64,000 bases of DNA, taken from positions 3,650,001 to 3,714,000 of the forward strand of contig NZ_CP066356.1 in the NCBI RefSeq assembly GCF_023278185.1, given 5' to 3'. Origin of the DNA: Bradyrhizobium elkanii USDA 76 (GTDB lineage Bacteria; Pseudomonadota; Alphaproteobacteria; Rhizobiales; Xanthobacteraceae). How positions within the stretch are numbered: the first letter of the stretch is position 1; each line of letters opens with the position of its first letter. The position numbers were made by a program, and so were the translations under genes. This document shows, piece by piece, positions 1 to 64,000 of this stretch. Under the pieces are notes generated by a model. The model was not told the DNA's origin. It worked only from the letters and a program-made list of their open reading frames with translations, and did not search any database.

Positions 1-895
1 TGATCAGCACCCACATCGCGGCCGCCGCAGCGACCGCGATGTGCAACGTCATGGCCAATCCGTAGCCAAATCCGGCAAACCGAAGCACACCGTAGACGCT
101 CTGCAGTTTGTACCAAGCCAGACCGCCAGTGAGATGGAACTGCGTCGTCGCGAAGGTTGCCGCCTGACGGAATCCCTCAAAGGTGTCCCAGCCAAAGATG
201 AGTCCGGTGAGCAGCATGAGCGCCGGTATCACCAGGCTGGCTGTGATGACGACGGTCCACCGTCCAGTGGCGATCAGCACAAGAGGAAGCAGGACGCCAT
301 ATTGCGGCTTGAAGATCAGCAGCGCGATCAGAACGCCGCTGACGATCGGGCGTCTATCCAGCGTTAGCAGGATGCCGCAGAGTAAAGATGCCGCGAGCAG
401 GGAGCTTTGGCCGACAAGGAAATCGTATAAGACGGGCGGCACGGCGAGTGCCACCAGCAGCGCGACAGCGCGCGGCCGAATGGCGTAAATAACGACCGCC
501 CAGCACAGCAGTTTTACCGCAGTCCAGGTCCAGAACGCGATTGGGAACGGCAGCAGCGCCAGTAGCGCCGCTACAAAGAAGAAAACTGGCGGATAGAAGA
601 AGGGTGTAGGATTTTCGTCAACCGGATACGGAGCTTGGTTCAGGCTCGGATGAATCCGAAGGATCAGTTCCCGCAGCTGATGCCAATCGTAGGCAGCGGC
701 GGCGTGGCCGTCGAGGGCCATCGTCCCAGCGGTCCAAAAACACGAAAAGTCGAGCCCGGTCGCGCCGCTACCGTCAATTGCTTTCGGCATCGCCGCAAAC
801 AGGGTGAAGCTCAATACGATGAGGCAGGCAATGGCTAATGCACGGTCGGACCCGGGGCGCGCCGCGCAGGCGTACGCCATTCCAATTCCATTCAT
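1..895 (-). CDS. GT87/DUF2029 family integral membrane protein, partial at the left edge
   Basis: The minus strand is open from an ATG at 895 to the window edge (298 codons, C-terminus missing). The product has many hydrophobic helices and the features of the DUF2029/GT87 family of polytopic, polyprenyl-phosphate-dependent mannosyltransferase-like proteins: an early acidic segment (TGLDFSCFWTAG), a PFFYPPVFFF loop, VGQSSLLAASLLCG, and IFKPQYGVLLPLVLIATGRW. Each has a counterpart in the divergent gene at 1406-2623 (SDFLTFWAAS, AFFYPPTMLLL, AGQNAFLTASILGCG, VIKPHLALAVPIALIVTGRW), so the two are paralogues. The start is the first ATG after the upstream stops; another Met lies 5 codons later. The acceptor cannot be deduced from the sequence. 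Confidence 0.8.
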   Translation of the reverse strand, partial: MNGIGMAYACAARPGSDRALAIACLIVLSFTLFAAMPKAIDGSGATGLDFSCFWTAGTMALDGHAAAAYDWHQLRELILRIHPSLNQAPYPVDENPTPFFYPPVFFFVAALLALLPFPIAFWTWTAVKLLCWAVVIYAIRPRAVALLVALAVPPVLYDFLVGQSSLLAASLLCGILLTLDRRPIVSGVLIALLIFKPQYGVLLPLVLIATGRWTVVITASLVIPALMLLTGLIFGWDTFEGFRQAATFATTQFHLTGGLAWYKLQSVYGVLRFAGFGYGLAMTLHIAVAAAAAMWVLI

Positions 896-1405
896 GAAAC
901 TGCCAAAAGCTAAGAATTATTTGAAATGTAAGCCATTTTATACCGCAACTTGGCGGTGACGCAAGCAAGCGGCCCGTCTCCGTCCGGCCTTAGGTTAATC
1001 GCCAGGAGGTCCGCGCGTGCCCGATGGATCAGGTCGTCGATCTTCTCGATGCAATGGCGGAAGCTAAGGCCATCTGCTTCGAGGGCATCACCGAGTACAA
1101 CAAGACGCAGTCGGAGGTGCGCCGGCGCCCTGTGCTGGCTGGCTGAAGCGGATATTCGCCCGCCTTCGATTATGTCGGGCTCGACCGGACCTCAGCGATG
1201 CCAAATTTGCATCGACACCGAAAAGATGTCCGATCGCCCCACCGTATCCCCAAGGTGCGAGGGTCTTTTGCGCTCTGCCCGATGGGCACGATCGCCTCCG
1301 AGCACCCGGTTATGGTAGCCTTAACCGGTAGCGTTAAGTTGCAACCGATTTGTCATTCTGGAATTGAAGTCGCTATGTCTCAAGGTGGTGTTTTGGGAAT
1401 TGCCG
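896..1405. other. Intergenic region between divergent GT87 paralogues
   Basis: About 510 bases lie between the two divergent genes, presumably holding both promoters. I see no convincing gene. A 40-codon frame (ATG 1024 to stop 1146, MDQVVDLLDAMAEAKAICFE...) lies 14 bases after an AGGAGG-like stretch at 1004-1009, but it is too short and unrecognised to call. The pair TTAA-N9-TTAA near 1320-1337 has the wrong spacing for a CtrA box. The first stretch (roughly 900-950) is AT-richer than its surroundings. Confidence 0.4.
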
Positions 1406-2623
1406 ATGCTGAAAGACATGCCATGGCTCACCGCGCCGCGCGCTCGATTGTACGTGAGTGGCATCGCAATTGTGCTGGTGCTGACCCTTGCGAGGTCGCT
1501 TTTGTTATTTTACCGCGATGGCGGCTATGGCACGAATAACTTTCTGCTCGGCTCGGACTTCCTGACGTTCTGGGCAGCGTCGCTCCAGGTGTTGGCCGGG
1601 CATCCCGCCGAGGTTTATGTACCCGAATTGCATCTGCTGTCGGAGGCTCCATACCTGCGAGAGGGCTACGAGGCGTTCTTCTATCCGCCGACGATGCTGC
1701 TCTTGTGCGTGCCGCTGGCGCTCGCGCCGTATTTCGCCTCGCTGTTCGTGTTCATCAGTGTAACGGCGGCGTCGTTCGCCGCGGTGATCTGGCGTATCTT
1801 GCGAACGCCCTGGTGCCTGGTCGCGATCCTCGCCTATGCGCCGGTCTATCTTAATGCCGTGGCAGGGCAGAACGCCTTTCTGACGGCATCGATCCTTGGC
1901 TGCGGTCTCAACATCATGGACCGGAAGCCAAAGCTCGCAGGCGCGATCCTCGGGCTGATGGTGATCAAGCCGCATCTGGCGCTGGCCGTGCCGATCGCGC
2001 TGATCGTCACAGGTCGCTGGCGCACGCTGATCTGGGCAGGCCTGTCGTCGATTTCGCTCGTCGTGCTGTCCGTGCTGCTGTTCGGCCTGGATACGTGGCT
2101 CAACTTCCTCGACGTCTCTCACTCCGCCCGTCAGGCTCTCGCGAACGGCGACGTCGAGTTTTCATTGCTGCAGAGCGTGTATGCGACAGCGCGCCTGCTC
2201 GGCGCCGGCGTCAACACGGCCTTTATCATTCACGGCCTCGTGGCGCTGGGCATGACGTGTGTGCTCGTCTGGATGTTGCGTCAGAAGATCAGTGCTGCCA
2301 CCGAACGCTCGATCATCGTGCTCGCCTGCCTTCTGATTACGCCGTTCTGCCTGTTCTACGACATGCTCATCATGGCGCTGCCGCTGGCCTGGATGCTCCG
2401 CGAATGGTTGAGGGTCGGCTTTCCGGCTTGGTCGAAAATGGTGCTTGGCGTGACGTTTCTCGCGCCGATGGTCTTCTACCTGCCTGTCCTCTATCAATTG
2501 TCGGTCGTGAAGCCGCTGCCTTTTGGTTCTCCGGTCATCATCCTGTTCTGTTGGTTGCTGGTCCGGGAGAGCACGCAGACGCGGCAAGCGGCGCATGGCG
2601 GGCGAGAGGTCGCGGCGGTCTGA
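1406..2623 (+). CDS. GT87/DUF2029 family integral membrane protein
   Basis: The 405-residue hydrophobic protein has about ten predicted transmembrane helices, an acidic motif in the first periplasmic loop (GSDFLTFWAAS), the FFYPP loop, an AGQNAFLTA segment and a VIKPHLALAVP segment, as in the DUF2029/GT87 family related to mycobacterial polyprenol-phosphate mannosyltransferases. It likely works in the inner membrane on a lipid-linked sugar; this is family-level inference and no substrate is shown. The frame can be extended to a TTG at 1364, but ATG 1406 (MLKDMPWL) gives the more usual N-terminus before the first helix. It is a diverged duplicate of the gene at 1-895. Confidence 0.8.
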   Translation: MLKDMPWLTAPRARLYVSGIAIVLVLTLARSLLLFYRDGGYGTNNFLLGSDFLTFWAASLQVLAGHPAEVYVPELHLLSEAPYLREGYEAFFYPPTMLLLCVPLALAPYFASLFVFISVTAASFAAVIWRILRTPWCLVAILAYAPVYLNAVAGQNAFLTASILGCGLNIMDRKPKLAGAILGLMVIKPHLALAVPIALIVTGRWRTLIWAGLSSISLVVLSVLLFGLDTWLNFLDVSHSARQALANGDVEFSLLQSVYATARLLGAGVNTAFIIHGLVALGMTCVLVWMLRQKISAATERSIIVLACLLITPFCLFYDMLIMALPLAWMLREWLRVGFPAWSKMVLGVTFLAPMVFYLPVLYQLSVVKPLPFGSPVIILFCWLLVRESTQTRQAAHGGREVAAV

Positions 2624-2694
2624 GTTCGGCGCACCTCACGCGAACCTCCGTAGTATTGCGGGAGTGTCCCGTTCCGGGCTTTGCCATTGGCCGC

Positions 2695-2811
2695 GTGAGC
2701 AAGGGAGTAGAACCGCCCGGTCGCCAATCGCCGCGCCGGCGCGACAAATCGGCCTCGACCGACGATCTTCCCAAGATCGAAGGCAAGGTGCTCACGCCGA
2801 AGACGAATTGA
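2695..2811 (+). CDS. Possible small basic protein (38 residues)
   Basis: A GTG-initiated frame encodes VSKGVEPPGRQSPRRRDK followed by an acidic then lysine-rich end (IEGKVLTPKTN). The composition looks protein-like rather than random, but there is no clear ribosome binding site, and the same frame overlaps the preceding GT87 gene if extended upstream. I do not recognise it. It lies in the only free space between that gene and the convergent NTF2-like gene. Confidence 0.25.
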   Translation: MSKGVEPPGRQSPRRRDKSASTDDLPKIEGKVLTPKTN

Positions 2812-2823
2812 CGGGGTCTCTCT

Positions 2824-3270
2824 TCAGGTTTTCGGGAGTGGAGACCGGTGCAGATGGACAATCTTCCAATCCGAGCCTTGCTTTGCGATCACGAATGTGA
2901 CGCGGCCGACGCTGCTATAAGGCTGGCCATCCTTCATGACACCGGAGATGGTGTCGAACCCGGCAAGCACCACCGTCCTCTCGTCGATCAGGAGAGTCTC
3001 TGCGCTTTGCAGCGCCACGGTGTTGGGGCGCGAATTGAGGATTGTCGCTTCGAAGTATTTGCGGATTTGCTCCGGCTTCGTCATGACGACCTTGCCGAAC
3101 GTTCCGATCATGGTCGCTTCCGGGGCATAGAGACTGACGATACCGTCAAGGTCGGCGTCAGCGAAGGCTTTGCTCCAGCGCTCAACGAGCTGCGCTGCGT
3201 CCTCCTTCGGACCGGCTTGGGCAATCGAGACACTCATCAAGAGAGCAAGAATTGATAATGGCTTTCGCAT
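2824..3270 (-). CDS. Secreted SnoaL/NTF2-like (DUF4440-type) protein
   Basis: The 148-residue protein begins with a clear signal peptide (MRKPLSILALLMSVSIAQAG) and continues with a single alpha+beta cone typical of the NTF2/SnoaL/SgcJ superfamily: an amphipathic N-terminal helix (AAQLVERWSKAFADADLDGIVSLY), the APEATMIG strand, and a C-terminal GSDWKIVHLHRSPLP strand. Such proteins are small ligand-binding or enzymatic folds, and the ligand is not predictable. ATG 3270 is chosen because GAGAGGA lies 6 bases upstream; the frame reaches a TTG at 3285, which would place extra residues before the signal peptide. Confidence 0.75.
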   Translation of the reverse strand: MRKPLSILALLMSVSIAQAGPKEDAAQLVERWSKAFADADLDGIVSLYAPEATMIGTFGKVVMTKPEQIRKYFEATILNSRPNTVALQSAETLLIDERTVVLAGFDTISGVMKDGQPYSSVGRVTFVIAKQGSDWKIVHLHRSPLPKT

Positions 3271-3781
3271 GGGTGATCCTCTCAAAAGAATTTATTGCAG
3301 AACAATCGGAAATCGAGTGAGGCAGCAGTGCTGCTTTCGCGTTGCGATAAATCATTATTGCCAATCAACAGGGCGGCTTGACCGTTTCGATGTCCGTCCG
3401 GCCGAGTTCGCCAAGTCTTCCCGATCCGGTGCAATGGACAAGCGGGCACAAGGCTTCCGCAAATCGCCGGCCTGATGGTCACGATCCTTCGCCGACATAG
3501 GCGGAGCAGGGCGGCTTGTGGCCCCTCGGCGTACATCCGCGCCGAACGGCGCCAAGGCCATTGCAACCGAGCCATCGTGGACATTGCCAAAGTGCTTGAT
3601 GCGAGTCTAGCATTGGCGTGAGGAAGGCGAGCGCGACTTCGCTATTTTAGAGCCTTCCGCGATTGCGGTCGCATGGACCGCCGCTTGAGTTGATTGATTG
3701 AATTGCTCTTGTGCCGGGCGCGAAGCTGCGCCCGATCAGAAATTGAATTTTTGATCACCAAGAAATTTCAAGGAAACCAAT
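3271..3781. other. Intergenic region between divergent NTF2-like and cytochrome c genes
   Basis: About 510 bases have no supportable gene; short frames on both strands lack ribosome binding sites and protein-like composition. A 7-bp GC hairpin (CGGGCGC/GCGCCCG, 3715-3734) lies about 48 bases before the cytochrome start, and an AT-rich stretch with an AAGGAA ribosome site (about 3771-3776) directly precedes ATG 3782. The segment presumably holds the two promoters. Confidence 0.4.
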
Positions 3782-4624
3782 ATGCGTAGCCTGTTCATGA
3801 TGCTTGTCGTCATCGCCACCACCAATCTGGCATGGGCCCAATCCGAACTGGTCAAACGGGGCGATTACCTCGTCAACGGCATTCTGGCTTGCGGCAATTG
3901 CCACACGCCGAAGGGACCGAACGGCGATGTTTTGGAGAAGGCGTTCTCGGGCGGAGGATACTGGGACGAGCCTCCCTTCACGGTGCATGCCGCCAACATC
4001 ACGCAAGACAAGGAAACAGGCATCGGAAACTGGAGCGATGCCGAAATCAAGAAACTGCTGCGCACCGGGCAAACCCCAAAGGGTGTGCATACCGCGATGG
4101 TCATGCCGACCAGCTTCTATCACATCCTGACGGAAAATGATCTCGACGCGGTCGTCGCATATTTGCGTACGATCACGCCGGTCCACAACAAGGTGCCCGA
4201 TCCGATCTACAAGGTGCCTCAAGTCGAGAGCGTTCCGCCGGGCGGCGAGAACCCGTTCGCCGAACCGATGATGAGCGACAAGGTGCAGAAGGGATTCTAT
4301 CTCGTCACGATCGCGCATTGCATGGCGTGCCATACGCCGATTGGACCGAGGGGACGAGAATACAAGAACAGTCTTGGCGCGGGCGGCGTCAAATTTTCCG
4401 GGCCGTGGGGAATCTCGGTTTCACGCAACATCACGCAGAACAAGACCAATGGGATCGGCACGTGGAGCGACGACGAGATCAAACGTGCGATCACCGAAGG
4501 TGTCAGCCGAGATGGCAGCCGTCTCGGTCGACCGATGGGATACCACTACTATGCCCGGATCAGTCCCGATGACCTTGATGCCATCGTGGCGTATTTGCGC
4601 ACGTTACCTGGCAGCGCGGAGTAA
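3782..4624 (+). CDS. Diheme cytochrome c, periplasmic
   Basis: The 280-residue protein has a signal peptide (cleavage likely after AWA near residue 19) and two CXXCH heme sites: CGNCH at residues 37-41 and CMACH at 180-184. Each is followed by the same module (TPKGPNGD / TPIGPRGR, NITQDKETGIGNWSD / NITQNKTNGIGTWSD, DLDAVVAYLRTI / DLDAIVAYLRTL), showing an internal duplication. This is the architecture of diheme cytochromes that accept electrons from quinoprotein or molybdopterin dehydrogenases. No dehydrogenase subunit is adjacent, so the electron donor is unknown; a PQQ-type dehydrogenase lies far away at 48.9 kb. The gene appears monocistronic. Confidence 0.85.
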   Translation: MRSLFMMLVVIATTNLAWAQSELVKRGDYLVNGILACGNCHTPKGPNGDVLEKAFSGGGYWDEPPFTVHAANITQDKETGIGNWSDAEIKKLLRTGQTPKGVHTAMVMPTSFYHILTENDLDAVVAYLRTITPVHNKVPDPIYKVPQVESVPPGGENPFAEPMMSDKVQKGFYLVTIAHCMACHTPIGPRGREYKNSLGAGGVKFSGPWGISVSRNITQNKTNGIGTWSDDEIKRAITEGVSRDGSRLGRPMGYHYYARISPDDLDAIVAYLRTLPGSAE

Positions 4625-4806
4625 GCCTCGTTGCACGGACAAATCCTGTCCGGTCACGGCCGCGCAGCGGGCCCCTGGCTGACTTCAAAGGATAGGCGTC
4701 CCGCCAGCTGTGCAGCCAGGCGGCGCTCGGAACAAGCTTCAGCTTCAAACCGAGCGTTTTGGTCGCCATTCCTTGCCGGCGGTCGGTCCGAAACAATCCG
4801 TTGACG

Positions 4807-4822
4807 TTAACAGCTCCTTAAC
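4807..4822. promoter_or_regulatory. CtrA-type box upstream of the large TPR gene
   Basis: The sequence TTAACAGCTCCTTAAC matches TTAA-N7-TTAAC, the full binding site of the alphaproteobacterial cell-cycle regulator CtrA. It lies 82-97 bases before the preferred start of the 1270-residue protein. Binding is inferred from the motif alone; the same motif occurs upstream of flgB, and cckA is in the same window. Confidence 0.55.
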
Positions 4823-4903
4823 GCCGCCCGATCCAAGATCGGACGGCGTGGGCGAGGGCGCTTCGCGCTTGGTATGGCTGGGGTCCCGAGAAGACGTTTC
4901 GAG

Positions 4904-7900
4904 ATGGCGCGAACCGCTGCCGCTGGAACATGGTCGCTAGGCCGCGCCTGGGCGCGGACCGCGCGTCTGTGCCTGCTTGCCGCCGCCCTTGCGCTCACAA
5001 CCCTCACATATCCGACCGCGGTGCGCGCCGAAGACCCGGTGCCTGGTGAGGCGACATTCTCTGCCGCGAACGGCTATGCCCGGCTGGTGCTGAAGCTGAA
5101 GGAGGATGTCGAGTCCGAGGTTACGACCGCCGGCTCGATCATCGTGATCCGCTTCAGGCGACCGGTCGATATCCCCGTCGAGAAACTGCAGGATGCGGTG
5201 CCCGATTATGTCGGCGCCGCGCGCCGCGATCCCGACGGCTCGGCGATCCGCCTGTCGCTGGCGCGCCGCGTCTCCATCAACACCATGACCGCCGGCGAGC
5301 GCATCTTCATCGACTTCCTGCCCGACAGCTGGACCGGCCCGCCGCCGTCGCTGCCGCAGGAGGTGATCCGCGAGCTTGCCGAGCGCGCCCGCGCCGCCGA
5401 GCGCCTGCTGCGCATGCAGCGTGCCGCCGACGCCGCCAGGAAGAAGCCACCGGTGCGCGTTCGCGCGCTGGTTCAGCCCACCTTCGTCCGCTTCGTGTTC
5501 GAGGTGCCCGACGGGGTCAGCGTCTCCTCGGTGCTGAACGAGCAGAAGTTGACGCTGTCGTTCAATTCGGTCCTGACCTTCGACCTTGCCGATGCCAAGG
5601 TCGCCGCACCGCCGAACGTCGCGTCGATCAGCGCGCGCGCCGATACGGACACGTCGGCAGTTGACGTGTCGCTGATTGGCGATGTCGACGTGCATTCGTT
5701 CCGCGACGAGAAGAACTACATCGTCGACGTCGCCTTCCAGCAAAACGAGCAGCAGGCGGCAAAGCCCTCGCTAAGCTCATTGTTGCCGACGCCGCGCCCC
5801 AAATCGAAAGGCGCCGCGGCGATCGCGCCGGTGACATCGGAAAGCATCGCCCAGCAGGCCAGGATCGAGATCAAGCCTGAACAGTCCAAAGCCGAGCCGG
5901 CCAAATCCGAACCTGCCAAGTCCGAGCCGCAGCGCTCCGAGCCGCTTAAATCCGAGCAAGCCACGGGCGAGCAGCCGGCGGCCGCGCCCGCCAAAACGGA
6001 GCAGCCCCGATCGGAACTGCCCGATCCGGAGCTGCCGAAAGTCGCGGCCGCACCTGCGGCCAACGCCGAGAACGCTGCCGCGCCGATCCCGCCGCACGAG
6101 GGTGGTGCCGGCTCTGTGGCGGAACAGAACACGGCGCCGGTGACCGACGCACCAAAGCCAGTGCCCGCTGTCGCCGACGCGCCGGCGATGGAAGCGCCGA
6201 AGGCGGCTGCGGCGCCATCGCCGCCTGCTGCCGAGGCCCGTGCCGGCGGCAAGCCTGCGGTCGAAGCCCAGCGCGACAGCGACGGCTTGCGCGTGACGTT
6301 CTCATTCCCCGGCGCGACGCCGGCAGCGCTGTTCCGCCGCGCCGACACGGTTTGGATGGTGTTCGACACGGCTGAGGCAATCGACGTCGATCCGGTCCGC
6401 GCCAAGGCCGGCTCGTTGATATCAGATGTCAGCCGGATCGCGCTGGAAAAGGGCCAGGCAGTGCGCTTCCGCCTCAACCGGCCGCAGATGCCGTCGCTTG
6501 AAAGCGACGACCGCTCGCGCGGCGTGAGCTGGACGCTGACCTTTGCCGACCGCGTGCAGAAGCCGCCATTGCCGCTCACCGTGGTGCGCAACATCTCGGA
6601 GCCCTCGCTCGCCAATGTCAGCGTACCGCTCGCCAATCCCGGCCAGCTGCACAGACTGGTCGATCCCGACGCCGGCGATACGCTCTGGGTGGTGACCGCG
6701 CCGCCGCCCACCCGCGGCATCATCAAGCGGCAGGATTTCGTCGAGCTGTCGCTGCTGGAATCGATCCACGGCGTCGTGGTTCATCCGAATGCGGACGACG
6801 TCAAGGCCGAGGTCGGCGCCGACAAGGTGATGCTGGGCCGGCCCGGCGGCCTGACGCTGTCATCGGCCGACGTTGCCGCCGAGCGCGCGACCGCGGCGGT
6901 GAAGCCGTTGTTCGATCCGGACGAGTGGCGCAAGAACCAGTCGGAGACGTTCCTCAAGCAGCTCGACGGCCTGATTGCGGCGGCCGCGTCGGCCAATGCC
7001 GAACAGCTGCCGCAGGCACGGCTCGATCTCGCCGACTTCTACATGGCGCGCGGCATGTACCAGGAAGCCCATGGTGTCGCCAATCTGATCCTGTCAGAGA
7101 GCAAGCGCGGCAGCGAGACGGCGTCGGTGGTGATGGTGCACGCGGTCGCCAGCATCCTGATCGGACACCCGGCGCAGGGCCTGAAGGATCTCGCCAATCC
7201 GGTGATCGGCAACGGCTACGATTCCCAATTGTGGAAGGGGCTCGCTTTCGCCCGCGAGGGCAAATGGGCCGAGGCGCGCGAGAAGTTCAAGAACGCCGAA
7301 TTCGCGGTGGCGACGCTGCCGCCCGATTTGCAGCGCATCGTCACCATGGACTCGATGAAGGCCTCGCTCGAGGTCAAGGATTATGCCGGCGCTGCGCGAC
7401 GCAAGAGCGATCTCGACGTGGTCGGCGTTCCCGGCGAGCTGAAGCCCGCGGTTGCGGTGCTGCGCGGCCGGCTCGCCGAGGCCCTCGGCCAGGAGAAAGA
7501 TGCGCTCGACGCCTATCGCTTCGCCGCCAATTCGGCCGATCGCCAAGCTGCAGCCGAAGGCAGGTTGCTGGAGACGCTGCTCAAGCAGAAGCGCGGCGAG
7601 ATCGGCCGCGACGACGTGCTGAAGGAGCTCGAACTGTTGTCGATGCTGTGGCGCGGCGACAATATCGAGCTGAAGACGCTGTATGTGCTGTCGAAGATCT
7701 ACGCCGAGACGGCGCGCTATGCCGACGCCTTCGCGGTGACGCGTGCCGCGACCCGGCTGCAGCCGAATGCGCCGGAATCGCGCCAGGCGCAGGATGCCGC
7801 CTCGGCCTTGTTCGTGCAGCTCTACCTCGGCCCCAGGGGCGACGAGATGTCGCCGATCGATGCGCTCGGCACCTTCTACGAATATCGCGAACTGACGCCG

Positions 7901-8716
7901 ATCGGCCGCCGCGGCGACGAGATGATCCGCCGTCTCGCCGACCGCCTGGTCGGTGTCGATCTGCTCGACCAGGCTGCCGACCTCTTGCAATACCAAGTCG
8001 ACAAGCGGCTCGAAGGCGCGGCCCGCGCCCAGGTCGCGGCGCGCCTTGCGATGGTCTATCTGATGAACCGCAAGCCCGACCGTGCCATTGCAGCGCTGCG
8101 CTCGACGCGGATCGCGGATCTGTCCGGCGAGCTGCGCCAGCAGCGGCTGCTGCTCGAGGCGCGCGCGCAGAGCGACGTCGGCCGGCACGATCTCGCGCTC
8201 GACATCATCTCGAACATCACCGGCCGCGAGGCAATCCGGCTGCGCTCCGACATCTATTGGGCGTCGCGGCACTGGCGCGAGGCGTCCGAGCAGATCGAGC
8301 TCTATTACGGCGACCGCTGGCGCGACTTCACCCCGCTCAACCCGGGCGAGAAGGCCGACATCATCCGCGCCGTGGTCGGCTACGCGCTTGCTGAGGACGC
8401 CATCGGGCTGTCCCGGTTCCGCGAGAAATACGCGCCGCTGATGTCCGGCGATGCCGACAAGCTCGCCTTCGACTCGGCCAGCAAGCCGGTCGCGACCTCC
8501 AGCGCCGAATTCGCCCAGATCGCGCGAATGGCCGCCAGCGTCGACACGCTCGACGGCTTCATCCGCGAGATGAAGACCCGCTTCCCCGACGCCACCGCCC
8601 GCGCGCCATTGCCCGATCCGGTCGCGACCGGATCGGTGACTGACAAGCCAATGGCCGCGCCGGTGAGCGCGCTGCCGGCGATCAAGGGCGAGCGCCGCGC
8701 CAGCGCGGCGCAGTAG
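4904..8716 (+). CDS. Large exported tetratricopeptide-repeat protein
   Basis: The 1270-residue protein has a signal sequence ending near PTAVRA and then two beta-rich modules of AMIN-like character (about residues 45-280, e.g. GYARLVLKLKEDV and PTFVRFVFEVPDGV). A low-complexity Ala/Pro/Glu linker (about 325-450) carries degenerate AKSEP/QRSEP/LKSEQ repeats and is followed by a third similar beta module (EAQRDSDGLRVTFSFPGATP). The C-terminal half (about 680-1230) is alpha-helical TPR-like repeats (ARLDLADFYMARGMYQEAHGV, ALDAYRFAANSADRQAAAEG). It is likely a periplasmic scaffold. A CtrA-type box upstream suggests cell-cycle or motility-linked expression. The frame begins at ATG 4874, but GAGAAG precedes ATG 4904. 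I do not recognise a named orthologue. Confidence 0.75.
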   Translation: MARTAAAGTWSLGRAWARTARLCLLAAALALTTLTYPTAVRAEDPVPGEATFSAANGYARLVLKLKEDVESEVTTAGSIIVIRFRRPVDIPVEKLQDAVPDYVGAARRDPDGSAIRLSLARRVSINTMTAGERIFIDFLPDSWTGPPPSLPQEVIRELAERARAAERLLRMQRAADAARKKPPVRVRALVQPTFVRFVFEVPDGVSVSSVLNEQKLTLSFNSVLTFDLADAKVAAPPNVASISARADTDTSAVDVSLIGDVDVHSFRDEKNYIVDVAFQQNEQQAAKPSLSSLLPTPRPKSKGAAAIAPVTSESIAQQARIEIKPEQSKAEPAKSEPAKSEPQRSEPLKSEQATGEQPAAAPAKTEQPRSELPDPELPKVAAAPAANAENAAAPIPPHEGGAGSVAEQNTAPVTDAPKPVPAVADAPAMEAPKAAAAPSPPAAEARAGGKPAVEAQRDSDGLRVTFSFPGATPAALFRRADTVWMVFDTAEAIDVDPVRAKAGSLISDVSRIALEKGQAVRFRLNRPQMPSLESDDRSRGVSWTLTFADRVQKPPLPLTVVRNISEPSLANVSVPLANPGQLHRLVDPDAGDTLWVVTAPPPTRGIIKRQDFVELSLLESIHGVVVHPNADDVKAEVGADKVMLGRPGGLTLSSADVAAERATAAVKPLFDPDEWRKNQSETFLKQLDGLIAAAASANAEQLPQARLDLADFYMARGMYQEAHGVANLILSESKRGSETASVVMVHAVASILIGHPAQGLKDLANPVIGNGYDSQLWKGLAFAREGKWAEAREKFKNAEFAVATLPPDLQRIVTMDSMKASLEVKDYAGAARRKSDLDVVGVPGELKPAVAVLRGRLAEALGQEKDALDAYRFAANSADRQAAAEGRLLETLLKQKRGEIGRDDVLKELELLSMLWRGDNIELKTLYVLSKIYAETARYADAFAVTRAATRLQPNAPESRQAQDAASALFVQLYLGPRGDEMSPIDALGTFYEYRELTPIGRRGDEMIRRLADRLVGVDLLDQAADLLQYQVDKRLEGAARAQVAARLAMVYLMNRKPDRAIAALRSTRIADLSGELRQQRLLLEARAQSDVGRHDLALDIISNITGREAIRLRSDIYWASRHWREASEQIELYYGDRWRDFTPLNPGEKADIIRAVVGYALAEDAIGLSRFREKYAPLMSGDADKLAFDSASKPVATSSAEFAQIARMAASVDTLDGFIREMKTRFPDATARAPLPDPVATGSVTDKPMAAPVSALPAIKGERRASAAQ

Positions 8717-8728
8717 CAGCGCAGAGTC

Positions 8729-9565
8729 TCACGGCCCGGCAGACACCCACGCGGTCGAAATGGTCCCGGTGGCGTCGAGCGCGATCCGCCAATGCGAGGC
8801 GCCGTTGGCATGTCGCACACTGTAGACATCCTCGCCCTGTGCGCCGACGCCGAGGAAACGTGTGGACTCGATCGCGCCGAGGTCGGCGAGGAAAGGCTGC
8901 AGGTGTGGCAATTGCTCGCGGGTCGCCGCGGCGAGCGCGGGGGTCATGTCCACATAGTCGGGCTGTCCCGATGCGACCCCCTCGATCAGGCGGCGGAGTG
9001 CGGCCTCGGTTCCGGAAGCCGGCGACTGGTTCTTCACACGTTCCGCGGTGCGATCCGCAATCTGCTTCGCGCTTGCAGCGTCGATGCGCGGCATCGGCTT
9101 GTCGCCATTTTGATGCAGGATCAGCGACGTCGCCTGACCGTCAGCCGCGATGACAAAGCTGATCTGCGCGTCGACCTCCCTGGCGAAAAACTCAGTCTGG
9201 CTCTCCGCAAAGAACGCTACGGCACGCTGCCCGGTGAGCTGTACAGCCAGGTGGTGATCCTCGCGCATCACACCGAGGACGGCCTGCTCGCTGAGCTGGT
9301 AGAAGCCGGCATAGCGGTCGAGCACCGCTGTCGCGACTGCGATTTCTTGCCGCACCGCGCCCGGCGGCGATTGCTGAGCGGAAGCCGGCACGTCGGCAGA
9401 TCCGCCGGCGGCCTGTATCCGCGCCGCCAGCGTGTTCCAGTCGCGCTGGCCGAACAGTTTGGCGATCAGCTCCAGGCTGTCGCTATGGGTGAGGGGGATC
9501 GATTTGGCGCCGAGCGCTTCGCGCAGCGTCTGCGCCATGGTCTTGGCATCACGAAAGTCGCGCAT
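8729..9565 (-). CDS. Glyoxalase-superfamily-like N-terminal domain plus DUF3471-like domain protein
   Basis: The 278-residue protein opens with a 50-residue domain (FRDAKTMAQTLREALGAKS, SDSLELIAKLFGQRDWNTLAARI) typical of short glyoxalase-related helical domains that precede other modules in rhizobial proteins. The middle (about residues 80-150: LDRYAGFYQLSEQAVLGVMR ... FFAREVDAQISFVIAADGQA) resembles the DUF3471 beta domain found after beta-lactamase-like esterases. The remainder is unassigned. There is no signal peptide, so it is probably cytosolic. The gene converges on the TPR gene with 12 bases between them. The specific function is unknown. Confidence 0.65.
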   Translation of the reverse strand: MRDFRDAKTMAQTLREALGAKSIPLTHSDSLELIAKLFGQRDWNTLAARIQAAGGSADVPASAQQSPPGAVRQEIAVATAVLDRYAGFYQLSEQAVLGVMREDHHLAVQLTGQRAVAFFAESQTEFFAREVDAQISFVIAADGQATSLILHQNGDKPMPRIDAASAKQIADRTAERVKNQSPASGTEAALRRLIEGVASGQPDYVDMTPALAAATREQLPHLQPFLADLGAIESTRFLGVGAQGEDVYSVRHANGASHWRIALDATGTISTAWVSAGP

Positions 9566-9838
9566 GGGATCAACCTTTGCATCGACGAACGGAAGGCGTC
9601 AGGGGCTTGCGTTGCTGACCCGTTCGTGCGGGCAAAGGAAGCCTGAAACATGGCTTGATACATTCACCGTCCCCGGGTGGGGTGCAAGCGGCGGGTGGTA
9701 TCGACCCTGCCAAATGTTCGCCGGGGACGAGCATTTTGTCAATTGCAACTGGTTGTGATCGCACGCGCGCTCTCGACATCCTGCCGTCAAATCGGCAACC
9801 ATGGCGCCCGTTGCAAAGCGCCGGGAGGACGTCGTTAG

Positions 9839-10075
9839 ATGAGCAAGCCGATCAAGACCGAAGCCGAACTCATCGAGATGGCGCGGGCCGAGTTGAAGGC
9901 CCATGCCGACTGCCCCGACGGCATCGACATCTCGGTGCCGCGCGGCGGCGACAGCTGGGAGTTTCGCGCCAGCGCCAATGACGCCACGGTGGCGAGGCCG
10001 GGCTATCCCGAATGCGTCGCGATGCTGGTGCAGATCGGCGACCACCTCAGCAAGCAGTATGACGTGACGGAGTAA
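9839..10075 (+). CDS. Conserved-looking small protein of unknown function
   Basis: The 78-residue, acidic, soluble protein (MSKPIKTEAELIEMARAELK...) starts at ATG 9839 with GGGAGGA 9 bases upstream. It shows good codon bias and a compact alpha+beta composition, with no signal peptide or membrane segment. It reads in the same direction as the LysR gene 25 bases downstream and may be co-transcribed with it. I do not recognise a family. Confidence 0.65.
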   Translation: MSKPIKTEAELIEMARAELKAHADCPDGIDISVPRGGDSWEFRASANDATVARPGYPECVAMLVQIGDHLSKQYDVTE

Positions 10076-10100
10076 CGGCGGCCGCGAAGCGGGGGGATCG

Positions 10101-11042
10101 ATGGACCGCATCGACGCCATGAAAGTCTTCGTCGCGGCGGTCGACGAGGGCAGCCTCGCCGGTGCCGGGCGGAAGTTGCGGCGCTCGCCGGCGGCGGTCA
10201 GCCGGGCGATCGCTTTCCTTGAGCATCATGTCGGCGCCGAGCTGTTACATCGCACGACACGCTCGCTGAAGCTGAGCGATGCCGGCCAGATCTATGCGGC
10301 GGCGTGCCGGCGCATTCTCACCGAGCTCGAGGAAGCCGACATCTCGGCGGGCGGCGAGCGGTCGGTGCCGCGCGGCACGCTGACCGTCACCGCGCCTGTC
10401 GTCGTCGGCGAGGACGTGCTGCGGCCGGTGCTCGATGCTTTCATGGCGGACTATCCGGCGGTGTCGGTGCGGCTCGTGATGCTCGATCGTACCGTCAATC
10501 TGATCGACGAGGGGATCGACGTCGCGTTGCGCATCGCCCATCTCGCCGATTCCAATTTCATCGCGATCAAGCTCGGCGAGGTGCGCCGCGTGGTCGCGGC
10601 ATCGCCCGGCTATCTCGCGCAGCATCCGCTGATCAGCGAGCCGGCGGATCTGGCGAAGCACCAGATCATCGCCATGACGCATTTCGGGCTCGACTCCTGG
10701 AGCTTCCCGCCGGCCGCGAAGTCGAAGATCGCGCGCGCGGTCCAGTTCACGCCGCGGCTGGTCGTCAACACGGTGCGCGCGGCGGTGGCCTCGGCCAGCG
10801 AAGGACACGGCGTCACCCGGCTGTTCTCGTATCATATCGCCGAGGAAATCCGCGACGGGCGGCTGCGGATATTGCTTGCCAAAGACGAGCATCCGCCGTT
10901 GCCGGTGCATCTTTTGGCGCCGCAGGGCCGCTTCGACGTGCCCAAGGTGCGTGCCTTCGTCGATTTCGCGACGCCGCGGCTGAAGCGCTATTTCGAGCGG
11001 CTGTCGCGCGAGGCCAGCAAGGCCGGCGCGAAAGCCCGATGA
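10101..11042 (+). CDS. LysR-family transcriptional regulator
   Basis: The 313-residue protein has an N-terminal winged helix-turn-helix (residues about 1-60: MKVFVAAVDEGSLAGAGRKL, SPAAVSRAIAFLEHHVGAEL, LLHRTTRSLKLSDAG) and a C-terminal periplasmic-binding-fold effector domain beginning near PRGTLTVTAPVVVGEDVL. This is the compact CrgA/DsdC-like branch of LysR regulators. It probably controls the SDR/tautomerase genes that follow in the same direction after a 127-base gap, although LysR proteins more often control divergent genes. The effector is unknown. Confidence 0.9.
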   Translation: MDRIDAMKVFVAAVDEGSLAGAGRKLRRSPAAVSRAIAFLEHHVGAELLHRTTRSLKLSDAGQIYAAACRRILTELEEADISAGGERSVPRGTLTVTAPVVVGEDVLRPVLDAFMADYPAVSVRLVMLDRTVNLIDEGIDVALRIAHLADSNFIAIKLGEVRRVVAASPGYLAQHPLISEPADLAKHQIIAMTHFGLDSWSFPPAAKSKIARAVQFTPRLVVNTVRAAVASASEGHGVTRLFSYHIAEEIRDGRLRILLAKDEHPPLPVHLLAPQGRFDVPKVRAFVDFATPRLKRYFERLSREASKAGAKAR

Positions 11043-11169
11043 CGCCAGTCGTTCGCGCCGCGGAAGAGTGCCTGCCGAATAGCGGGCATTCGCGCGGAAA
11101 GCGGATGTATCTAGCTTCCCCTCCATCGAAGCGGCGCTGGGTCGCTTCAGCAACAGATGGAGAGAGATC

Positions 11170-11880
11170 ATGGGTGCAGAGCAGAAGGTTGCCATCGTCA
11201 CCGGTGCGTCGCAGGGCCTCGGCGAGGCCATCGTCAAGGGCTATCGCGACCGCAACTGGCGCGTCGTCGCCAATTCCCGCAGCATCAAGCCGTCGACCGA
11301 CAGCGACGTTCTGACCGTCGCCGGCGACATCGGCGATCGCGAAGTCGCTGACCGCATCGTCAAGCAGGCGCTCGGGCGCTTCGGCCGCATCGACACGCTG
11401 GTCAACAACGCCGGCATCTTCCTGGCGAAGCCCTTCACCGACTATACCGACCAGGACTATGCGCAGGTGCTGGCGACCAATCTCAACGGCTTCTTCTACA
11501 TCACCCGGCGCGTTGCCAGGGAGATGGAGAAGCAGGGATCCGGGCACATCGTGCAGATCACGACCAGCCTGGTCGATCACGCCAACAGCAACGTTCCCTC
11601 GGCGCTGGCCTCGCTGACCAAGGGCGGCCTGAACGCCGCCACCAAGTCGCTCGCCATCGAATATGCCGCCAAGGGCATTCGCGTGAACGCGGTCTCGCCC
11701 GGTGTGATCAGGACACCGATGCACGCACCCGCGACGCACGACTTCCTCGCCAGGCAGCATCCGGTTGGACGCATGGGTGAAGCCAAGGACATCGTCGACG
11801 CCGTGCTGTTCCTGGAGAATTCGGGCTTCGTCACCGGCGAGATTTTGCATGTCGACGGCGGCCAGAGCGCCGGCCACTAG
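11170..11880 (+). CDS. Short-chain dehydrogenase/reductase-like protein
   Basis: The 236-residue Rossmann protein has the NAD(P)-binding TGASQGLG motif near the N-terminus, the NNAG motif, and the VNAVSPGVIRTPMH segment of classical SDRs. GGAGAGAG precedes the ATG. Oddity: where classical enzymes have Tyr-x-x-x-Lys, this protein reads ALASLTKGGL, so the lysine is present but the catalytic tyrosine position appears to be alanine. Catalysis may be altered or use another residue. It follows a LysR gene and precedes a tautomerase by 20 bases, suggesting a small catabolic or detoxification operon. Confidence 0.85.
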   Translation: MGAEQKVAIVTGASQGLGEAIVKGYRDRNWRVVANSRSIKPSTDSDVLTVAGDIGDREVADRIVKQALGRFGRIDTLVNNAGIFLAKPFTDYTDQDYAQVLATNLNGFFYITRRVAREMEKQGSGHIVQITTSLVDHANSNVPSALASLTKGGLNAATKSLAIEYAAKGIRVNAVSPGVIRTPMHAPATHDFLARQHPVGRMGEAKDIVDAVLFLENSGFVTGEILHVDGGQSAGH

Positions 11881-11900
11881 CGAACATGATGGAGCGTGCC

Positions 11901-12149
11901 ATGCCTATCGTCACCATCCAGGTCACACGTGAGGGGACGGCGCCGGGTGCGACGTCCACCACGCCGGAGCAGAAAGCCGCACTGATCAAGGGCGCCAGCG
12001 AGCTGCTGCGCGACGTGCTCGGCAAGCCCATGGAATCGACCTTCGTCGTCATCGAGGAAGTCGACACCGACAATTGGGGCTGGGGCGGGCTGCCCGCGCT
12101 CGACTATCGCAAGAAGCTCGCTGCTTCTGCGGCGGCATCGTCCCGCTGA
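11901..12149 (+). CDS. 4-oxalocrotonate tautomerase-family protein
   Basis: The 82-residue protein begins Met-Pro-Ile-Val-Thr-Ile-Gln-Val, so removal of the initiator exposes the N-terminal proline that serves as the catalytic base in the tautomerase superfamily. That feature decides the start at 11901 over an in-frame ATG 15 bases earlier. The helix EQKAALIKGASELLRDVLG and strand STFVVIEEVDTDNWGWGG are typical of 4-OT-like enzymes. It directly follows the SDR-like gene and is probably co-transcribed with it. The substrate is unknown. Confidence 0.85.
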   Translation: MPIVTIQVTREGTAPGATSTTPEQKAALIKGASELLRDVLGKPMESTFVVIEEVDTDNWGWGGLPALDYRKKLAASAAASSR

Positions 12150-12172
12150 CGGCTTTCATCACATCGAACCGA

Positions 12173-12198
12173 GCACCTCTCCCGATCGGGAGAGGTGC
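12173..12198. terminator. Perfect 11-bp GC hairpin after the tautomerase gene
   Basis: GCACCTCTCCC, GATC loop, GGGAGAGGTGC forms a perfect stem 24 bases after the tautomerase stop. There is no T-run, so it is either a factor-assisted terminator or one of the dispersed palindromes common in this genus. Confidence 0.5.
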
Positions 12199-12271
12199 GC
12201 TGCGATCGCCGTGAACGATTGCTGCGATCGCAACTAATCATTTTTCACGAACGGCCGGAGCGCCTACTGCG

Positions 12272-13516
12272 ATGTCCATGTCAGCCAATGTCGATCATCA
12301 CAGCCGCCATCATCACGCCGAGCCGCACCGGGATGCAGGCGGGCCGCTGTGGCTGTCCGCGGCCGCGGGGCTCTGCGCCTCGCTGGTGGGGCTCGGACTG
12401 GCGCGCTTCGCGTATACACCGCTGATCCCGGCTTTGATCGCCGCAAGGTGGTTCACGCCGGCGGAGGCGGTCTATCTCGGTTCTGCCAACCTTGCCGGCT
12501 ATCTCGCTGGCGCGTTGATCGCCCGCGATCTCGGCGCGCGCATCGGCTCGGTGCGTGCGCTGCGCGGCATGATGGTGCTGGCCGCCATCACCTGCTTTGC
12601 CTGCGCGGTGCCGATCTCCTTCATCTGGTTCTTCGGCTTCCGCTTTCTCGCCGGCGTCAGCGGCGGCGTGATCATGGTGCTGGCGGCGACGGCAATCCTG
12701 CCGCATACCGCGCCCAGCAAGCGCGGCCTGGTCGGCGGCGTGATCTTTGCCGGCGTTGGCCTCGGCGTCGCCGCATCGGGAACGCTGGTGCCGCTGTTGC
12801 TGCAGCAGGGCGTCAAGCAGGCCTGGTACGGCCTTGGCGTGCTGTCGGCGGTGCTGACACTGATCAGCTGGAAGGCGTGGCCCGCCGAAGCTCCTGCCGC
12901 GCGTAACGTGGCGGAGCAGCCCGTCGCGTCGCATGGCGTGCGCTCGCCGCTGGTGATCGCGCTGTGCCTGGAATACGGGCTCAACGCGCTGGCGCTGGTG
13001 CCGCACATGGTGTTCCTGGTCGATTTCGTCGCGCGCGGGCTCGGGCAGGGGATCGCGGCGGGATCCCAATACTGGGTGCTGTACGGTATCGGCGCCGTGG
13101 TCGGACCATTGCTCACGGGACACCTCGCCGATCGCGCCGGCTTCGCCGCGGCGCTGCGCGCGGCGTTCCTGATCGAGGCCGTTGCGGTCGCGCTGCCCGC
13201 CGTGACGAATTCGCCCGCCGCACTGATCATTTAGAGCCTGATCGTCGGCGGATTCACGCCCGGCATCGTGCCGCTGGTGATCGGCCGCATCCACGAGCTG
13301 ATCCCGCATTCGGCCGCCAGCCAGCGCTCGGCCTGGGCGCAGGCTACCACGACCTTCGCGCTGTTCCAGGCGGCGGGCGCCTACGGCCTGTCGTATCTGT
13401 TCGCGCACAGCGGCGGCGACTATGCGCTGCTGTTCGTGATCGGCGCGGCCGGGGTGGCTGCCGCGCTGGCGATTGAATTGCTTGGCGTCGTCGGACGGCG
13501 GCACAGGTCCGGCTAG
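12272..13516 (+). pseudogene. YbfB/YjiJ-type MFS transporter interrupted by an in-frame TAG
   Basis: From ATG 12272 the frame encodes 320 residues of a major-facilitator protein of the YbfB/YjiJ type (GLGLARFAYTPLIPALIAAR, YLGSANLAGYLAGALIAR near the N-terminus), then hits TAG at 13232-13234. The same frame resumes without interruption (SLIVGGFTPGIVPLVIGR ... LLGVVGRRHRSG) to the stop at 13516, restoring the roughly 414-residue length expected of the family. One base change (from TCG or TGG) would explain it. The missing part is the last two to three helices, so the truncated protein is unlikely to transport. Alternatives are amber read-through or a sequencing error. The end overlaps the convergent aminotransferase by 4 bases. 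Confidence 0.85.
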
Positions 13517-14664
13517 CCGCGCAGCGATTTCGTGAGCACGGCGACGAGGCGGTCGACATCGGCCTCGTCGTTGAAGACGTGCGGCGAGATCCGCATCCGG
13601 CCGAGCCGCAGCGCGACGTGGATGTTCTCGGCGGCGAGGCGCGCGATCAGCTCCTTCGGGAGGCCGCCTGCCATGCCGAGGCTCAGGATATGCGGCGCGC
13701 GCACGCTGCGCGCCGGCACGTCGAGGCCGAGGTCACGCACGCCGCCCGCGATCCGCTCGTTGAGCATCGCGAGCCGCGCGCTGACGGCAGCGGCGCCCCA
13801 TTCCGCCATCATCTCCATGCCGATCGAGGCCATCTCCAGCGTGATGAAATGATCGCGCTCGCCCATGTCGTAACGCGTGGCGTTGTCGACATAGGCGAGA
13901 TCGCCGAAATAGACCGGGTTCTCGGAATTGACGTTGCGGCGGCCGCTGGAGGTCTGCTCCAGCGGCACGCCGTTCTGGTGGCGTTTTGCAATGTAGAGGA
14001 AGGCGCGCCCGTAGGGGCCGATCAGCCATTTGTAGGTCGGAAACATCACGGCGTCGGGGTCGAGCCTCGTCACGTCCATCGCCACGACACCCGCGCTCTG
14101 CGTCGCGTCGATGACGAACATTGCGCCGTGCCGCCGCAGCGCGGCCTGCACCTTGTCGACGTCGATCATGCCACCGTCCGACCAGTGCACCGAGGAGATC
14201 GAGGCGAGGCCGACCGGCGGCGCGCCAGGCCGCTCGATCGTTGCTGATACCGCCGACGTCCAGTCGCCGTCGGCGGGCTGGGGCACGGTGTCGACGATGA
14301 AGCCCTGCGCCTCGGCACGGGCGTGCCATTCCAGCACCGGCGAGGAATGGTCGTTCTCCAGCACGATGACGCGGGTGCCGCGCGGAATGCTCAGCGCCTT
14401 CGCCACCGTCGCGACGCCGTAGCTGATCGCGGGGATCAGCGCGACATCGTCGGGTGCGGCATTGATCAGGCGGGCCGCCGCGCTACGGGCGCGCTCATGC
14501 TGGCGGCTGGCGAAGCCGGAATCGATGGTCCAGGGCCGGCCCTTGCGTCCGACCGCCGCGCGGCCGGCCTCGAGCGTCTTGAGCGGCAGCGGGCTGTAGG
14601 ACGCCGAATTCAGGTAGCAGACCTCGCGTGGAATCTCGAACAGATGGCGCTGGGAGGGAAGCAT
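13513..14664 (-). CDS. PLP-dependent aminotransferase class V-fold protein
   Basis: The 383-residue protein has class V features: YLNSASYSPLPL near the N-terminus, the HSSPVLEW and SVHWSDGGMIDVDKV segments, the DATQSAGVVAMD cofactor aspartate motif, and PTYKWLIGPYG with the Schiff-base lysine. It resembles the cysteine desulfurase/isopenicillin-N-epimerase-like branch of unknown substrate rather than housekeeping IscS. It converges on the broken MFS gene (4-base overlap) and sits 54 bases before the VOC gene on the same strand, so these two minus-strand genes may form an operon. Confidence 0.85.
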   Translation of the reverse strand: MLPSQRHLFEIPREVCYLNSASYSPLPLKTLEAGRAAVGRKGRPWTIDSGFASRQHERARSAAARLINAAPDDVALIPAISYGVATVAKALSIPRGTRVIVLENDHSSPVLEWHARAEAQGFIVDTVPQPADGDWTSAVSATIERPGAPPVGLASISSVHWSDGGMIDVDKVQAALRRHGAMFVIDATQSAGVVAMDVTRLDPDAVMFPTYKWLIGPYGRAFLYIAKRHQNGVPLEQTSSGRRNVNSENPVYFGDLAYVDNATRYDMGERDHFITLEMASIGMEMMAEWGAAAVSARLAMLNERIAGGVRDLGLDVPARSVRAPHILSLGMAGGLPKELIARLAAENIHVALRLGRMRISPHVFNDEADVDRLVAVLTKSLRG

Positions 14665-14718
14665 GTCGTCTCGCTGCTGGAATTTGCGGATAATGACGTG
14701 ACGCGGAAGAGCGCGCGC

Positions 14719-15606
14719 TCAGCCGTCATACTGGTCCGGCCCCATCGCCCATGACGCCTGGTCGTAGCCGTTGGCGAAGGTGCGGTTGGTCTGCGCCGGG
14801 TTGCGATTGACCAGCGGCCGCAGATACATCGGGTGGGTGGCGCTGCGCACCTCGTGCTCGACGGTGAACAGATGCCGGCCGTCGGCCGGATCGACGATGT
14901 CGCAGAAGCGGTACTGGTATTGATTGTCCTCGCGGGAGATCAGATTGCGTTCGCGCAGCCGCTGGTAGGGGCCCGAGAAATCCGTGATGTAGATCTGGAT
15001 GTGATGACCGTCGAATTCGCCCGGCGCCGCGTCGCTCTCGCGGAATTGCAGATGCTGATCCTTGCCGACTTTTGCGCGCGCGACCGTGCCGTCGCCATTC
15101 ACAACGCTGGCGGGAATGCCCATGATCTCCGGATAGAACCGGCTGATCGCCTCAGCCGTGCCGCGCGGCACCTCGAACTCGACATAGGGCATGCCGAGCG
15201 CGATGCGCCCGAACCGTCCGGCGTCCGGTTCAAAGCAGCGCAGGCGGTTGCCCCAGGGGCAGGTGGCCTCGACGTGATCGTTGCGCTCGCGATAGCTGAA
15301 CGCGGTGCCCTCGAGCTTGGGCGCGACCGCGGCGAGCCGCTGCAGCAGGGCCTGCCGCCCGGCGATCACGATGCCGCTGTGGCCGCGCAGCACCTGCGGC
15401 CGGCCGCTCGGCAGATGGAACTGGCTGCGGCCGACATTCACCCACATGTTGCTGTCGGAGACCATCAGATAGGGATCGCGGGTCAGCCCGATGCCGGCGA
15501 CGTAGAACAGCGTGGCGAGGCGCTGGTCGGGTACCTGCACGTTGACATGTTCGAGATGAATGGCGTTGCCGAGGTCTTCTGCGGCGCGGTCGAATGGCTG
15601 CTGCAC
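14719..15606 (-). CDS. VOC-superfamily (glyoxalase/dioxygenase-like) protein
   Basis: The 295-residue protein contains two VOC half-modules: IHLEHVNVQVPDQRLATLFY ... near the N-terminus, and GMPYVEFEVPRGTAEAISRFY ... GHHIQIYITDFSGPY in the second half. Histidines and glutamates (LEHVNV, VEFEV, HHIQIY) may supply the metal ligands. The start codon is GTG 15606 with a GGGAG site upstream. The metal and substrate cannot be assigned. Confidence 0.75.
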   Translation of the reverse strand: MQQPFDRAAEDLGNAIHLEHVNVQVPDQRLATLFYVAGIGLTRDPYLMVSDSNMWVNVGRSQFHLPSGRPQVLRGHSGIVIAGRQALLQRLAAVAPKLEGTAFSYRERNDHVEATCPWGNRLRCFEPDAGRFGRIALGMPYVEFEVPRGTAEAISRFYPEIMGIPASVVNGDGTVARAKVGKDQHLQFRESDAAPGEFDGHHIQIYITDFSGPYQRLRERNLISREDNQYQYRFCDIVDPADGRHLFTVEHEVRSATHPMYLRPLVNRNPAQTNRTFANGYDQASWAMGPDQYDG

Positions 15607-15692
15607 GGCGCGGCTCCCTGGATGCGGTGCCGGGCATGATAGTGCAACGGTGTGGCCGATCCAGCCGGCCGGCCATGAATGTTTCGCAGGGC

Positions 15693-15720
15693 GCTACCCC
15701 CCGTAACTCTGCACCCGGCT
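15693..15720. repeat. 28-bp direct repeat, copy 1 (fliP 3'-end duplicate)
   Basis: This segment matches 27 of 28 bases of 16397-16424. On the minus strand it reads as the last eight codons and stop of fliP with one change (Ser-Arg-Val-Gln-Ser-Tyr-Gly-Gly-stop instead of Ser-Leu-Val...). It begins at the last base of the higA stop codon. Together with copy 2 it brackets the higBA cassette, as att-type repeats would. Confidence 0.85.
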
Positions 15721-16097
15721 CAGGCCGCGTTCTTCCGACTCGGTCGGATCAGCACTTCCGCCGAGATACCGAGATGCTCGTGCAAGCGTCGAATCATCCC
15801 CACCGAGAGGGCGCGCTTTCTATTCAAAACTTCGGCGATGCGGGTTCGCGTCCCGATGATCCCCTCCAGATCCCGCCGGGTCAGTCCCTGCTGCTCCATC
15901 CGGAACTTGATTGCTTCGATGGGATCAGGAGGATCCATGGGGTAGTGTTGAGCTTCATAGGCATCGATCAGCGTTGCGAGCACGTCCAGCCTGTCGCCAT
16001 CGCGCGTTCCCGCTTTTGCGCCCCAGAGGCGTTCCACCTCCTTTAGCGCAAGCTCATAATCCTGTTCCGTCCGGATTGGCTTGACCTCAGTCGCCAT
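15720..16097 (-). CDS. higA: HigA-type antitoxin, XRE helix-turn-helix
   Basis: The 125-residue protein has an N-terminal helical region (YELALKEVERLWGAK, RLDVLATLIDAYEAQHYPM) and then an HTH domain (AIKFRMEQQGLTRRDLEGII, RIAEVLNRKRALSVGMIRRL) of the HigA family, which binds and neutralises the HigB RNase and represses the operon. Its ATG overlaps the end of the higB frame by 11 bases, the usual toxin-first higBA arrangement. The stop codon coincides with the edge of a 28-bp direct repeat. The antitoxin looks intact while its partner toxin does not. Confidence 0.85.
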   Translation of the reverse strand: MATEVKPIRTEQDYELALKEVERLWGAKAGTRDGDRLDVLATLIDAYEAQHYPMDPPDPIEAIKFRMEQQGLTRRDLEGIIGTRTRIAEVLNRKRALSVGMIRRLHEHLGISAEVLIRPSRKNAA

Positions 16098-16396
16098 GTC
16101 GCACCTCTTTCACGTCAATCTTGTCGTAGTCCTTGTGCGTACCGATCCATTTGATCCATACGATACCCTTCTCGAAGTCGGCGGCGATAACCAACCGATA
16201 TTCGTTTCCCTTGATGTTGAAGACGATCCGATCCGCTGAAACGATGCTGGCGGTTGAGTAGCTGCGTCGTACATCCGCAGAGTTGGCCCATTGCGCCTTC
16301 TTGACTTCGTCGAACCACGCATCGAGGGCAGCCTTCAGCGCGGCGTAGTCTTTGTGTCGCCGCCGCCCCTCTACAAATGGCGCAAGCCGTTGGGAA
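16087..16396 (-). pseudogene. higB: HigB-type toxin lacking a start codon (5'-truncated)
   Basis: The minus-strand frame reads QRLAPFVEGRRRHKDYAALK, AALDAWFDEVKKAQWANSAD, VRRSYSTASIVSADRIVFNI, KGNEYRLVIAADFEKGIVWI, KWIGTHKDYDKIDVKEV, a nearly complete HigB RNase fold. The family normally starts with about eight more residues (Met-Arg-Ile/Val-Ile-Ala-type). Here the sequence upstream is fliP itself, and no ATG, GTG or TTG occurs in this frame before the homology begins. The toxin therefore appears decapitated by the junction with the fliP repeat. Alternatives: a rare start codon, or fusion to FliP by slippage on the G6 run before the fliP stop. Confidence 0.75.
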
Positions 16397-16424
16397 GCTA
16401 CCCCCCGTAACTCTGCACCAGGCT
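16397..16424. repeat. 28-bp direct repeat, copy 2 (native fliP 3' end)
   Basis: This copy contains the last eight codons and the TAG stop of fliP and matches 15693-15720 at 27 of 28 positions. Repeat-to-repeat distance is 704 bases, exactly containing higB and higA. Confidence 0.85.
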
Positions 16425-17150
16425 GCCGGCGACCAGGGCCCAGCCGTCGACCAGCACGAAGAAGATCAGCTTGAACGGCAGCGAGACCACCACCGGCGGC
16501 AGCATCATCATGCCCATCGACATCAGGACCGAGGCGACCACGAGGTCGATGATCAAAAACGGCAGGAACAGCAGGAAGCCGATCTCGAAGGCGCGTTTCA
16601 GCTCGGAGATCATGAAGGCCGGCACCAGGATGCGCAGCGACATCTCCTCCGGCGTCGCCGGCGGCGGCTCGCCGGAGAGGTCCATGAACAGCTTCAGATC
16701 CTTCTCGCGGACGTTCTTCTGCATGAAGCCGCGCAGCGGCACCGAGGCGCGCTGCAGCGCGTCCTCGACGCCGATCTGGTTGGCGACCAGCGGCTTGATG
16801 CCGTCGTCATAGGATTTCTGCAGCACGGGGCCCATCACGAAGGCGGTGAGGAACATCGCGAGCGCGATCATCACCGAGTTCGGCGGCGCGGTGGCGGTGC
16901 CGAGCGCAGTGCGCAGCAGCGACAGCACGACCACGATGCGCGTGAACGACGTCATCATGATCAGGATCGACGGCGCGATCGACAGCACCGTGAGCAGCGC
17001 AATCAGCTGGATCGCGCGCTCGGTGACGCCGCCATTGCCGCCGCCGAGATTGATGCTGATATCCTGCGCCATCGCCGGATCAGCGAGGGATCCGGCGGCG
17101 ATCAGGACAGCGATGAAAAAAACTCTACGCGGGACGGCCGCTGGCCTCAC
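16398..17150 (-). CDS. fliP: Flagellar export apparatus protein FliP
   Basis: The 250-residue protein has a cleavable signal peptide (to about AMAQ, residue 29) and the FliP signatures TVLSIAPSILIMMTSFTRIV and FLLFLPFLIIDLVVASVLMS. FliP forms the pentameric core of the export gate with FliQ and FliR, and the length is normal. It overlaps fliO by 4 bases (ATGA) for translational coupling. The stop is preceded by six consecutive G residues. The last eight codons are duplicated beyond the higBA cassette at 15693-15720. Confidence 0.97.
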   Translation of the reverse strand: MRPAAVPRRVFFIAVLIAAGSLADPAMAQDISINLGGGNGGVTERAIQLIALLTVLSIAPSILIMMTSFTRIVVVLSLLRTALGTATAPPNSVMIALAMFLTAFVMGPVLQKSYDDGIKPLVANQIGVEDALQRASVPLRGFMQKNVREKDLKLFMDLSGEPPPATPEEMSLRILVPAFMISELKRAFEIGFLLFLPFLIIDLVVASVLMSMGMMMLPPVVVSLPFKLIFFVLVDGWALVAGSLVQSYGG

Positions 17151-18106
17151 GAAGGATTCTTCGGTCGGCCGAGCAGCGAGGCCATCTCGTCCTCGAGATT
17201 CTCGAACCCGCTCTTCTGTCCGCCGGCGGGCGGGGCGGGCGGCTCGCTTCGCTGCGGGCGCGCCGGCGGCGCCTCAGGCGCAACCGGCGGCGCGACGGTC
17301 TCGCCGGCACCGGTCGGGCGGCGCAGCGCCGCTTCGAGCCGTTGCGCCATCTCGGCGAGATTGGCGTCGGCGTTCGATGGAGGCGGCGCTGCCGAAGGCG
17401 CCTGCGTCGCGGCCGGCGGCGGTGCCTGGGGAGGCGGTGGCGGCGGCGTCACGGCGCGCTCGGTTGTGCGCAGCGGTGGCGGCGCCTTCGGCGGCTCGGC
17501 GGCGCGCGGCGGGCGCGGGACCACCGGCTCGGAGCGCGGCGGCAGGCGTGGCGGCATCGGATCGGGCCGCGGCTCGCCGCGTTCGGGCGTGAAGCCCGCG
17601 AGCGGATCGCTGCGACGCTCGGCGAGCGGCGGCGGGGGCCGGCGCAGCTCGTCGGCGAAGGAGGGCCGCGCCTGACGCGGCGGCAGCTCCGGCTCGGGAA
17701 GCTCGAAATTCTCGGAGCGGGCGGCTTCGCTCTCGTTCCAGGCTGCATCCGGAAGCGGCGCCACGCGCGGCGGCGCGGCATCGGCTGCGACCGCGGGGCG
17801 GGTCGACATTTGATCGCGCGCGGGCATCGCGCGGACGATATTCGGCTCGACGACGATATCGGTGGGGCCGCCGATCATCAGGAGATGCTCGATGTTGTCG
17901 CGGCGGACCAGCACCAGGCGGCGCCGCCCGTCGACCGCGGCAGCGTCGATCACCGCCAGGCGCGGCATGCGTCCTCGGTTGGCGTTGGCCCCGAGGCGGT
18001 TTCCGGCGAAGCGGCGGACGAGCCATGCGGTCACGCCGATGAGCGCCAGCACGACAACGAATGCCAAGACGAATGTAATGACCTGCATATTGGAGTCCCC
18101 GGCCAT
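17147..18106 (-). CDS. fliO: FliO-family flagellar biosynthesis protein with long Pro-rich tail
   Basis: The protein of about 319 residues has one N-terminal transmembrane helix (VITFVLAFVVVLALIGVTAW) followed by the short FliO beta domain (RRRLVLVRRDNIEHLLMIGG, PTDIVVEPNIV) and then a long, low-complexity Pro/Ala/Arg tail (about residues 110-300). Canonical FliO is only 100-150 residues, so the tail is unusual but occurs in this group. It chaperones FliP assembly. ATG 18106 (MAGDSNMQ) is preferred because GAGG lies 9 bases upstream; 18115 and 18088 are alternatives. Confidence 0.85.
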   Translation of the reverse strand: MAGDSNMQVITFVLAFVVVLALIGVTAWLVRRFAGNRLGANANRGRMPRLAVIDAAAVDGRRRLVLVRRDNIEHLLMIGGPTDIVVEPNIVRAMPARDQMSTRPAVAADAAPPRVAPLPDAAWNESEAARSENFELPEPELPPRQARPSFADELRRPPPPLAERRSDPLAGFTPERGEPRPDPMPPRLPPRSEPVVPRPPRAAEPPKAPPPLRTTERAVTPPPPPPQAPPPAATQAPSAAPPPSNADANLAEMAQRLEAALRRPTGAGETVAPPVAPEAPPARPQRSEPPAPPAGGQKSGFENLEDEMASLLGRPKNPS

Positions 18107-18371
18107 CTTGGCCATCCTCAGCTTTCGCCATCAACGGGCGCGGATTGACAGGTGCGGTTTGCGCAGCGAATCGCGCCCGAGATTCGCCTTATTTCTTAAT
18201 TCCCAGCGGCTTGCAGCCCACTGTTCTATTAATAAACCAAGAATCGCTTGTCCCAAAACGACTTCTCAGCGCCCCGCACTGTCTTGGTTTATGCTGGTTA
18301 ACGCAGCATTCGTGGCGAAAATGCGCTCGCAGGCCGCAGTTGCGGCGTTCTCCACGGATCCGTCCGGCATT

Positions 18372-18387
18372 TTAACCACCCGTTAAC
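18372..18387. promoter_or_regulatory. CtrA-type box in the fliO/flgB divergent promoter
   Basis: TTAACCACCCGTTAAC fits TTAA-N7-TTAAC exactly and lies 60-75 bases before flgB in the 340-base divergent spacer (18107-18446). Additional TTAAC half-sites occur near 18298 and 18431. The rest of the spacer holds the two promoters and no gene. CtrA control of early flagellar operons is established in Caulobacter and other alphaproteobacteria; here it is inferred from the motif. Confidence 0.65.
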
Positions 18388-18446
18388 CATACACCGGGCA
18401 AATTCTGCCTACCTCGGAAGAGCCAGAGGTTAACGGAGCCGCGGCG

Positions 18447-18857
18447 ATGGCCATGAATGATCTCCCGATCCTGTCGGCGTTGCGCACCAAGATGCAGTGG
18501 CACCAGGAGCGCCAGCGGGTGCTCGCCGAGAACATTTCCAATTCCGACACGCCGAGCTTCCGGCCGCGCGACCTGGTCGAGCCGAAGTTCGACCGGGCCG
18601 GCGCCACGGTCGGCGGCGGCGTGGGCACGCTGCCGATGATGCAGACCAGCGCCACCCACATGGCGGCGTCCGGCGCGCCCGACAGCTTCGACAACGATCG
18701 CGGCAAGAGCGGGTTCCAGACCCGTCCGGCCGGCAACGCGGTCAATCTCGAGGAGCAGATGCTGAAAGTGTCGGCCAACCAGATGGACTATGCGGCCGTC
18801 ACCTCGCTCTACAGCCGCAGCCTGCATCTGCTGAAGACTGCGATCGGCAAGGGCTAG
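18447..18857 (+). CDS. flgB: Flagellar basal-body rod protein FlgB
   Basis: The 136-residue proximal rod protein has the conserved N-terminal rod motif (QRVLAENISNSDTPSFRPRD), a central Gly/Ser/Thr-rich region and the C-terminal amphipathic helix (KVSANQMDYAAVTSLYSRSL). The length is normal. It is the first gene of flgB-flgC-fliE-fliQ-fliR-flhB, downstream of a CtrA-type box. The protein is exported through the flagellar type III gate encoded by the same operon. Confidence 0.97.
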   Translation: MAMNDLPILSALRTKMQWHQERQRVLAENISNSDTPSFRPRDLVEPKFDRAGATVGGGVGTLPMMQTSATHMAASGAPDSFDNDRGKSGFQTRPAGNAVNLEEQMLKVSANQMDYAAVTSLYSRSLHLLKTAIGKG

Positions 18858-18896
18858 AGCAAGGGTTAGCCCGCCTGACGGCGGCAGGAGGATCCC

Positions 18897-19322
18897 ATGG
18901 CAGACGGAACAAGCGATTTCGCCCGCTCGATGAGCATCGCGACCTCAGGCCTGCGGGCGCAGGCGGGGCGCATGCGGGTGATCTCGGAAAATATCGCCAA
19001 TGCCGATTCGACGGCGCAGACCGCGGGCGGCGATCCTTACCGCCGCAAGGTGCCGACCTTCTCCTCCACGCTCGATCGCACGCTCGACGCCCAGGTCGTG
19101 GCGCTGGGCCGGATCCGCCCCGACCAGTCTTCGTTCCGTGTCAAGCACGAGCCGGGCAATCCGGCGGCGGACGCCTCGGGCAACGTCAAATATCCGAATG
19201 TCAATGCGATGGTCGAAATGACCGACATGCGCGACGCCCAGCGCTCCTACGAGGCCAACCTCAACATCATCAGCGCGACGCGGCGGATGATCCAGCGCAC
19301 GCTCGACATCCTCAAGTCCTGA
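18897..19322 (+). CDS. flgC: Flagellar basal-body rod protein FlgC
   Basis: The 141-residue protein has the rod signature SIATSGLRAQAGRMRVISENIANADS and a C-terminal helix (EMTDMRDAQRSYEANLNIIS) typical of FlgC. GGCAGGAGG precedes ATG 18897. It is encoded 39 bases after flgB and is a proximal rod component in the periplasm. Confidence 0.97.
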   Translation: MADGTSDFARSMSIATSGLRAQAGRMRVISENIANADSTAQTAGGDPYRRKVPTFSSTLDRTLDAQVVALGRIRPDQSSFRVKHEPGNPAADASGNVKYPNVNAMVEMTDMRDAQRSYEANLNIISATRRMIQRTLDILKS

Positions 19323-19348
19323 CGCAACAAGAACAGGGAACCTAAATC

Positions 19349-19660
19349 ATGGCTTCACCGACAGTCGCCGCCAACGCCTATGCCAACCTCGCCAAGATGA
19401 TGGAGCGCGGCGGCGCCGAGAAGGCCGGGCAGGCCGTCGCCGGCCCATCCTTCAGCGCACTGCTGAAGGACTCCGTCGGCAGCGTCCTGGAGGCGGGCAA
19501 GAAGTCCGACGCGCAGACCATGGCGATGGCCTCGGGCAAGGCGAACGTGATGGACGTGGTGACGGCGGTCGCCGACACCGACGTTGCGGTGTCGACGCTG
19601 GTCTCGGTGCGCGACCGCGTGATCCAGGCCTACGAAGACATCATGAAGATGCCGATCTGA
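19349..19660 (+). CDS. fliE: Flagellar hook-basal body complex protein FliE
   Basis: The 103-residue protein links the MS ring to the rod. The C-terminal half (DVVTAVADTDVAVSTLVSVR, DRVIQAYEDIMKMPI) is the conserved FliE helix. It lies 26 bases after flgC and is the third gene of the operon. It is followed by an unusual 90-base nested palindrome before fliQ. Confidence 0.95.
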   Translation: MASPTVAANAYANLAKMMERGGAEKAGQAVAGPSFSALLKDSVGSVLEAGKKSDAQTMAMASGKANVMDVVTAVADTDVAVSTLVSVRDRVIQAYEDIMKMPI

Positions 19661-19679
19661 CGTCGCCTGCGACGTCATC

Positions 19680-19768
19680 CCGGGGCGATGCGCCGCATCG
19701 AGCCTCAGATGTGCAATTGCACATCAAATATCTCGAGGTTCCGGGTCCGATGCGGCGCATCGCCCCGG
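19680..19768. repeat. Nested palindromic element between fliE and fliQ
   Basis: The outer arms CCGGGGCGATGCGCCGCATCG (left, 19680-19700) and its near complement at 19748-19768 enclose a perfect inner palindrome, GATGTGCAATTGCACATC (19708-19725). The layout matches the dispersed intergenic palindromes elsewhere in the window (e.g. 54680-54722, inner TGTGCGCAATTGCGCACA). In the middle of an operon it could attenuate transcription or stabilise mRNA. Confidence 0.8.
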
Positions 19769-19805
19769 AACGACGGTGCAAACACTAGCAAGCGAGAACC
19801 CAACA

Positions 19806-20069
19806 ATGACCGGCCCCGAAACCCTCGACGTGGCGCGCGATGCGATCTGGACCATCGTGGTGGTGTCGTCGCCCCTGATGGTGGTCGGCCTCGTGGTCGG
19901 CGTCGTGGTGTCGCTGTTCCAGGCGCTGACGCAGATCCAGGAACAGACCCTGATTTTCGTGCCGAAGATCCTCGCGATCTTCGTCACATTGCTGCTGGCG
20001 CTGCCGTTCATGGCGGACTCGCTCAGTAGCCACATGATGCGGATTTCATCGCGAATCATCGGCGGTTGA
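19806..20069 (+). CDS. fliQ: Flagellar export apparatus protein FliQ
   Basis: The 87-residue protein has two transmembrane helices (IWTIVVVSSPLMVVGLVVGV and FVPKILAIFVTLLLALPFM) with the FliQ loop VSLFQALTQIQEQTL between them. The start at ATG 19806 (MTGPETLDVARDAIW) gives the family length; an upstream in-frame start would add ten non-conserved residues inside the spacer palindrome region. Part of the FliPQR export gate. Confidence 0.95.
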   Translation: MTGPETLDVARDAIWTIVVVSSPLMVVGLVVGVVVSLFQALTQIQEQTLIFVPKILAIFVTLLLALPFMADSLSSHMMRISSRIIGG

Positions 20070-20087
20070 TGCACTAATGCCGCGGTC

Positions 20088-20858
20088 ATGCGCATCGATG
20101 TCTCCCTGCTGCCGGCGCTGGCCGCGATCTTCGTGCTGGTCTTCGCGCGCGTGGGCGCGATGGTGATGCTGCTGCCCGGCTTCGGCGAGAGCAACATCCC
20201 GGCGCGGGTCAAGCTGTCGATCGCGCTATTGCTGACGCTGATCATCCTTCCCCTGCATCGCAACGCCTATCATGTCGACCTGACGTCGATCTCCTCGCTC
20301 GGCGTCCTGATGGTGCATGAGCTCATCATCGGCATCGTGCTCGGCGCGACCGCGCGGGTGACGCTGTCGGCGCTCAACGTCGCGGGCTCCGTGATCGCGC
20401 AGCAGCTCGGCCTCGGCTTCGTCACCGCTGTCGATCCGACCCAGGGGCAGCAGGGCCAGATCATCGGCAACTTCCTCACCATCCTCGGCCTCACGCTGCT
20501 GTTTGCGACCGACAGCCACTATCTCGTCATTGCGGCGCTGAGCGAGAGCTACCGCATCTTCTCGCCGGGCGAGATCATGCCGACTGGCGATGTCGCCGCG
20601 CTTGCGACCTCGGCCTTCTCCGCCGCCTTCAAGATCGGCCTGCAGCTGTCCGCGCCGTTCCTGGTGTTCGGCCTGGTCTTCAACATCGGGCTTGGCGTGC
20701 TGGCGCGGCTGATGCCGCAGATGCAGGTCTATTTCGTCGGCGTGCCGCTCTCGATCATGGTCGGGTTCCTGATCTTCGGCGTCGGGCTCGCCGCGATGAT
20801 GAACACCTATCTCGACTATTTCCTCGGCGTCATGCGCCAGCTCGCTCCGATGAATTAG
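20088..20858 (+). CDS. fliR: Flagellar export apparatus protein FliR
   Basis: The 256-residue polytopic inner-membrane protein has FliR signatures (FARVGAMVMLLPGFGESNIP, VHELIIGIVLGATARVTLSA, LGLGFVTAVDPTQGQQG). It starts 18 bases after fliQ and ends 11 bases before flhB, so all three are likely translated from one message. It completes the FliP5-Q4-R1 export gate. Confidence 0.97.
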   Translation: MRIDVSLLPALAAIFVLVFARVGAMVMLLPGFGESNIPARVKLSIALLLTLIILPLHRNAYHVDLTSISSLGVLMVHELIIGIVLGATARVTLSALNVAGSVIAQQLGLGFVTAVDPTQGQQGQIIGNFLTILGLTLLFATDSHYLVIAALSESYRIFSPGEIMPTGDVAALATSAFSAAFKIGLQLSAPFLVFGLVFNIGLGVLARLMPQMQVYFVGVPLSIMVGFLIFGVGLAAMMNTYLDYFLGVMRQLAPMN

Positions 20859-20869
20859 GAGGAGAAGAA

Positions 20870-21943
20870 GTGGCGGACGATACCGAAGACAAAACAGAAG
20901 ACCCTACGCAAAAACGTCTCGATGAAGCCCTCGAGAAAGGTGATGTCGTCAAGAGCCAGGAGGTCAACACCTGGTTCGTGATCGCCGGCGGCACCTTGGT
21001 GCTGTCGACCTTCTCGGGTTCGATCGGCAGCGGCATCTTGATGCCGCTGCGCAACCTGATCGCCAATTCATGGATGATCCGCACCGACGGCGCCGGCCTG
21101 CTGGCGCTGACCCAGTCGCTCGGCTACGCGGTGGTCGCCGCGATCGGCGTGCCGTTCCTGTTGCTGGCGCTGGCCGCGATCGCGGGCAACATGGTGCAGC
21201 ATCAGCTGGTGTGGTCGGGCGAGCAGCTGAAGCCGAAATTCTCCAAGATCTCGCCGGCTGCCGGCTTCAAGCGGCTGTTCGGCAAGCAGGCGGTGGCGAA
21301 TTTCCTGAAAGGCCTGTTCAAGCTGATCGCGCTCGGCGCCGTGATGGTCGCGGTGCTGTGGCCCGATCGGATGCGGATGGAATCCTTCCTGCGGGTCGAT
21401 CCGGCCGAACTGCTGCCCGCCATCACCGGCATGACGGTGCACCTGTTGGCGGCGGTGGTGGCCATCCTCGCTGCGGTCGCGATCGCCGACTACTTCTTCC
21501 AGTACCGGACCTGGTACGAGCGTCACAAGATGTCGCTGCAGGAGATGAAGGAGGAGTTCAAGCAGTCGGAAGGCGACCCGCACGTCAAGGGCAGGATCAA
21601 GCAATTGCGGGTCCAGCGCGCCAAGAAGCGCATGATGGCCCAGGTTCCGAAGGCCTCGGTGATCATCACCAACCCGACCCACTATTCGGTGGCGCTGGCC
21701 TACGACCGCAGCATGTCGGCGCCGATCTGCGTCGCCAAGGGCGTCGACAATCTTGCCTTCAAGATCCGGGAGATCGCCAAGGAGCACGACATTCCGATCG
21801 TGGAGAACGTGCCGCTGGCCCGGGCGCTCTATGCGACGGTCGAGCTCGACCGGGAGATCCCGGTCGAGCACTATCACGCGGTTGCCGAAATCATCGGCTA
21901 CGTGATGCGGCTGAGGCGCGGCCTGTCCGGCCTGCGGCAGTAA
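20870..21943 (+). CDS. flhB: Flagellar export switch protein FlhB
   Basis: The 357-residue protein has four N-terminal transmembrane helices and a cytoplasmic domain with the autocleavage motif NPTH at residues 268-271 (IITNPTHYSVALAY). Cleavage there mediates the switch from rod/hook to filament export. The start is GTG 20870 with a strong TAGGAGGAG site. Last gene of the flagellar operon; the acidic N-terminus (ADDTEDKTEDPTQKRLDEAL) is typical. Confidence 0.97.
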   Translation: MADDTEDKTEDPTQKRLDEALEKGDVVKSQEVNTWFVIAGGTLVLSTFSGSIGSGILMPLRNLIANSWMIRTDGAGLLALTQSLGYAVVAAIGVPFLLLALAAIAGNMVQHQLVWSGEQLKPKFSKISPAAGFKRLFGKQAVANFLKGLFKLIALGAVMVAVLWPDRMRMESFLRVDPAELLPAITGMTVHLLAAVVAILAAVAIADYFFQYRTWYERHKMSLQEMKEEFKQSEGDPHVKGRIKQLRVQRAKKRMMAQVPKASVIITNPTHYSVALAYDRSMSAPICVAKGVDNLAFKIREIAKEHDIPIVENVPLARALYATVELDREIPVEHYHAVAEIIGYVMRLRRGLSGLRQ

Positions 21944-22073
21944 GGGGCGGAAAACCCGCTTGAAATGCGCGTAACTTGCGAAATTGCCGCCTGTTGGACT
22001 TGCGTTTTCGGGTCCGATTCAGGCACTCAGGGGCGAGGTGGCCGGCCGGTCGCCTTCGTGATGCAGACGAGCC

Positions 22074-24650
22074 ATGTCTCTCCAGATGACCGCCGATAGC
22101 AACGATCCTTCCGTGACCGAGCCGTTCGTGGCCCACGGGCCAGCGCGGCGGAACGGCAGCATCCTGCTGGTGGTCCTGATCGCCGCCGGCATCGTCGCGG
22201 TGGCGGTCTGGCTGATGACCATCGGCCGCACCGAGGCGCAGCCCTATATCCTCGGCGTGCTGGCGCTGCTCGCCACCGTCGGGCTGTTCAACCTGTTCGC
22301 CCTTGCCGCCGGCATCATCCGCTTCTCCGACCGTGCCACCGATGATCCGGTGATGGCGCGGATCGCCGACCAGGCCCAGGAAGGGCTCGTCGTCACCGAC
22401 TCCCGCGGCCACGTGGTCTATTCCAACGCCGCCTATCTCACGCTGACCGGCGCGGCCGGGCCGCAGGAGGTCCGTCCGGTCGAGCGGGTCTTCATCGGCA
22501 ACCCCGACGTCTCCGAGGCCGTGTTCCGCCTTTTGAAGGCTGCCCGCGAGGGCAAGCGGCAGCAGGAGGAGGTCCGCGTCGCCGGCCACGAGGCCGGGCA
22601 GGGCCGCTGGCTGCGGCTGCGGGTACGCCCGCTCGGCGAAGGCAAGCGCGATGCGAAATATGCAGTTTGGTCGATCGCCGACGTCACCCGCGACCGCGAG
22701 CGCCAGGAAGACGTGTTCCAGGAGCTGCGGCACGCGATCGAATATCTCGATCACGCGCCGTGCGGCTTCTTCTCGGTCAATCCGGCCGGCGAGATCGCCT
22801 ATGTCAACGCCACGCTGGCCAACTGGCTGGACTACGATCTGGCCGAGATAGGCTCGGGCGGCCTGAAACTGACCGACATCGTCTCGGGCGACGGCGCGGC
22901 GCTGTTGACTTCGATTGCGGCGGTGCCGGGCGAGGTCAAGACCGAGGTGTTCGACATCGACCTGCGGATGCGCGGCGGGAAGACCGTGCCGGTGCGGCTC
23001 TATCACAAGCTCGCCTTCGGCGCCGACGGCGCGGCGGGCGCCTCGCGCACGCTGGTGATCAGCCGCGCCCGCGACGAGCATTCCGATCCGGAGCGCGCCG
23101 CCGAGGTGCGTTTCATGCGCTTCTTCGACCATACGCCGATGGCGATCGCGACCGTCGATCGCGGCGGCAATGTGGTGGGCGCCAATGCGCGCTATGCCAA
23201 GCTGGCGCAGGGCCTGAACGGCGACGGCGGCGCCGCCAAGTCGATCTTCCGCGCCGTCAATCCGCGCGACCGCGGCCTCTTGATCGCCGCGATCAACCAG
23301 GCGGCCGAGGGCCAGGGCGACATCGCGCCGGTCGAGGTGATGCTCGACGGGCCCAAGGAGCGCTTTGCCCAGTTCTTCGTCACCACCGTCGAGAAGGACG
23401 AGCGCGACGCCGAGACCGCGATCGTCTACATGCTCGAGACCACCGAGCGGCGCGCGCTGGAAAACCAGATCAACCAATCGCAGAAGATGGAGATGGTCGG
23501 CCAGCTCGCCGGCGGCATCGCGCACGACTTCAACAACGTGCTGTCGGCCATCATGATGGCCAACGACTTCCTGCTGAACGCACACAAGCCGACCGACCCG
23601 TCGTTCCAGGACATCATGCAGATCAAGCAGAACGCCACCCGCGCCGCGACGCTGGTGCGGCAGCTGCTTGCATTCTCGCGCCGCCAGACGCTGCGGCCGC
23701 AGGTGCTCGATCTCGGCGATGCATTGAGCGACCTCACCATGCTGCTGCGCCGGCTGATCGGCGAGAAGGTCAAGCTCGACCTCGTGCATGGCCGCGACCT
23801 GTGGCCGGTGAAGGTCGACGTCTCGCAGTTCGAGCAGGTGGTGGTCAATCTCGCGGTCAACGCGCGCGATGCGATGCCCGACGGCGGCAAGCTGATCATC
23901 CGCACCGCCAATGTGCCGACCGAGGAGGCCGCCCAGCTCGCCAACAAGGGCATGCCGGCGGCGGACTATGTGAAGATCGAGATCGCCGACACCGGCACCG
24001 GCATTCCGGCCGAGATCATCGACAAGATCTTCGAGCCGTTCTTCTCGACCAAGGATGTCGGCAAGGGAACCGGCCTCGGCCTGTCCACGGTCTACGGCAT
24101 CGTCAAGCAGACCGGCGGCTTCGTCTATGTCGATTCCGTGCCGGGCGGCGGCACCACGTTCCGGATCTATCTGCCGCGGCATCGCCAGGAGCAGGAGGTC
24201 GCGCCCGAGGCCCAGGCCGGCAACGGTGCGGCCAAGGAAACCGCCGTGGAAGCCGCCAAGCCGAAGCCCGATCTCACCGGGCAGGGCACCATCCTGCTGG
24301 TGGAGGACGAGGACGGCCTGCGCTCGCTGAATGCGCGCGGCCTGCGCTCGCGCGGCTACAGCGTGATCGAGGCGGCGAACGGCGTCGAGGCGCTGGAGGC
24401 GTTCGAGGAGAAGAACGGCGCCGTCGATCTCGTCGTCTCCGACGTCGTGATGCCGGAGATGGACGGCCCGACGCTGCTGAAGGAAATGCGCAGCCGCAAC
24501 GCGGAGCTGAAGATCATCTTCGTCTCAGGCTATGCCGAGGACGCGTTCGAGAAGAGCCTGCCGGAGAACCAGCAGTTCGCGTTCCTGCCGAAGCCCTTCA
24601 CATTGACGCAGCTGGTCGCCGCGGTGAAGGAAACCATGACGGCGAATTAG
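22074..24650 (+). CDS. cckA: CckA hybrid histidine kinase (cell-cycle phosphorelay)
   Basis: The 858-residue protein has two N-terminal transmembrane helices (about residues 27-85), PAS-like sensor domains (about 100-440), a HisKA domain with the phospho-acceptor His484 in [12 protein letters not shown], an HATPase domain ([33 protein letters not shown]) and a C-terminal receiver with Asp790 in [12 protein letters not shown]. This is the CckA architecture; with ChpT it phosphorylates CtrA. It follows flhB in the same direction after a 130-base spacer. CtrA-type boxes in this window at flgB and the TPR gene link it to likely targets. Confidence 0.93.
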
Positions 24651-24884
24651 CCGCGCGGCGACGCGGGTTGCGGATTCACCTGTTCCAGGGGGCGGGTGCT
24701 GTTCCGGTTGAATCTCGGCGGCATCTCGGGGTAGGACGCGGCGTCGCATCCACAAGGACCATAGTGTCACATCTCCGCGACCGAGGGCCGCAGCCGCGGT
24801 TCCCGTTTCCCGCTTCACTTTTAACCGGCCCTGCCCATCTTAGGGGCGTTTCCCCATGCCGGGGAATCCTTTGAGGAAACCAAC

Positions 24885-25847
24885 ATGAATTTCTCGCAAC
24901 GCACGCGTGGAATTGTTCGGGCGATCGCCGTCGCGATGGCGCTGGCGCTGCCCGTGATGATGACCGTTTCGGCGGCCGACGCCCGCGTTGGCGGCGGCGG
25001 CTCGCGCGGCTCGCGGACATTCTCCGCGCCGCCCTCGACCAACACGGCGCCGGGCTCGGTTGCGCCGATGAACCGCACCTTCAGCCAGCCTGGTAGCCCG
25101 AACATGGGCGCGCCGGCGGCGGCGAATTCCGGCGGCCTGTTCGGTCGCGGCGGAATGGGCCGCGGCCTGCTCGGCGGCCTCGCCGCGGGCTTCCTTGGCG
25201 CCGGCCTGTTCGGCATGCTGTTCGGCGGCGGGCTGTTCTCGGGTCTCGGCGGCCTGTCGTCGATGCTCGGCCTCCTGCTGCAGATCGGCCTGATCGTGCT
25301 CGTGGTTCGCCTTGCGATGTCGTGGTGGCAGCGCCGCAACACGCCGGCGGCGGCCTACGCGGGTGGCCCCGACGTCGGCCCCGGTCCGCAGGCGAACGCC
25401 CGCTCGGGCTTCGGCTTCGGCCTCGGCGGCGGATCGAATGCGCCGGTGGAGATCGCGCCTGGCGACTATGAGACGTTCGAACGGCTGCTCGGCGACATCC
25501 AGACCGCGTGGTCGAACGAGGACATTGCGAAGCTGCACACGCTCGCGACGCCGGAGATGGTGTCGTACTTCTCGAAGGATCTCGAGGAGAACAAGGCGCG
25601 CAACGTCACCAACAAGGTGACCAACGTGAAGCTGCTGCAGGGCGATCTGGCGGAAGCCTGGCGCGAAGGCGACAGCGAGTATGCGACGGTCGCGATGCGC
25701 TACTCGCTGGTCGACACCGTGCTCGAACGCGGCACCGGCCGTCAGGTCGGCGGCAGCACGCAGCCGGAGGAGGTCACGGAGGTCTGGACCTTCGTGCGCC
25801 AGCGTGGCGGCAATTGGGAGCTTTCGGCGATCCAGCAGACCAACTGA
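24885..25847 (+). CDS. Tim44-like domain membrane protein
   Basis: The 320-residue protein has an N-terminal export signal (ending near SAADARVGG), a Gly/Ser/Phe-rich region with hydrophobic segments (GRGLLGGLAAGFLGAGLFGM, GLLLQIGLIVLVVRLAMSWW), and a C-terminal Tim44-like domain (DYETFERLLGDIQTAWSNED ... GGNWELSAIQQTN). Bacterial Tim44-domain proteins are membrane-associated and of poorly known role, possibly binding lipid or other proteins. GAGGAAACC precedes the start. A strong terminator follows. Confidence 0.85.
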   Translation: MNFSQRTRGIVRAIAVAMALALPVMMTVSAADARVGGGGSRGSRTFSAPPSTNTAPGSVAPMNRTFSQPGSPNMGAPAAANSGGLFGRGGMGRGLLGGLAAGFLGAGLFGMLFGGGLFSGLGGLSSMLGLLLQIGLIVLVVRLAMSWWQRRNTPAAAYAGGPDVGPGPQANARSGFGFGLGGGSNAPVEIAPGDYETFERLLGDIQTAWSNEDIAKLHTLATPEMVSYFSKDLEENKARNVTNKVTNVKLLQGDLAEAWREGDSEYATVAMRYSLVDTVLERGTGRQVGGSTQPEEVTEVWTFVRQRGGNWELSAIQQTN

Positions 25848-25871
25848 TCGATTGCCGGAGATGACAGATAC

Positions 25872-25901
25872 AAGGCGCCGCGGCCTGGTCCGCGGCGCCT
25901 T
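25872..25901 (+). terminator. Rho-independent terminator after the Tim44-like gene
   Basis: AAGGCGCCGCGG, loop CCTGGT, CCGCGGCGCCTT form a perfect 12-bp stem followed by TGTGTTGTG. It lies 25 bases after the stop codon. Confidence 0.85.
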
Positions 25902-25997
25902 TGTGTTGTGCCTTCATTCACATGTCGCGGCGCCGGAATATCCGGAGGGCCTGCGGGTTGATCTCAGCGGACCATAACAACCATCGGGAGGATTGAG

Positions 25998-26675
25998 ATG
26001 AAGATCGTTGCGCAGATCGCGGTTCCGGCCTGTCTTGCGTTTGTCGTCGTGGCGGCGCCGCCGGCGGCGGCGCAGACCGCCGACACCAGCTTCTTCCTCA
26101 CCAGCAACGGCATCGGCAACGGCGGCAATCTCGGCGGGCTCGCCGGCGCCGACAATCATTGCCAGACGCTGGCGCAGGCCGCCGGCTTCGGTGCGCCGAA
26201 GACCTGGCGCGCCTATCTCTCGACCCAGGCGGCCGACGGCAAGGCAGCGGAGAATGCGCGCGACCGCATCGGCAAGGGACCTTGGAAGAATGTAAAGGGC
26301 GTCGTGGTCGCCAAGGACGTCGCCGACCTGCACAGCGCCGGCAACAATCTCACCAAGCAGACCGCGCTGTCCGAGAAGGGCGAGGTCGTCAACGGTGCCG
26401 GCGACACACCGAACCGCCACGACGTGCTGACGGGATCGCAGGCAGACGGTACGGCATTTGCGGCCGGCGAGGACCGCACCTGCAAGAACTGGACAAGCAG
26501 CACGCAAGGCGCCGCCATGCTCGGGCATTTCGACCGCAAGGGCCTGCGCGACGACGAGCCGTCCAAATCCTGGAACACGTCGCATCCCTCGCGCGGCCCG
26601 GACGGCGGCTGCTCGCAGGCCGACCTGAAGAGCACCGGCGGCGACGGCTTGCTGTACTGCTTCGCGGCGAATTGA
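25998..26675 (+). CDS. Secreted lectin-like / DUF1554-like protein
   Basis: The 225-residue protein has a signal peptide ending at PPAAAQ and a domain starting SFFLTSNGIGNGGNLGGLAG, followed by ADNHCQTLAQAAG and KTWRAYLST. The GNLGGLAGAD-x-x-C pattern is shared by DUF1554-type and C-type-lectin-like exported proteins. Four cysteines (in HCQTL, RTCKNW, GGCSQ, LYCFA) could form two disulfides. It is probably periplasmic or surface-exposed, with an unknown ligand. GGGAGG lies 7-12 bases before the start. Confidence 0.7.
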   Translation: MKIVAQIAVPACLAFVVVAAPPAAAQTADTSFFLTSNGIGNGGNLGGLAGADNHCQTLAQAAGFGAPKTWRAYLSTQAADGKAAENARDRIGKGPWKNVKGVVVAKDVADLHSAGNNLTKQTALSEKGEVVNGAGDTPNRHDVLTGSQADGTAFAAGEDRTCKNWTSSTQGAAMLGHFDRKGLRDDEPSKSWNTSHPSRGPDGGCSQADLKSTGGDGLLYCFAAN

Positions 26676-26696
26676 GGGGGAGCGCATCTGCTTCGT

Positions 26697-26776
26697 CATT
26701 GCGAGCGCAGCGAAGCAATCCATCCTGCCATACGCGCGGAGCGATGGATTGCTTCGTCGCTCCGCTCCTCGCAATG
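26697..26776. repeat. Dispersed palindromic repeat (CATTGCGAG...CTCGCAATG)
   Basis: The inverted arms CATTGCGAGCGCAGCGAAGC and the near-complement ending CTCGCAATG enclose inner arms AGCAATCCATC/GATGGATTGC. The same kind of repeat is abundant in Bradyrhizobium spacers (established for the genus). It lies between convergent genes and may act as a bidirectional terminator. Confidence 0.75.
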
Positions 26777-26793
26777 GGATAGTGCGATCGCGC

Positions 26794-27189
26794 TCAGCTC
26801 TTCTTGCGCCTGACGGTCTTCTTCGCAGCCTTCTTTTTCTTCGCGGTTTTCTTCTTCGCCGCGAAGTAGGCTTCGACCTTCTTCGAGGAATGTCCGACGG
26901 CTGCGACCGCGGTCTTGAGCCCGGCAGGGGTCACCTTGAACTTCTTCGACCAGTAGCGGACCTCGTAGGGCTCGCTGATCGCGATCCGCGCACGGTCGGC
27001 GGCCTTGTGGCGCTGCTCCTTGAAATGGGCTTCCACCTTCTTGGCGGAATGCCCGACCTTCTTCACCGCGGCTTTCAGCTTCGCCGGCGTGACCTTGAAC
27101 TTCTTGGACCAGTACGCAACTTCGTAGGACTCGCTCAACGCGATCAGAGCGCGATCCGCCGCGCCCCGCTTCTTCTTGCTGTCCGCCAT
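26794..27189 (-). CDS. Tandem DUF3606-domain protein with lysine-rich tail
   Basis: The 131-residue basic protein has two copies of one module: ALIALSESYEVAYWSKKFKV ... VKKVGHSAKKVEAHF and ARIAISEPYEVRYWSKKFKV ... VAAVGHSSKKVEAYF. These are DUF3606 domains, usually found singly in small rhizobial proteins. The C-terminus is almost pure Lys/Ala (AKKKTAKKKKAAKKTVRRKK), resembling histone-H1-like tails, so DNA binding is a reasonable inference. ATG 27189 is preferred over 27204 because AAGGA lies 7 bases before it. Confidence 0.8.
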   Translation of the reverse strand: MADSKKKRGAADRALIALSESYEVAYWSKKFKVTPAKLKAAVKKVGHSAKKVEAHFKEQRHKAADRARIAISEPYEVRYWSKKFKVTPAGLKTAVAAVGHSSKKVEAYFAAKKKTAKKKKAAKKTVRRKKS

Positions 27190-27341
27190 AAGATGATCCT
27201 TCATCGAAGATTCGACGTTGGAACCTTAGCAGTCTCCGCGCGGTTCGCACAGGCGGCCGCGCGCGGTGGACGATCTGACCGCGACATGGCTACGATCGAG
27301 CTGAAGCGAGGCGATGCGGCGAAGTTTTCGGAGGTAAGTGC

Positions 27342-28049
27342 ATGCACTATCAGCTTTACTACTGGCCGATGATCCAGGGCCGCGGCGAATATGTCCGCCT
27401 CGCGCTCGAGGATGCGGGCGCCGGCTACACCGATGTCGCGCGCGCCAAGGGCGGCATGGGTGCCATGACGAAGATGATGGAGACACACAAGGGCACGCCA
27501 CCCTTCGCGCCACCGTTCCTCAAGGCCGGCAGTCTCGTGATCGGGCAGACCGCCAACATTCTGCTCTATCTCGGCGCGCGCCACGGCCTCGCGCCGAAGG
27601 CGGAGGGTGGAAAGCTCTGGGTGCACCAGCTGCAGCTGACCATCGCGGACTTCGTGCTGGAGATCCACGACACCCATCATCCGCTCGGGCCGTCGCTGTA
27701 TTACGAGGACCAGAAGGCGCCGGCGAAGAAGCGCACCGAGGAGTTCTGGGATTCGCGGGTGCCGAAATATCTCGGCTATTTCGAGGATCTCGTGCAAGCC
27801 AACCGCGGTGCGTTCGTCACCGGCCGCCGGCTGACCTACGCCGACCTGTCGCTGTTCCAGATCGTGGACGGCCTGCGCTACGCGTTTCCGAAGCGGATGG
27901 CAGCGTTCGAGAAGAGGGTCCCGCGGCTGATCGCGCTGCGCGATCGCGTCGCCGAGCGGCCGAACATCAAGGCGTATCTGGCCAGCGAGCGGCGGATTCC
28001 TTTTAACGAAGAGGGCATTTTCCGGCGCTACAAGGCGCTGGATTTGTAG
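27342..28049 (+). CDS. Glutathione S-transferase family protein
   Basis: The 235-residue protein has a thioredoxin-like N-terminal domain (LYYWPMIQGRGEYVRLALED, a GTPPFAPPFLKAG segment with the cis-proline, then the GQTANILLYLG glutathione-binding turn) and an all-alpha C-terminal domain (RRLTYADLSLFQIVDGLRYA). Probably a cytosolic conjugation or detoxification enzyme. GGAGGTAAGTGC precedes ATG 27342. Followed by a dispersed palindrome that may terminate it. Confidence 0.88.
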   Translation: MHYQLYYWPMIQGRGEYVRLALEDAGAGYTDVARAKGGMGAMTKMMETHKGTPPFAPPFLKAGSLVIGQTANILLYLGARHGLAPKAEGGKLWVHQLQLTIADFVLEIHDTHHPLGPSLYYEDQKAPAKKRTEEFWDSRVPKYLGYFEDLVQANRGAFVTGRRLTYADLSLFQIVDGLRYAFPKRMAAFEKRVPRLIALRDRVAERPNIKAYLASERRIPFNEEGIFRRYKALDL

Positions 28050-28052
28050 GCA

Positions 28053-28141
28053 CCGTCATTCCGGGGCGCGAAGTGAACCCGGAATCTCGCGCCACAATCC
28101 CTGGATTCCGGGTTCACGCTCCGCGTGCCCCGGAATGACGG
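28053..28141. repeat. Dispersed palindromic repeat (CCGTCATTCCGGGG...CCCCGGAATGACGG)
   Basis: Perfect 14-bp outer arms at 28053-28066 and 28128-28141 enclose inner arms (GTGAACCCGGAATC / GATTCCGGGTTCAC). Located between convergent genes GST and GFA; probable bidirectional terminator. Confidence 0.8.
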
Positions 28142-28150
28142 CGTGGAAGG

Positions 28151-28510
28151 CTACCGGCTCCGCCCATCCACCGGCGTCATCGCGATCTTTGACAGATCGA
28201 TGCCATCGATGCAGCTGACATTCAGCGCCACGATGTCGGTGCCATCGGGCTTCTTGCCACGCGCGAACACGTCGACGCCGCAATCGACGCAGAGCTGATG
28301 GCGGATCGCATGGCGGTTGAAGAGATATTCCTTGAGGTTCTCGGCGCCGGCGCGAAGCTGGAAGCTCGACGGTGGCATGAACACGAAGTGCAGGCCCTTC
28401 TTGGTGCAGATCGAGCAGTTGCAGGCCGTCACCATAGCCATATCGGTGGTGCATTCGAAGCGGACCTGTCCGCAATGACAACCGCCGGTGTAGGTCTTGC
28501 TCTCTGCCAT
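28151..28510 (-). CDS. GFA-family (CENP-V/GFA domain) zinc protein
   Basis: The 119-residue protein carries the complete GFA cysteine pattern: C11-H-C13 (GGCHCGQVRFEC), C30-N-C32-x-x-C35 (ACNCSIC) and C74-x-x-C77 (LCVDCG). These are the zinc ligands of the glutathione-dependent formaldehyde-activating family. Most members act on unknown S-containing adducts. It is encoded 9 bases downstream of the methyltransferase-like gene on the same strand, forming a likely two-gene operon. Confidence 0.88.
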   Translation of the reverse strand: MAESKTYTGGCHCGQVRFECTTDMAMVTACNCSICTKKGLHFVFMPPSSFQLRAGAENLKEYLFNRHAIRHQLCVDCGVDVFARGKKPDGTDIVALNVSCIDGIDLSKIAMTPVDGRSR

Positions 28511-28519
28511 GATGATCCC

Positions 28520-29194
28520 TCACCACAGCCCGGGCACGAGGCGGTAGCGCACCCGTGCCGCATAATCGGCGTAGCCTGACAACCCCGTCACCAGCGTGCG
28601 CTCCTCGATCCGGGTGCGGATCGCAAACATCACGAAGAACACCGGCACGAAGGCGAGGCCCCACCAGGAGCCGAGCGTCAGCGGCACGCCGATGAAGAAC
28701 AGCATCACGCTCGTATACATCGGATGGCGGACCAGCGCGTAGGGACCGGTCGAGATGACGTGATGGTCGCGCTCGGTCTGCACTTTCACGACCGGCGCGG
28801 CGAACGAGTTGGTGCGGAACACCCACAGGATCGCCACGGTCGAGACCAGATACAGCACAAGGCCGAGCACGATCAGCGGCACGCCGTCATTGACGCCGTC
28901 AAAGCGCCGGTCGAGCCCCATCGCGACGAACCACAGCACGGCAACGACCAGGAACACCAGCATGAACCGCTTGTCCTCGGTGGGCTGGCCTTCGCGCGCG
29001 GTGAGGCGCATGCGCTCGGCCAGCAGCCCGGGATCGACCTTGGCAAGCCACAGCCCGCAGGCCGGGCCGATCACGGCCGAGGCGATCAGATAGGCCCATG
29101 CGCCGGGCCAGTGCAGCGTACCTGCGAAGGCAAACAGCAGCACGGCCATGGCGATGACGAAGAAGGTATTCTGCAGAAGGAGCTTTGCGATCAT
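28520..29194 (-). CDS. Isoprenylcysteine carboxyl methyltransferase-like membrane protein
   Basis: The 224-residue polytopic membrane protein has five hydrophobic segments and the family C-terminal motif ISTGPYALVRHPMYTSVMLF, then RTRIEERTLVTGLSGYADYA, which bind SAM in ICMT/PEMT-type enzymes. The bacterial substrate is unknown. ATG 29194 (MIAKLLLQNTFF) is chosen; the longer frame from 29266 adds 24 residues without membrane character and would run toward the divergent arsR promoter. Confidence 0.85.
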   Translation of the reverse strand: MIAKLLLQNTFFVIAMAVLLFAFAGTLHWPGAWAYLIASAVIGPACGLWLAKVDPGLLAERMRLTAREGQPTEDKRFMLVFLVVAVLWFVAMGLDRRFDGVNDGVPLIVLGLVLYLVSTVAILWVFRTNSFAAPVVKVQTERDHHVISTGPYALVRHPMYTSVMLFFIGVPLTLGSWWGLAFVPVFFVMFAIRTRIEERTLVTGLSGYADYAARVRYRLVPGLW

Positions 29195-29305
29195 GAGCGG
29201 CTCCGCGCGATTCCAGTCGATATTATCGCACCCTTTTCCCGGCAAACATGCGACCGCAGCGATCAACTTTCGGAGCAGGCGGGACGTTCCTGCGTCGCGA
29301 CTGTA

Positions 29306-29337
29306 TTGACAGTCATATAAGCAATTGCTTATATAAT
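29306..29337 (+). promoter_or_regulatory. Promoter with embedded 20-bp palindromic operator for the arsR-like gene
   Basis: TTGACA (29306-29311) and TTATAT (29329-29334) are spaced by 17 bases. A perfect 20-bp palindrome, ATATAAGCAATTGCTTATAT (29315-29334), fills the spacer and covers the -10. The predicted transcription start coincides with the ATG at 29341, so the message would be nearly leaderless. This suggests autorepression by the ArsR-type product. Confidence 0.75.
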
Positions 29338-29340
29338 TTC

Positions 29341-29667
29341 ATGCCCGCCGCCACGCAGCTGACCGATGTGTTGAAGACCCTCGCGGACCCGACGCGGCGG
29401 GCGGTGTTTGAGCGGATTGCGCGGGAAGGCGAGATCGCCGCGACCGGCCTGGTGCAGGGTTCAAAGGTGTCGCAGCCGGCGGTGTCGCAACATCTGCGCG
29501 CGCTGCGCGATGCCGGGCTGGTCGCCGAGCGGCGCGAGGGCCGACACATCCATTATCGCGTCGCGCCGAAGGGGCTCGGCCCGCTGATCGACTGGCTCGG
29601 CCACTACGAGACGTTCTGGACCGAGCGCTTCGCAAATCTGGAACGGCTGTTGAAGGAGAGTGAGTGA
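29341..29667 (+). CDS. ArsR-family winged-helix repressor
   Basis: The 108-residue protein has the ArsR/SmtB winged helix (DVLKTLADPTRRAVFERIAR, KVSQPAVSQHLRALRDAGLV, RREGRHIHYRVAP). There is no cysteine metal-binding motif in helix alpha3, so it belongs to the metal-independent branch that is usually paired with SRPBCC (AHSA1) genes. Its ATG directly follows an AT-rich operator-promoter, and its stop overlaps the next gene's start by one base, so the two are translationally coupled. Confidence 0.92.
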   Translation: MPAATQLTDVLKTLADPTRRAVFERIAREGEIAATGLVQGSKVSQPAVSQHLRALRDAGLVAERREGRHIHYRVAPKGLGPLIDWLGHYETFWTERFANLERLLKESE

Positions 29668-30107
29668 TGGGTGAGACGCACGCGATCACGGTCGAGAAGG
29701 TGCTGCCCTACACGGCCGAGAAGATCTGGCGGACGCTGACGACGAGCGACCGGATCACGAAATGGCTGATGCCGAACGATTTCGCGCCGGCCGTTGGCCA
29801 TCGCTTCAATTTCCATACCAAGCCGATGGGCGACTGGGACGGTGTCGTGCATTGCGAGGTGCTGGATTGCGATCCGCCGCGCCAGTTGCGCTACTCCTGG
29901 AAGGGCGGCGCTGATACCAATCCGGAATACGGCTCGAAGCTTGATACGATCGTCACCTGGACGCTGACGCCGGTCGAAGGCGGCACCCATCTGCGGATGG
30001 TGCATGACGGCTTCGTGCTGCCGGGCAACCGCTTCGCCTTCGACATGATGAGCCCGGGATGGGGCAGGGTGCTCGACGCCATCGCGCGCATCACCAGCGA
30101 AGGCTGA
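29667..30107 (+). CDS. SRPBCC/AHSA1-domain protein
   Basis: The 146-residue START-like helix-grip protein begins HAITVEKVLPYTAEKIWRTL and contains the TSDRITKWLMPNDF segment and the C-terminal helix PGWGRVLDAIARI of the activator-of-Hsp90-homologue-1-like family. These bind small hydrophobic ligands. ATG 29667 overlaps the arsR-like stop (TGATG), so co-expression is expected. Ligand unknown. Confidence 0.88.
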   Translation: MGETHAITVEKVLPYTAEKIWRTLTTSDRITKWLMPNDFAPAVGHRFNFHTKPMGDWDGVVHCEVLDCDPPRQLRYSWKGGADTNPEYGSKLDTIVTWTLTPVEGGTHLRMVHDGFVLPGNRFAFDMMSPGWGRVLDAIARITSEG

Positions 30108-30599
30108 TCACTCGTTGTTGCCGCGGCGAACCGTGATCGAGGCGTCGGTCTTGTTGCGAGTGCATTCGAGATTGAGGCGGCGATAGCGCATCGTGATGGT
30201 GTTGCCGCGCAGGATGCCCATGCGCTTCAGGCAGCGCGAGGTGCCGGTGACGGCGTCGTCCTTCGGCACGGTGAAGATCAGCGCCGTGGCGGAGCCGACC
30301 AGGTTGAAGAACTCCGGCTTCATCTTGCGATCGGTCTTGGCGTAGAGCTCGATCGAATAATCCTTGCCGCGGCAGCCGAGCGACAATTCCTTCGCCGCCG
30401 GGTGCGTGAGATATGTGATGTTGGCGGCGCTGAAATTGACCTTCAGCCCGTCGATCTGGCCGGCGAGCTGCTTGGCGATGTCAACGCAGGGATCGGCATG
30501 CGCAGGCGCCGCGACGAAAACCGTCGCCAGCGCGATCAGCGCGGCCGGCAGAGTGGAGCGGATGCTCAAAGGCAAGCGTCGGCGCAACGATGCTGTCAC
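30108..30599 (-). CDS. Secreted protein of unknown function
   Basis: The 163-residue protein has a signal peptide (LPAALIALATVFVAAPAHA) followed by a basic, single-domain body with four cysteines (DPCVDI, LGCRG, SRCLKR, LECTRN) that probably pair as disulfides in the periplasm. It converges on the SRPBCC gene with no gap. The start codon appears to be GTG 30599 with a weak ribosome site. No family recognised. Confidence 0.65.
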   Translation of the reverse strand: MTASLRRRLPLSIRSTLPAALIALATVFVAAPAHADPCVDIAKQLAGQIDGLKVNFSAANITYLTHPAAKELSLGCRGKDYSIELYAKTDRKMKPEFFNLVGSATALIFTVPKDDAVTGTSRCLKRMGILRGNTITMRYRRLNLECTRNKTDASITVRRGNNE

Positions 30600-30672
30600 G
30601 AAATACCCCCCGCGGTATGAAAATACGCGAAGCTACATGCAGGCTCCCGCGGAGCGCGTCAATATGGCTGCG

Positions 30673-30990
30673 TCAGGACGAGCACTTGCCGTCCTGCGCC
30701 TTGGAAGCCCCGGCGGCCCGGCGCTCGCAATCATTGCCATAGGTCTTGCCGTCGCAGCCGCATACTGGCTTGAAGATCTTGTTGCAGATCGTCGGGCGGA
30801 ACGCGCAGGTGCCGGTCTGGTCGAAGCGGCCGCAGGTCCCGGGCTTGAACTGGCAGAACTGGCCGCGACCGCTGCATTGCAGTCCGGCAAGGCCGCCGCA
30901 CGGTCTGCCGAGGCGGGCGGCATCGGCGCCGGTCGGGATCGCGATCAACAAGGCCAGCGCCGCGAACCAGACGAAAAGCGCTGTCTTCAT
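30673..30990 (-). CDS. Secreted Kazal-type serine protease inhibitor-like protein
   Basis: The 105-residue protein has a signal peptide (MKTALFVWFAALALLIAIPT ... ADA), a first cysteine cluster (GRPCGGLAGLQCSGRGQFCQ, GTCGRFDQTGTC) and a C-terminal Kazal domain (CNKIFKPVCGCDGKTYGNDC followed by ERRAAG). The CGCDGKTYGNDC core is diagnostic of Kazal inhibitors. The N-terminal half resembles an IGFBP-like cysteine cluster. ATG 30990 is chosen: AGGAGACC directly precedes it. Target protease unknown. Confidence 0.85.
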   Translation of the reverse strand: MKTALFVWFAALALLIAIPTGADAARLGRPCGGLAGLQCSGRGQFCQFKPGTCGRFDQTGTCAFRPTICNKIFKPVCGCDGKTYGNDCERRAAGASKAQDGKCSS

Positions 30991-31221
30991 GAAGGTCTCC
31001 TGATGATTTCCGGATGGTTTCCTTGGCCGTTCCGCGGCTTGCCGGCGTTGTGGCAACCTGGGATTACGATGGCATGAAACATAGCACGTGGATTGCCAGT
31101 CCCGCGCATGGCTGGAAGGCGGCCCGCTTCCCTTTCCTTTGTCGGAAAAAGGCTTAGAACGGCTCTACATTGCCGGCGGCCCCGCGGCCGGCACCGGCCT
31201 TTCGAAACCGACGAGCAGCTC

Positions 31222-32889
<1,668 letters not shown>

Positions 32890-32898
32890 GGATCGGGG

Positions 32899-33570
32899 TT
32901 GATTGCGGTCGGCCTCGACGGATTCTCCAGGGGCTGGGTCGCCGTCACGGTTGACGGCGACCGGCGCAGCATTTCCTTTCACACCGATATTACGGACGCG
33001 CTGTCGCGTCCGTTCGACCGCGCCGGGATCGATATCCCGATCGGCATGACCGATGACGGCGAGCGCGATTGCGACCTGCTTGCCCGCGCGCGTTTGCGTC
33101 CGCACAACTCGCGGGTCTTCACCGGCGCGCGGCGCTGGCTGTGGCAGCAGTTTGATGATCCCGATCTCGCGAATGCGGAAGCGGTGCGCTGCGGCCAGAG
33201 CCGCGTGTCGCGCCAGCTCTGGCATCTCGGCAAGAAGATCATGGAGGTCGACGCGTTCGTGCGCGCGAACGCCACGCGCGACATCCGCGAGGTGCATCCC
33301 GAACTGGTGTTCCTGCGGCTGAACCGCGGCGAGCCTTTGCCGCGCAAGAAGTCGGAGGAGGGCGATGCGCTCCGCCGCAGGCTGCTGAAGCAATCAGGCT
33401 TCCGCGAGATCGATCGCTGGCTCACCCAGATGCGGATCGGCACCGGCGCGAAGCGCGACGATGTGCTGGATGCGTGTGCAGTGGCGCTGGCTGCGCGCGA
33501 ACCTTGCGGAAGCGTTCCTGAGGCCGCGTCGCGGGATGCCTATGGTTTGCCGATGCAGGTCTGGTTCTAG
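32899..33570 (+). CDS. DUF429 family protein (predicted RNase H-fold nuclease-like)
   Basis: The 223-residue protein begins IAVGLDGFSRGWVAVTVDGD, contains AGIDIPIGMTDDGERDCDLL (conserved acidic residues) and REVHPELVFLRLNRGEPLP, and ends with DDVLDACAVALAAR. These are hallmarks of DUF429, whose fold is related to RNase H. The start is TTG 32899, ten codon-lengths too close to fumA for a separate promoter, so it is probably co-transcribed. The 3' end overlaps the convergent gene by 4 bases. Confidence 0.82.
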   Translation: MIAVGLDGFSRGWVAVTVDGDRRSISFHTDITDALSRPFDRAGIDIPIGMTDDGERDCDLLARARLRPHNSRVFTGARRWLWQQFDDPDLANAEAVRCGQSRVSRQLWHLGKKIMEVDAFVRANATRDIREVHPELVFLRLNRGEPLPRKKSEEGDALRRRLLKQSGFREIDRWLTQMRIGTGAKRDDVLDACAVALAAREPCGSVPEAASRDAYGLPMQVWF

Positions 33571-34511
33571 CTGCAGTTCGTCACCTGGTTGGAGCACAGG
33601 CTGCGCCACCAGCCGCGCACGCCGTCATGGCTCTCCACCAGCGCCCAGTGCCCGCTGCAGGCGAGGATGCGTTTCGGACCGTCGTCGGTGTCGAACTCAC
33701 CGCCGAGCTTGCGCAGCGCCGGCGTCCACTTGGCATCGACGAAGGGTGCCTGGAACAGCCCGCCCATGCGGGTGTAGCCGTTGGCGTAGCTTGCGCCGAC
33801 CTTGTTGGCGGCAACCCATCCGCGCCCGGCATAGGGCTTTGGCGCGTTGCGCGGATAGCGCTTGTCATCCTCATAGGCCTTGCCCGGCGGCATCGCGCCC
33901 TCGATCAGAAACCAGCCGTCCTTGAAACCGATGATACGAAACTCGGTGAGCCAACCGCCCTCCGGCGTGTTCTCGGCCCCGCCCATCTTGAGATGGTAGG
34001 GCGGCGGCAGCTTGCCGAGCACGCGTGCCTTCGCCGACGGCTCCGCGCGCACGTTGAGGCCTGCAAGGTCCTTGTCCTCCAACCAGGCGCCGAGGTCGCA
34101 TGGTTCGGTGCCACCGGGCAGTGCGCTTCGCTTCACGTCAAGTTCGGCCTGGCGCGCGGCAAAATCATTGTCCGTCCCGTCGGCGTTTCCGGTCGCGATG
34201 TCGCTGGGACCGCGCGGCTTCAATTCGGCCGACAGCGCACGAGTGCCATCCTTGCTTAGCGTCACGACCATCATCTGACGTGGCGCGAAGACGCTTGTCG
34301 GCGTCTTCGGGTCGTCTGCGCTCGCAGCATAGACCGCAAGGTAGCCGGTGGTGCCGGCGGCATCCGTGCTGGAAGAGGTGCCCGCAACATATCCGGCCGG
34401 CACCAGCGCGACCGCGCTTGCGCGCCACGCCGGTTCGGCTTCGCTTGCTTGCTGCGCGGAAGCCGTCGTGGCCAGCAACGCCATGACGGCAACGGATCTC
34501 AGGACGCGCAT
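33567..34511 (-). CDS. Secreted SH3-like domain protein
   Basis: The 314-residue protein has a signal peptide (MRVLRSVAVMALLATTASAQ), a central region (DLKRSALP-like, DLGAWLEDKDLAGLNVRAEP) and a bacterial SH3-like fold suggested by LNVRAEPSAKARVLGKLPPP and DGWFLIEGA ... RGWVAANKV, typical of SH3b repeats that bind wall or ligands. The C-terminus (ALVESHDGVRGWWRSLCSNQ) repeats the theme. Periplasmic; exact role unknown. Confidence 0.72.
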   Translation of the reverse strand: MRVLRSVAVMALLATTASAQQASEAEPAWRASAVALVPAGYVAGTSSSTDAAGTTGYLAVYAASADDPKTPTSVFAPRQMMVVTLSKDGTRALSAELKPRGPSDIATGNADGTDNDFAARQAELDVKRSALPGGTEPCDLGAWLEDKDLAGLNVRAEPSAKARVLGKLPPPYHLKMGGAENTPEGGWLTEFRIIGFKDGWFLIEGAMPPGKAYEDDKRYPRNAPKPYAGRGWVAANKVGASYANGYTRMGGLFQAPFVDAKWTPALRKLGGEFDTDDGPKRILACSGHWALVESHDGVRGWWRSLCSNQVTNCS

Positions 34512-34530
34512 GCGTGCGCGCGTGCTGCGG

Positions 34531-34827
34531 TTACGCTCGCGTGCCGGTGAACGGGAAGCTGCCCATCGGGCCGATGCCCATCTCGCCGGAGATGCCGTCG
34601 CCGGAGACCTTGCCGGTGAATTCGAGCGTCAGCGGCATCGGGTTGGTGATGGAAACCTTCCAGGCGACGTCGTCGCCGTTCACGGTGCCGTCGAAGATTT
34701 CGGTGGAGTTGCCCTCGGCGCTCTGCGTGCCGGTGAGCGTGCTGCCGGAGCTTGCCAGCGACAGCGTCGCCTTGCGCTCGCCCATCGGCGTCGTCATCGT
34801 GAGATTCCAGTTTCCGTCCACCGCCAT
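34531..34827 (-). CDS. Small beta-rich protein of unknown function
   Basis: The 98-residue protein (MAVDGNWNLTMTTPMGERKA ... MGSFPFTGTRA) is rich in Thr, Gly and Ser and predicted nearly all beta. It has no signal peptide or membrane helix. A GGGGAGAC site precedes the ATG. It lies 19 bases before the SH3-like gene on the same strand. Codon use fits the neighbours; function unknown. Confidence 0.75.
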   Translation of the reverse strand: MAVDGNWNLTMTTPMGERKATLSLASSGSTLTGTQSAEGNSTEIFDGTVNGDDVAWKVSITNPMPLTLEFTGKVSGDGISGEMGIGPMGSFPFTGTRA

Positions 34828-34905
34828 TGATGTCTCCCCTCGAGATGTAAGCGTGCGCGGGTATAGCCCATCTTGCCGCGCGCGCCTAGTTCGCGGCTGC
34901 GGCGA

Positions 34906-35460
34906 TCAGGCGCGGGCGGCGGCGCGCAGCCGGCTTCCGACCAGGAAGCGGAAGGCGACATACTGGATCGCGAAGGCGGCGACCTTGGTGCCGACCAGCA
35001 CCACCGACACATAGAACGCCCACAGCTTCATGTCGCCGGTCGCTGCGATTGCGATGGTGCCGGCGGCGAGGATGAACATCAGCCCGGCCCAGGCGTAGCC
35101 GGCGAGGGTGGCGTATTCCGGAATCGTCTCGGTCACGATCGGCGGCAAATAACGCAGCATCCAGCCGCGCTTGAGCATGATCGCGCCGATCGCGATGTGG
35201 CCGATCGCGGGCTTCGCCAGCACGAAGCGCGGATCGTTGGTGAAAAGCGTCGCGCCGCCGAGCACGATCACCAGCCCAAGGCTCGCCCAGGTCATGTAGC
35301 CGAGCGCCTGTCCCTTGACGCGCGCATAGACCACTTGGGCAATCGCGCCCGCGATCGCAACACCGGTGGCGATCAGGACATTGTCGGTGGCAAAATAGAC
35401 CACCAGGAAGACGATGGTGGAGAGGAAGTCGCTCGCAAGCCTGGCAAATACGCTCTTCAT
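34906..35460 (-). CDS. ispZ: YciB/IspZ-family inner membrane protein
   Basis: The 184-residue protein with five to six transmembrane helices starts FARLASDFLSTIVFLVVYFA and contains QVVYARVKGQALGYMTWASL, the GGATLFTNDPRFV motif and KPAIGHIAIGAIML, all conserved in intracellular septation protein A (YciB/IspZ), which influences cell-envelope synthesis and division. It is isolated from other division genes here. Confidence 0.82.
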   Translation of the reverse strand: MKSVFARLASDFLSTIVFLVVYFATDNVLIATGVAIAGAIAQVVYARVKGQALGYMTWASLGLVIVLGGATLFTNDPRFVLAKPAIGHIAIGAIMLKRGWMLRYLPPIVTETIPEYATLAGYAWAGLMFILAAGTIAIAATGDMKLWAFYVSVVLVGTKVAAFAIQYVAFRFLVGSRLRAAARA

Positions 35461-35514
35461 CGTCGTGGTTTCCGTTTCCTCGGGATGATCGTGGTGATGT
35501 TGTTATGGCAGCGC

Positions 35515-36102
35515 TTAGCGGGACGGCAGCGCGCCGGCCGGCGGCGCCGCGTCCTTGGCCGCACGATAGTGCGGATACCAGTGGGTGAAGCCGACCGCGG
35601 CATTACGTGCGGCTAAGGCGACCAAGAGGCCCGTCCACAGCGGCAGCGCCGGCACGTAAAGCACCGCAATGTTGCCGATCAGCATGAGCAGCATCGCAAC
35701 GGTCCAGGCGCCGGTGATCAGGTAATTGGCGTGGAGGAAGCCGGGCAGCTTCGCAGTCTCGGCATCGACCTGCTCCAGCGCATATTGCCGCGTGAAGGGA
35801 TGGCCGATCATGATCGAGCCGAGCGACACCAGCAGCATGCCGGCATCGACCGCGATCTTCACCGCGATGCTGCTCGACGTCGCGTCGACGAAGATGAGGT
35901 AGCAGCCGACCGCGGCGAACACGACGACCGAACCGACGCCGAGGATCTTGATGCTGCGGCCGCGTGCGACATCGAACGCGATCACGGCAAGGCAGATCAG
36001 GGCGGCACAGAGCAGGCTCACCGTGGCTGAGGTCACCAGCATCAGCATGGCGAAGGCGCCGTAGGGAGCGAGGATCAGGAAGATCGTCATGGTGAGCCTC
36101 AT
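35515..36102 (-). CDS. Polytopic membrane protein, probably in the TetR-controlled set
   Basis: The 195-residue protein has five or six hydrophobic helices (IFLILAPYGAFAMLMLVTSA, ILGVGSVVVFAAVGCYLIFV, ITGAWTVAMLLMLIGNIAVL). No family recognised. The start at 36102 (MRLTMTIFL) lies 6 bases from a perfect ATCTTTAC-N3-GTAAAGAT palindrome that also stands before the carotenoid oxygenase and the TetR gene, so co-regulation is likely. Confidence 0.72.
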   Translation of the reverse strand: MRLTMTIFLILAPYGAFAMLMLVTSATVSLLCAALICLAVIAFDVARGRSIKILGVGSVVVFAAVGCYLIFVDATSSSIAVKIAVDAGMLLVSLGSIMIGHPFTRQYALEQVDAETAKLPGFLHANYLITGAWTVAMLLMLIGNIAVLYVPALPLWTGLLVALAARNAAVGFTHWYPHYRAAKDAAPPAGALPSR

Positions 36103-36108
36103 CGGCTG

Positions 36109-36127
36109 ATCTTTACATCGTAAAGAT
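36109..36127. promoter_or_regulatory. TetR-type operator O1 (perfect)
   Basis: ATCTTTAC-ATC-GTAAAGAT, perfect 8-bp arms. It is identical to the site at 37804-37822. It directly precedes the membrane protein gene at 35515-36102. Confidence 0.75.
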
Positions 36128-36161
36128 ACCCTAGGGGCGAGCAATGAAAGCGTCAAGCAAA

Positions 36162-36180
36162 ATCTTTACAGTGTCAAAAT
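36162..36180. promoter_or_regulatory. TetR-type operator O2 (imperfect)
   Basis: ATCTTTAC-AGT-GTCAAAAT, two mismatches in the right arm. It is preceded by CGTCAAGCAA exactly as the second operator at 37858, so the whole two-operator promoter segment is duplicated. Confidence 0.65.
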
Positions 36181-36257
36181 TGTGAGCTGAATGAGAAAAA
36201 TCAAGGCTTGGCAATGACATAGAGTGGTCTCCGCACTTGGCGTTCGCCGTTCCCGTT

Positions 36258-36340
36258 GTCATGGCCGGGCTTGTCCCGGCCATGACAGTCTTTCCGGTGA
36301 ACAAACACGTGGATGCCCGGGACAAGCCCGGGCATGACGA
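36258..36340. repeat. Pair of dispersed hairpins (ATGGCCGGG and ATGCCCGGG types)
   Basis: Two hairpins stand 26 bases apart: ATGGCCGGG-CTTGT-CCCGGCCAT and ATGCCCGGG-ACAAG-CCCGGGCAT, each flanked by GTC/GAC. They lie in the spacer between the carotenoid oxygenase end and the membrane protein promoter, and probably terminate the oxygenase transcript. Confidence 0.75.
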
Positions 36341-36378
36341 ATGGAGAGATCGGCGCTCTGATCCGGAGCGATCGTTCG

Positions 36379-37782
36379 CTACTCCGCCCCCACCCAATTG
36401 CCGTGGAATCCATCCGGCACGCGGTGACCGAGATGGACCAGCGCGGTCGGGCCCGCTTCGACATCTTGCGCGTTGAACACGGCGAGGTCGCTGCGGTTTT
36501 CGCGGGCGCGCCAGACCACCGCGAGCAGCCAGCCGTCGCCTTCCGCGGCGTCAGCGCCGCGCTCGACGAACACAGGCTCGGAGATCGTATCGCCGGCGGG
36601 CAGCAGATAATGGCCGAGCCGCTTGCCACGCCCGTCGACATGCACGACGCCCGACAGCGCACCGAACATCGGCAGATCGGGGTTGGCGCAGGCGTACCAG
36701 CCGTGATTGCTGGCAAATCCGGCGCGGCGATCGTCGACGCGGGGGAATTCTCCGGTAAGGTCGTCGAGATAGGTTTGCGTGAAGCGGTCGGTGTTGCCGG
36801 AGAGGTCGAAGGTCCAGCGGCAATAGCGCGCGCGGTTCTTCCGCGGGTCGGTCGGCGAGCCGTCGGGATGATTGAACAGCGGCGCTTCCTCGAACTGCAT
36901 CACGTCGGCGATGATGCGGTTGCCGTCCTCCCACGCGTTCATCACGTGGAAAACGTAGCAGGTCTCGGCGCGGAACCAGACGATGTCCTTTGACGCGCCG
37001 CTGCGCTTCATCACGCCGACATAGGCGCCTTTCTCCGGCTCCCAGGCATAGGGCGCCTGTCCGCGCATCGCGCGCTGCATGCTGCCGGTGATCGGCAGGA
37101 TCGGAAACAGCACATGATTCTCGGTGACGATGAAGTCGTGCACCATGCTGGCATAGGGCGCCTCGAAGCGCTCGAACCGCGTCACCACGCCGGACGAACT
37201 GACCGCGCCGAACGACAGTGCCGGCGTCAGCGGGCCTGCGGCGTTGTAGCCGAAGAACACCATCTCGCCGGTGACCGGATCGATCTTGGGATGCGCGGTG
37301 AAGGGACCGGAGATCGCACCCTTGTAGTCGCAATAGCCGAGGCGATTGAGCGTGCCGGGCTCGATCTCGGTCGGCAGATGGCCTTCCTCCAGCGCGAGCA
37401 GGCGGCCGCCATGGAAGATGATGTTGGTGTTGGCGACGCCGCCGTCGGTCGTGGTCGTTGCCGGCGCATCCGGCAGCTTGCGGCCGAAGCCGCCGAACAG
37501 CGCGCGGCCGGCGTCGTGCTCGGCCTGCCATTTCGGCGTGCGGACCCAGCGGTTGCGATAGCTGGCGCGGCCGTTCTCGATATGGAAGGCGTGCAGCATG
37601 CCGTCGCCGACGAACCAGTGCGCACCCGGCGCCTCGAACTGCGGATTGGGACCGTTGCGATAGAGCGTGCCGTTCAGCTCGCGCGGCAATTCGCCCGAGA
37701 TCTTCAGGAACGGCGCGTCGGCTTCGAATGGGATCGGCGCCAGATTGGTGCGCGCCGCATTGGATGTGACCTGGTCGAGCAT
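36379..37782 (-). CDS. Carotenoid cleavage oxygenase family enzyme
   Basis: The 467-residue seven-bladed-propeller protein has the four iron-ligand histidines at H164 (FTAHPKIDP), H215 (SMVHDFIVT), H279 (YVFHVMNAW) and H460 (DGFHGNW), plus the N-terminal RNGPNPQFEAPGAHWFVGDG motif. These enzymes split polyenes or stilbenoids with O2 using non-heme Fe(II). Length is normal and all ligands are present. It is divergent from a TetR regulator 114 bases away, with a perfect shared operator in between; the regulator may sense its substrate or product. Retinal-forming versus lignostilbene-type activity cannot be told from sequence alone. Confidence 0.92.
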   Translation of the reverse strand: MLDQVTSNAARTNLAPIPFEADAPFLKISGELPRELNGTLYRNGPNPQFEAPGAHWFVGDGMLHAFHIENGRASYRNRWVRTPKWQAEHDAGRALFGGFGRKLPDAPATTTTDGGVANTNIIFHGGRLLALEEGHLPTEIEPGTLNRLGYCDYKGAISGPFTAHPKIDPVTGEMVFFGYNAAGPLTPALSFGAVSSSGVVTRFERFEAPYASMVHDFIVTENHVLFPILPITGSMQRAMRGQAPYAWEPEKGAYVGVMKRSGASKDIVWFRAETCYVFHVMNAWEDGNRIIADVMQFEEAPLFNHPDGSPTDPRKNRARYCRWTFDLSGNTDRFTQTYLDDLTGEFPRVDDRRAGFASNHGWYACANPDLPMFGALSGVVHVDGRGKRLGHYLLPAGDTISEPVFVERGADAAEGDGWLLAVVWRARENRSDLAVFNAQDVEAGPTALVHLGHRVPDGFHGNWVGAE

Positions 37783-37803
37783 TCCGCATCTCCCTGTATT
37801 ATG

Positions 37804-37822
37804 ATCTTTACATCGTAAAGAT
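37804..37822. promoter_or_regulatory. TetR-type operator O3 (perfect)
   Basis: ATCTTTAC-ATC-GTAAAGAT, identical to 36109-36127. It lies 22 bases upstream of the carotenoid oxygenase start. Confidence 0.75.
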
Positions 37823-37857
37823 ATCAGTAGGGTTGACGCCGCCGATCGTCAAGCAAA

Positions 37858-37876
37858 ATCTTTACAGTGTAAAAAT
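37858..37876. promoter_or_regulatory. TetR-type operator O4 (one mismatch)
   Basis: ATCTTTAC-AGT-GTAAAAAT, 19 bases before the TetR start, preceded by CGTCAAGCAA as at 36152. The position suggests autoregulation. Confidence 0.7.
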
Positions 37877-37895
37877 TGCGACATATAACGGCCGC

Positions 37896-38621
37896 ATGGC
37901 AAGAATCTCCAAAGAAAACAAGGCGACTCGCGCGGCACGCGCCCCGACCCGCCGGGTTGCCCGGACCGCGGCAACTCGTCCGGCCCAACGGCGCCGCGCC
38001 AACGACACGCCGTATCATCACGGCGATCTGCATGAGGCATTATTGAAGGCCGCCGAGCGCGTGCTCGAGCGTGATGGATTGGCGGGACTGACATTGCGTG
38101 CGGTGGCGCGCGAGGCGGGGGTGTCGCACGCCGCACCCACGCATCATTTCGGCGATCTCACCGGCTTGCTCAGTGAACTCGCGGCGATCGGTTTCCGGCA
38201 ATTTGGCCTCGCGATGGCGGCTGCGGACGCTTCGGCGGCCACGACGCCCGAGAAGGGCGTGGCGAGCGCCAAGGCTTATGTTGCCTATGCCCAGGCACAT
38301 CCCGGCATGTACGGGCTGATGTTCCGCAGTGAGCGGCTCGATCATTCGCGGCCGTCGCTGCACGAGGCATCCGAGGCTTCGTTCGCAGGGCTGACCCGCG
38401 GCGTCGGCGCCAGCCGGCATGAGCAGATTTCCAAGGAGCAGCTTACGCTGGACCAGGCCGCCGCGATCGCGTCCGCCTGGTCGCTGGTGCATGGTTTCAC
38501 CATGCTGCTGCTCGACGGACGCCTCAAGACGATTCTGGATCGGTCGCCCGAGGGCACATCTGCGGAAATGTTGTTGACCGCGATGCTGCGATTGTCCGCG
38601 GGCCGCTCCGCGCGGCAATAA
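37896..38621 (+). CDS. TetR/AcrR-family regulator
   Basis: The 241-residue protein has a basic N-terminal extension (THRR/RPAQRRR-rich, about 40 residues), a TetR HTH (LLKAAERVLERDGLAGLTLR, AVAREAGVSHAAPTHHFGDL) and a TetR C-terminal WHG-like ligand domain (VASAKAYVAYAQAHPGMYGL, MFRSERLD). ATG 37896 (MARISKEN) is chosen over a TTG at 37833 that would overlap the operator. It likely represses the divergent carotenoid oxygenase, itself and the membrane protein at 35.5 kb through the four palindromes. Confidence 0.88.
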   Translation: MARISKENKATRAARAPTRRVARTAATRPAQRRRANDTPYHHGDLHEALLKAAERVLERDGLAGLTLRAVAREAGVSHAAPTHHFGDLTGLLSELAAIGFRQFGLAMAAADASAATTPEKGVASAKAYVAYAQAHPGMYGLMFRSERLDHSRPSLHEASEASFAGLTRGVGASRHEQISKEQLTLDQAAAIASAWSLVHGFTMLLLDGRLKTILDRSPEGTSAEMLLTAMLRLSAGRSARQ

Positions 38622-38638
38622 CCAGTGCTGCCCGTGGG

Positions 38639-38713
38639 CTAGTGTCCCGAATCCGAAGTTCGCATCATTTGCCGCACCTTCGGAGCGAACTTCGGATTCG
38701 ATAAGGACACTAG
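38639..38713. repeat. MITE-like hairpin element 1
   Basis: Terminal arms CTAGTGTCC / GGACACTAG and inner arms CGAATCCGAAGTTCG / CGAACTTCGGATTCG enclose a 25-base loop region. The 75-base unit stands between convergent genes and could act as a terminator. It shares the CTAGTGT ends with element 2. Confidence 0.75.
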
Positions 38714-38726
38714 CAAACTTATGATC

Positions 38727-38803
38727 CTAGTGTGCTTTATGAATGCGAAGTTCGTGAAAGTGGCTGCCGCGAAATCGCACGAACTTCGCATTCAGCACAC
38801 TAG
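38727..38803. repeat. MITE-like hairpin element 2
   Basis: Terminal arms CTAGTGTGC / GCACACTAG and inner arms GAATGCGAAGTTCGTG / CACGAACTTCGCATTC. The 77-base unit lies 13 bases from element 1 with different inner sequence. The last codons and stop of the neighbouring minus-strand gene lie inside its right end. Confidence 0.75.
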
Positions 38804-39402
38804 CGCCTCACAAGCGACGTGGTCCGGCCGCTCTGTCCGATCGTCTTCACCGTATCCGTGCCGCATTTGAAATCGCGGGCGAAATCGTCGGCGGCCTGCC
38901 GCGCCAGCGCGTTGGCGTCGGGATTGGCCGCGACGTCGACATAGGCGACATGACAGACATCGCCCGGCGGCAGCCGGGTCACGGCGAGCATCGCCCGCGA
39001 GACCGGGCCGCCGCGCTTGTCCTGCTCGCTGTTGTCGGCGATCTGCCAGCGCTGGATGATCGCGAACGGCTTGCCGCTGGCTGCACGCCACTCGACCGTA
39101 TCGCCGGTCGAGCTGAACGGGCCGAACCAGGCCTGCGCCGCCGGTTCCCTGGCTGCCGCCTCGCGGTTTCGGCCCACCGAGACCACTTCGCGCAGATCGC
39201 CCTCGTTGATCAGCACCACAAGTCCGGATTTTCCCGGACAGACCCTGGTGGTGCTGCCGTCCTCCTCGCTGGGCCTGCCGATCATGCGGCAGGCCTTCGG
39301 CACGGTCGATGTGTAGCTGCTGCTGATCGTCTCAGCGCCGGCCTGACCAGGATTTGCACCGGCAAGCGCCATAACGACTGTTGCAAAAGCAAGGTATTTC
39401 AT
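38800..39402 (-). CDS. Secreted protein of unknown function
   Basis: The 200-residue protein has a signal peptide (MKYLAFATVVMALAGANPGQ ... GAE) and a body with four cysteines (KACRMI, RVCPGK, DVCHVA, FKCGTD). A W-A-A-S-GKPFAIIQRWQI segment and the GDVCHVAYVDVAANPDANAL segment look enzyme-like but match no family I recognise. Its stop codon (38800-38802) is formed by the CTAG end of the second hairpin element, which suggests that insertion of the element may have set the C-terminus. Confidence 0.72.
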   Translation of the reverse strand: MKYLAFATVVMALAGANPGQAGAETISSSYTSTVPKACRMIGRPSEEDGSTTRVCPGKSGLVVLINEGDLREVVSVGRNREAAAREPAAQAWFGPFSSTGDTVEWRAASGKPFAIIQRWQIADNSEQDKRGGPVSRAMLAVTRLPPGDVCHVAYVDVAANPDANALARQAADDFARDFKCGTDTVKTIGQSGRTTSLVRR

Positions 39403-39567
39403 CGGGGGAAACCTGCGATCCGGACGTTACTTTGTGTCTGACATATGCAATCTGGGGAAGGTTCAATAGACACGCGGGAAACACCTGACAGGCGCGCGGA
39501 ATCGTCCTAGAAGGGCGGCTTCGCAACTTCTGTCGCGTGCACCCAACGTGCCGTAATCTCGATCGTC

Positions 39568-40239
39568 ATGCCCACGATATCATCCAACAAGCCCTATCGC
39601 GTCGGCCGTTCCCGGACCGGTCTTGGCCTTTTCGCCACCAAGCCGATCAAGAAAGGCACCAAGATCATCCGCTATTTCGGGCCGTTGCTCGACTCGAAGA
39701 AGAAGGATGAGGACGCGATCGAGAACAAATATCTGTTCGAGCTCACCAACCGTTGGACCATCGACGGCTCGGTCCGCGAGAACGTCGCTCGCTATATCAA
39801 CCACGCCTGCAGGCCGAACGCGGAATCCGACGTTCGCCCACGCAAGCGCAAGGTGTTCATCCGCGCCATCAAGGACATCGAGCCGGGCGACGAAATCAAT
39901 TACGACTACGGAACCGACTATTTCAAAGCCTATCTGAAGCCGATCGGCTGCAAGTGCGATGCCTGCGAGAAGAAGCGCAAGAAGAAGCGCGCGGAGGCGA
40001 GGGCGGAGCGGGTGCGGCTGAAGGAAAGGGCTGAGCGGAAGGCACAGCGCAAGGCCGAGAAGCTCGCCGAGGAGCGGGCCAGGCAGCGGAAGGCGAAGAA
40101 GGCTGCCCAAGCAAACGGCAAGCTCGCCAACGGCACGGCGCTGAACGGCAAACACCTCAATGGCCACAGCCTGATCAACACGGCGGGCAAGAAGGTTGCC
40201 TCGTCGAAGCGCGGCACCGCTCGGGCGCTGAACGCCTGA
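39568..40239 (+). CDS. SET-domain lysine methyltransferase-like protein
   Basis: The 223-residue protein has a complete SET domain: GRSRTGLGLFATKPIKKGTK at the N-terminus, the SAM-binding NHAC motif at residues 78-81 (YINHACRPNAE), the catalytic-tyrosine segment DEINYDYGTDYF, and a post-SET cysteine cluster C128-K-C-D-A-C133. The C-terminal 85 residues are Lys/Arg/Ala/Glu-rich and likely helical, perhaps for nucleic acid or ribosome binding. SET proteins are chiefly eukaryotic histone methyltransferases; bacterial ones are scattered. The substrate is unknown. Confidence 0.9.
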   Translation: MPTISSNKPYRVGRSRTGLGLFATKPIKKGTKIIRYFGPLLDSKKKDEDAIENKYLFELTNRWTIDGSVRENVARYINHACRPNAESDVRPRKRKVFIRAIKDIEPGDEINYDYGTDYFKAYLKPIGCKCDACEKKRKKKRAEARAERVRLKERAERKAQRKAEKLAEERARQRKAKKAAQANGKLANGTALNGKHLNGHSLINTAGKKVASSKRGTARALNA

Positions 40240-40256
40240 TACCCAGGACGAGGTCC

Positions 40257-40547
40257 CTAGCCGCTCGGCCGGTGCGCCGCGCGTGGCAACGGGGCATTGC
40301 CGAAATCCAGCGTCGAGCGCTGGATGATCGTGCCGTGCTCGTCGATGACGAGACGGAAACGCTTGCTCCCCGAGAAGAATGTGAGGCGATGGCGCCCCTG
40401 ATCGGCGTCGAGCCCGCGCTCCGAGCGCGTCGTGATCGCGCCCGAGCGCATCCCGGCCTGCAGCAGCGGAACTGCGATACCGAGGCCCTCGGCGACGATA
40501 TTGGCGTCAACCTCGAACGCGCCGTCCGCGAATGCGATCGTCGTCAT
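40257..40547 (-). CDS. DUF6522-like small protein
   Basis: The 96-residue protein (MTTIAFADGAFEVDANIVAE ... RLVIDEHGTIIQRSTLDF) resembles small proteins often encoded next to Rrf2-type regulators in rhizobia. Its ATG at 40547 overlaps the stop of the Rrf2 gene by 4 bases (ATGA), giving translational coupling. No cysteines, no signal peptide. It probably belongs to the NO-response unit. Confidence 0.75.
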   Translation of the reverse strand: MTTIAFADGAFEVDANIVAEGLGIAVPLLQAGMRSGAITTRSERGLDADQGRHRLTFFSGSKRFRLVIDEHGTIIQRSTLDFGNAPLPRAAHRPSG

Positions 40548-40978
40548 GATGCCCTCGCGGGATGGCGGACGGGACGCGGCAGGTAGGCGCATTCGGCGAG
40601 CGTCGTCCCGTCGAGCTCGCGCATGAAGGCCTCGCGCGCCGCCGCAAGCTTCGCCTTCAGCCGGCAGCGCGGCAGCAGCAGGCAGTCTCCGCCATCATCC
40701 CTGAAACATTCGACCAGCGCGCTGCCGCCCTCCAGCGCGCGGACCACCTCGCCGAGGGTGATGGTCTCCGCCGGCCGCGCCAGCGAAAACCCGCCGCCAG
40801 CGCCGCGCTGGGTGGCAATGAAGCCGGCGTCAGCAAGGTCGCGCACCACCTTGGCAAGGTGATTGCGGGAAATCTCGAACTCGGCCGCGATCGCGCTGGT
40901 CGCAAACGACCGGTCCGGCTCGCCGGCCAGCCGCATCAGGGCGCGGAGCGCAAAATCCGTGAACGATGTCAGGCGCAT
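40544..40978 (-). CDS. nsrR: Rrf2-family regulator, NsrR-like
   Basis: The 144-residue protein has an Rrf2 winged helix (RLTSFTDFALRALMRLAGEP, AAEFEISRNHLAKVVRDLAD) and three cysteines at C91, C99 and C105 (CFRDDGGDCLLLPRC) placed as in NsrR, where they hold a nitric-oxide-sensitive Fe-S cluster. It is divergent from a truncated hemoglobin gene with a long palindrome between. The neighbourhood supports NsrR rather than IscR or RirA. Confidence 0.87.
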   Translation of the reverse strand: MRLTSFTDFALRALMRLAGEPDRSFATSAIAAEFEISRNHLAKVVRDLADAGFIATQRGAGGGFSLARPAETITLGEVVRALEGGSALVECFRDDGGDCLLLPRCRLKAKLAAAREAFMRELDGTTLAECAYLPRPVRHPARAS

Positions 40979-41022
40979 GGAAGCCCTTCGAAATCTGCAT
41001 TTGGCGGATCAGCTATAGCAGG

Positions 41023-41051
41023 CTAAATAGGCATTTGAAATACCTATTTAG
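41023..41051. promoter_or_regulatory. 29-bp near-perfect palindrome, probable NsrR operator
   Basis: Arms CTAAATAGG and CCTATTTAG surround GCATTTGAAATAC. Thirteen of fourteen pairs are complementary. The core resembles the known NsrR site (ATGCATTT-N-AAATGCAT). The site lies 44 bases before nsrR and 10 bases before the hemoglobin ATG, so it can block both genes. Confidence 0.75.
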
Positions 41052-41061
41052 GATGTGAGCC

Positions 41062-41523
41062 ATGACAGCAGCAGAGCGCCGCGAGCAGATCACCGCCGGG
41101 ATTGTCGCGCGGACCGGGATCAACGAGGCCATGATCGAGCAGCTGGTGCATGCCTTCTACGCCAAGGTCCGCAAGGACCCGATGATCGGGCCGGTGTTCG
41201 GGAGCAGGATCAGCAATTGGGAGCCGCATCTGGCCCAGATGTGCGCGTTCTGGTCCTCGGTTGCGCTGATGACCGGGCGCTATCACGGCACGCCGATGGT
41301 CAAGCATATGCCGCTGCCGATCGACGCCGCGCATTTCGACCGCTGGCTCGAACTGTTCGAGGCGACCGCGGCCGAGCTCTGCCCGCCTGACGCGGCGGCG
41401 CATTTCATCGATCGCGCGCGGCGCATCGCCTCGAGCCTCGAGATGGGCGTCGCGAGCGGACAGGGCGTGATGCTTGGGGTTGGCGAGAGATACAGGCGAA
41501 GCGAAGCAGGAGCAGTGCAATGA
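41062..41523 (+). CDS. Group III truncated hemoglobin
   Basis: The 153-residue 2-over-2 globin has FYAKVRKDPMIGPVF with the B10 tyrosine-type residue, WEPHLAQMCAFWSSVALM, and the proximal histidine H82 in MVKHMPLPIDAAHFDRWL, as in group III (TrHbP) globins. These probably detoxify nitric oxide or sense O2. Divergent from the NsrR-like gene through a shared palindrome; a 52-residue membrane protein follows with a 4-base overlap. Confidence 0.9.
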   Translation: MTAAERREQITAGIVARTGINEAMIEQLVHAFYAKVRKDPMIGPVFGSRISNWEPHLAQMCAFWSSVALMTGRYHGTPMVKHMPLPIDAAHFDRWLELFEATAAELCPPDAAAHFIDRARRIASSLEMGVASGQGVMLGVGERYRRSEAGAVQ

Positions 41524-41678
41524 GGAACAGGGCCAAGGCAATCGCGCGCGCCATCGACGGCGCATGGTTTCATCAGGATCAGGCCGATCCGTTTTCCGGC
41601 AGCAGCCTGGTGCCGATGCTGATCATCGGCCTGGCGCTGACCTTTGCCGGCATGATCGTCGCGGTCGTGCTGAGCTGA
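41520..41678 (+). CDS. Small membrane protein coupled to the truncated hemoglobin
   Basis: The 52-residue product (MRNRAKAIARAIDGAWFHQD ... MLIIGLALTFAGMIVAVVLS) has a basic N-terminus and one C-terminal transmembrane helix. Its ATG (41520) overlaps the hemoglobin stop (ATGA), so it is translationally coupled. It may anchor or assist the hemoglobin at the membrane; that is inference. Confidence 0.7.
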   Translation: MRNRAKAIARAIDGAWFHQDQADPFSGSSLVPMLIIGLALTFAGMIVAVVLS

Positions 41679-41684
41679 CAGAAA

Positions 41685-41711
41685 CGGCCGCCGCGTTTGC
41701 CGCGACGGCCG
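41685..41711. terminator. Imperfect GC hairpin between convergent genes
   Basis: CGGCCGCCGCG, loop TTTGC, CGCGACGGCCG gives an 11-bp stem with one mismatch, 6 bases after the small membrane gene. No clear T-run; probable bidirectional terminator. Confidence 0.5.
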
Positions 41712-41733
41712 CTCGTCACGTCCGGCATTCGGT

Positions 41734-42132
41734 TTACGCCGCGACCGCCTCACCGCTGCGGCGCAGGCCAACATATTGCAGCTCGGCGAACACGCCGGTG
41801 GCGACCGCCTGGGCGAGAATCACGATGGTCCCGACGAGGTTCGGCGACACTGCGCCCGACAGCAGCAGCGCGATGCTGGCGAGCGTCCAGGCCGCATTGC
41901 CGACGACCACCAGCATCACCAGCGGCTTCGGCACCGACATGCGCGTGCCGAGCCAGCCGACCAGCGCCGTATAGGCGACCAGAAACAGCCCGGTCTCGCG
42001 CAGCAGCGCTTCCGGCAGGCCGAGCAGCGATGCCAGCGCGCCGGCGCCGAGCACCATGGCTATGGCGGATACGCCGCTGAACACGGCGTCGGCAAGCAAA
42101 GCGCGGCGCAGCAGCTGGGACGAATGGATCAT
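41734..42132 (-). CDS. Four-helix membrane protein of unknown function
   Basis: The 132-residue hydrophobic protein (MIHSSQLLRRALLADAVFSG ...) has four predicted transmembrane helices (SAIAMVLGAGALASLLG, LFLVAYTALVGWLGTRM, PLVMLVVVGNAAWTLASIAL, GTIVILAQAVATGVFAELQY). ATG 42132 with a GGAGACC site is preferred over an upstream in-frame extension with low-complexity residues. No family name recognised. Confidence 0.78.
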   Translation of the reverse strand: MIHSSQLLRRALLADAVFSGVSAIAMVLGAGALASLLGLPEALLRETGLFLVAYTALVGWLGTRMSVPKPLVMLVVVGNAAWTLASIALLLSGAVSPNLVGTIVILAQAVATGVFAELQYVGLRRSGEAVAA

Positions 42133-42164
42133 GGCAGGGTCTCCTCTGGTTGGGATTGGGGTGG

Positions 42165-42383
42165 TCAGCGGAACATGGACTGCAGCTGACGCCACAGCCG
42201 GAGCGGACACAGCGCCTTGCCGACCCTCATCTCGACCGCATAGACCTGCGCAAACACGAACACGCCGGTCGCGTGCACGAGCGGCTGCGGCATGTTGAGC
42301 GAGCGCGCCAGCAGCCAGGTGGCCAGATGCACCAGCCAAGGGAGCAGGACGGCGAGGGCGCGGACAAGGGACAGCATCAGCAT
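42165..42383 (-). CDS. Small membrane protein
   Basis: The 72-residue protein (MLMLSLVRALAVLLPWLVHL ATWLLARSL) has one or two transmembrane helices and a basic C-terminus (LCPLRLWRQLQSMFR). AGGAG lies 6 bases before ATG 42383; the next ATG upstream (42389) sits directly against that site and is unlikely. It probably forms an operon with the gene at 41734-42132, 32 bases downstream. Confidence 0.65.
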   Translation of the reverse strand: MLMLSLVRALAVLLPWLVHLATWLLARSLNMPQPLVHATGVFVFAQVYAVEMRVGKALCPLRLWRQLQSMFR

Positions 42384-42483
42384 GGTCATCTCCTGTGCCG
42401 TCGAAGATGAGCCGGCCGGCGCGCCAATTCGATTACCTCAGGCGTAATGGAACGGGCGAATTCCGCATGGTAGGTTTTGCACC

Positions 42484-43308
42484 ATGAACGCACACGCATC
42501 CATGGCGCGGGCCGAGCCCGCAAAACCTGTCCCGATCGGCGAGCACCTGCGCGAGTGGCGGCAGCGCCGCCATCTCAGCCAGCTCGACCTTGCCGTCGAT
42601 GCCGAGATCTCGGCGCGGCATTTGAGCTTCGTCGAGACCGGCCGCTCGGCGCCGTCGCGCGACATGGTCCTCAAACTGGCGGAGCGCCTCGACGTGCCCC
42701 TACGCGAACGCAACGTGCTGCTGGTCGCCGCGGGTTTCGCGCCCGCATTCCCGCAACGCTCGCTCGATGATCCCGCGCTGAAATCGGCGCGGGAGGCCAT
42801 CAACCTGGTGCTGAAGGCGCACGAGCCCAATCCGGCGCTGGCCTATGACCGGCACTGGAATCTGGTCTCCGCCAACCGCATGGTGGCGCCGCTGCTCGAG
42901 GGCGTGCCGCAGCGGCTGCTCGGCCAGCCCTTCAACATCCTGCGGCTTGCCTTCCACCCCGAGGGCCTCGCGCCGCGCACTGTGAACCTCGCGGAATGGG
43001 CCGCGCATCTTCTGGAGCGGCTGCATCGGCAATGCGAGGCAACGGCCGATCCGGAGCTGCTCAAGCTCTATCAGGACCTGAAGTCCTATCCGATCCCGGC
43101 GCGGTCGGCCCCGATTACCACCGACAACAACGTCGCGCTTCCCTTCAAGCTCCGCCTCAATGGCGAGATCCTGAGCTTCATCTCGACCACCATGGTGTTC
43201 GGCACGCCGGTCGACATCACGCTGCAGGAACTGGCGCTGGAGACCTTCTTCCCGGCCGATGAGCTGACCGCCGAGCGGATGCGGAAGATGGCAGCCAGTA
43301 TGAAATAG
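42484..43308 (+). CDS. XRE-type regulator with MmyB-like ligand domain
   Basis: The 274-residue protein has an N-terminal HTH (IGEHLREWRQRRHLSQLDLA, EISARHLSFVETGRSAPSRD) and a C-terminal MltR/MmyB-like ligand-binding domain (YDRHWNLVSANRMVAPLLEG, NILRLAFHPEGLAPRTVNLA). Such proteins often sense acyl-type ligands. It is divergent from the small membrane protein genes at 41.7-42.4 kb and may regulate them. Confidence 0.88.
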   Translation: MNAHASMARAEPAKPVPIGEHLREWRQRRHLSQLDLAVDAEISARHLSFVETGRSAPSRDMVLKLAERLDVPLRERNVLLVAAGFAPAFPQRSLDDPALKSAREAINLVLKAHEPNPALAYDRHWNLVSANRMVAPLLEGVPQRLLGQPFNILRLAFHPEGLAPRTVNLAEWAAHLLERLHRQCEATADPELLKLYQDLKSYPIPARSAPITTDNNVALPFKLRLNGEILSFISTTMVFGTPVDITLQELALETFFPADELTAERMRKMAASMK

Positions 43309-43370
43309 CGGCTTGTCTCGGGACGCTTTCGGCCTACTTTTGGGGTCCCATTTCCGCCGGGAACCCCGCC

Positions 43371-44036
43371 ATGAGCGATCTGAAGCCGCTTCGCCTCGAC
43401 ATCGTCTCCGACGTCGTTTGCCCCTGGTGCTATATCGGCAAGCATCGCATCGAGGACGCGCTCAAGCTGGTGCCCGATGTGCCGGTCGAGGTCCATTGGC
43501 GGCCGTTCTTCCTCAACAATTGGGTGCCGCGCGAGGGCATCAGCCGCGAGGAATATCTCACCGCCAAGTTCGGCTCGGTCGATGCCTACAAGGGCATTGC
43601 CGGCCGCGTGGTCGCCGCCGCCAATGAGGAGGGGCTCACCTACCATCCCGAGCTCGTCAAGCGGCAGCCCAACACGATCGACTGCCATCGCCTGATCCAC
43701 TGGGCCGAGGCCAAGGGCAAGGCGGCCGAGATGAAGCAGCGGCTGATGGAGCTGTATTTCCGCGACGGCGGCGATCTCACCGACAGCAACGTGCTGGTAC
43801 AGGCAGCGGCCGATGTCGGGCTCGATGCCGACGACGTCCGCAAGCGTCTTGCCACCGACGAGGATGTCGCTCTGGTCTCGGCGCAGGCCCAGGAAGCCGC
43901 CGAGAAGGGGATTTCGGGCGTGCCGACCTTCGTGTTTGCGCAGAAATACGCGGTGTCCGGCGCCCAGCCGGCCGAGCAGCTCGCCCGCGCCATCCGCCAG
44001 GTCTCGGCCGAGATCAACGCGCAGGCGGCGCAGTAG
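43371..44036 (+). CDS. DsbA-family oxidoreductase (FrnE-like)
   Basis: The 221-residue protein has a thioredoxin fold with the CPWC active site at residues 17-20 (DVVCPWCYIG) and the cis-proline segment KGISGVPTFVFAQKY. There is no signal peptide, so it is cytosolic like FrnE/2-hydroxychromene-2-carboxylate isomerase-like DsbA relatives. A strong terminator follows. Confidence 0.9.
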   Translation: MSDLKPLRLDIVSDVVCPWCYIGKHRIEDALKLVPDVPVEVHWRPFFLNNWVPREGISREEYLTAKFGSVDAYKGIAGRVVAAANEEGLTYHPELVKRQPNTIDCHRLIHWAEAKGKAAEMKQRLMELYFRDGGDLTDSNVLVQAAADVGLDADDVRKRLATDEDVALVSAQAQEAAEKGISGVPTFVFAQKYAVSGAQPAEQLARAIRQVSAEINAQAAQ

Positions 44037-44052
44037 TCCGCAATCCACATCG

Positions 44053-44078
44053 AAAGCCCGGCTCATGCCGGGCTTTTT
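44053..44078 (+). terminator. Rho-independent terminator after the DsbA-family gene
   Basis: AAAGCCCGGC, loop TCAT, GCCGGGCTTT followed by TTC gives a perfect 10-bp stem with a T-run, 16 bases after the stop. Confidence 0.88.
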
Positions 44079-44121
44079 CGTTTGCCCACATCATCCATCG
44101 GAAACAATCAAGGAGACCATC

Positions 44122-44760
44122 ATGATCTATGAGCTGCGCACCTACACGGTACGTCCAGGCACCGTCGGCGAGATGGTGAAGGCTGCGAGCACGATCTCGC
44201 GCGATATCCGCGCCGACAATTTCGGCAAGCTGGAGGGCTACTGGATCACCGAGATCGGTCCACTCAATCAGGTCATGCACATGTGGAGCTACGCCGATCT
44301 CAACGAGCGGGCGCGGCTGCGCGCCGAGCTCGCCAGGAACCCGCGCTGGACCGGCGAGTATATTCCGGTGATCCGTCCGCTGCTGGTGCGCCAGGAGGTG
44401 CGGCTGCTCAATGCAATCATCCCGCCGGTGGCGCCGGCGACATCAGGCAATATCTACGAATTCCGCAACTATCGCGCCAAGCCGGTCGGCGGCGCCAAGC
44501 AATGGCTCGATCTGATCACCGGCGTGATGCCGGAGCGCGAGAAATACTCCAAGATCGTCGGTCTCTGGACCACCGAAGCCGGGCAGCCCAACGAGGTCTG
44601 CCACATCTGGGCCTATCCCGATCTCAACGCCCGCGCTGCCGCACGCGGCAACGCGATGAAGGATCCAGCCTGGCTGGAATTTTTGAGCAAGGGCACGCAG
44701 GTGCTCGAGGAGATGCACTCGACCATCATGCTGCCGGCGCCGCATTCGCCATTGCAGTAA
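44122..44760 (+). CDS. NIPSNAP family protein, two-domain
   Basis: The 212-residue protein has two NIPSNAP ferredoxin-like modules: IYELRTYTVRPGTVGEMVKA ... GPLNQVMHMWSYADLNERAR and IYEFRNYRAKPVGGAKQWLD ... GQPNEVCHIWAYPDLNARAA. AAGGAGA precedes ATG 44122. Function poorly known; bacterial members are often near detoxification genes. Confidence 0.88.
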   Translation: MIYELRTYTVRPGTVGEMVKAASTISRDIRADNFGKLEGYWITEIGPLNQVMHMWSYADLNERARLRAELARNPRWTGEYIPVIRPLLVRQEVRLLNAIIPPVAPATSGNIYEFRNYRAKPVGGAKQWLDLITGVMPEREKYSKIVGLWTTEAGQPNEVCHIWAYPDLNARAAARGNAMKDPAWLEFLSKGTQVLEEMHSTIMLPAPHSPLQ

Positions 44761-44824
44761 GGCAGGTGCTGGTCGCGCCGCGGCGTGCCACCTTCCCCAA
44801 TGGTTCGCCGAGCGCAAGACAGGG

Positions 44825-44920
44825 AGGCCGCCGGTTGAGGCGGCCTTTTCGTTTTCGGCGTCAGGACGTCGCGAGCGCCGGCAAAAAGCCCCATCCGATG
44901 TTTCCATCAGATGAGGCTTT
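44825..44920 (+). terminator. Two successive hairpins after the NIPSNAP gene
   Basis: AGGCCGCC-GGTTGA-GGCGGCCT followed by TTTCGTTTT (44825-44855) is a good terminator. A second hairpin with arms AAAGCC...GGCTTT and inner GATG/CATC (44885-44920) follows. The rest of the 289-base spacer shows no gene. Confidence 0.75.
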
Positions 44921-45049
44921 CGAAGCAAGGGCGCGCGCCGTCTGAGAACCAGCGCGCCGCAACGCTAGTCGGGCCAGCTGACATCAACCTGACGGCAGCA
45001 GCCACTTGTTTCCCGATGTGTCTGCATGCCTACGAAAGGGTAAACCGCA

Positions 45050-46345
45050 TTATCCGGGCTTGCCGCGCCGGCTGCGGATGAAGCGGACGGCGCCGCGCGC
45101 GGCTTCGTAGGCAAATTTGTTCAGGGTCAGCGCGGCGTGAATGGCCGGCACCAGCGGATCGCGGCGCCGCAATGGAATGAGTACGTCGCCGATCGCGAAG
45201 CGGCCGCGCCAGATCGGGTCGATCATGGGGTGGCCTGGCGCCGCGGTGGAATCGGCCGACTTGATCGCGGGATCGGCGCAGAGATGGCGCGTCAGCTCGA
45301 GCGTCAACTGCGTACCGGGCGAATATTTCGCAAAACGCTCGTCGACGCCGATCTTGAAGAAGAAGGCGCGGTCCTGGTGGCGCACCACGATGCCGCCCGC
45401 GACCGGCGTGTCGCCGGCATGCAGCGTGATGATCTCGCAGCGGCCGGCTTCGGCCATTGTCGACGTCGCGCGGCGGATGAAGGCCGCATCGCCGGCATGC
45501 TGGCTGAGCGCCGTGCCGCGCTCTCCCTTCCAGCCACCGGCTTCGAGGACAAGGAAAGTCTCGAGCGCCGTCGCAACCTCGTGCGGCGTTCGGGCGACAT
45601 CGAAGCGCACCGTGCCATGGTCGGACAGGCGATGGTGCTGGCGGCGCAGCTCCTTCAGCTTCTTAGGCCCAAGCGCGTCGCGCAACAATTCGTCGGCATC
45701 GCGCGTCGCATCCAGCTGGGCGCGCTGGTAGGCGCTCAGTATCTGCGGCTGCAACCCGTCTCGCGCCAGCACGGCGCGGATCGCCGCCATGGCCGGGCCC
45801 TCGAGCGACATGTTGCGCAGGATCAGCGCATGCGCGCCCGCATTGCGCGCCTGCCGCAGCATCTTGCCCGCCGCTTCCTCGGCGGCGGCGCGGTCGAGCA
45901 GCGGCGTGCACAGCGTGCCATAGGGTTCGGCGCCGACCAGCGCGGGCAGGGGAATGCGGTAGATCCGCCGCATCGGAACGACCGGCAACAACCCGATCAA
46001 TTGCCCGCCATCGCCGGCAGCGCTGAGCAGCGAGGCGCCGGTGCGGCCGCGCGCGGAGGCATCGACCGCCAATTCCCAGTCCGCCTGATAGTAGCCATTG
46101 GCCTCGATCGCGCGCGCGGCAAGCGCGCGCCATGCATTGAGCGGCGCGGCCGACAGCGGCGGCAACGTGCGATCGTCCGTGGCATCCCTGCGCGATGCAC
46201 GGTGGATCATTGCCTGGTCAGCAATATCGGCCACGTCCCTGTTTCCCCAGTCCGCGAGGCCGATCGGCCTTGCGTTCGTCAGGGCAACGCTAGCGGAAAG
46301 AAATGGAAAATGCCGTTGAGGCCAGCAGGCAATTTGAGCGGTCAT
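45050..46345 (-). CDS. GNAT/FemAB-like (CelD/BcsL-type) acyltransferase
   Basis: The protein of up to 431 residues has the C-terminal GNAT-like half of CelD/BcsL proteins (LGPKKLKELRRQHHRLSDHG, VLEAGGWKGERGTALSQHAG, FFFKIGVDERFAKYSPGTQL), linked to exopolysaccharide or envelope modification in rhizobia. The N-terminal 40 residues of the longest frame look non-conserved; a GTG at 46234 or ATG at 46210 is also plausible. Substrate unknown. Confidence 0.8.
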   Translation of the reverse strand: MTAQIACWPQRHFPFLSASVALTNARPIGLADWGNRDVADIADQAMIHRASRRDATDDRTLPPLSAAPLNAWRALAARAIEANGYYQADWELAVDASARGRTGASLLSAAGDGGQLIGLLPVVPMRRIYRIPLPALVGAEPYGTLCTPLLDRAAAEEAAGKMLRQARNAGAHALILRNMSLEGPAMAAIRAVLARDGLQPQILSAYQRAQLDATRDADELLRDALGPKKLKELRRQHHRLSDHGTVRFDVARTPHEVATALETFLVLEAGGWKGERGTALSQHAGDAAFIRRATSTMAEAGRCEIITLHAGDTPVAGGIVVRHQDRAFFFKIGVDERFAKYSPGTQLTLELTRHLCADPAIKSADSTAAPGHPMIDPIWRGRFAIGDVLIPLRRRDPLVPAIHAALTLNKFAYEAARGAVRFIRSRRGKPG

Positions 46346-46433
46346 GTTAACCGGCCGTTCAGCATACCGGTGCGCGCCGGCCTGGCCGGCTCGCCGGCTC
46401 AGACGTCAAGGCTGGGGCTTCAAGGCTTGGGCT

Positions 46434-46886
46434 TCAAGGTTTGGGGCTTCGCTGCGCTTCCAGCTGAACGGAACTCTCGATCGGCTCGTAATTCTGCGTC
46501 ACGCAATTGTCGTCGGCTTCCACCTGCCGGCGATCGAAGATCGCGCCGTCGTTGATGAAGACGCGATAGGTCTGCGTCCCCAGCGGCTTGCCGATCACCG
46601 ATGTCAGCTCGGCGCGGACGCAGGCGGTCCAGCCGGTGCCGCGCGGGTCGTGCAGCGGGGCGGAGACCCGCACATGGGTCGGCTGTGAACCGGTCGTGAA
46701 CACCGAATCCAGCTTGCCTGCGACCAGCCGTTTGACGTCCGGAGGCGTCTCGAGCGGCGCGGGCTCCGTAGCCTTGACCTTCAAGGCCTCCGGCCATACC
46801 GCGTGGCTGTCCGCCAGCCCGCAGCCACTCAATATGAAGGCGGCGCCGGCCAGCAGCGCCGCCAGATGTACTTGTCCCTGTCCCAT
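46434..46886 (-). CDS. Lipoprotein of unknown function
   Basis: The 150-residue protein has a lipoprotein signal (LAALLAGAAFILSGCGLADS; lipobox LSGC) and a soluble body with a conserved-looking YRVFINDGAIFDRRQVEADD segment. Anchored in a membrane facing the periplasm. The last codons (LKPKP end) lie next to a short GGCTTCAAGG tandem. Confidence 0.75.
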   Translation of the reverse strand: MGQGQVHLAALLAGAAFILSGCGLADSHAVWPEALKVKATEPAPLETPPDVKRLVAGKLDSVFTTGSQPTHVRVSAPLHDPRGTGWTACVRAELTSVIGKPLGTQTYRVFINDGAIFDRRQVEADDNCVTQNYEPIESSVQLEAQRSPKP

Positions 46887-47045
46887 TGAACGAATTTAAT
46901 GTGCCGCCGCCAAGATTGCGCCCCCTGGTGGCGCTGAATTCGCATCATGCGGCGCTTTGTCGATCAACAAATGTCGAGCGACAAGTTATCGTTGGGGTAA
47001 AGGTATTACCGGATGTTGCTGCAGCGGCGGGGGAGACAGACTGAC

Positions 47046-47273
47046 ATGAAACGCTTCACGGTTGCTGCCGTCATTCTGGCGCTGCTCGCGACGCCCACGC
47101 TGGCCCAGGGCCGGCGCGGGGGCGGTGGGGGCGATACGAAGACGGAGCAGAAGCCCAAGGTCGACGAGAAGGCCTACAAGGCTGCGCTCGATCGGATCCC
47201 GGAGCCCAAGGAGAAATACGATCCCTGGGGCGTCACCAAGCCGGCAGCGGATCCGGCCAAGAAGCCGAAATAG
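47046..47273 (+). CDS. Small secreted DPWG-motif protein
   Basis: The 75-residue protein has a signal peptide (MKRFTVAAVILALLATPTLA) followed by a Gly stretch, then KAYKAALDRIPEPKEKYDPW-G. The K-A-Y-K-x-x-L-x-x-I-P...D-P-W-G signature recurs in the gene at 57162-57464, so both belong to one small exported family. Role unknown. Confidence 0.78.
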   Translation: MKRFTVAAVILALLATPTLAQGRRGGGGGDTKTEQKPKVDEKAYKAALDRIPEPKEKYDPWGVTKPAADPAKKPK

Positions 47274-47402
47274 CCGGGCTCGCTAGGTCTCTGCGGCCAT
47301 TCGACATCCGAACCGGCGTCGCTCGGCAGCACATTGCCGCACGGCATGAACCTTGGCCTGACGGCCTCCGACCCATCTTCGATGTCATTGTCGGAGGCCG
47401 CC

Positions 47403-48848
47403 ATGCTTCGCCGTTCGCTCCTCAGCCTGATCGTTCCGGCAGCGATCCTGCTCGGCGCCGTGCCGGCGTCGGCGGAAAACCGGCTGGCGCTGGTGATCGG
47501 GCAGTCGGCCTACAAGTCGGTGCCCGCGCTGCCGAATCCGGCCAACGACGCCAGGGCTGTGTCGCAGATGCTGACCGATGCCGGATTTGCGGTGACGGCC
47601 GCATCGGACCTGTCGCAGGACGAGATGCGCGCACGGCTCAGCGATTTCGCCGGCCAGGTGGCGGCGAAGGGCGCCGACACCGTGGCGCTGGTGTTCTATG
47701 CCGGGCATGGCCTGCAGATCGACGGCGAGAACTATCTGGTGCCGGTCGATGTCGATCCGAAGCGCGAGGCTGATATCCCGATCCAGGCGGTTCGGCTCAA
47801 CGACATCCTGAACACGCTGACCTCGGTGCCAAGCCGGATGCGCATCGTGCTGCTCGATGCCTGCCGCAACAATCCTTTCCCGGAGCTCAGCAAGACCGCG
47901 GGGCACGGGCTCGCCATCGTCGATGCCAAGGTGGGCGCGCCCGGCACGTTCGTCTCGTTCTCGACCTCGCCGGGCGCGGAAGCCGAGGACGGCAGCGGCG
48001 CCAACAGCCCCTACACGACCGCGTTGCTGGCCTCGGCGAAGGAGCCGGGCATCCCGATCGAGGACACCTTCAAGCGCGTTCGCCTGGCGGTGAACAAGGC
48101 AACCGACGGCCGCCAGACGCCGTGGGACTCGTCCTCGCTCACCGACGACTTCCGTTTCATGGCGGGTGCTGCGGCGTCGCCCGCACCGACGCCGCCGCCG
48201 GCCGCCGCCAAACGCACCGTCGACGAATGGAAGCGCGAGCTGCAGGGCAAGCCGATTGAGGCCGCGAATGAGCTGACGGTGATCGATGGCTCCGACGAAT
48301 CCTACGAAGCCTTCGCCGCGATCTTCGCCGGCACGCCGCGCGGCCTGCAGGCGCGCGACTGGCTCGACCGGCATCGCCGCATGATGGCGTGGAGTAACGC
48401 TGTTCTCGCCAACACGGCGGCGGCCTATCGCGGTTTCCTTGCGCAATATCCTGACACCGACCTGACAGCCACCGCGCGCAAGATGATCGAACGGCTGCGC
48501 TACCGTCCCGATCCGGCACCCGCCGTCGCGCTCAGTGTGCCCGCGACCAACGTTGGGCTGGCGGCACCGACCTGTCCCTGCAACGCCGCGCCGCCCCAAC
48601 AGCCGCTGCAGCAGAGGGCCAACGTGCCGGCGAAAAAGCGTGCCGATCCCGATCCGCCGCGGCGCGCGGGCAAGCGCCCGCCGCGCGTCGTCGTCGAGGA
48701 CGACGTCGTGGTGGCGCGCCGTCCGCCTCCAGCCGTGGTCTATGAGCCTGCCGGACCGCCGATCGGAATCGGGATCGGCATCGGCATCGGTGGCGGCGGT
48801 GGTTATCGCGGCAACTACGGCGGCGGCTATCGCCGGGGTGGATACTGA
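47403..48848 (+). CDS. Secreted caspase-like (C14, metacaspase-type) protein
   Basis: The 481-residue protein has a signal peptide (MLRRSLLSLIVPAAILLGAV ... ASA), then a caspase fold with catalytic His102 (VFYAGHGLQI) and Cys154 (LLDACRNNPFP). A linker region (AEWKRELQGK, TVDEW...) and a C-terminal Arg/Pro then Gly/Tyr-rich tail (GIGIGIGIGGGGGYRGNYGG) follow. GGAGG lies 6 bases before ATG 47403. Orthocaspases cleave after Arg/Lys and have been tied to stress and cell death; here the role is unknown. Confidence 0.87.
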   Translation: MLRRSLLSLIVPAAILLGAVPASAENRLALVIGQSAYKSVPALPNPANDARAVSQMLTDAGFAVTAASDLSQDEMRARLSDFAGQVAAKGADTVALVFYAGHGLQIDGENYLVPVDVDPKREADIPIQAVRLNDILNTLTSVPSRMRIVLLDACRNNPFPELSKTAGHGLAIVDAKVGAPGTFVSFSTSPGAEAEDGSGANSPYTTALLASAKEPGIPIEDTFKRVRLAVNKATDGRQTPWDSSSLTDDFRFMAGAAASPAPTPPPAAAKRTVDEWKRELQGKPIEAANELTVIDGSDESYEAFAAIFAGTPRGLQARDWLDRHRRMMAWSNAVLANTAAAYRGFLAQYPDTDLTATARKMIERLRYRPDPAPAVALSVPATNVGLAAPTCPCNAAPPQQPLQQRANVPAKKRADPDPPRRAGKRPPRVVVEDDVVVARRPPPAVVYEPAGPPIGIGIGIGIGGGGGYRGNYGGGYRRGGY

Positions 48849-48920
48849 CGCGCCGATCGCGTAAATGCTTTCCCCGCATGAGATGCGGTGCCTGGTGATC
48901 GCATCCTGGGGGAGGACGCG

Positions 48921-50945
48921 ATGCGGTCGCTGTTTTGCCTGCTTGCCGCGCTGCTGCTGTGTGCGCAGCCGGCGCGCGCCTGGGAGTATTGGGGCGGCGA
49001 CCGCGGCGGACAGCGCTTCTCGCCGCTGACGCAGATCACATCAGACAATGTCGGCACGCTGCTGCGCGGCTGGGAATTCCGCACCGGCGATCTCGATACC
49101 CGCCCGCCCGAGGTGATGAAGCGCACCAAGTTCGAGGTGACGCCGCTGTTCGTCGAGGACAGCCTGATCTTCTGCACGCCGTTCAACGAAGTGATCGCGC
49201 TCGATCCCGGCACCGGTGCGCAGAAATGGCGTTTCGATCCGAAGATCAGCATGGCGCAGCGGCCGGCCAATCGTTTTGTCTGCCGCGGCGTCGCGCACTG
49301 GACGGATGATCGTGCGGCGGAAGGCGCTGCCTGCAAGTCACGCATCTTCACCGGCACCAACGACCGGCGCCTGATCGCGCTCGATGCCCGAACCGGCAAG
49401 CCCTGTGCCGATTTCGGCAACGCTGGCGAGATCAGGATCGACGCTGGCATGAAGCTGGAATGGCCGGGCGAGTTTCAGATCACGTCGGCGCCGGTGACGG
49501 GACGCGGCGTGGTCGTGGTCGGGTCCGCGATCGGCGACAACCGGCGGGTCGACGCGCCGCTCGGCGCGGTGCGCGCGTTCGATGCGCGGACCGGCCAGCC
49601 GCGCTGGAGCTTCGATCCGCTCGTGCACAATGGCGTCGAGGCCGGCCACAGCAATGTCTGGGCGCCGATGTCGGTGGACGAGGAGCGCGGCCTGGTGTTC
49701 CTGCCGACGACATCGCCCAGTCCGGACTTCTGGGGCGGCAAGCGCCCCGGCAATGACGAGCACGCCAATTCCGTCGTCGCGCTGCGCATCGAGACCGGCG
49801 AGCTCGCATGGGCATTCCAGACCGTGCATCACGACGTCTGGGACTACGACCTGCCGGCGCAGCCGACGCTGGCGCGGATCGACACCGGCGATGGTCGGCG
49901 CGACGTCGTGATCCAGCCGACCAAGCAGGGCTTTGTGTTCGTGCTCGATCGCGGCACCGGCAAGCCGGTGTGGCCGGTGGAAGAGCGCGCGGTGCCGCAG
50001 AACGGTGCGGAGGGCGAGAGGCTTTCGCCGACGCAGCCGTTCCCGACCCATGTGCCGCCGCTGCTGACGCAGCGGATGACGGCCGATGATGTCGCCGGCC
50101 TGCTGCCGGGCACCGGGAGCTCGGCCTGCGAGACGCTGCTCGCGCAATCCCGCAACGAGGGCCTTTACACGCCGCCGTCGACGCAAGGCACTGTGATCTA
50201 TCCGATGACCGGCGGCGGTGTGAACTGGGGCGGCGCGGCGTTCGATCCGGTCAACCAGATCCTCTATGCCAATGTCAGTCATGCTGCGCACATCGTCACG
50301 CTGATTCCGCGCGACCAGGCCAAGGGCTTCAATCCGCCGCCCGGTCATGAATTCGGCCAGCAGGAAGGGGCGCCGTTCGCGATGTCGCGGGCGCTGGCGA
50401 AATCGGCGGTCGGGTCGCCCTGCAACAAGCCGCCATGGGGCGAGACGGTGGCGGTCGATCTCAAGGCCGGCAAGATCCTCTGGCATGCGTCGGTCGGCAC
50501 CAGCGAGGATCTCGCGCCGCTCGGCATCGCGCTCAATACCGGCACGCCGCTGGTCAATGGCGTCGCGATCACCGCGGGCGGCCTGGTGTTCACCGGCGCG
50601 ATGGATGCCTATCTGCGCGCGTTCGATGCCAGGTCGGGCAAACAGCTTTGGCTCGGCCGGCTTCCGGTGCCCGGCGTCGCCAATCCGATGACCTATCTCT
50701 GGAAGGGCGAGCAGTACGTCGCGATCGGCGCCGGCGGCCATTCCGAGGCCGGCACATCGATCGGCGATAGCGTGGTGGCATTTCGCCTGCCGCGCCAGGG
50801 CGAGGGGGCATCGTTGTGGACCCGCCTGATCGACTGGCCCGGCGGGCGGTTCACCGCCAAGGCTGTGGCCGCCGGACTCGTGCTCGTGGCCCTCATTGCG
50901 CTGTTGTGGCGCTGGCGGCACAGCCGTCGCTCGCGATCCGCTTAG
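48921..50945 (+). CDS. PQQ-binding-type quinoprotein dehydrogenase
   Basis: The 674-residue protein has a signal sequence (LFCLLAALLLCAQPARA) and an eight-bladed propeller with PQQ-type W-motif repeats (YWGGDRGGQRFSPLTQIT, ALDPGTGAQKWRFD, AFDARTGQPRWSFDP, ALRIETGELAWAFQ, VLDRGTGKPVW, AVDLKAGKILWHA, AFDARSGKQLWLG), plus a C-terminal transmembrane helix (AVAAGLVLVALIALLWRW). This resembles membrane-bound glucose/polyol dehydrogenase-like quinoproteins. It could feed the diheme cytochrome at 3.8 kb, but they are not linked. Substrate unknown. Confidence 0.87.
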   Translation: MRSLFCLLAALLLCAQPARAWEYWGGDRGGQRFSPLTQITSDNVGTLLRGWEFRTGDLDTRPPEVMKRTKFEVTPLFVEDSLIFCTPFNEVIALDPGTGAQKWRFDPKISMAQRPANRFVCRGVAHWTDDRAAEGAACKSRIFTGTNDRRLIALDARTGKPCADFGNAGEIRIDAGMKLEWPGEFQITSAPVTGRGVVVVGSAIGDNRRVDAPLGAVRAFDARTGQPRWSFDPLVHNGVEAGHSNVWAPMSVDEERGLVFLPTTSPSPDFWGGKRPGNDEHANSVVALRIETGELAWAFQTVHHDVWDYDLPAQPTLARIDTGDGRRDVVIQPTKQGFVFVLDRGTGKPVWPVEERAVPQNGAEGERLSPTQPFPTHVPPLLTQRMTADDVAGLLPGTGSSACETLLAQSRNEGLYTPPSTQGTVIYPMTGGGVNWGGAAFDPVNQILYANVSHAAHIVTLIPRDQAKGFNPPPGHEFGQQEGAPFAMSRALAKSAVGSPCNKPPWGETVAVDLKAGKILWHASVGTSEDLAPLGIALNTGTPLVNGVAITAGGLVFTGAMDAYLRAFDARSGKQLWLGRLPVPGVANPMTYLWKGEQYVAIGAGGHSEAGTSIGDSVVAFRLPRQGEGASLWTRLIDWPGGRFTAKAVAAGLVLVALIALLWRWRHSRRSRSA

Positions 50946-51393
50946 GTGCTCGCTCCCGTGGGGGTGCGCCGCCAAAATATCGAAAACAACCCCATGCAAA
51001 GGAGCCGGCGGCTGCCGGCGTTCGAAAAGCAACTTGACACGTCGGGCAACTCAGGGGTACTTTTCTACTATTCCGAAATTGTGCGGGCGTCGCCTCGTTC
51101 CTCTAAAGCGCGATGAATTCAGGTTGAATCGGCCTGGCGGCATGCGCCGGCATCTCCCCCCGCAACCGGCAGGGCAATCGCATATAAAAAAATCTGTCGG
51201 GCAGCGTACTCGCGGCCATCCTTCGAGACGCCCGCCTTCGGCAGGCTCCTCCAGCGACAAAGGCGAAGCCTTTGCGCGGGGATGACGGGTCTTGTTTTGC
51301 GGCACAGTAGTAGACCCTCATGGTGAGGAGCGCCGCTTGCGGCGCGTCTCGAACCACGAGGCCGAGTTACCTCCGTAGCCGCTGAAGGGTCAT
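50946..51393. other. Intergenic region with dispersed repeat
   Basis: No gene is supported in this stretch. It holds a dispersed repeat at 51217-51289 (with a relative at 54479-54550) and a further inverted motif (GAGGAGCGCCGC/GCGGCGCGTCTC) near 51325-51350. Base composition drops toward AT just before it (TTCTACTATTCCGAAATTG). Confidence 0.4.
51217..51289. repeat. Dispersed repeat CATCCTTCGAGACGC... copy A
   Basis: The unit runs from CATCCTTCGAGACGC to GGGGATGACGG and contains AGCGACAAAGGCGAAGCC and TTTGCGCGG. A second copy with few differences lies at 54479-54550. Confidence 0.75.
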
Positions 51394-51615
51394 ATGCGAT
51401 TGCCTAACGCAACCAGAGAGGAGCGCAGGTTGTTCGCGGATGCAATTGAACCTAGGGCGTGGACCCATCTGGGATATCGCTTCCGGGAGGAAATCCGGGC
51501 GCGCGGCGCAGACCGCGGGGATGTCGCCCTGTGGACCAACTTCGCCGCCTCCGACTGGTGCGGTGTTGGGTGCAGTCCGGACTTCTCACCAACGATCCGC
51601 GACCGCCGCATTTGA
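51394..51615 (+). CDS. Possible small protein or gene remnant
   Basis: A 73-codon frame (MRLPNATREERRLFADAIEP ... DWCGVGCSPDFSPTIRDRRI) has protein-like composition (LGYRFREEIRARGADRGDVA) but no clear ribosome site and no recognised family. It sits in a scar region before the AT-richer orphan gene and may be a fragment. Confidence 0.3.
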   Translation: MRLPNATREERRLFADAIEPRAWTHLGYRFREEIRARGADRGDVALWTNFAASDWCGVGCSPDFSPTIRDRRI

Positions 51616-51713
51616 CCCAAAGCGGATAATCCTTGTCGTCCCTCGGCGGATTTCTTAGGGATTGGCAAATAATCCTGACCGACGAGCCTGAGCCGGTATC
51701 AGGAGATTGATGG

Positions 51714-52247
51714 ATGCAAAACGCGACAGTGGCCGCGCTCGTATACGAGCTTCTTTTCGAGGTCTATCGAAAGATGGAGCTCGATAGAAAGGGAGGGCGG
51801 CTCCGATCTTTTCCTGATGAAAATGGCACGCCACGCGAGGCATTCTTCCATGAATTTATGAGCTGTTGGGAGTGGCCCGCCGGCACGTTGGAGCAAATCG
51901 GAATTCTAAAAATTCTCCAACCAACTCCCGGTCTCTGGGGACCGAATTTCTACCCAGTGATTGGCTTGGACGAATGTGCGGTGGCGGACTTTTCAAGGTT
52001 CGAGACCTTCGACAATTATTGTGTCGCGATGTCCTCCTTTGAAATGCTGAATTTTGAATTTTGCGGGCAAGTCGATCTCAGCATTCAGTCGCCACGTTTC
52101 CTCGAAGCCGTTGCGTCCCAAGATGATATTTTTCTGGTCGAGGATGACGGCGAAGTCGGGTTTGATCGGGCGCGCTTCAGCACGAAAGTCATGACGCGGT
52201 GGGAAGAACTAGAGGTTCGCCGCATCCATCCCAAAAGCGGCGCTTAG
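51714..52247 (+). CDS. Orphan soluble protein, AT-richer than neighbours
   Basis: The 177-residue protein (MQNATVAALVYELLFEVYRK ...) has no signal or membrane segment. The composition is acidic and aromatic-rich (CWEWPAGTLEQIG, DNYCVAMSSFEMLNFEFCGQ). Codon use is clearly less GC-biased than in surrounding genes, which suggests horizontal acquisition. A decayed insertion sequence lies 54 bases downstream. Could be an immunity or island protein; no family recognised. Confidence 0.65.
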   Translation: MQNATVAALVYELLFEVYRKMELDRKGGRLRSFPDENGTPREAFFHEFMSCWEWPAGTLEQIGILKILQPTPGLWGPNFYPVIGLDECAVADFSRFETFDNYCVAMSSFEMLNFEFCGQVDLSIQSPRFLEAVASQDDIFLVEDDGEVGFDRARFSTKVMTRWEELEVRRIHPKSGA

Positions 52248-52301
52248 TTCGAAGTGAGGGCGTCCTGGAATAGCGAGCACACCGAAGAAATGTCGGCTAC
52301 T

Positions 52302-53846
52302 GGCCCAGGCCGTGTGAAAACTCCGCCTCTGCTATTAGTATTCTCCGATGAATCGGCGGGGACGAGCGATGGCGGGATTCGTGGAAGGGGTTGATCGCGC
52401 ACAGGGCACGTTGTTCCTGCACTGCTCGACGACGACGTGGCCGAGGACAATCCGGTGCGTGCGGTTGATGTGTTCGTCGACGGGCTCGATCTGGATAAGC
52501 TCGGCTTCGTTGGCGTCCAGTCACTCGACACGGGGCGACCCGGCTACCATCCCGGCATGATGCTCAAGCTCTACATCTACGGCTACCTCAATCGCGTGCC
52601 GTCGAGCCGACGCCTGGAGCGAGAATGCCAGCGCAATATCGAGATGATCTGGCTGACCGGGCAGTTGGCGCCGGACTTCAAGACCATCGCGGATATCCGC
52701 AAGGACAATGGCAAGGCCATTTGTGAGGTCTGCCGCGAGTTTGTCGCGCTGTGCCGCAAGCTTGATTCGCTTGTTGCAGCGAGCGTCGCCATCGATGGAT
52801 CGAAGTTCAAGGCCGTCAATGCGCGGGACAAGAACTTCACTGAGGCGAAGATGAAGCGGCGCCTTGAGCGGATCGACGAGAGCATCGCCCGCTATCTCTC
52901 GCAGCTCGAGACCGCCGATCGGCACGGCGATGCGGTGCCAGAGGCGAAGGTTGAGCGGTTGAAAGGTAAAATCGAGAAGCTCAAAGAGGAGACCGTCCGG
53001 CTCAATGCGATCAATGCGGAGATATGAAGAGCGAGGACAAGCAGATCTCGCTGACCGATCCTGACGCGCGCTCGATGGCGACAAGTGGTAAGGACACCGG
53101 GATCGTTGGCTATAACGTGCAGATTGCAGTTGATACGCAGCATCATCTCATCGTGGCTCACGAGGTGACCAACGTGGGCACCGATCGCCATCAACTCGGC
53201 AACATGGCCAGGCAGGCGCGCGACGAGATGGCCGTCGAGACGCTCGAAGTCGTGGCAGACCGCGGCTATTACGATGGAGAGGAGATCTGGGCCTGCGAGG
53301 AAGCCGACATCACGGTGACGTTGCCGAAGCCGATGACTTCGGGCGCCAAAGCTGCTGGCCGCTTCGGCAAACAGGACTTCGTCTATGTCGCTGTCCCGCC
53401 GGCGAGCGATTAACTTATCACTACACGAACATAGAGGACGGAAAGACACTGACCCGCTATTGGACAAGCACCTGCAAAACCTGCACGCTCAGAGTTCAGT
53501 GCACGACAGGCCCCGAGCGCCGCATCTCACGCTGGGAGCATGAGGCCGTCTGGAAAACGTTCAGGATCGGCTCGACCACAACCCCAATGCAATGGGTGTC
53601 CGCCGTCAGACAGCGGAGCATCCGTTCGGCACAATGAAGTGTTGGATGGGAGCAACACACTTTCTCACGAAAAATCTGCCAAAGGTGGCCACCGAGATGG
53701 CGCTCAACGTCCTCGCCTACAATATGAAGCGCGTGATGATGATCGTGGGCGTGGGCGGATTGCTGGAGGCGATGCGGGCGTGAGGCCGGCCCTCTGAGCG
53801 ACCAAATCAGCGCCCCGAGTTGCGCGATTTTCACACGGCCTGGGCC
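52302..53846 (+). mobile_element. Decayed IS1182-family insertion sequence with terminal inverted repeats
   Basis: The ends carry GGCCCAGGCCGTGTGAAAA (52302-52320) and its exact complement TTTTCACACGGCCTGGGCC (53828-53846). The 1545-base interior encodes an IS1182-type DDE transposase broken by several frameshifts. No clear target-site duplication was seen next to the ends. Confidence 0.85.
52348..53783 (+). pseudogene. IS1182-family transposase, multiply frameshifted
   Basis: Successive pieces in different frames give one transposase: GRAMAGFVEGVDRAQGTLF; then DDDVAEDNPVRAVDVFVDGL through LNAINAEI (52437-53027); then KSEDKQISLTDPDARSMATS through KQDFVYVA (53024-53413); then RLTYHYTNIEDGKTLTRYW ... 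ISRWEHEAV; then ENVQDRLDHNPNAMGVRRQT through LLEAMRA (to 53783). At least four single-base slips are needed (one loses a C near 52415). The element cannot move by itself. Confidence 0.85.
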
Positions 53847-54117
53847 CTGAGCGGACATTCACCACGGCATCGCCGAGGTCGGTTTCTGAGAGCGACATGG
53901 ACCTCGCTAGTACGCTCCCTGTTCTCATCACGCTCTAGCGCGACCCGTCACAAATCACGAACACGAATTCTCAATCCGTGCACTGAAGCGACGTGCAGGC
54001 AAAGTTGCGCGATGTCTCGCTTGCGTTCGCCGCGACGCTTCGCTTACGAGGTCGCGAGCGGAGCCGCCTGGCTTCCGGCGACCTGTTCATTTCAGATCAT
54101 TGCCCATGGAGATTGCG

Positions 54118-54411
54118 ATGAAGATCACTGCCTCGATCATGCTTGCCGCCGCGCTCGCGCTGTCGTCGGCACCGGCCAGCGCCACCGTCCTCGATCTCTC
54201 GACCATGACCTGCAAGCAGTTCGTCGACGGCGGCGACGACACCATCAAGATGGTGCTGGTGTGGATGGACGGCTGGTACAAGGGCGATTCCGACGAGGCG
54301 ATCATCGACACCGACGTGTTTACCGAGAACGCCAGGAAGTTCGGCACCTATTGCGGAAAGAATCCGACGATCAGCATCGTCAACGCGGCCGAGGCCGTGC
54401 TCGGGAAGTAA
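54118..54411 (+). CDS. HdeA-family periplasmic acid-stress chaperone-like protein
   Basis: The 97-residue protein has a signal peptide (MKITASIMLAAALALSSAPA ... SA) and the HdeA/HdeB pattern: MTCKQFVDGGDD, a central VLVWMDGWYKGDSDE, IDTDVFTENARKFGTYC and NPTISIVNAAE with two conserved cysteines. HdeA-type proteins prevent aggregation of periplasmic proteins at low pH. ATG 54118 with GGAGATTGCG is preferred over the upstream ATG. Confidence 0.85.
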   Translation: MKITASIMLAAALALSSAPASATVLDLSTMTCKQFVDGGDDTIKMVLVWMDGWYKGDSDEAIIDTDVFTENARKFGTYCGKNPTISIVNAAEAVLGK

Positions 54412-54478
54412 ACCTGCCACGCAAGCTCCTCGTGGAGCGCGAGCCTCGAAGGATCGACGGCCACCAGCCGGGCCGATT

Positions 54479-54550
54479 CATCCTTCGAGACGCGCGCGAG
54501 AGCGCGCTCCTCCAGCGACAAAGGCGAGGCCTTTGCGCGGGGATGACGGT
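54479..54550. repeat. Dispersed repeat CATCCTTCGAGACGC... copy B
   Basis: This copy is highly similar to 51217-51289 (CATCCTTCGAGACGC, CTCCTCCAGCGACAAAGGCG, GGGGATGACGG). Inverted partial relatives (CTCGAAGGATCG) lie just before it near 54450. Confidence 0.75.
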
Positions 54551-54598
54551 GATGGGTGTTGCGGCTGTCTGATTCAATTGTCAAACAGCTGACTCAGT

Positions 54599-54722
54599 GT
54601 CATCACCCGCGCATGCGGGTGATCCAGTATTCCAGAGACGTCCGTGGCTTGAGCCGATAGGCCGCGGCGTACTGGGTCGCCCGGTCCATGTGCGCAATTG
54701 CGCACAGGCCGGGCGACGACAG
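54599..54722. repeat. Composite palindromic repeat
   Basis: A hairpin ATCACCCG-CGCATG-CGGGTGAT, about 45 bases, then GTCGCCCGG ... CCGGGCGAC enclosing the perfect palindrome TGTGCGCAATTGCGCACA. The layout parallels the fliE-fliQ spacer element. With copy B above it fills the spacer between HdeA-like and PaaI genes; no gene is seen there. Confidence 0.75.
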
Positions 54723-54780
54723 TTGCGTAGGATGGGTGGAGCTCAGGATGAGGAGATGCACCGTCTATGATGCAACAGTC

Positions 54781-55245
54781 CTATCCCGGCAGCATCGCGA
54801 AGGCGCTCGACACCATCGCCACCGGCTTGTTGTCGGTGGCGGAGGATAGCGTGACGCGACCGAAGCTCATGGTGCGGCCGAGCCGGACCACGCGGGCGTC
54901 GGCCAGCACGTCGGAGGCGGTCACCGCGCGCATGAAATGCGTGGTCTGGTCGACCGTCGTCATCGGGCGATAGCCCTTGTTGGCCGCGAGATTGGCGAGC
55001 ACCATCGCGGTGTCGGCGAACGCCATCAGCGCCTGGCCGCAGACGATGCCGCCATTGCGGCACAGGCGTTCGGAAAACGGCATGCGCAGGATCGCGCCGG
55101 GCTGCCAGTCGGGATCGCCGCCGGCGGGCGGCGCAATGTCGAACTGCTCGACCGCCAGATTGAGGTCCTGCACCCAGGGCGCAAAGACGTCGCCGAGCAC
55201 GCGTTTCGCGTCGTCGATCCCGAATTCCCCGGCTTGCTGCTGCAT
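54781..55245 (-). CDS. PaaI-family thioesterase
   Basis: The 154-residue hotdog-fold protein has the PaaI pattern: LCRNGGIVCGQALMAFADTA with the conserved G-G-x-x-x-x-G-x-x-x-x-D-type arrangement, TVDQTTHFMRAV, and ARVVRLGRTMSFGRVTL. It likely hydrolyses small acyl-CoA thioesters. It is encoded 38 bases downstream of the amidase gene on the same strand. Confidence 0.87.
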   Translation of the reverse strand: MQQQAGEFGIDDAKRVLGDVFAPWVQDLNLAVEQFDIAPPAGGDPDWQPGAILRMPFSERLCRNGGIVCGQALMAFADTAMVLANLAANKGYRPMTTVDQTTHFMRAVTASDVLADARVVRLGRTMSFGRVTLSSATDNKPVAMVSSAFAMLPG

Positions 55246-55283
55246 GACGTCCCGTTCCCTCTGTTGATGCTATCTATCTTGTT

Positions 55284-56759
55284 CTAGTTGCGCGTGACAT
55301 GCACGGCCGGCGTCTTGCCGTCATTCCACTTGCCGCCGATGGCGCGTTCGATCTGGGCGGCGAGCTGCAGGAGCAACCCGTCATCGGCCTGCTTTCCGAT
55401 CGCCTGGATGCCGAGCGGCAGGCCGTGCTCGTTGGTCGCGAGCGGCAGCGAGATCGCGGGGATGCCGCAGAGATTGGCGAGCGGCGTGAAGGCGAAGTTG
55501 CGCCAGAGATTGCCGAACCAGTCCAGCACCGACGGGTTATCGCTGATGGTGAGATATTCCGTGGTGCCGACCTTCGGCGTCGGCAGCGCCGTGATCGGCG
55601 TCAGGATGATGTCCCAGTCCTCGAAGAAGGCGCCGAAGCCGCGTGCCGTGGTGTTGAAGACGGCCTGCATGCGGGCGCGGTCGGCGAAGCTGAAGTCGCG
55701 GCCATGCTCCCAGATGCGGATGTTGATCGGCTCGATCAGCTCCGCCGGCGGCCGCTCGAGGCCGCGCGCGGCGAGCATGTTGCCGATCACGACGGCGAAA
55801 TTGCTGATGTAGCAGGCGGTCTGCGCCGCGAAGGCTTCCCGATAGTCGATCGCCGGCAGCGCGTAATCGACCTGATGGCCGAGGCCTTCGAGGAAGCGTC
55901 CGACCCGCTCGAGCTCGGCTGCGATGTGCGGCGTCGCGCGATAGTCCCCCCACGTGTGCGACAGCGCGATCCTGAGCCGGCCGGGGTCGCGCGCGATCAT
56001 CGCGGCATATGGCTCGGGCGAGGTCCAGAACGGCATGAACTCGCCGGGCGCAGGTCCCCGGCAGGCATCGACGAAGCCAGCGGTGTCGCGCACCGTGCGC
56101 GACTGGCAGCCCTGGATCGAGACCAGCCCGGTGAGATCGGACAGATGCGGCGAGAGCGAGAACACGCCGCGCGAGACTTTGAGGCCGATATTGCCGTTGA
56201 CCCCGGCGGGAATGCGGATCGAGCCGCCGCCATCGGTCGCATGCGCGATCGGCACAGCACCGGCGGCGACCATCGCCGCGCTGCCGGCCGACGAGCCGCA
56301 GGTGGTGTAGTCGGTGTTCCAGGGATTGCGCGTGACATAGACCGCGGGATTTTCCGCCGAACTGCAGACCCCGAACTCCGGCGTCGTGGTGCGGCCGATC
56401 AAATTGAGGCCGGCCTTGCGCATCTTCGCGGTCAGGAAGGTATCCGCCGCGGCGCGATTGCCGCGCATCATCAGCGAGCCCATCTCCTGCAGCCGCCCCT
56501 TCAAGGTCGGGCCGAGGTCCTTCATCAGGAAGGGCAGGCCGGCGAACGGGCCATCGAGGTCGGCGCCGTCGCGCGCGGGATCGGCGATCACGTCGTCGAA
56601 CAGCTCGACGACGCCGCAGAGCGCGGGATCGACCTTGGCGACGGCGCTGGCTGCCTGCGACGCCAGCTCACGGGGCGTCAGCTCGCCGCTCCGGACGCGT
56701 CCTGCGAGCGCCGTCCCGTCGTGCTGCGTCCACTCGTCCCAGCTCATCGCCAAAGTCAT
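55284..56759 (-). CDS. Amidase-signature family hydrolase
   Basis: The 491-residue enzyme has the Ser-cisSer-Lys triad in place: Lys80 (FAGLPFLMKDLG), cis-Ser156 in TTCGSSAGSAAMVAAG and nucleophile Ser180 in ATDGGGSIRIPAG; the 24-residue spacing of the two serines equals that of the fatty-acid amide hydrolase reference. Length typical. Substrate amide unknown. It probably shares an operon with the PaaI gene. Confidence 0.92.
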   Translation of the reverse strand: MTLAMSWDEWTQHDGTALAGRVRSGELTPRELASQAASAVAKVDPALCGVVELFDDVIADPARDGADLDGPFAGLPFLMKDLGPTLKGRLQEMGSLMMRGNRAAADTFLTAKMRKAGLNLIGRTTTPEFGVCSSAENPAVYVTRNPWNTDYTTCGSSAGSAAMVAAGAVPIAHATDGGGSIRIPAGVNGNIGLKVSRGVFSLSPHLSDLTGLVSIQGCQSRTVRDTAGFVDACRGPAPGEFMPFWTSPEPYAAMIARDPGRLRIALSHTWGDYRATPHIAAELERVGRFLEGLGHQVDYALPAIDYREAFAAQTACYISNFAVVIGNMLAARGLERPPAELIEPINIRIWEHGRDFSFADRARMQAVFNTTARGFGAFFEDWDIILTPITALPTPKVGTTEYLTISDNPSVLDWFGNLWRNFAFTPLANLCGIPAISLPLATNEHGLPLGIQAIGKQADDGLLLQLAAQIERAIGGKWNDGKTPAVHVTRN

Positions 56760-56955
56760 TTGATCGATTCCTTTTCTGCTTTGTTGCGCAGTGTAATTTG
56801 CGCGGCAGCCCGGTCAAACCAGTGCGCGCCGACAGCCCGTCCGACGCGCGCTTGCGCTCCGACGCGCGCTGCGCTGCGTTGCAAGCGCCGTGCCCGGCTT
56901 GAAATTGCCCCAGTTTCGGCGCCCAGTCGCCTCCTCGCGAGTGGTGGGGGCGTAC

Positions 56956-57087
56956 ATGTTCCGCAAATTGGTGGTGCTCGGCGGCGTGGTTGCGATCGGG
57001 CTTGCGCTCAGCGGTTGCACGCGCTGCGGTCCAGTCTGGGACGACTGGATGCAGTCGCCGAAATCCTGCAAGTCAGACCATCTCTAG
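56956..57087 (+). CDS. Small lipoprotein (43 residues)
   Basis: The product starts MFRKLVVLGGVVAIGLALSG with lipobox LSGC, then TRCGPVWDDWMQSPKSCKSD. It would be processed to a 23-residue lipopeptide with three more cysteines. Good codon bias; ATG 56956. Its function is unknown, but the exact architecture looks selected rather than random. Confidence 0.65.
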   Translation: MFRKLVVLGGVVAIGLALSGCTRCGPVWDDWMQSPKSCKSDHL

Positions 57088-57161
57088 GGCCGGGGCAGGC
57101 GCGCTTGGCGGCGGCTTTCTTGCGGTGATATACCGGCGACGAAAATGCAAGGAGCGTACTC

Positions 57162-57464
57162 ATGAGAGTTTTGTGCGCAGTCGCGGTTGTGGTGCTGCTG
57201 TCGGCGCCGGCCTATGCGCAGATGCCGAACGTCAACCTGATGCCTGAGGTCAAGACCAAGACCCAGGAGGAGAAGGAGCAGGACGCGGTCAGGGACAAGG
57301 CCTACAAGGACTCACTCAGCAAGATTCCCGACGCCAAGGGATCGTCCGATCCCTGGGGCGTCGTGCGCAGCGATCCGCCGAAGGCGGCCGCCCATCCCGC
57401 CAAGCCGAAGACCAAGACCGGAAGCTCGGCGCAGCCCGGAAGCGCCGCGCCGCGCAGCCAGTAA
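57162..57464 (+). CDS. Small secreted DPWG-motif protein (second family member)
   Basis: The 100-residue protein has a signal peptide (MRVLCAVAVVVLLSAPAYAQ), then KAYKDSLSKIPDAKGSSDPW-G and a Pro/Lys/Ser-rich tail. It shares the K-A-Y-K-x-x-L-x-x-I-P...D-P-W-G signature with 47046-47273. Role unknown. Confidence 0.78.
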   Translation: MRVLCAVAVVVLLSAPAYAQMPNVNLMPEVKTKTQEEKEQDAVRDKAYKDSLSKIPDAKGSSDPWGVVRSDPPKAAAHPAKPKTKTGSSAQPGSAAPRSQ

Positions 57465-57561
57465 CGCCCATTCGGGACGACCTCATCCGTCTCCCGCAGA
57501 CTCGGATTCTCCCGCCGCCGCCCCTATATTGGGGTGTCGTCAGTTGGTCCGGAGTTGCGGC

Positions 57562-57792
57562 ATGGTGTCTCGTCCGCGCGATCTCGCCAGCCGGATGGCC
57601 GAGCGGCGAAAGCCGGACGACGGCTATCTGCGCGAGACCTTCAGTCTGCCACGCGATCAGGCCCGCGTGAGGGCGCGTGACTTTCTCAAGCGCTACCCGA
57701 AGGCGGCCTATATGAGCGCCGTCGAGAGCTGGCGCGAGCTTCCCGGCGGCGACATCGAGTTCACGATGCGGCGGCTGGCAAGCGCGGACTGA
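57562..57792 (+). CDS. Small basic protein of unknown function
   Basis: The 76-residue protein (MVSRPRDLASRMAERRKPDD ... DIEFTMRRLASAD) is helical and Arg-rich, with no signal. ATG 57562 is preferred over the TTG-started extension at 57529. No family recognised. Confidence 0.6.
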   Translation: MVSRPRDLASRMAERRKPDDGYLRETFSLPRDQARVRARDFLKRYPKAAYMSAVESWRELPGGDIEFTMRRLASAD

Positions 57793-57860
57793 AACGTTTT
57801 CGAGCGAAGCGCGAGGGCCAGCCGGTCAGGGGCACCGGGGCGTGCACGATAGACCGTGCC

Positions 57861-58064
57861 TCAGTCCCCATTGCTGCCGCGGGTCCGTTCCCGCTCCAGA
57901 TTGTTCAGTTCGCGATCGATCCGCAGTTGCACGCGGCGGATCGCCAGAAGATCGAGCTTTGCTTCGGTCTTGCCCGTGAAGACGCGATCGCCGATCTGGA
58001 AGCGCCATTTCCAGACGCCCGCCATCAGCTGGGTGACGCTGAACTCGATGCCCCTGTGGATCAT
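57861..58064 (-). CDS. Small protein of unknown function
   Basis: The 67-residue protein (MIHRGIEFSVTQLMAGVWKW RFQIGDRVFTGKTEAKL) has a beta-rich first half and a charged helix (LLAIRRVQLRIDRELNNLER). It resembles short conserved rhizobial proteins; no named family. Convergent with the previous gene. Confidence 0.6.
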   Translation of the reverse strand: MIHRGIEFSVTQLMAGVWKWRFQIGDRVFTGKTEAKLDLLAIRRVQLRIDRELNNLERERTRGSNGD

Positions 58065-58658
58065 CTGTAACGGTTCCGCGAATGAAGGCGGTCGTCGATA
58101 TTTAAACCAATAGTTGCAGTAATGATTGGCACCCGTAAACAGATCGTGTGAAAAAGCCGCGCCCGTTCGAGCCGTCGTTGTGGATTAAGGGGTTCGTCCG
58201 CCGGCAGCGTCGCCAGGGAATTGTCGCCAGCCGTGTTGCCTGCCCAGCGCCGCGCAATCCGCGTTGGATGAGCAGGCCAATGTTATGAACACTGGCGGAA
58301 CCCGAGTCTTCCGTCGAACGCTACGGAGTTTTTCCAGGGCTCAGGAGGGGTACGAAGGTAGTATGCAGATTGTGCCAGCCGTTATCTGACGCGGTCGAGC
58401 CTGTCAGGTTAACTTGTTGATTGTCAGGGGAACTTCGGGCGCGAGGCGTGTCGTACGGCCCGGAACTTTGTTCTTGGCCGGAGAACTACGGAATTTTAAA
58501 CGGCCCCAACAGGGGGCCGCCAACCCGTCCCGGAGGCGGGTTTTCCTCCAGCAGTCGGGGGGCTACCTGTCTGGCTGGAAGCTCTCAATTAGAGGCATTG
58601 CTGGATCGATTGTTCCAGTAAACATTCCGCGAGAACAGATCGCGACCCGCAGGAAGTT
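58065..58658. other. Intergenic region preceding the repeat-bounded island
   Basis: About 590 bases have no supported gene. A 66-codon frame (58421-58621, GTG-type start) overlaps strong RNA-type hairpins and is not protein-like. The GC content is lower and less codon-structured than in the housekeeping regions. The hairpins at 58501-58544 are listed separately. Confidence 0.4.
58501..58544 (+). terminator. Two stacked hairpins, the second terminator-like
   Basis: CGGCCCC-AACAG-GGGGCCG is followed by AACCCG-N9-CGGGTT and TTCC. The second resembles a rho-independent terminator on the plus strand, though no gene ends upstream within 400 bases, so it may end a small RNA. Confidence 0.45.
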
Positions 58659-58806
58659 ATGGGGCCAGAACATCTGAGAGCCTCCTCAGTAGTCCTGCCG
58701 AGAACATCGGCTAACCCTTGGTTGCGACGGGGTTAAACCCAAACCAGGCCACTCCAAAAATCAAAGCAGGCCGTTGTGGATGGAAGCGGGCCGGCACCTC
58801 CTTGCC
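58659..58806. repeat. Long direct repeat R1 (left flank of recA-upstream island)
   Basis: About 147 bases aligned to 60752-60899 with roughly 85% identity by eye, including shared blocks CCGAGAACATCGG, AACCCTTGGTTG, TCAAAGCAGGCC and ACCTCCTTGCC. It contains several AGGCCAC motifs, two more of which lie just beyond its right end. Confidence 0.8.
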
Positions 58807-58926
58807 GGTACTGGCCGAAATAGGCCATTCGCAGATGCGAAATAGGCCACCCGTGTTTGACCGATCTGGATCAGACCGGCCCTTGTCTGCCACAACTAGC
58901 CGCAGAGGGTTGTGGGGGACTAGCGG

Positions 58927-59430
58927 ATGGGAGAGACGATTCGGTTTTGGCGCCGCTGCGCAGCACATGCGCTTAAGGGCACGGTCGCATTTGCGAACAA
59001 CTGGTCGTGGTTTTTTGGCGTCCCGCCGGTTGCCGCCATGCTGCAATTTATTGCATCGGGTTCAGGCGCCTCGATGACCGGGAGCGCCTATCTCGACGCG
59101 CTGGTGACTGGCTTCTTCGCCTTTGTCGTCACATGGTTTGCGATTTTTGCGATAAGACTGATCAAGGCGCCGGCCGATCTCTATAAGCTCGCAGGGGCCG
59201 AAATAACTAGTGAGCCAACAAAGCTTGCGCGTCCATTGCCGATTTCGCTTAGCGTCGAATCCGTTGGCTCATACATGCGAACTAGTGAGCGGGTTGATCG
59301 ACTCGATAAAGCCATCGCGAAAATGGCGCGCACCCACATTAGACCCGGTGAGACACTCGCATACGGCATGTTCAAGGAGCTAAAAACTCTCGGCGTCGCA
59401 AACATTGCTGAGCTGGATGCGCTTCTTTGA
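58927..59430 (+). CDS. Two-helix membrane protein of unknown function
   Basis: The 167-residue protein has two hydrophobic segments (WFFGVPPVAAMLQFIASG and LVTGFFAFVVTWFAIFAIRL) and a soluble C-terminal half (VGSYMRTSERVDRLDKAIAK, PGETLAYGMFKELKTLGVAN). The codon bias is weaker than in core genes. It resembles anonymous phage or island membrane proteins. First gene of the island. Confidence 0.65.
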   Translation: MGETIRFWRRCAAHALKGTVAFANNWSWFFGVPPVAAMLQFIASGSGASMTGSAYLDALVTGFFAFVVTWFAIFAIRLIKAPADLYKLAGAEITSEPTKLARPLPISLSVESVGSYMRTSERVDRLDKAIAKMARTHIRPGETLAYGMFKELKTLGVANIAELDALL

Positions 59431-59605
59431 GGAGAAAGAGGAATTGGTCCTCCACTCTGCGGCTCATTGGATGTTCAAAGACGGCGTTTGGATAGGATCA
59501 TGTGTCTGGGAATTAGAGAAAGTGATGAAGGCGGAGCGAGGTAAAGATCAATATACAAAGAAAATTATTGACGACTACTTGGCAGCCAAAGAAGCTGCCA
59601 AGTAG
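59417..59605 (+). CDS. Small charged protein overlapping the previous gene
   Basis: The 62-residue protein (MRFFEEKEELVLHSAAHWMF ... IDDYLAAKEAAK) starts at ATG 59417, inside the last codons of the upstream gene, so it would be translationally coupled. The sequence is acidic with a helical C-terminus. It could be a phage-type accessory protein; no family recognised. Confidence 0.5.
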   Translation: MRFFEEKEELVLHSAAHWMFKDGVWIGSCVWELEKVMKAERGKDQYTKKIIDDYLAAKEAAK

Positions 59606-59616
59606 CTGCGCAGCAA

Positions 59617-60103
59617 CTATGACCGACCGCCCTGAATTACCGTGAACTTCCGACGCCGATCCGGAGGCGTCTCGGTGGGGAGCACGGGGGTCACAGAGAG
59701 TGCAGCGTCCACAAGCTGCGCAACGCTCCATGCCTTCTCCGTCACGCCCAGCGCCTTCGCTGGCGTCGTGCGCAGGGCTTCGTGGGTGCGGCAGAGATTG
59801 TAGTGGCAGACGTACAGCGCGACGGCTGCAATATGGTTTTCCAGCTTCTTTGAAAAGCCGTTGGTGAGGCGAGTGAAGCGGCGCGACGACATGCGCAGCG
59901 AAAGGTTCTGCCGCTCAACGTAGCTGGTCGAAACGTACTGATCCGGATCACCGGATACTACCTCACGATCTACAGCTACTACGGCGGCCGGGGAGTAACG
60001 GCCCTGCGCTTCCTTTACGAGGTGCGTTACCGAGTAGGTCTTTACGATCACGCCATGCGAGGCGCTGTCGCCAAAGGCGTCGCGGATCGCCATGCGATAG
60101 GGT
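59617..60103 (-). pseudogene. Transposase C-terminal fragment (5'-truncated)
   Basis: The minus frame encodes PYRMAIRDAFGDSASHGVIV, KTYSVTHLVKEAQGRYSP, STSYVERQNLSLRMSSRRFT, RLTNGFSKKLENHIAAVALY, CHYNLCRTHEALRTTPAKAL, the C-terminal DDE region of an IS1-like transposase. The homology begins at about 60103; upstream sequence is the antisense of the gene at 60107. The N-terminal half is missing, so it is inactive. Confidence 0.8.
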
Positions 60104-60106
60104 AGC

Positions 60107-60328
60107 ATGGAAACTGCGCAAGAGGTGCCGCAGCCTGACCGGTTTCTAGGGGACATGCTGCGCACGCTGGCCCCTAAGCCCGCGCCCTCTGAGCCGTTTA
60201 AGGTTGCGTTCGGCCAAGGTCGAATTACTGGCACGTTCGACATCACGTCACAGGAAGATGCCGACGAGATGATCAACATGATCAATGCTGTCAAAACGTT
60301 CCTGAAAAAGAAAGAGGCCGCCAACTGA
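60107..60328 (+). CDS. Small protein of unknown function, abutting the transposase fragment
   Basis: The 73-residue protein (METAQEVPQPDRFLGDMLRT ... TGTFDITSQEDADEMINMIN AVKTFLKKKEAAN) has a plausible beta-alpha fold and ends inside a good terminator. The start is only 4 bases from the end of transposase homology and lacks a strong ribosome site, so the original 5' end may have been lost. Confidence 0.6.
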   Translation: METAQEVPQPDRFLGDMLRTLAPKPAPSEPFKVAFGQGRITGTFDITSQEDADEMINMINAVKTFLKKKEAAN

Positions 60329-60343
60329 GGCGGCCTCCGTTTT
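60314..60343 (+). terminator. Rho-independent terminator overlapping the stop codon
   Basis: GAGGCCGCC, loop AACTGA, GGCGGCCTC then CGTTTTC. The TGA stop of the preceding gene is in the loop. Confidence 0.85.
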
Positions 60344-60429
60344 CACATCAATAGGGCGATAGCCATTATTGCGATGGGGCTCAGCCCGAGCGCCACGATG
60401 AGCGCCCTAAAAGGTAGGTCACTGCTCAT
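60343..60429 (-). CDS. Possible 28-residue membrane protein
   Basis: The minus frame reads MSSDLPFRALIVALGLSPIA IMAIALLM, a single hydrophobic helix, with AGGGG 8 bases before the ATG. Short hydrophobic proteins of this kind are common in phage or island DNA. It cannot be confirmed without proteomics. Confidence 0.35.
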   Translation of the reverse strand: MSSDLPFRALIVALGLSPIAIMAIALLM

Positions 60430-60554
60430 GACACAACCCCTGCGTTTGGGGTTGAAATCCTATTCCTGAATGTTGGATGGCCGCTAGTGCAATTTGTGCC
60501 ACGGCAAGGCGCCGTGGGGTGGTAAATGCCTGGTTTTCGGGCATATTAGCCTTT

Positions 60555-60683
60555 ATGAGACCGTGGCTAAAAATGGCGCTGATGGTTCTCGGCTTGTGCG
60601 CAGGCTGGATGGTCGTTGGTTTATTGACCGTCGATGATGACGACGAATTCCGCCAAGTCATCTCGGCATACAAGCCGCGCTAA
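60555..60683 (+). CDS. Small single-helix membrane protein
   Basis: The 42-residue frame (MRPWLKMALMVLGLCAGWMV VGLLTVDDDDEFRQVISAYK) has one transmembrane helix followed by an acidic tail. ATG 60555 is preferred to the longer frame from 60477, whose first 26 residues look random. Unknown function. Confidence 0.45.
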   Translation: MRPWLKMALMVLGLCAGWMVVGLLTVDDDDEFRQVISAYKPR

Positions 60684-60751
60684 CTAGGAACGAACTGCAG
60701 AAATCGCTTAGCTGATTTGGGTCAAGAACAAATGGCGTCCCATGGGAACTG

Positions 60752-60899
60752 ATGGGGCTAGAACATCCAATAACAGCCTCAGTAGTCCTACCGAGAACAT
60801 CGGCCAACCCTTGGTTGCCGCAGGGTTAAATCCAAACTAGGCCACTCGAAATTTCAAAGCAGGCCACTAGGGATGGAAACAGGCCAGTACCTCCTTGCC
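60752..60899. repeat. Long direct repeat R2 (right flank, adjoining the recA promoter)
   Basis: This is the counterpart of 58659-58806. It ends five bases before the LexA box of recA. Together with 60684-60751, which shows nothing, it fills the non-coding space upstream of recA. Confidence 0.8.
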
Positions 60900-60904
60900 T
60901 GAAA

Positions 60905-60940
60905 GAACATATTGCGAACATGGAACAAACGTGGTACAAA
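60905..60940 (+). promoter_or_regulatory. recA promoter with alphaproteobacterial LexA box
   Basis: GAACATATTGCGAAC (60905-60919) fits GAAC-N7-GAAC, the established LexA/SOS site of alphaproteobacteria. It overlaps a -35-like TTGCGA (60912-60917), with TACAAA (60935-60940) 17 bases downstream. This explains DNA-damage induction of recA. Confidence 0.8.
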
Positions 60941-61024
60941 GGTTCCTATCAACAACGCATTCCGCCTGATCTGATCGCCCCGTTTTCCCGCTAGCGAATC
61001 CCCGCCATAAGGAGCACATCCCAA

Positions 61025-62113
<1,089 letters not shown>

Positions 62114-62114
62114 G

Positions 62115-62194
62115 GCTCAAGCATGATCCGGAAAAGTGCGAAGCGGTTTTCCCTCGCGACAAACGCGAAGCGTTTGCGCGGAGATCATGCTCAA
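62115..62194. repeat. Dispersed palindromic repeat (GCTCAAGCATGATC...GATCATGCTCAA)
   Basis: The inverted ends CAAGCATGATC / GATCATGCTCAA enclose AAGCGGTTTTCCCTCGCGAC and the short hairpin AAACGC-GAA-GCGTTT. It begins two bases after the recA stop. Confidence 0.75.
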
Positions 62195-62218
62195 ACGATC
62201 ACATGACTTCGCTGCAAG

Positions 62219-62270
62219 CGGGCGCTGAGGACGTTGAGTTGCCGACGTCCTCGGCGCCCGTTTGGTTTTG
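62219..62270 (+). terminator. Rho-independent terminator of recA
   Basis: CGGGCGCTGAGGACGT, a 10-base loop, ACGTCCTCGGCGCCCG, then TTTGGTTTTG. A 16-bp stem with one mismatch and a T-rich tail. Confidence 0.85.
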
Positions 62271-62294
62271 TGTGTCGTCGAGAGAGTTAGGCCG

Positions 62295-63278
62295 ATGAAA
62301 CGCCTGATCCTGACCAGTCCGTCCGGCCTCACCCTGGCACGTTCGGGGTTTGCCGAAGTCGCTGTTACATCTGCCTTTCGCTTTGTCGGTGGACCGCTGC
62401 CGTCGCCAGGAGAACTCGAGGCGTATTTCGGGTCGCGGTCGGACAAGAATCCAGTCGGACACTGGTCGCACTGGAGCGCGTGGGGCCAGGGATCTCAGGA
62501 TGCCAGGGCGCGCAGGGATCTTGCACTGATCGAATTTTGCGACCCTTACGAAGTGATCGAGCTTTGGTTCGATCCGGGCCCGGATGATCAGCTGCAGCTG
62601 ATCTGGATGCTCGATCATTTCCGGGCTTACCCGGCGATGGTCGACAAGTTGAAATTGCGGCTTGTCGCATTCGATCTGTTGACGATGCACGAGACGTGGC
62701 GTGGCTGGGACCAGGTGCCGCTTGTCAATGTCCGATCTGCGGACCTCGAGATCGCGAGCGCGTGTTGGCAGGCGTACCAGGCGACAACGCCGGAGGCGTG
62801 TTTCGATGTGGTGCATCGCGACCTGAGCGGGTTTCCCTTGCTGAGGCCGGCGCTGCTTGATCTGCTTCGTGATCTACCATCGAGCCGATCCGGACTGGGC
62901 GCGACCGAGATGCGGTTGCTTGAACTGGTCGCCGCCGGGTTCATGGGGACGAACGCGCTGTTCTACCTCCGCGGCTTTCGCCAGCGTGGCGTCTTTAACG
63001 ACATGGAAATCGGCAGGCTGCTCGAAGGCCTTGCGCATGGTCCGCGACCGGCGATTGCCGGGCTCGACGATGGCTTGCGCTCCATCGACCCGGATAATGC
63101 GCGACGTCGCCTGGAGGCCTTCCAGCGAAGCCGCTTGTCGGTGACGGAGTTTGGCAAGGCGGTGCTTGCTCACAAGGCGGACTTCACCGACCACAATCCG
63201 ATCAATCGCTGGTGGGGCGGCACGCACCTCACCAACGACAACCTTTGGCGCTGGAACCAGTCGCTGCGGAAGCTGTAG
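62295..63278 (+). CDS. DUF1835-like protein
   Basis: The 327-residue protein starts RLILTSPSGLTLARSGFAEV and has FRFVGGPLPSPGELEAYFGS and DLALIEFCDPYEVIELWFDP-GPDDQLQLIWML, a pattern shared with DUF1835 proteins of rhizobia. The C-terminal part (LGATEMRLLELVAAGFMG ... NRWWGGTHLTNDNLWRWN) is helical. Cytosolic, function unknown. ATG 62295 is used; the earlier in-frame start lies in the recA terminator. Confidence 0.7.
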   Translation: MKRLILTSPSGLTLARSGFAEVAVTSAFRFVGGPLPSPGELEAYFGSRSDKNPVGHWSHWSAWGQGSQDARARRDLALIEFCDPYEVIELWFDPGPDDQLQLIWMLDHFRAYPAMVDKLKLRLVAFDLLTMHETWRGWDQVPLVNVRSADLEIASACWQAYQATTPEACFDVVHRDLSGFPLLRPALLDLLRDLPSSRSGLGATEMRLLELVAAGFMGTNALFYLRGFRQRGVFNDMEIGRLLEGLAHGPRPAIAGLDDGLRSIDPDNARRRLEAFQRSRLSVTEFGKAVLAHKADFTDHNPINRWWGGTHLTNDNLWRWNQSLRKL

Positions 63279-63295
63279 CGCTGGCTCTTACCCGC

Positions 63296-63733
63296 CTATT
63301 GCCGCGCCAGCGCCTTTTCGCGGCTCGCGATCAGTGCCCGCAAATCCTCGGTCACCGCGACCGACTGATGGGTCTTCTGATCGGTCGCGACCCAGATGAT
63401 CTCGCCAGTGGCGCGCAGGTCATCGGAGCCCTTGGCAAAGATCGCGAGCGCAAGGTTGATCGAGGAACGGCCGATCCGCGCGACCCGTACGCAGACCTCG
63501 ATGTCCTCGTCGAACCGGATCGGCGCCTTGTATTCGACGACCGACTTCACGGTGTGAAAGTCGATCCCGGTCCGCGCCACTTCGCCGAGATAGTCATAGC
63601 CGAGCGCGCGAAAATATTCCGTGATCGCGGTGTCGAAATAGGTCAGGTAGTGGGCGTTGAACACCACGGCCTGCGCGTCGACCTCGGAATAGCGGACGCG
63701 GAACGGGAAATGAAACCAGAATTCCTCGCGCAT
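63296..63733 (-). CDS. Acyl-CoA thioesterase, 4HBT hotdog fold
   Basis: The 145-residue protein begins FPFRVRYSEVDAQAVVFNAH YLTYFDTA, the YbgC/4-hydroxybenzoyl-CoA thioesterase signature with the catalytic aspartate (EVDAQAVVFNAHY) in place, followed by the VEYKAPIRFDEDIEVCVRVA strand. Substrate chain length unknown. Converges with the DUF1835-like gene. Confidence 0.9.
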   Translation of the reverse strand: MREEFWFHFPFRVRYSEVDAQAVVFNAHYLTYFDTAITEYFRALGYDYLGEVARTGIDFHTVKSVVEYKAPIRFDEDIEVCVRVARIGRSSINLALAIFAKGSDDLRATGEIIWVATDQKTHQSVAVTEDLRALIASREKALARQ

Positions 63734-63840
63734 GTTTCCTCCTGCCGCGGGCGGCCCTCGCTATCGTTCGTCCCGCGGCCCGCTTCGACCGATGCAGGTC
63801 GCGGGCAAGCGAAGCGACGAGCTCTTTTCTTTGAAATGGT

Positions 63841-63864
63841 GGGTTGAGCCGCAGGGCTCAACCC
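63841..63864. terminator. Hairpin downstream of gcvP
   Basis: GGGTTGAGCC, loop GCAG, GGCTCAACCC: a perfect 10-bp stem 33 bases beyond the gcvP stop. There is no T-run on the minus strand, so strength is uncertain. Confidence 0.55.
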
Positions 63865-63896
63865 ATGCTTCGATGTCCGGATGAGGCGCGCCCCGG

Positions 63897-64000
63897 CTAC
63901 TCCGCCGCCTGCGCGTAGTCCTCGACCGGCGGGCATGAGCACACCAGGTTGCGGTCGCCATAGACGTTGTCGACGCGGCCGACCGGGCTCCAGTATTTGT
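63897..64000 (-). CDS. gcvP: Glycine dehydrogenase (decarboxylating), C-terminal end, partial
   Basis: The minus strand from the window edge encodes [33 protein letters not shown] and a TAG stop at 63897-63899. The [20 protein letters not shown] motif is the highly conserved end of the P-protein of the glycine cleavage system. Only about 34 residues are inside the window. Confidence 0.93.

Follow-up and report, generated by a model that had tools for sequence, protein, structure and literature searches.

Insertion of higBA DNA at the 3′ end of fliP with duplication of the gene end in Bradyrhizobium elkanii

CIMEs and islands located at gene 3′ ends hold their cargo between direct copies of the host gene end and leave the host gene restored, and the XerCD-dependent dif modules of Acinetobacter are small units, often toxin–antitoxin pairs, that sit between inverted 28-bp Xer sites. 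Here we compare with these systems a locus in a 64,000-nt stretch of Bradyrhizobium elkanii USDA 76 (hereafter the window; all coordinates are window positions, and all features given for the locus lie on the minus strand), whose genome, G000, comprises 9.5 Mb in 2 contigs. As in CIMEs and 3′-end islands, the window cargo lies between two direct copies of a host gene end (fliP), fliP is restored, no integrase frame was recognised inside, and the flanking repeats correspond to a single copy at the empty site. Unlike in those systems, the searches made with the fliP tail in view yielded neither an autonomous relative nor an integrase or attP, the window cargo is broken at its edge, and fliP insertions in other lineages lack the repeat. 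The likeness to dif modules extends to small size, frequent toxin–antitoxin content and short bounding sequences, but the sites flanking the window cargo repeat the end of a coding sequence in direct orientation. The cargo itself resembles the HigBA family (PF09907 and PF01381) in its domains, in having the toxin first and in its overlapping frames, and differs from it in a toxin without an ordinary start codon and in the loss of a palindrome that precedes the genes of intact relatives. A literature search returned no paper on this arrangement, as judged by titles and the opening lines of abstracts.

The flagellar export gene fliP (16398–17150) is intact through its stop codon (Pfam FliP, 272 bits; NCBIfam TIGR01103, above cut-off) and is followed downstream by the insert and then by VOC-like, aminotransferase-like and MFS-like genes; these three labels are our reading, and the Pfam scan, which covered the VOC-like protein (14719–15606) among them, gave no match. 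In the clade that retains the empty site, the VOC-like gene comes next after fliP. The inserted DNA spans 676 bp (15721–16396), or 704 bp with one repeat copy. The two repeat copies (15693–15720 and 16397–16424) are in direct orientation at a spacing of 704 bp and agree at 27 of 28 positions, with the fifth base as the sole mismatch and an unbroken identical block of 23 bp. The near copy, 16397–16424, consists of the native fliP 3′ end plus one base past the stop and has the same letters as the single copy in the related genomes G004 and G133. The far copy, 15693–15720, shares its first base with the end of the higA stop codon and runs on into the native downstream flank. For the 27/28 match, the 704-bp spacing, the origin of the near copy in the last native codons of fliP and the starting point of the far copy, the preliminary description of the locus was accurate; its statement that the repeats bracket exactly the higB and higA frames holds for higA, which is complete, and fails for higB, which has no ordinary start codon and lost its first codons at the junction. 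The letters AGCCG around the mismatch may derive from the cassette, because G149 has the same letters after its higA; among the seven relatives aligned, AGCC(G) follows higA in G149 only.

Two controls addressed how often such repeats occur. Across 320,492 bases (the window and stretches of 20 relatives, 21 sequences in total), exact direct repeats of at least 18 bp spaced 80–6000 bp apart amounted to 13 segments in 4 sequences, and since three of these segments are the fliP tail, the fliP-tail repeat is more than chance would provide. Downstream of fliP at 78 loci (583,056 bases, the window's own locus left out), exact repeats of at least 20 bp spaced 80–3000 bp apart were present at four loci, one being the fliP tail of G105; both controls cover stretches near fliP, so the standing of fliP among the 3′ ends of other genes is not set by them. 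Elsewhere in the window, the segments 36107–36128 and 36151–36174 each recur ~1695 bp downstream as AT-rich, partly palindromic direct repeats, possibly paired regulatory sites, and a direct repeat in two pieces (22 and 21 bp; 51245–51288) recurs 3261 bp downstream and is perhaps a dispersed intergenic repeat.

Both a HigB and a HigA domain are present in the insert, toxin first, and the higB frame ends inside higA. The antitoxin gene (15720–16097) is complete, encodes 125 aa with a PF01381 (HTH_3) domain, and has a best protein match of 94% among those listed. The higB frame (16087–16396) matches PF09907 with 105 bits over profile positions 2–74 of 74 and is open from 16806 to 16087. Neither ATG nor GTG occurs in it ahead of a TTG that lies within the domain (16194), and roughly the first 65 codons past the fliP junction are free of ATG, GTG and TTG; other start candidates upstream of the first ATC (16245) are two CTG codons only (16443 and 16338). 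Homology to the best-aligned relative, G174, starts at about codon 5 of higB. A palindrome, GCGCCCA-N3-TGGGCGC, precedes higB in eight relatives (a variant does so in five more), where it looks operator-like, and it is absent from the whole window even with one mismatch allowed. By comparison with these relatives, the window toxin is 5′-truncated, with its first codons and upstream palindrome lost at the fliP junction. As far as sequence can tell, the window thus offers no translatable toxin with its own control region, which a functional type II HigBA requires, and its only remaining product is presumably HigA, expressed by read-through from fliP.

The top named records among close higBA copies are from Bradyrhizobium. 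At three genus loci where higBA lies on a contig other than that of fliP (L046 in G153, L047 in G100 and L049 in G012), HigB similarity starts at residues 19, 25 and 44, respectively; 5′-cut toxins thus occur more than once in the genus, and the start loss in the window is not unique. The sequence CCGTCGGGCAAAACA or a near form of it lies after higA in several genomes (L043 in G245, L044, L046, L047 and L049) and, in G245, a 39-bp form (37/39) stands on both sides of higBA; it is absent from the window.

To place the insert in its clade, we used the empty fliP–VOC junction of G004 as a query against 265 genus genomes. It returned one unbroken match in 35 genomes, all of which therefore lack the 676 bp (G177 is among them, its match cut by a contig end), and a junction split with its halves adjoining in two, the window's genome and G105; in the remaining 228, fliP and the VOC gene are separated or at least one of them was not found. 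Of all loci compared, G133 has the fliP most similar to that of the window (97.3% identity), and it carries a single tail followed by the same bases as those after the window's far copy. Because single-tail empty junctions occur in 35 of the 265 genomes, G133 included, the higBA DNA is a lineage-specific insertion, derived within the clade, that duplicated the fliP end. The preliminary description had proposed both this insertion and the comparison of fliP loci with and without the cassette; the comparison supports the insertion and the duplication, while the idea of an intact higBA cassette fails on the truncated toxin. The window fliP shares 90.5% identity with that of G149; we rejected replacement by a G149-like donor fliP on these identities, by which the window fliP is the clade's own. 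At one further locus (L032, in G003), ~25 extra bases with GGTAGC at both edges, possibly a small scar, separate the fliP stop from the downstream sequence typical of the clade.

The fliP 3′ boundary has received other DNA as well. A 22-mer of the tail, with at most one mismatch, is present in 71 of the 265 genomes, with two copies only in the window's genome and G105. A looser tail pattern, for which per-genome counts are complete and positions are those among the matches listed, is present in 209 genomes and matches twice in five; the second match is close by in G000, G105, G142 and G254 and sits on another contig in G218. Searching each locus with its own tail (at most five mismatches; 163 loci whose downstream sequence reached 1 kb or more, with some genomes represented twice) recovered the same four genomes plus a weak case, G014. 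In G105, a 1228-bp unit between 32-bp copies of the fliP tail encodes a RusA-like protein together with an AHJR-like nuclease, both frames complete and without a match to anti-phage models. Because G105 holds this unrelated cargo between copies of the same fliP tail, the data support the fliP 3′ boundary as a recurrent landing place for small gene sets in the genus. The G142 insert is short, and no empty counterpart of its site was found. G254, whose near side is like that of G255–G257 and whose far side is like that of G258, resembles a mosaic formed from two downstream haplotypes. By our thresholds, the first 1.3 kb after fliP falls into 23 clusters in 137 genomes. Outside the genus, no genome of 284 had two copies of the fliP tail, a result that says little since only 18 have any match.

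Furthermore, the same two cargos occur beside fliP with other junctions. The higBA family (E-value of 1e-20 or better) is present in 21 of 265 genomes and beside fliP in three (G000, G149 and G210). When G149 and G210 are compared with the higBA-free G075 and G087, only a ~11–12-bp repeat after the fliP stop is visible by eye; the window's fliP-tail repeat was not seen around these copies. RusA–AHJR DNA was found in 4 of the 213 genomes searched with the insert as query, immediately adjoining fliP on its downstream side in G105, G153 and G282, and as fragments 1.0–4.1 kb beyond it in G206. Relative to G137, the G153 insertion lies a few bases past the fliP stop, with no tail copy and no clear repeat. 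Since the repeats measure 23–28 bp in the window, 32 bp in G105 and ~11–12 bp in G149/G210, with none clear in G153, alignment indicates that the landing place recurs and that the duplicated sequence does not stay constant. In G206 (L187) the RusA 3′ part occurs twice, at ~1.0 and ~3.7 kb downstream of the fliP stop, as a direct repeat ~2668 bp apart. In G282 (L186) RusA appears to carry an internal deletion, its start and end being present without a tblastn match, and its AHJR partner matches over 208 aa beside fliP.

The reading we prefer, at a probability of about 0.5, is that the insertion was illegitimate and duplicated its target at a hotspot where such events are tolerated. A fragment with most of higB and all of higA would have entered the fliP 3′ end by illegitimate recombination, with break repair or template switching as candidate chemistries; 23–28 bp of target were left on both sides, so that fliP keeps its stop codon, and the toxin lost both its start and the palindrome found before higB in intact relatives. 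The fliP 3′ boundary would then be a tolerated, repeatedly used landing zone in the genus and not a dedicated attachment site. This reading is favoured because the toxin is truncated, the cargo breaking inside a gene, and because the junctions change among events. End joining in rhizobia is treated in PMC10932983, and capture of foreign DNA by end joining is the subject, by its title, of a 2019 study cited in PMC7719229. Several observations count against illegitimate insertion. The far copies of the window and G105 start within a base of each other (by the 28-bp block) or a few bases apart (by the 23-bp block), much as an att site would produce, although part of this coincidence is expected because a ~22-bp tail search favours such cases and the fliP stop must be kept. 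Truncation is not general, since both G105 cargo frames are complete; a duplication of 23–32 bp is long for simple end joining; and left-junction microhomology is not clear in the alignments, so that an initial proposal of microhomology on both sides was dropped for that junction.

That the two tail-flanked cases share nearly the same far boundary keeps alive the main alternative, which we nevertheless consider unlikely: that the fliP 3′ end is an attB at which integrase-less cassettes, like cis-mobilizable elements, enter via a recombinase elsewhere in the cell. It would yield what two lineages show, namely unrelated cargos flanked by copies of the same fliP tail with fliP restored in both, and the 27 Phage_integrase matches in the window's genome could act in trans. 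Among the matches listed, however, none lies near fliP in 11 genomes; the nearest in the window's genome (among 23 of 27 listed) is ~64 kb away, outside the window, and G210 has one ~23 kb from fliP on the same contig. For the looser tail pattern (without a match in 56 of the 265 genus genomes), the matches listed include no genome with paired tails separated by more than ~1.3 kb on a single contig. An attP-like tail copy is absent from viral contigs and phages, with only a 17-base match in plasmids, and neither an autonomous relative nor an integrase using the fliP-tail site was seen among the matches listed in the genus genomes and the viral, phage and plasmid collections. Within the insert, no inverted pair of at least 16 bp joins the cassette ends, and no transposase with terminal inverted repeats of that length was found, the two frames scanned giving only HigB and HigA domains. 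Queries with the G022 HigB found two viral contigs encoding relatives, at 50% and 31% identity; AHJR relatives were found in no viral contigs and in six plasmid records, all below 60% identity.

A precedent for entry at an attachment site, which also counts against illegitimate insertion, is an Acetobacteraceae MAG (L242) in which a related higBA is flanked by two partial tRNA copies, with an integrase-like frame next to it; both labels are our reading, and ARAGORN found no complete tRNA there. A survey for repeat-flanked higBA (97 loci, comprising 80 from the search for close higBA copies and 17 of the 21 genus higBA loci, with some genomes entered twice and the window's locus left out; 94 scorable) gave four rows scoring at least 14, all four also at least 18, against 6 of 1000 and 0 of 1000 mismatched pairs, respectively. 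General higBA mobility with repeats was rejected on inspection of these rows, which are a start-placement artefact (L048), the same G245 sequence twice (L043 and L234), and L242. The truncation at the junction and the presence of the same cargos without the tail repeat in G149/G210 and G153 also speak against the attB reading and, with the searches above, against the moving minimal higBA cassette of the preliminary description. Doubtful in our view is the fuller version in which the fliP 3′ end is a docking site for minimal cassettes without integrase (toxin–antitoxin; RusA with AHJR nuclease), moved in trans by a putative recombinase, and the older G149/G210 and G153/G282 insertions are the same events with a decayed far tail.

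Alternatively, two haplotypes of the region downstream of fliP could have recombined, or a tail-bearing circle could have been the partner, with tail homology docking the module and leaving a second tail; G254 looks like such a mosaic, and G149 and G210 carry higBA next to fliP, as expected of a donor. This we judge improbable, as the window fliP is native and the window higBA DNA (79% identity to the fliP-linked G149/G210 copies) is no closer to them than to G174 (81%), in which higBA and fliP lie on different contigs. Tandem duplication by slippage without insertion, raised earlier as an alternative, has next to no probability left: a direct repeat does exist, but the 676 bp between its copies are missing from the 35 sister junctions and are related to higBA elsewhere.

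Here the arrival of small gene sets at the 3′ edge of a core flagellar gene can be seen against close relatives that still hold the unoccupied site, and illegitimate capture could therefore be distinguished from site-specific docking. The lost toxin start in the window indicates that a tidy repeat around a toxin–antitoxin pair need not signal a mobile cassette. Were docking in trans the true explanation, it would provide a route by which small integrase-less cassettes spread.
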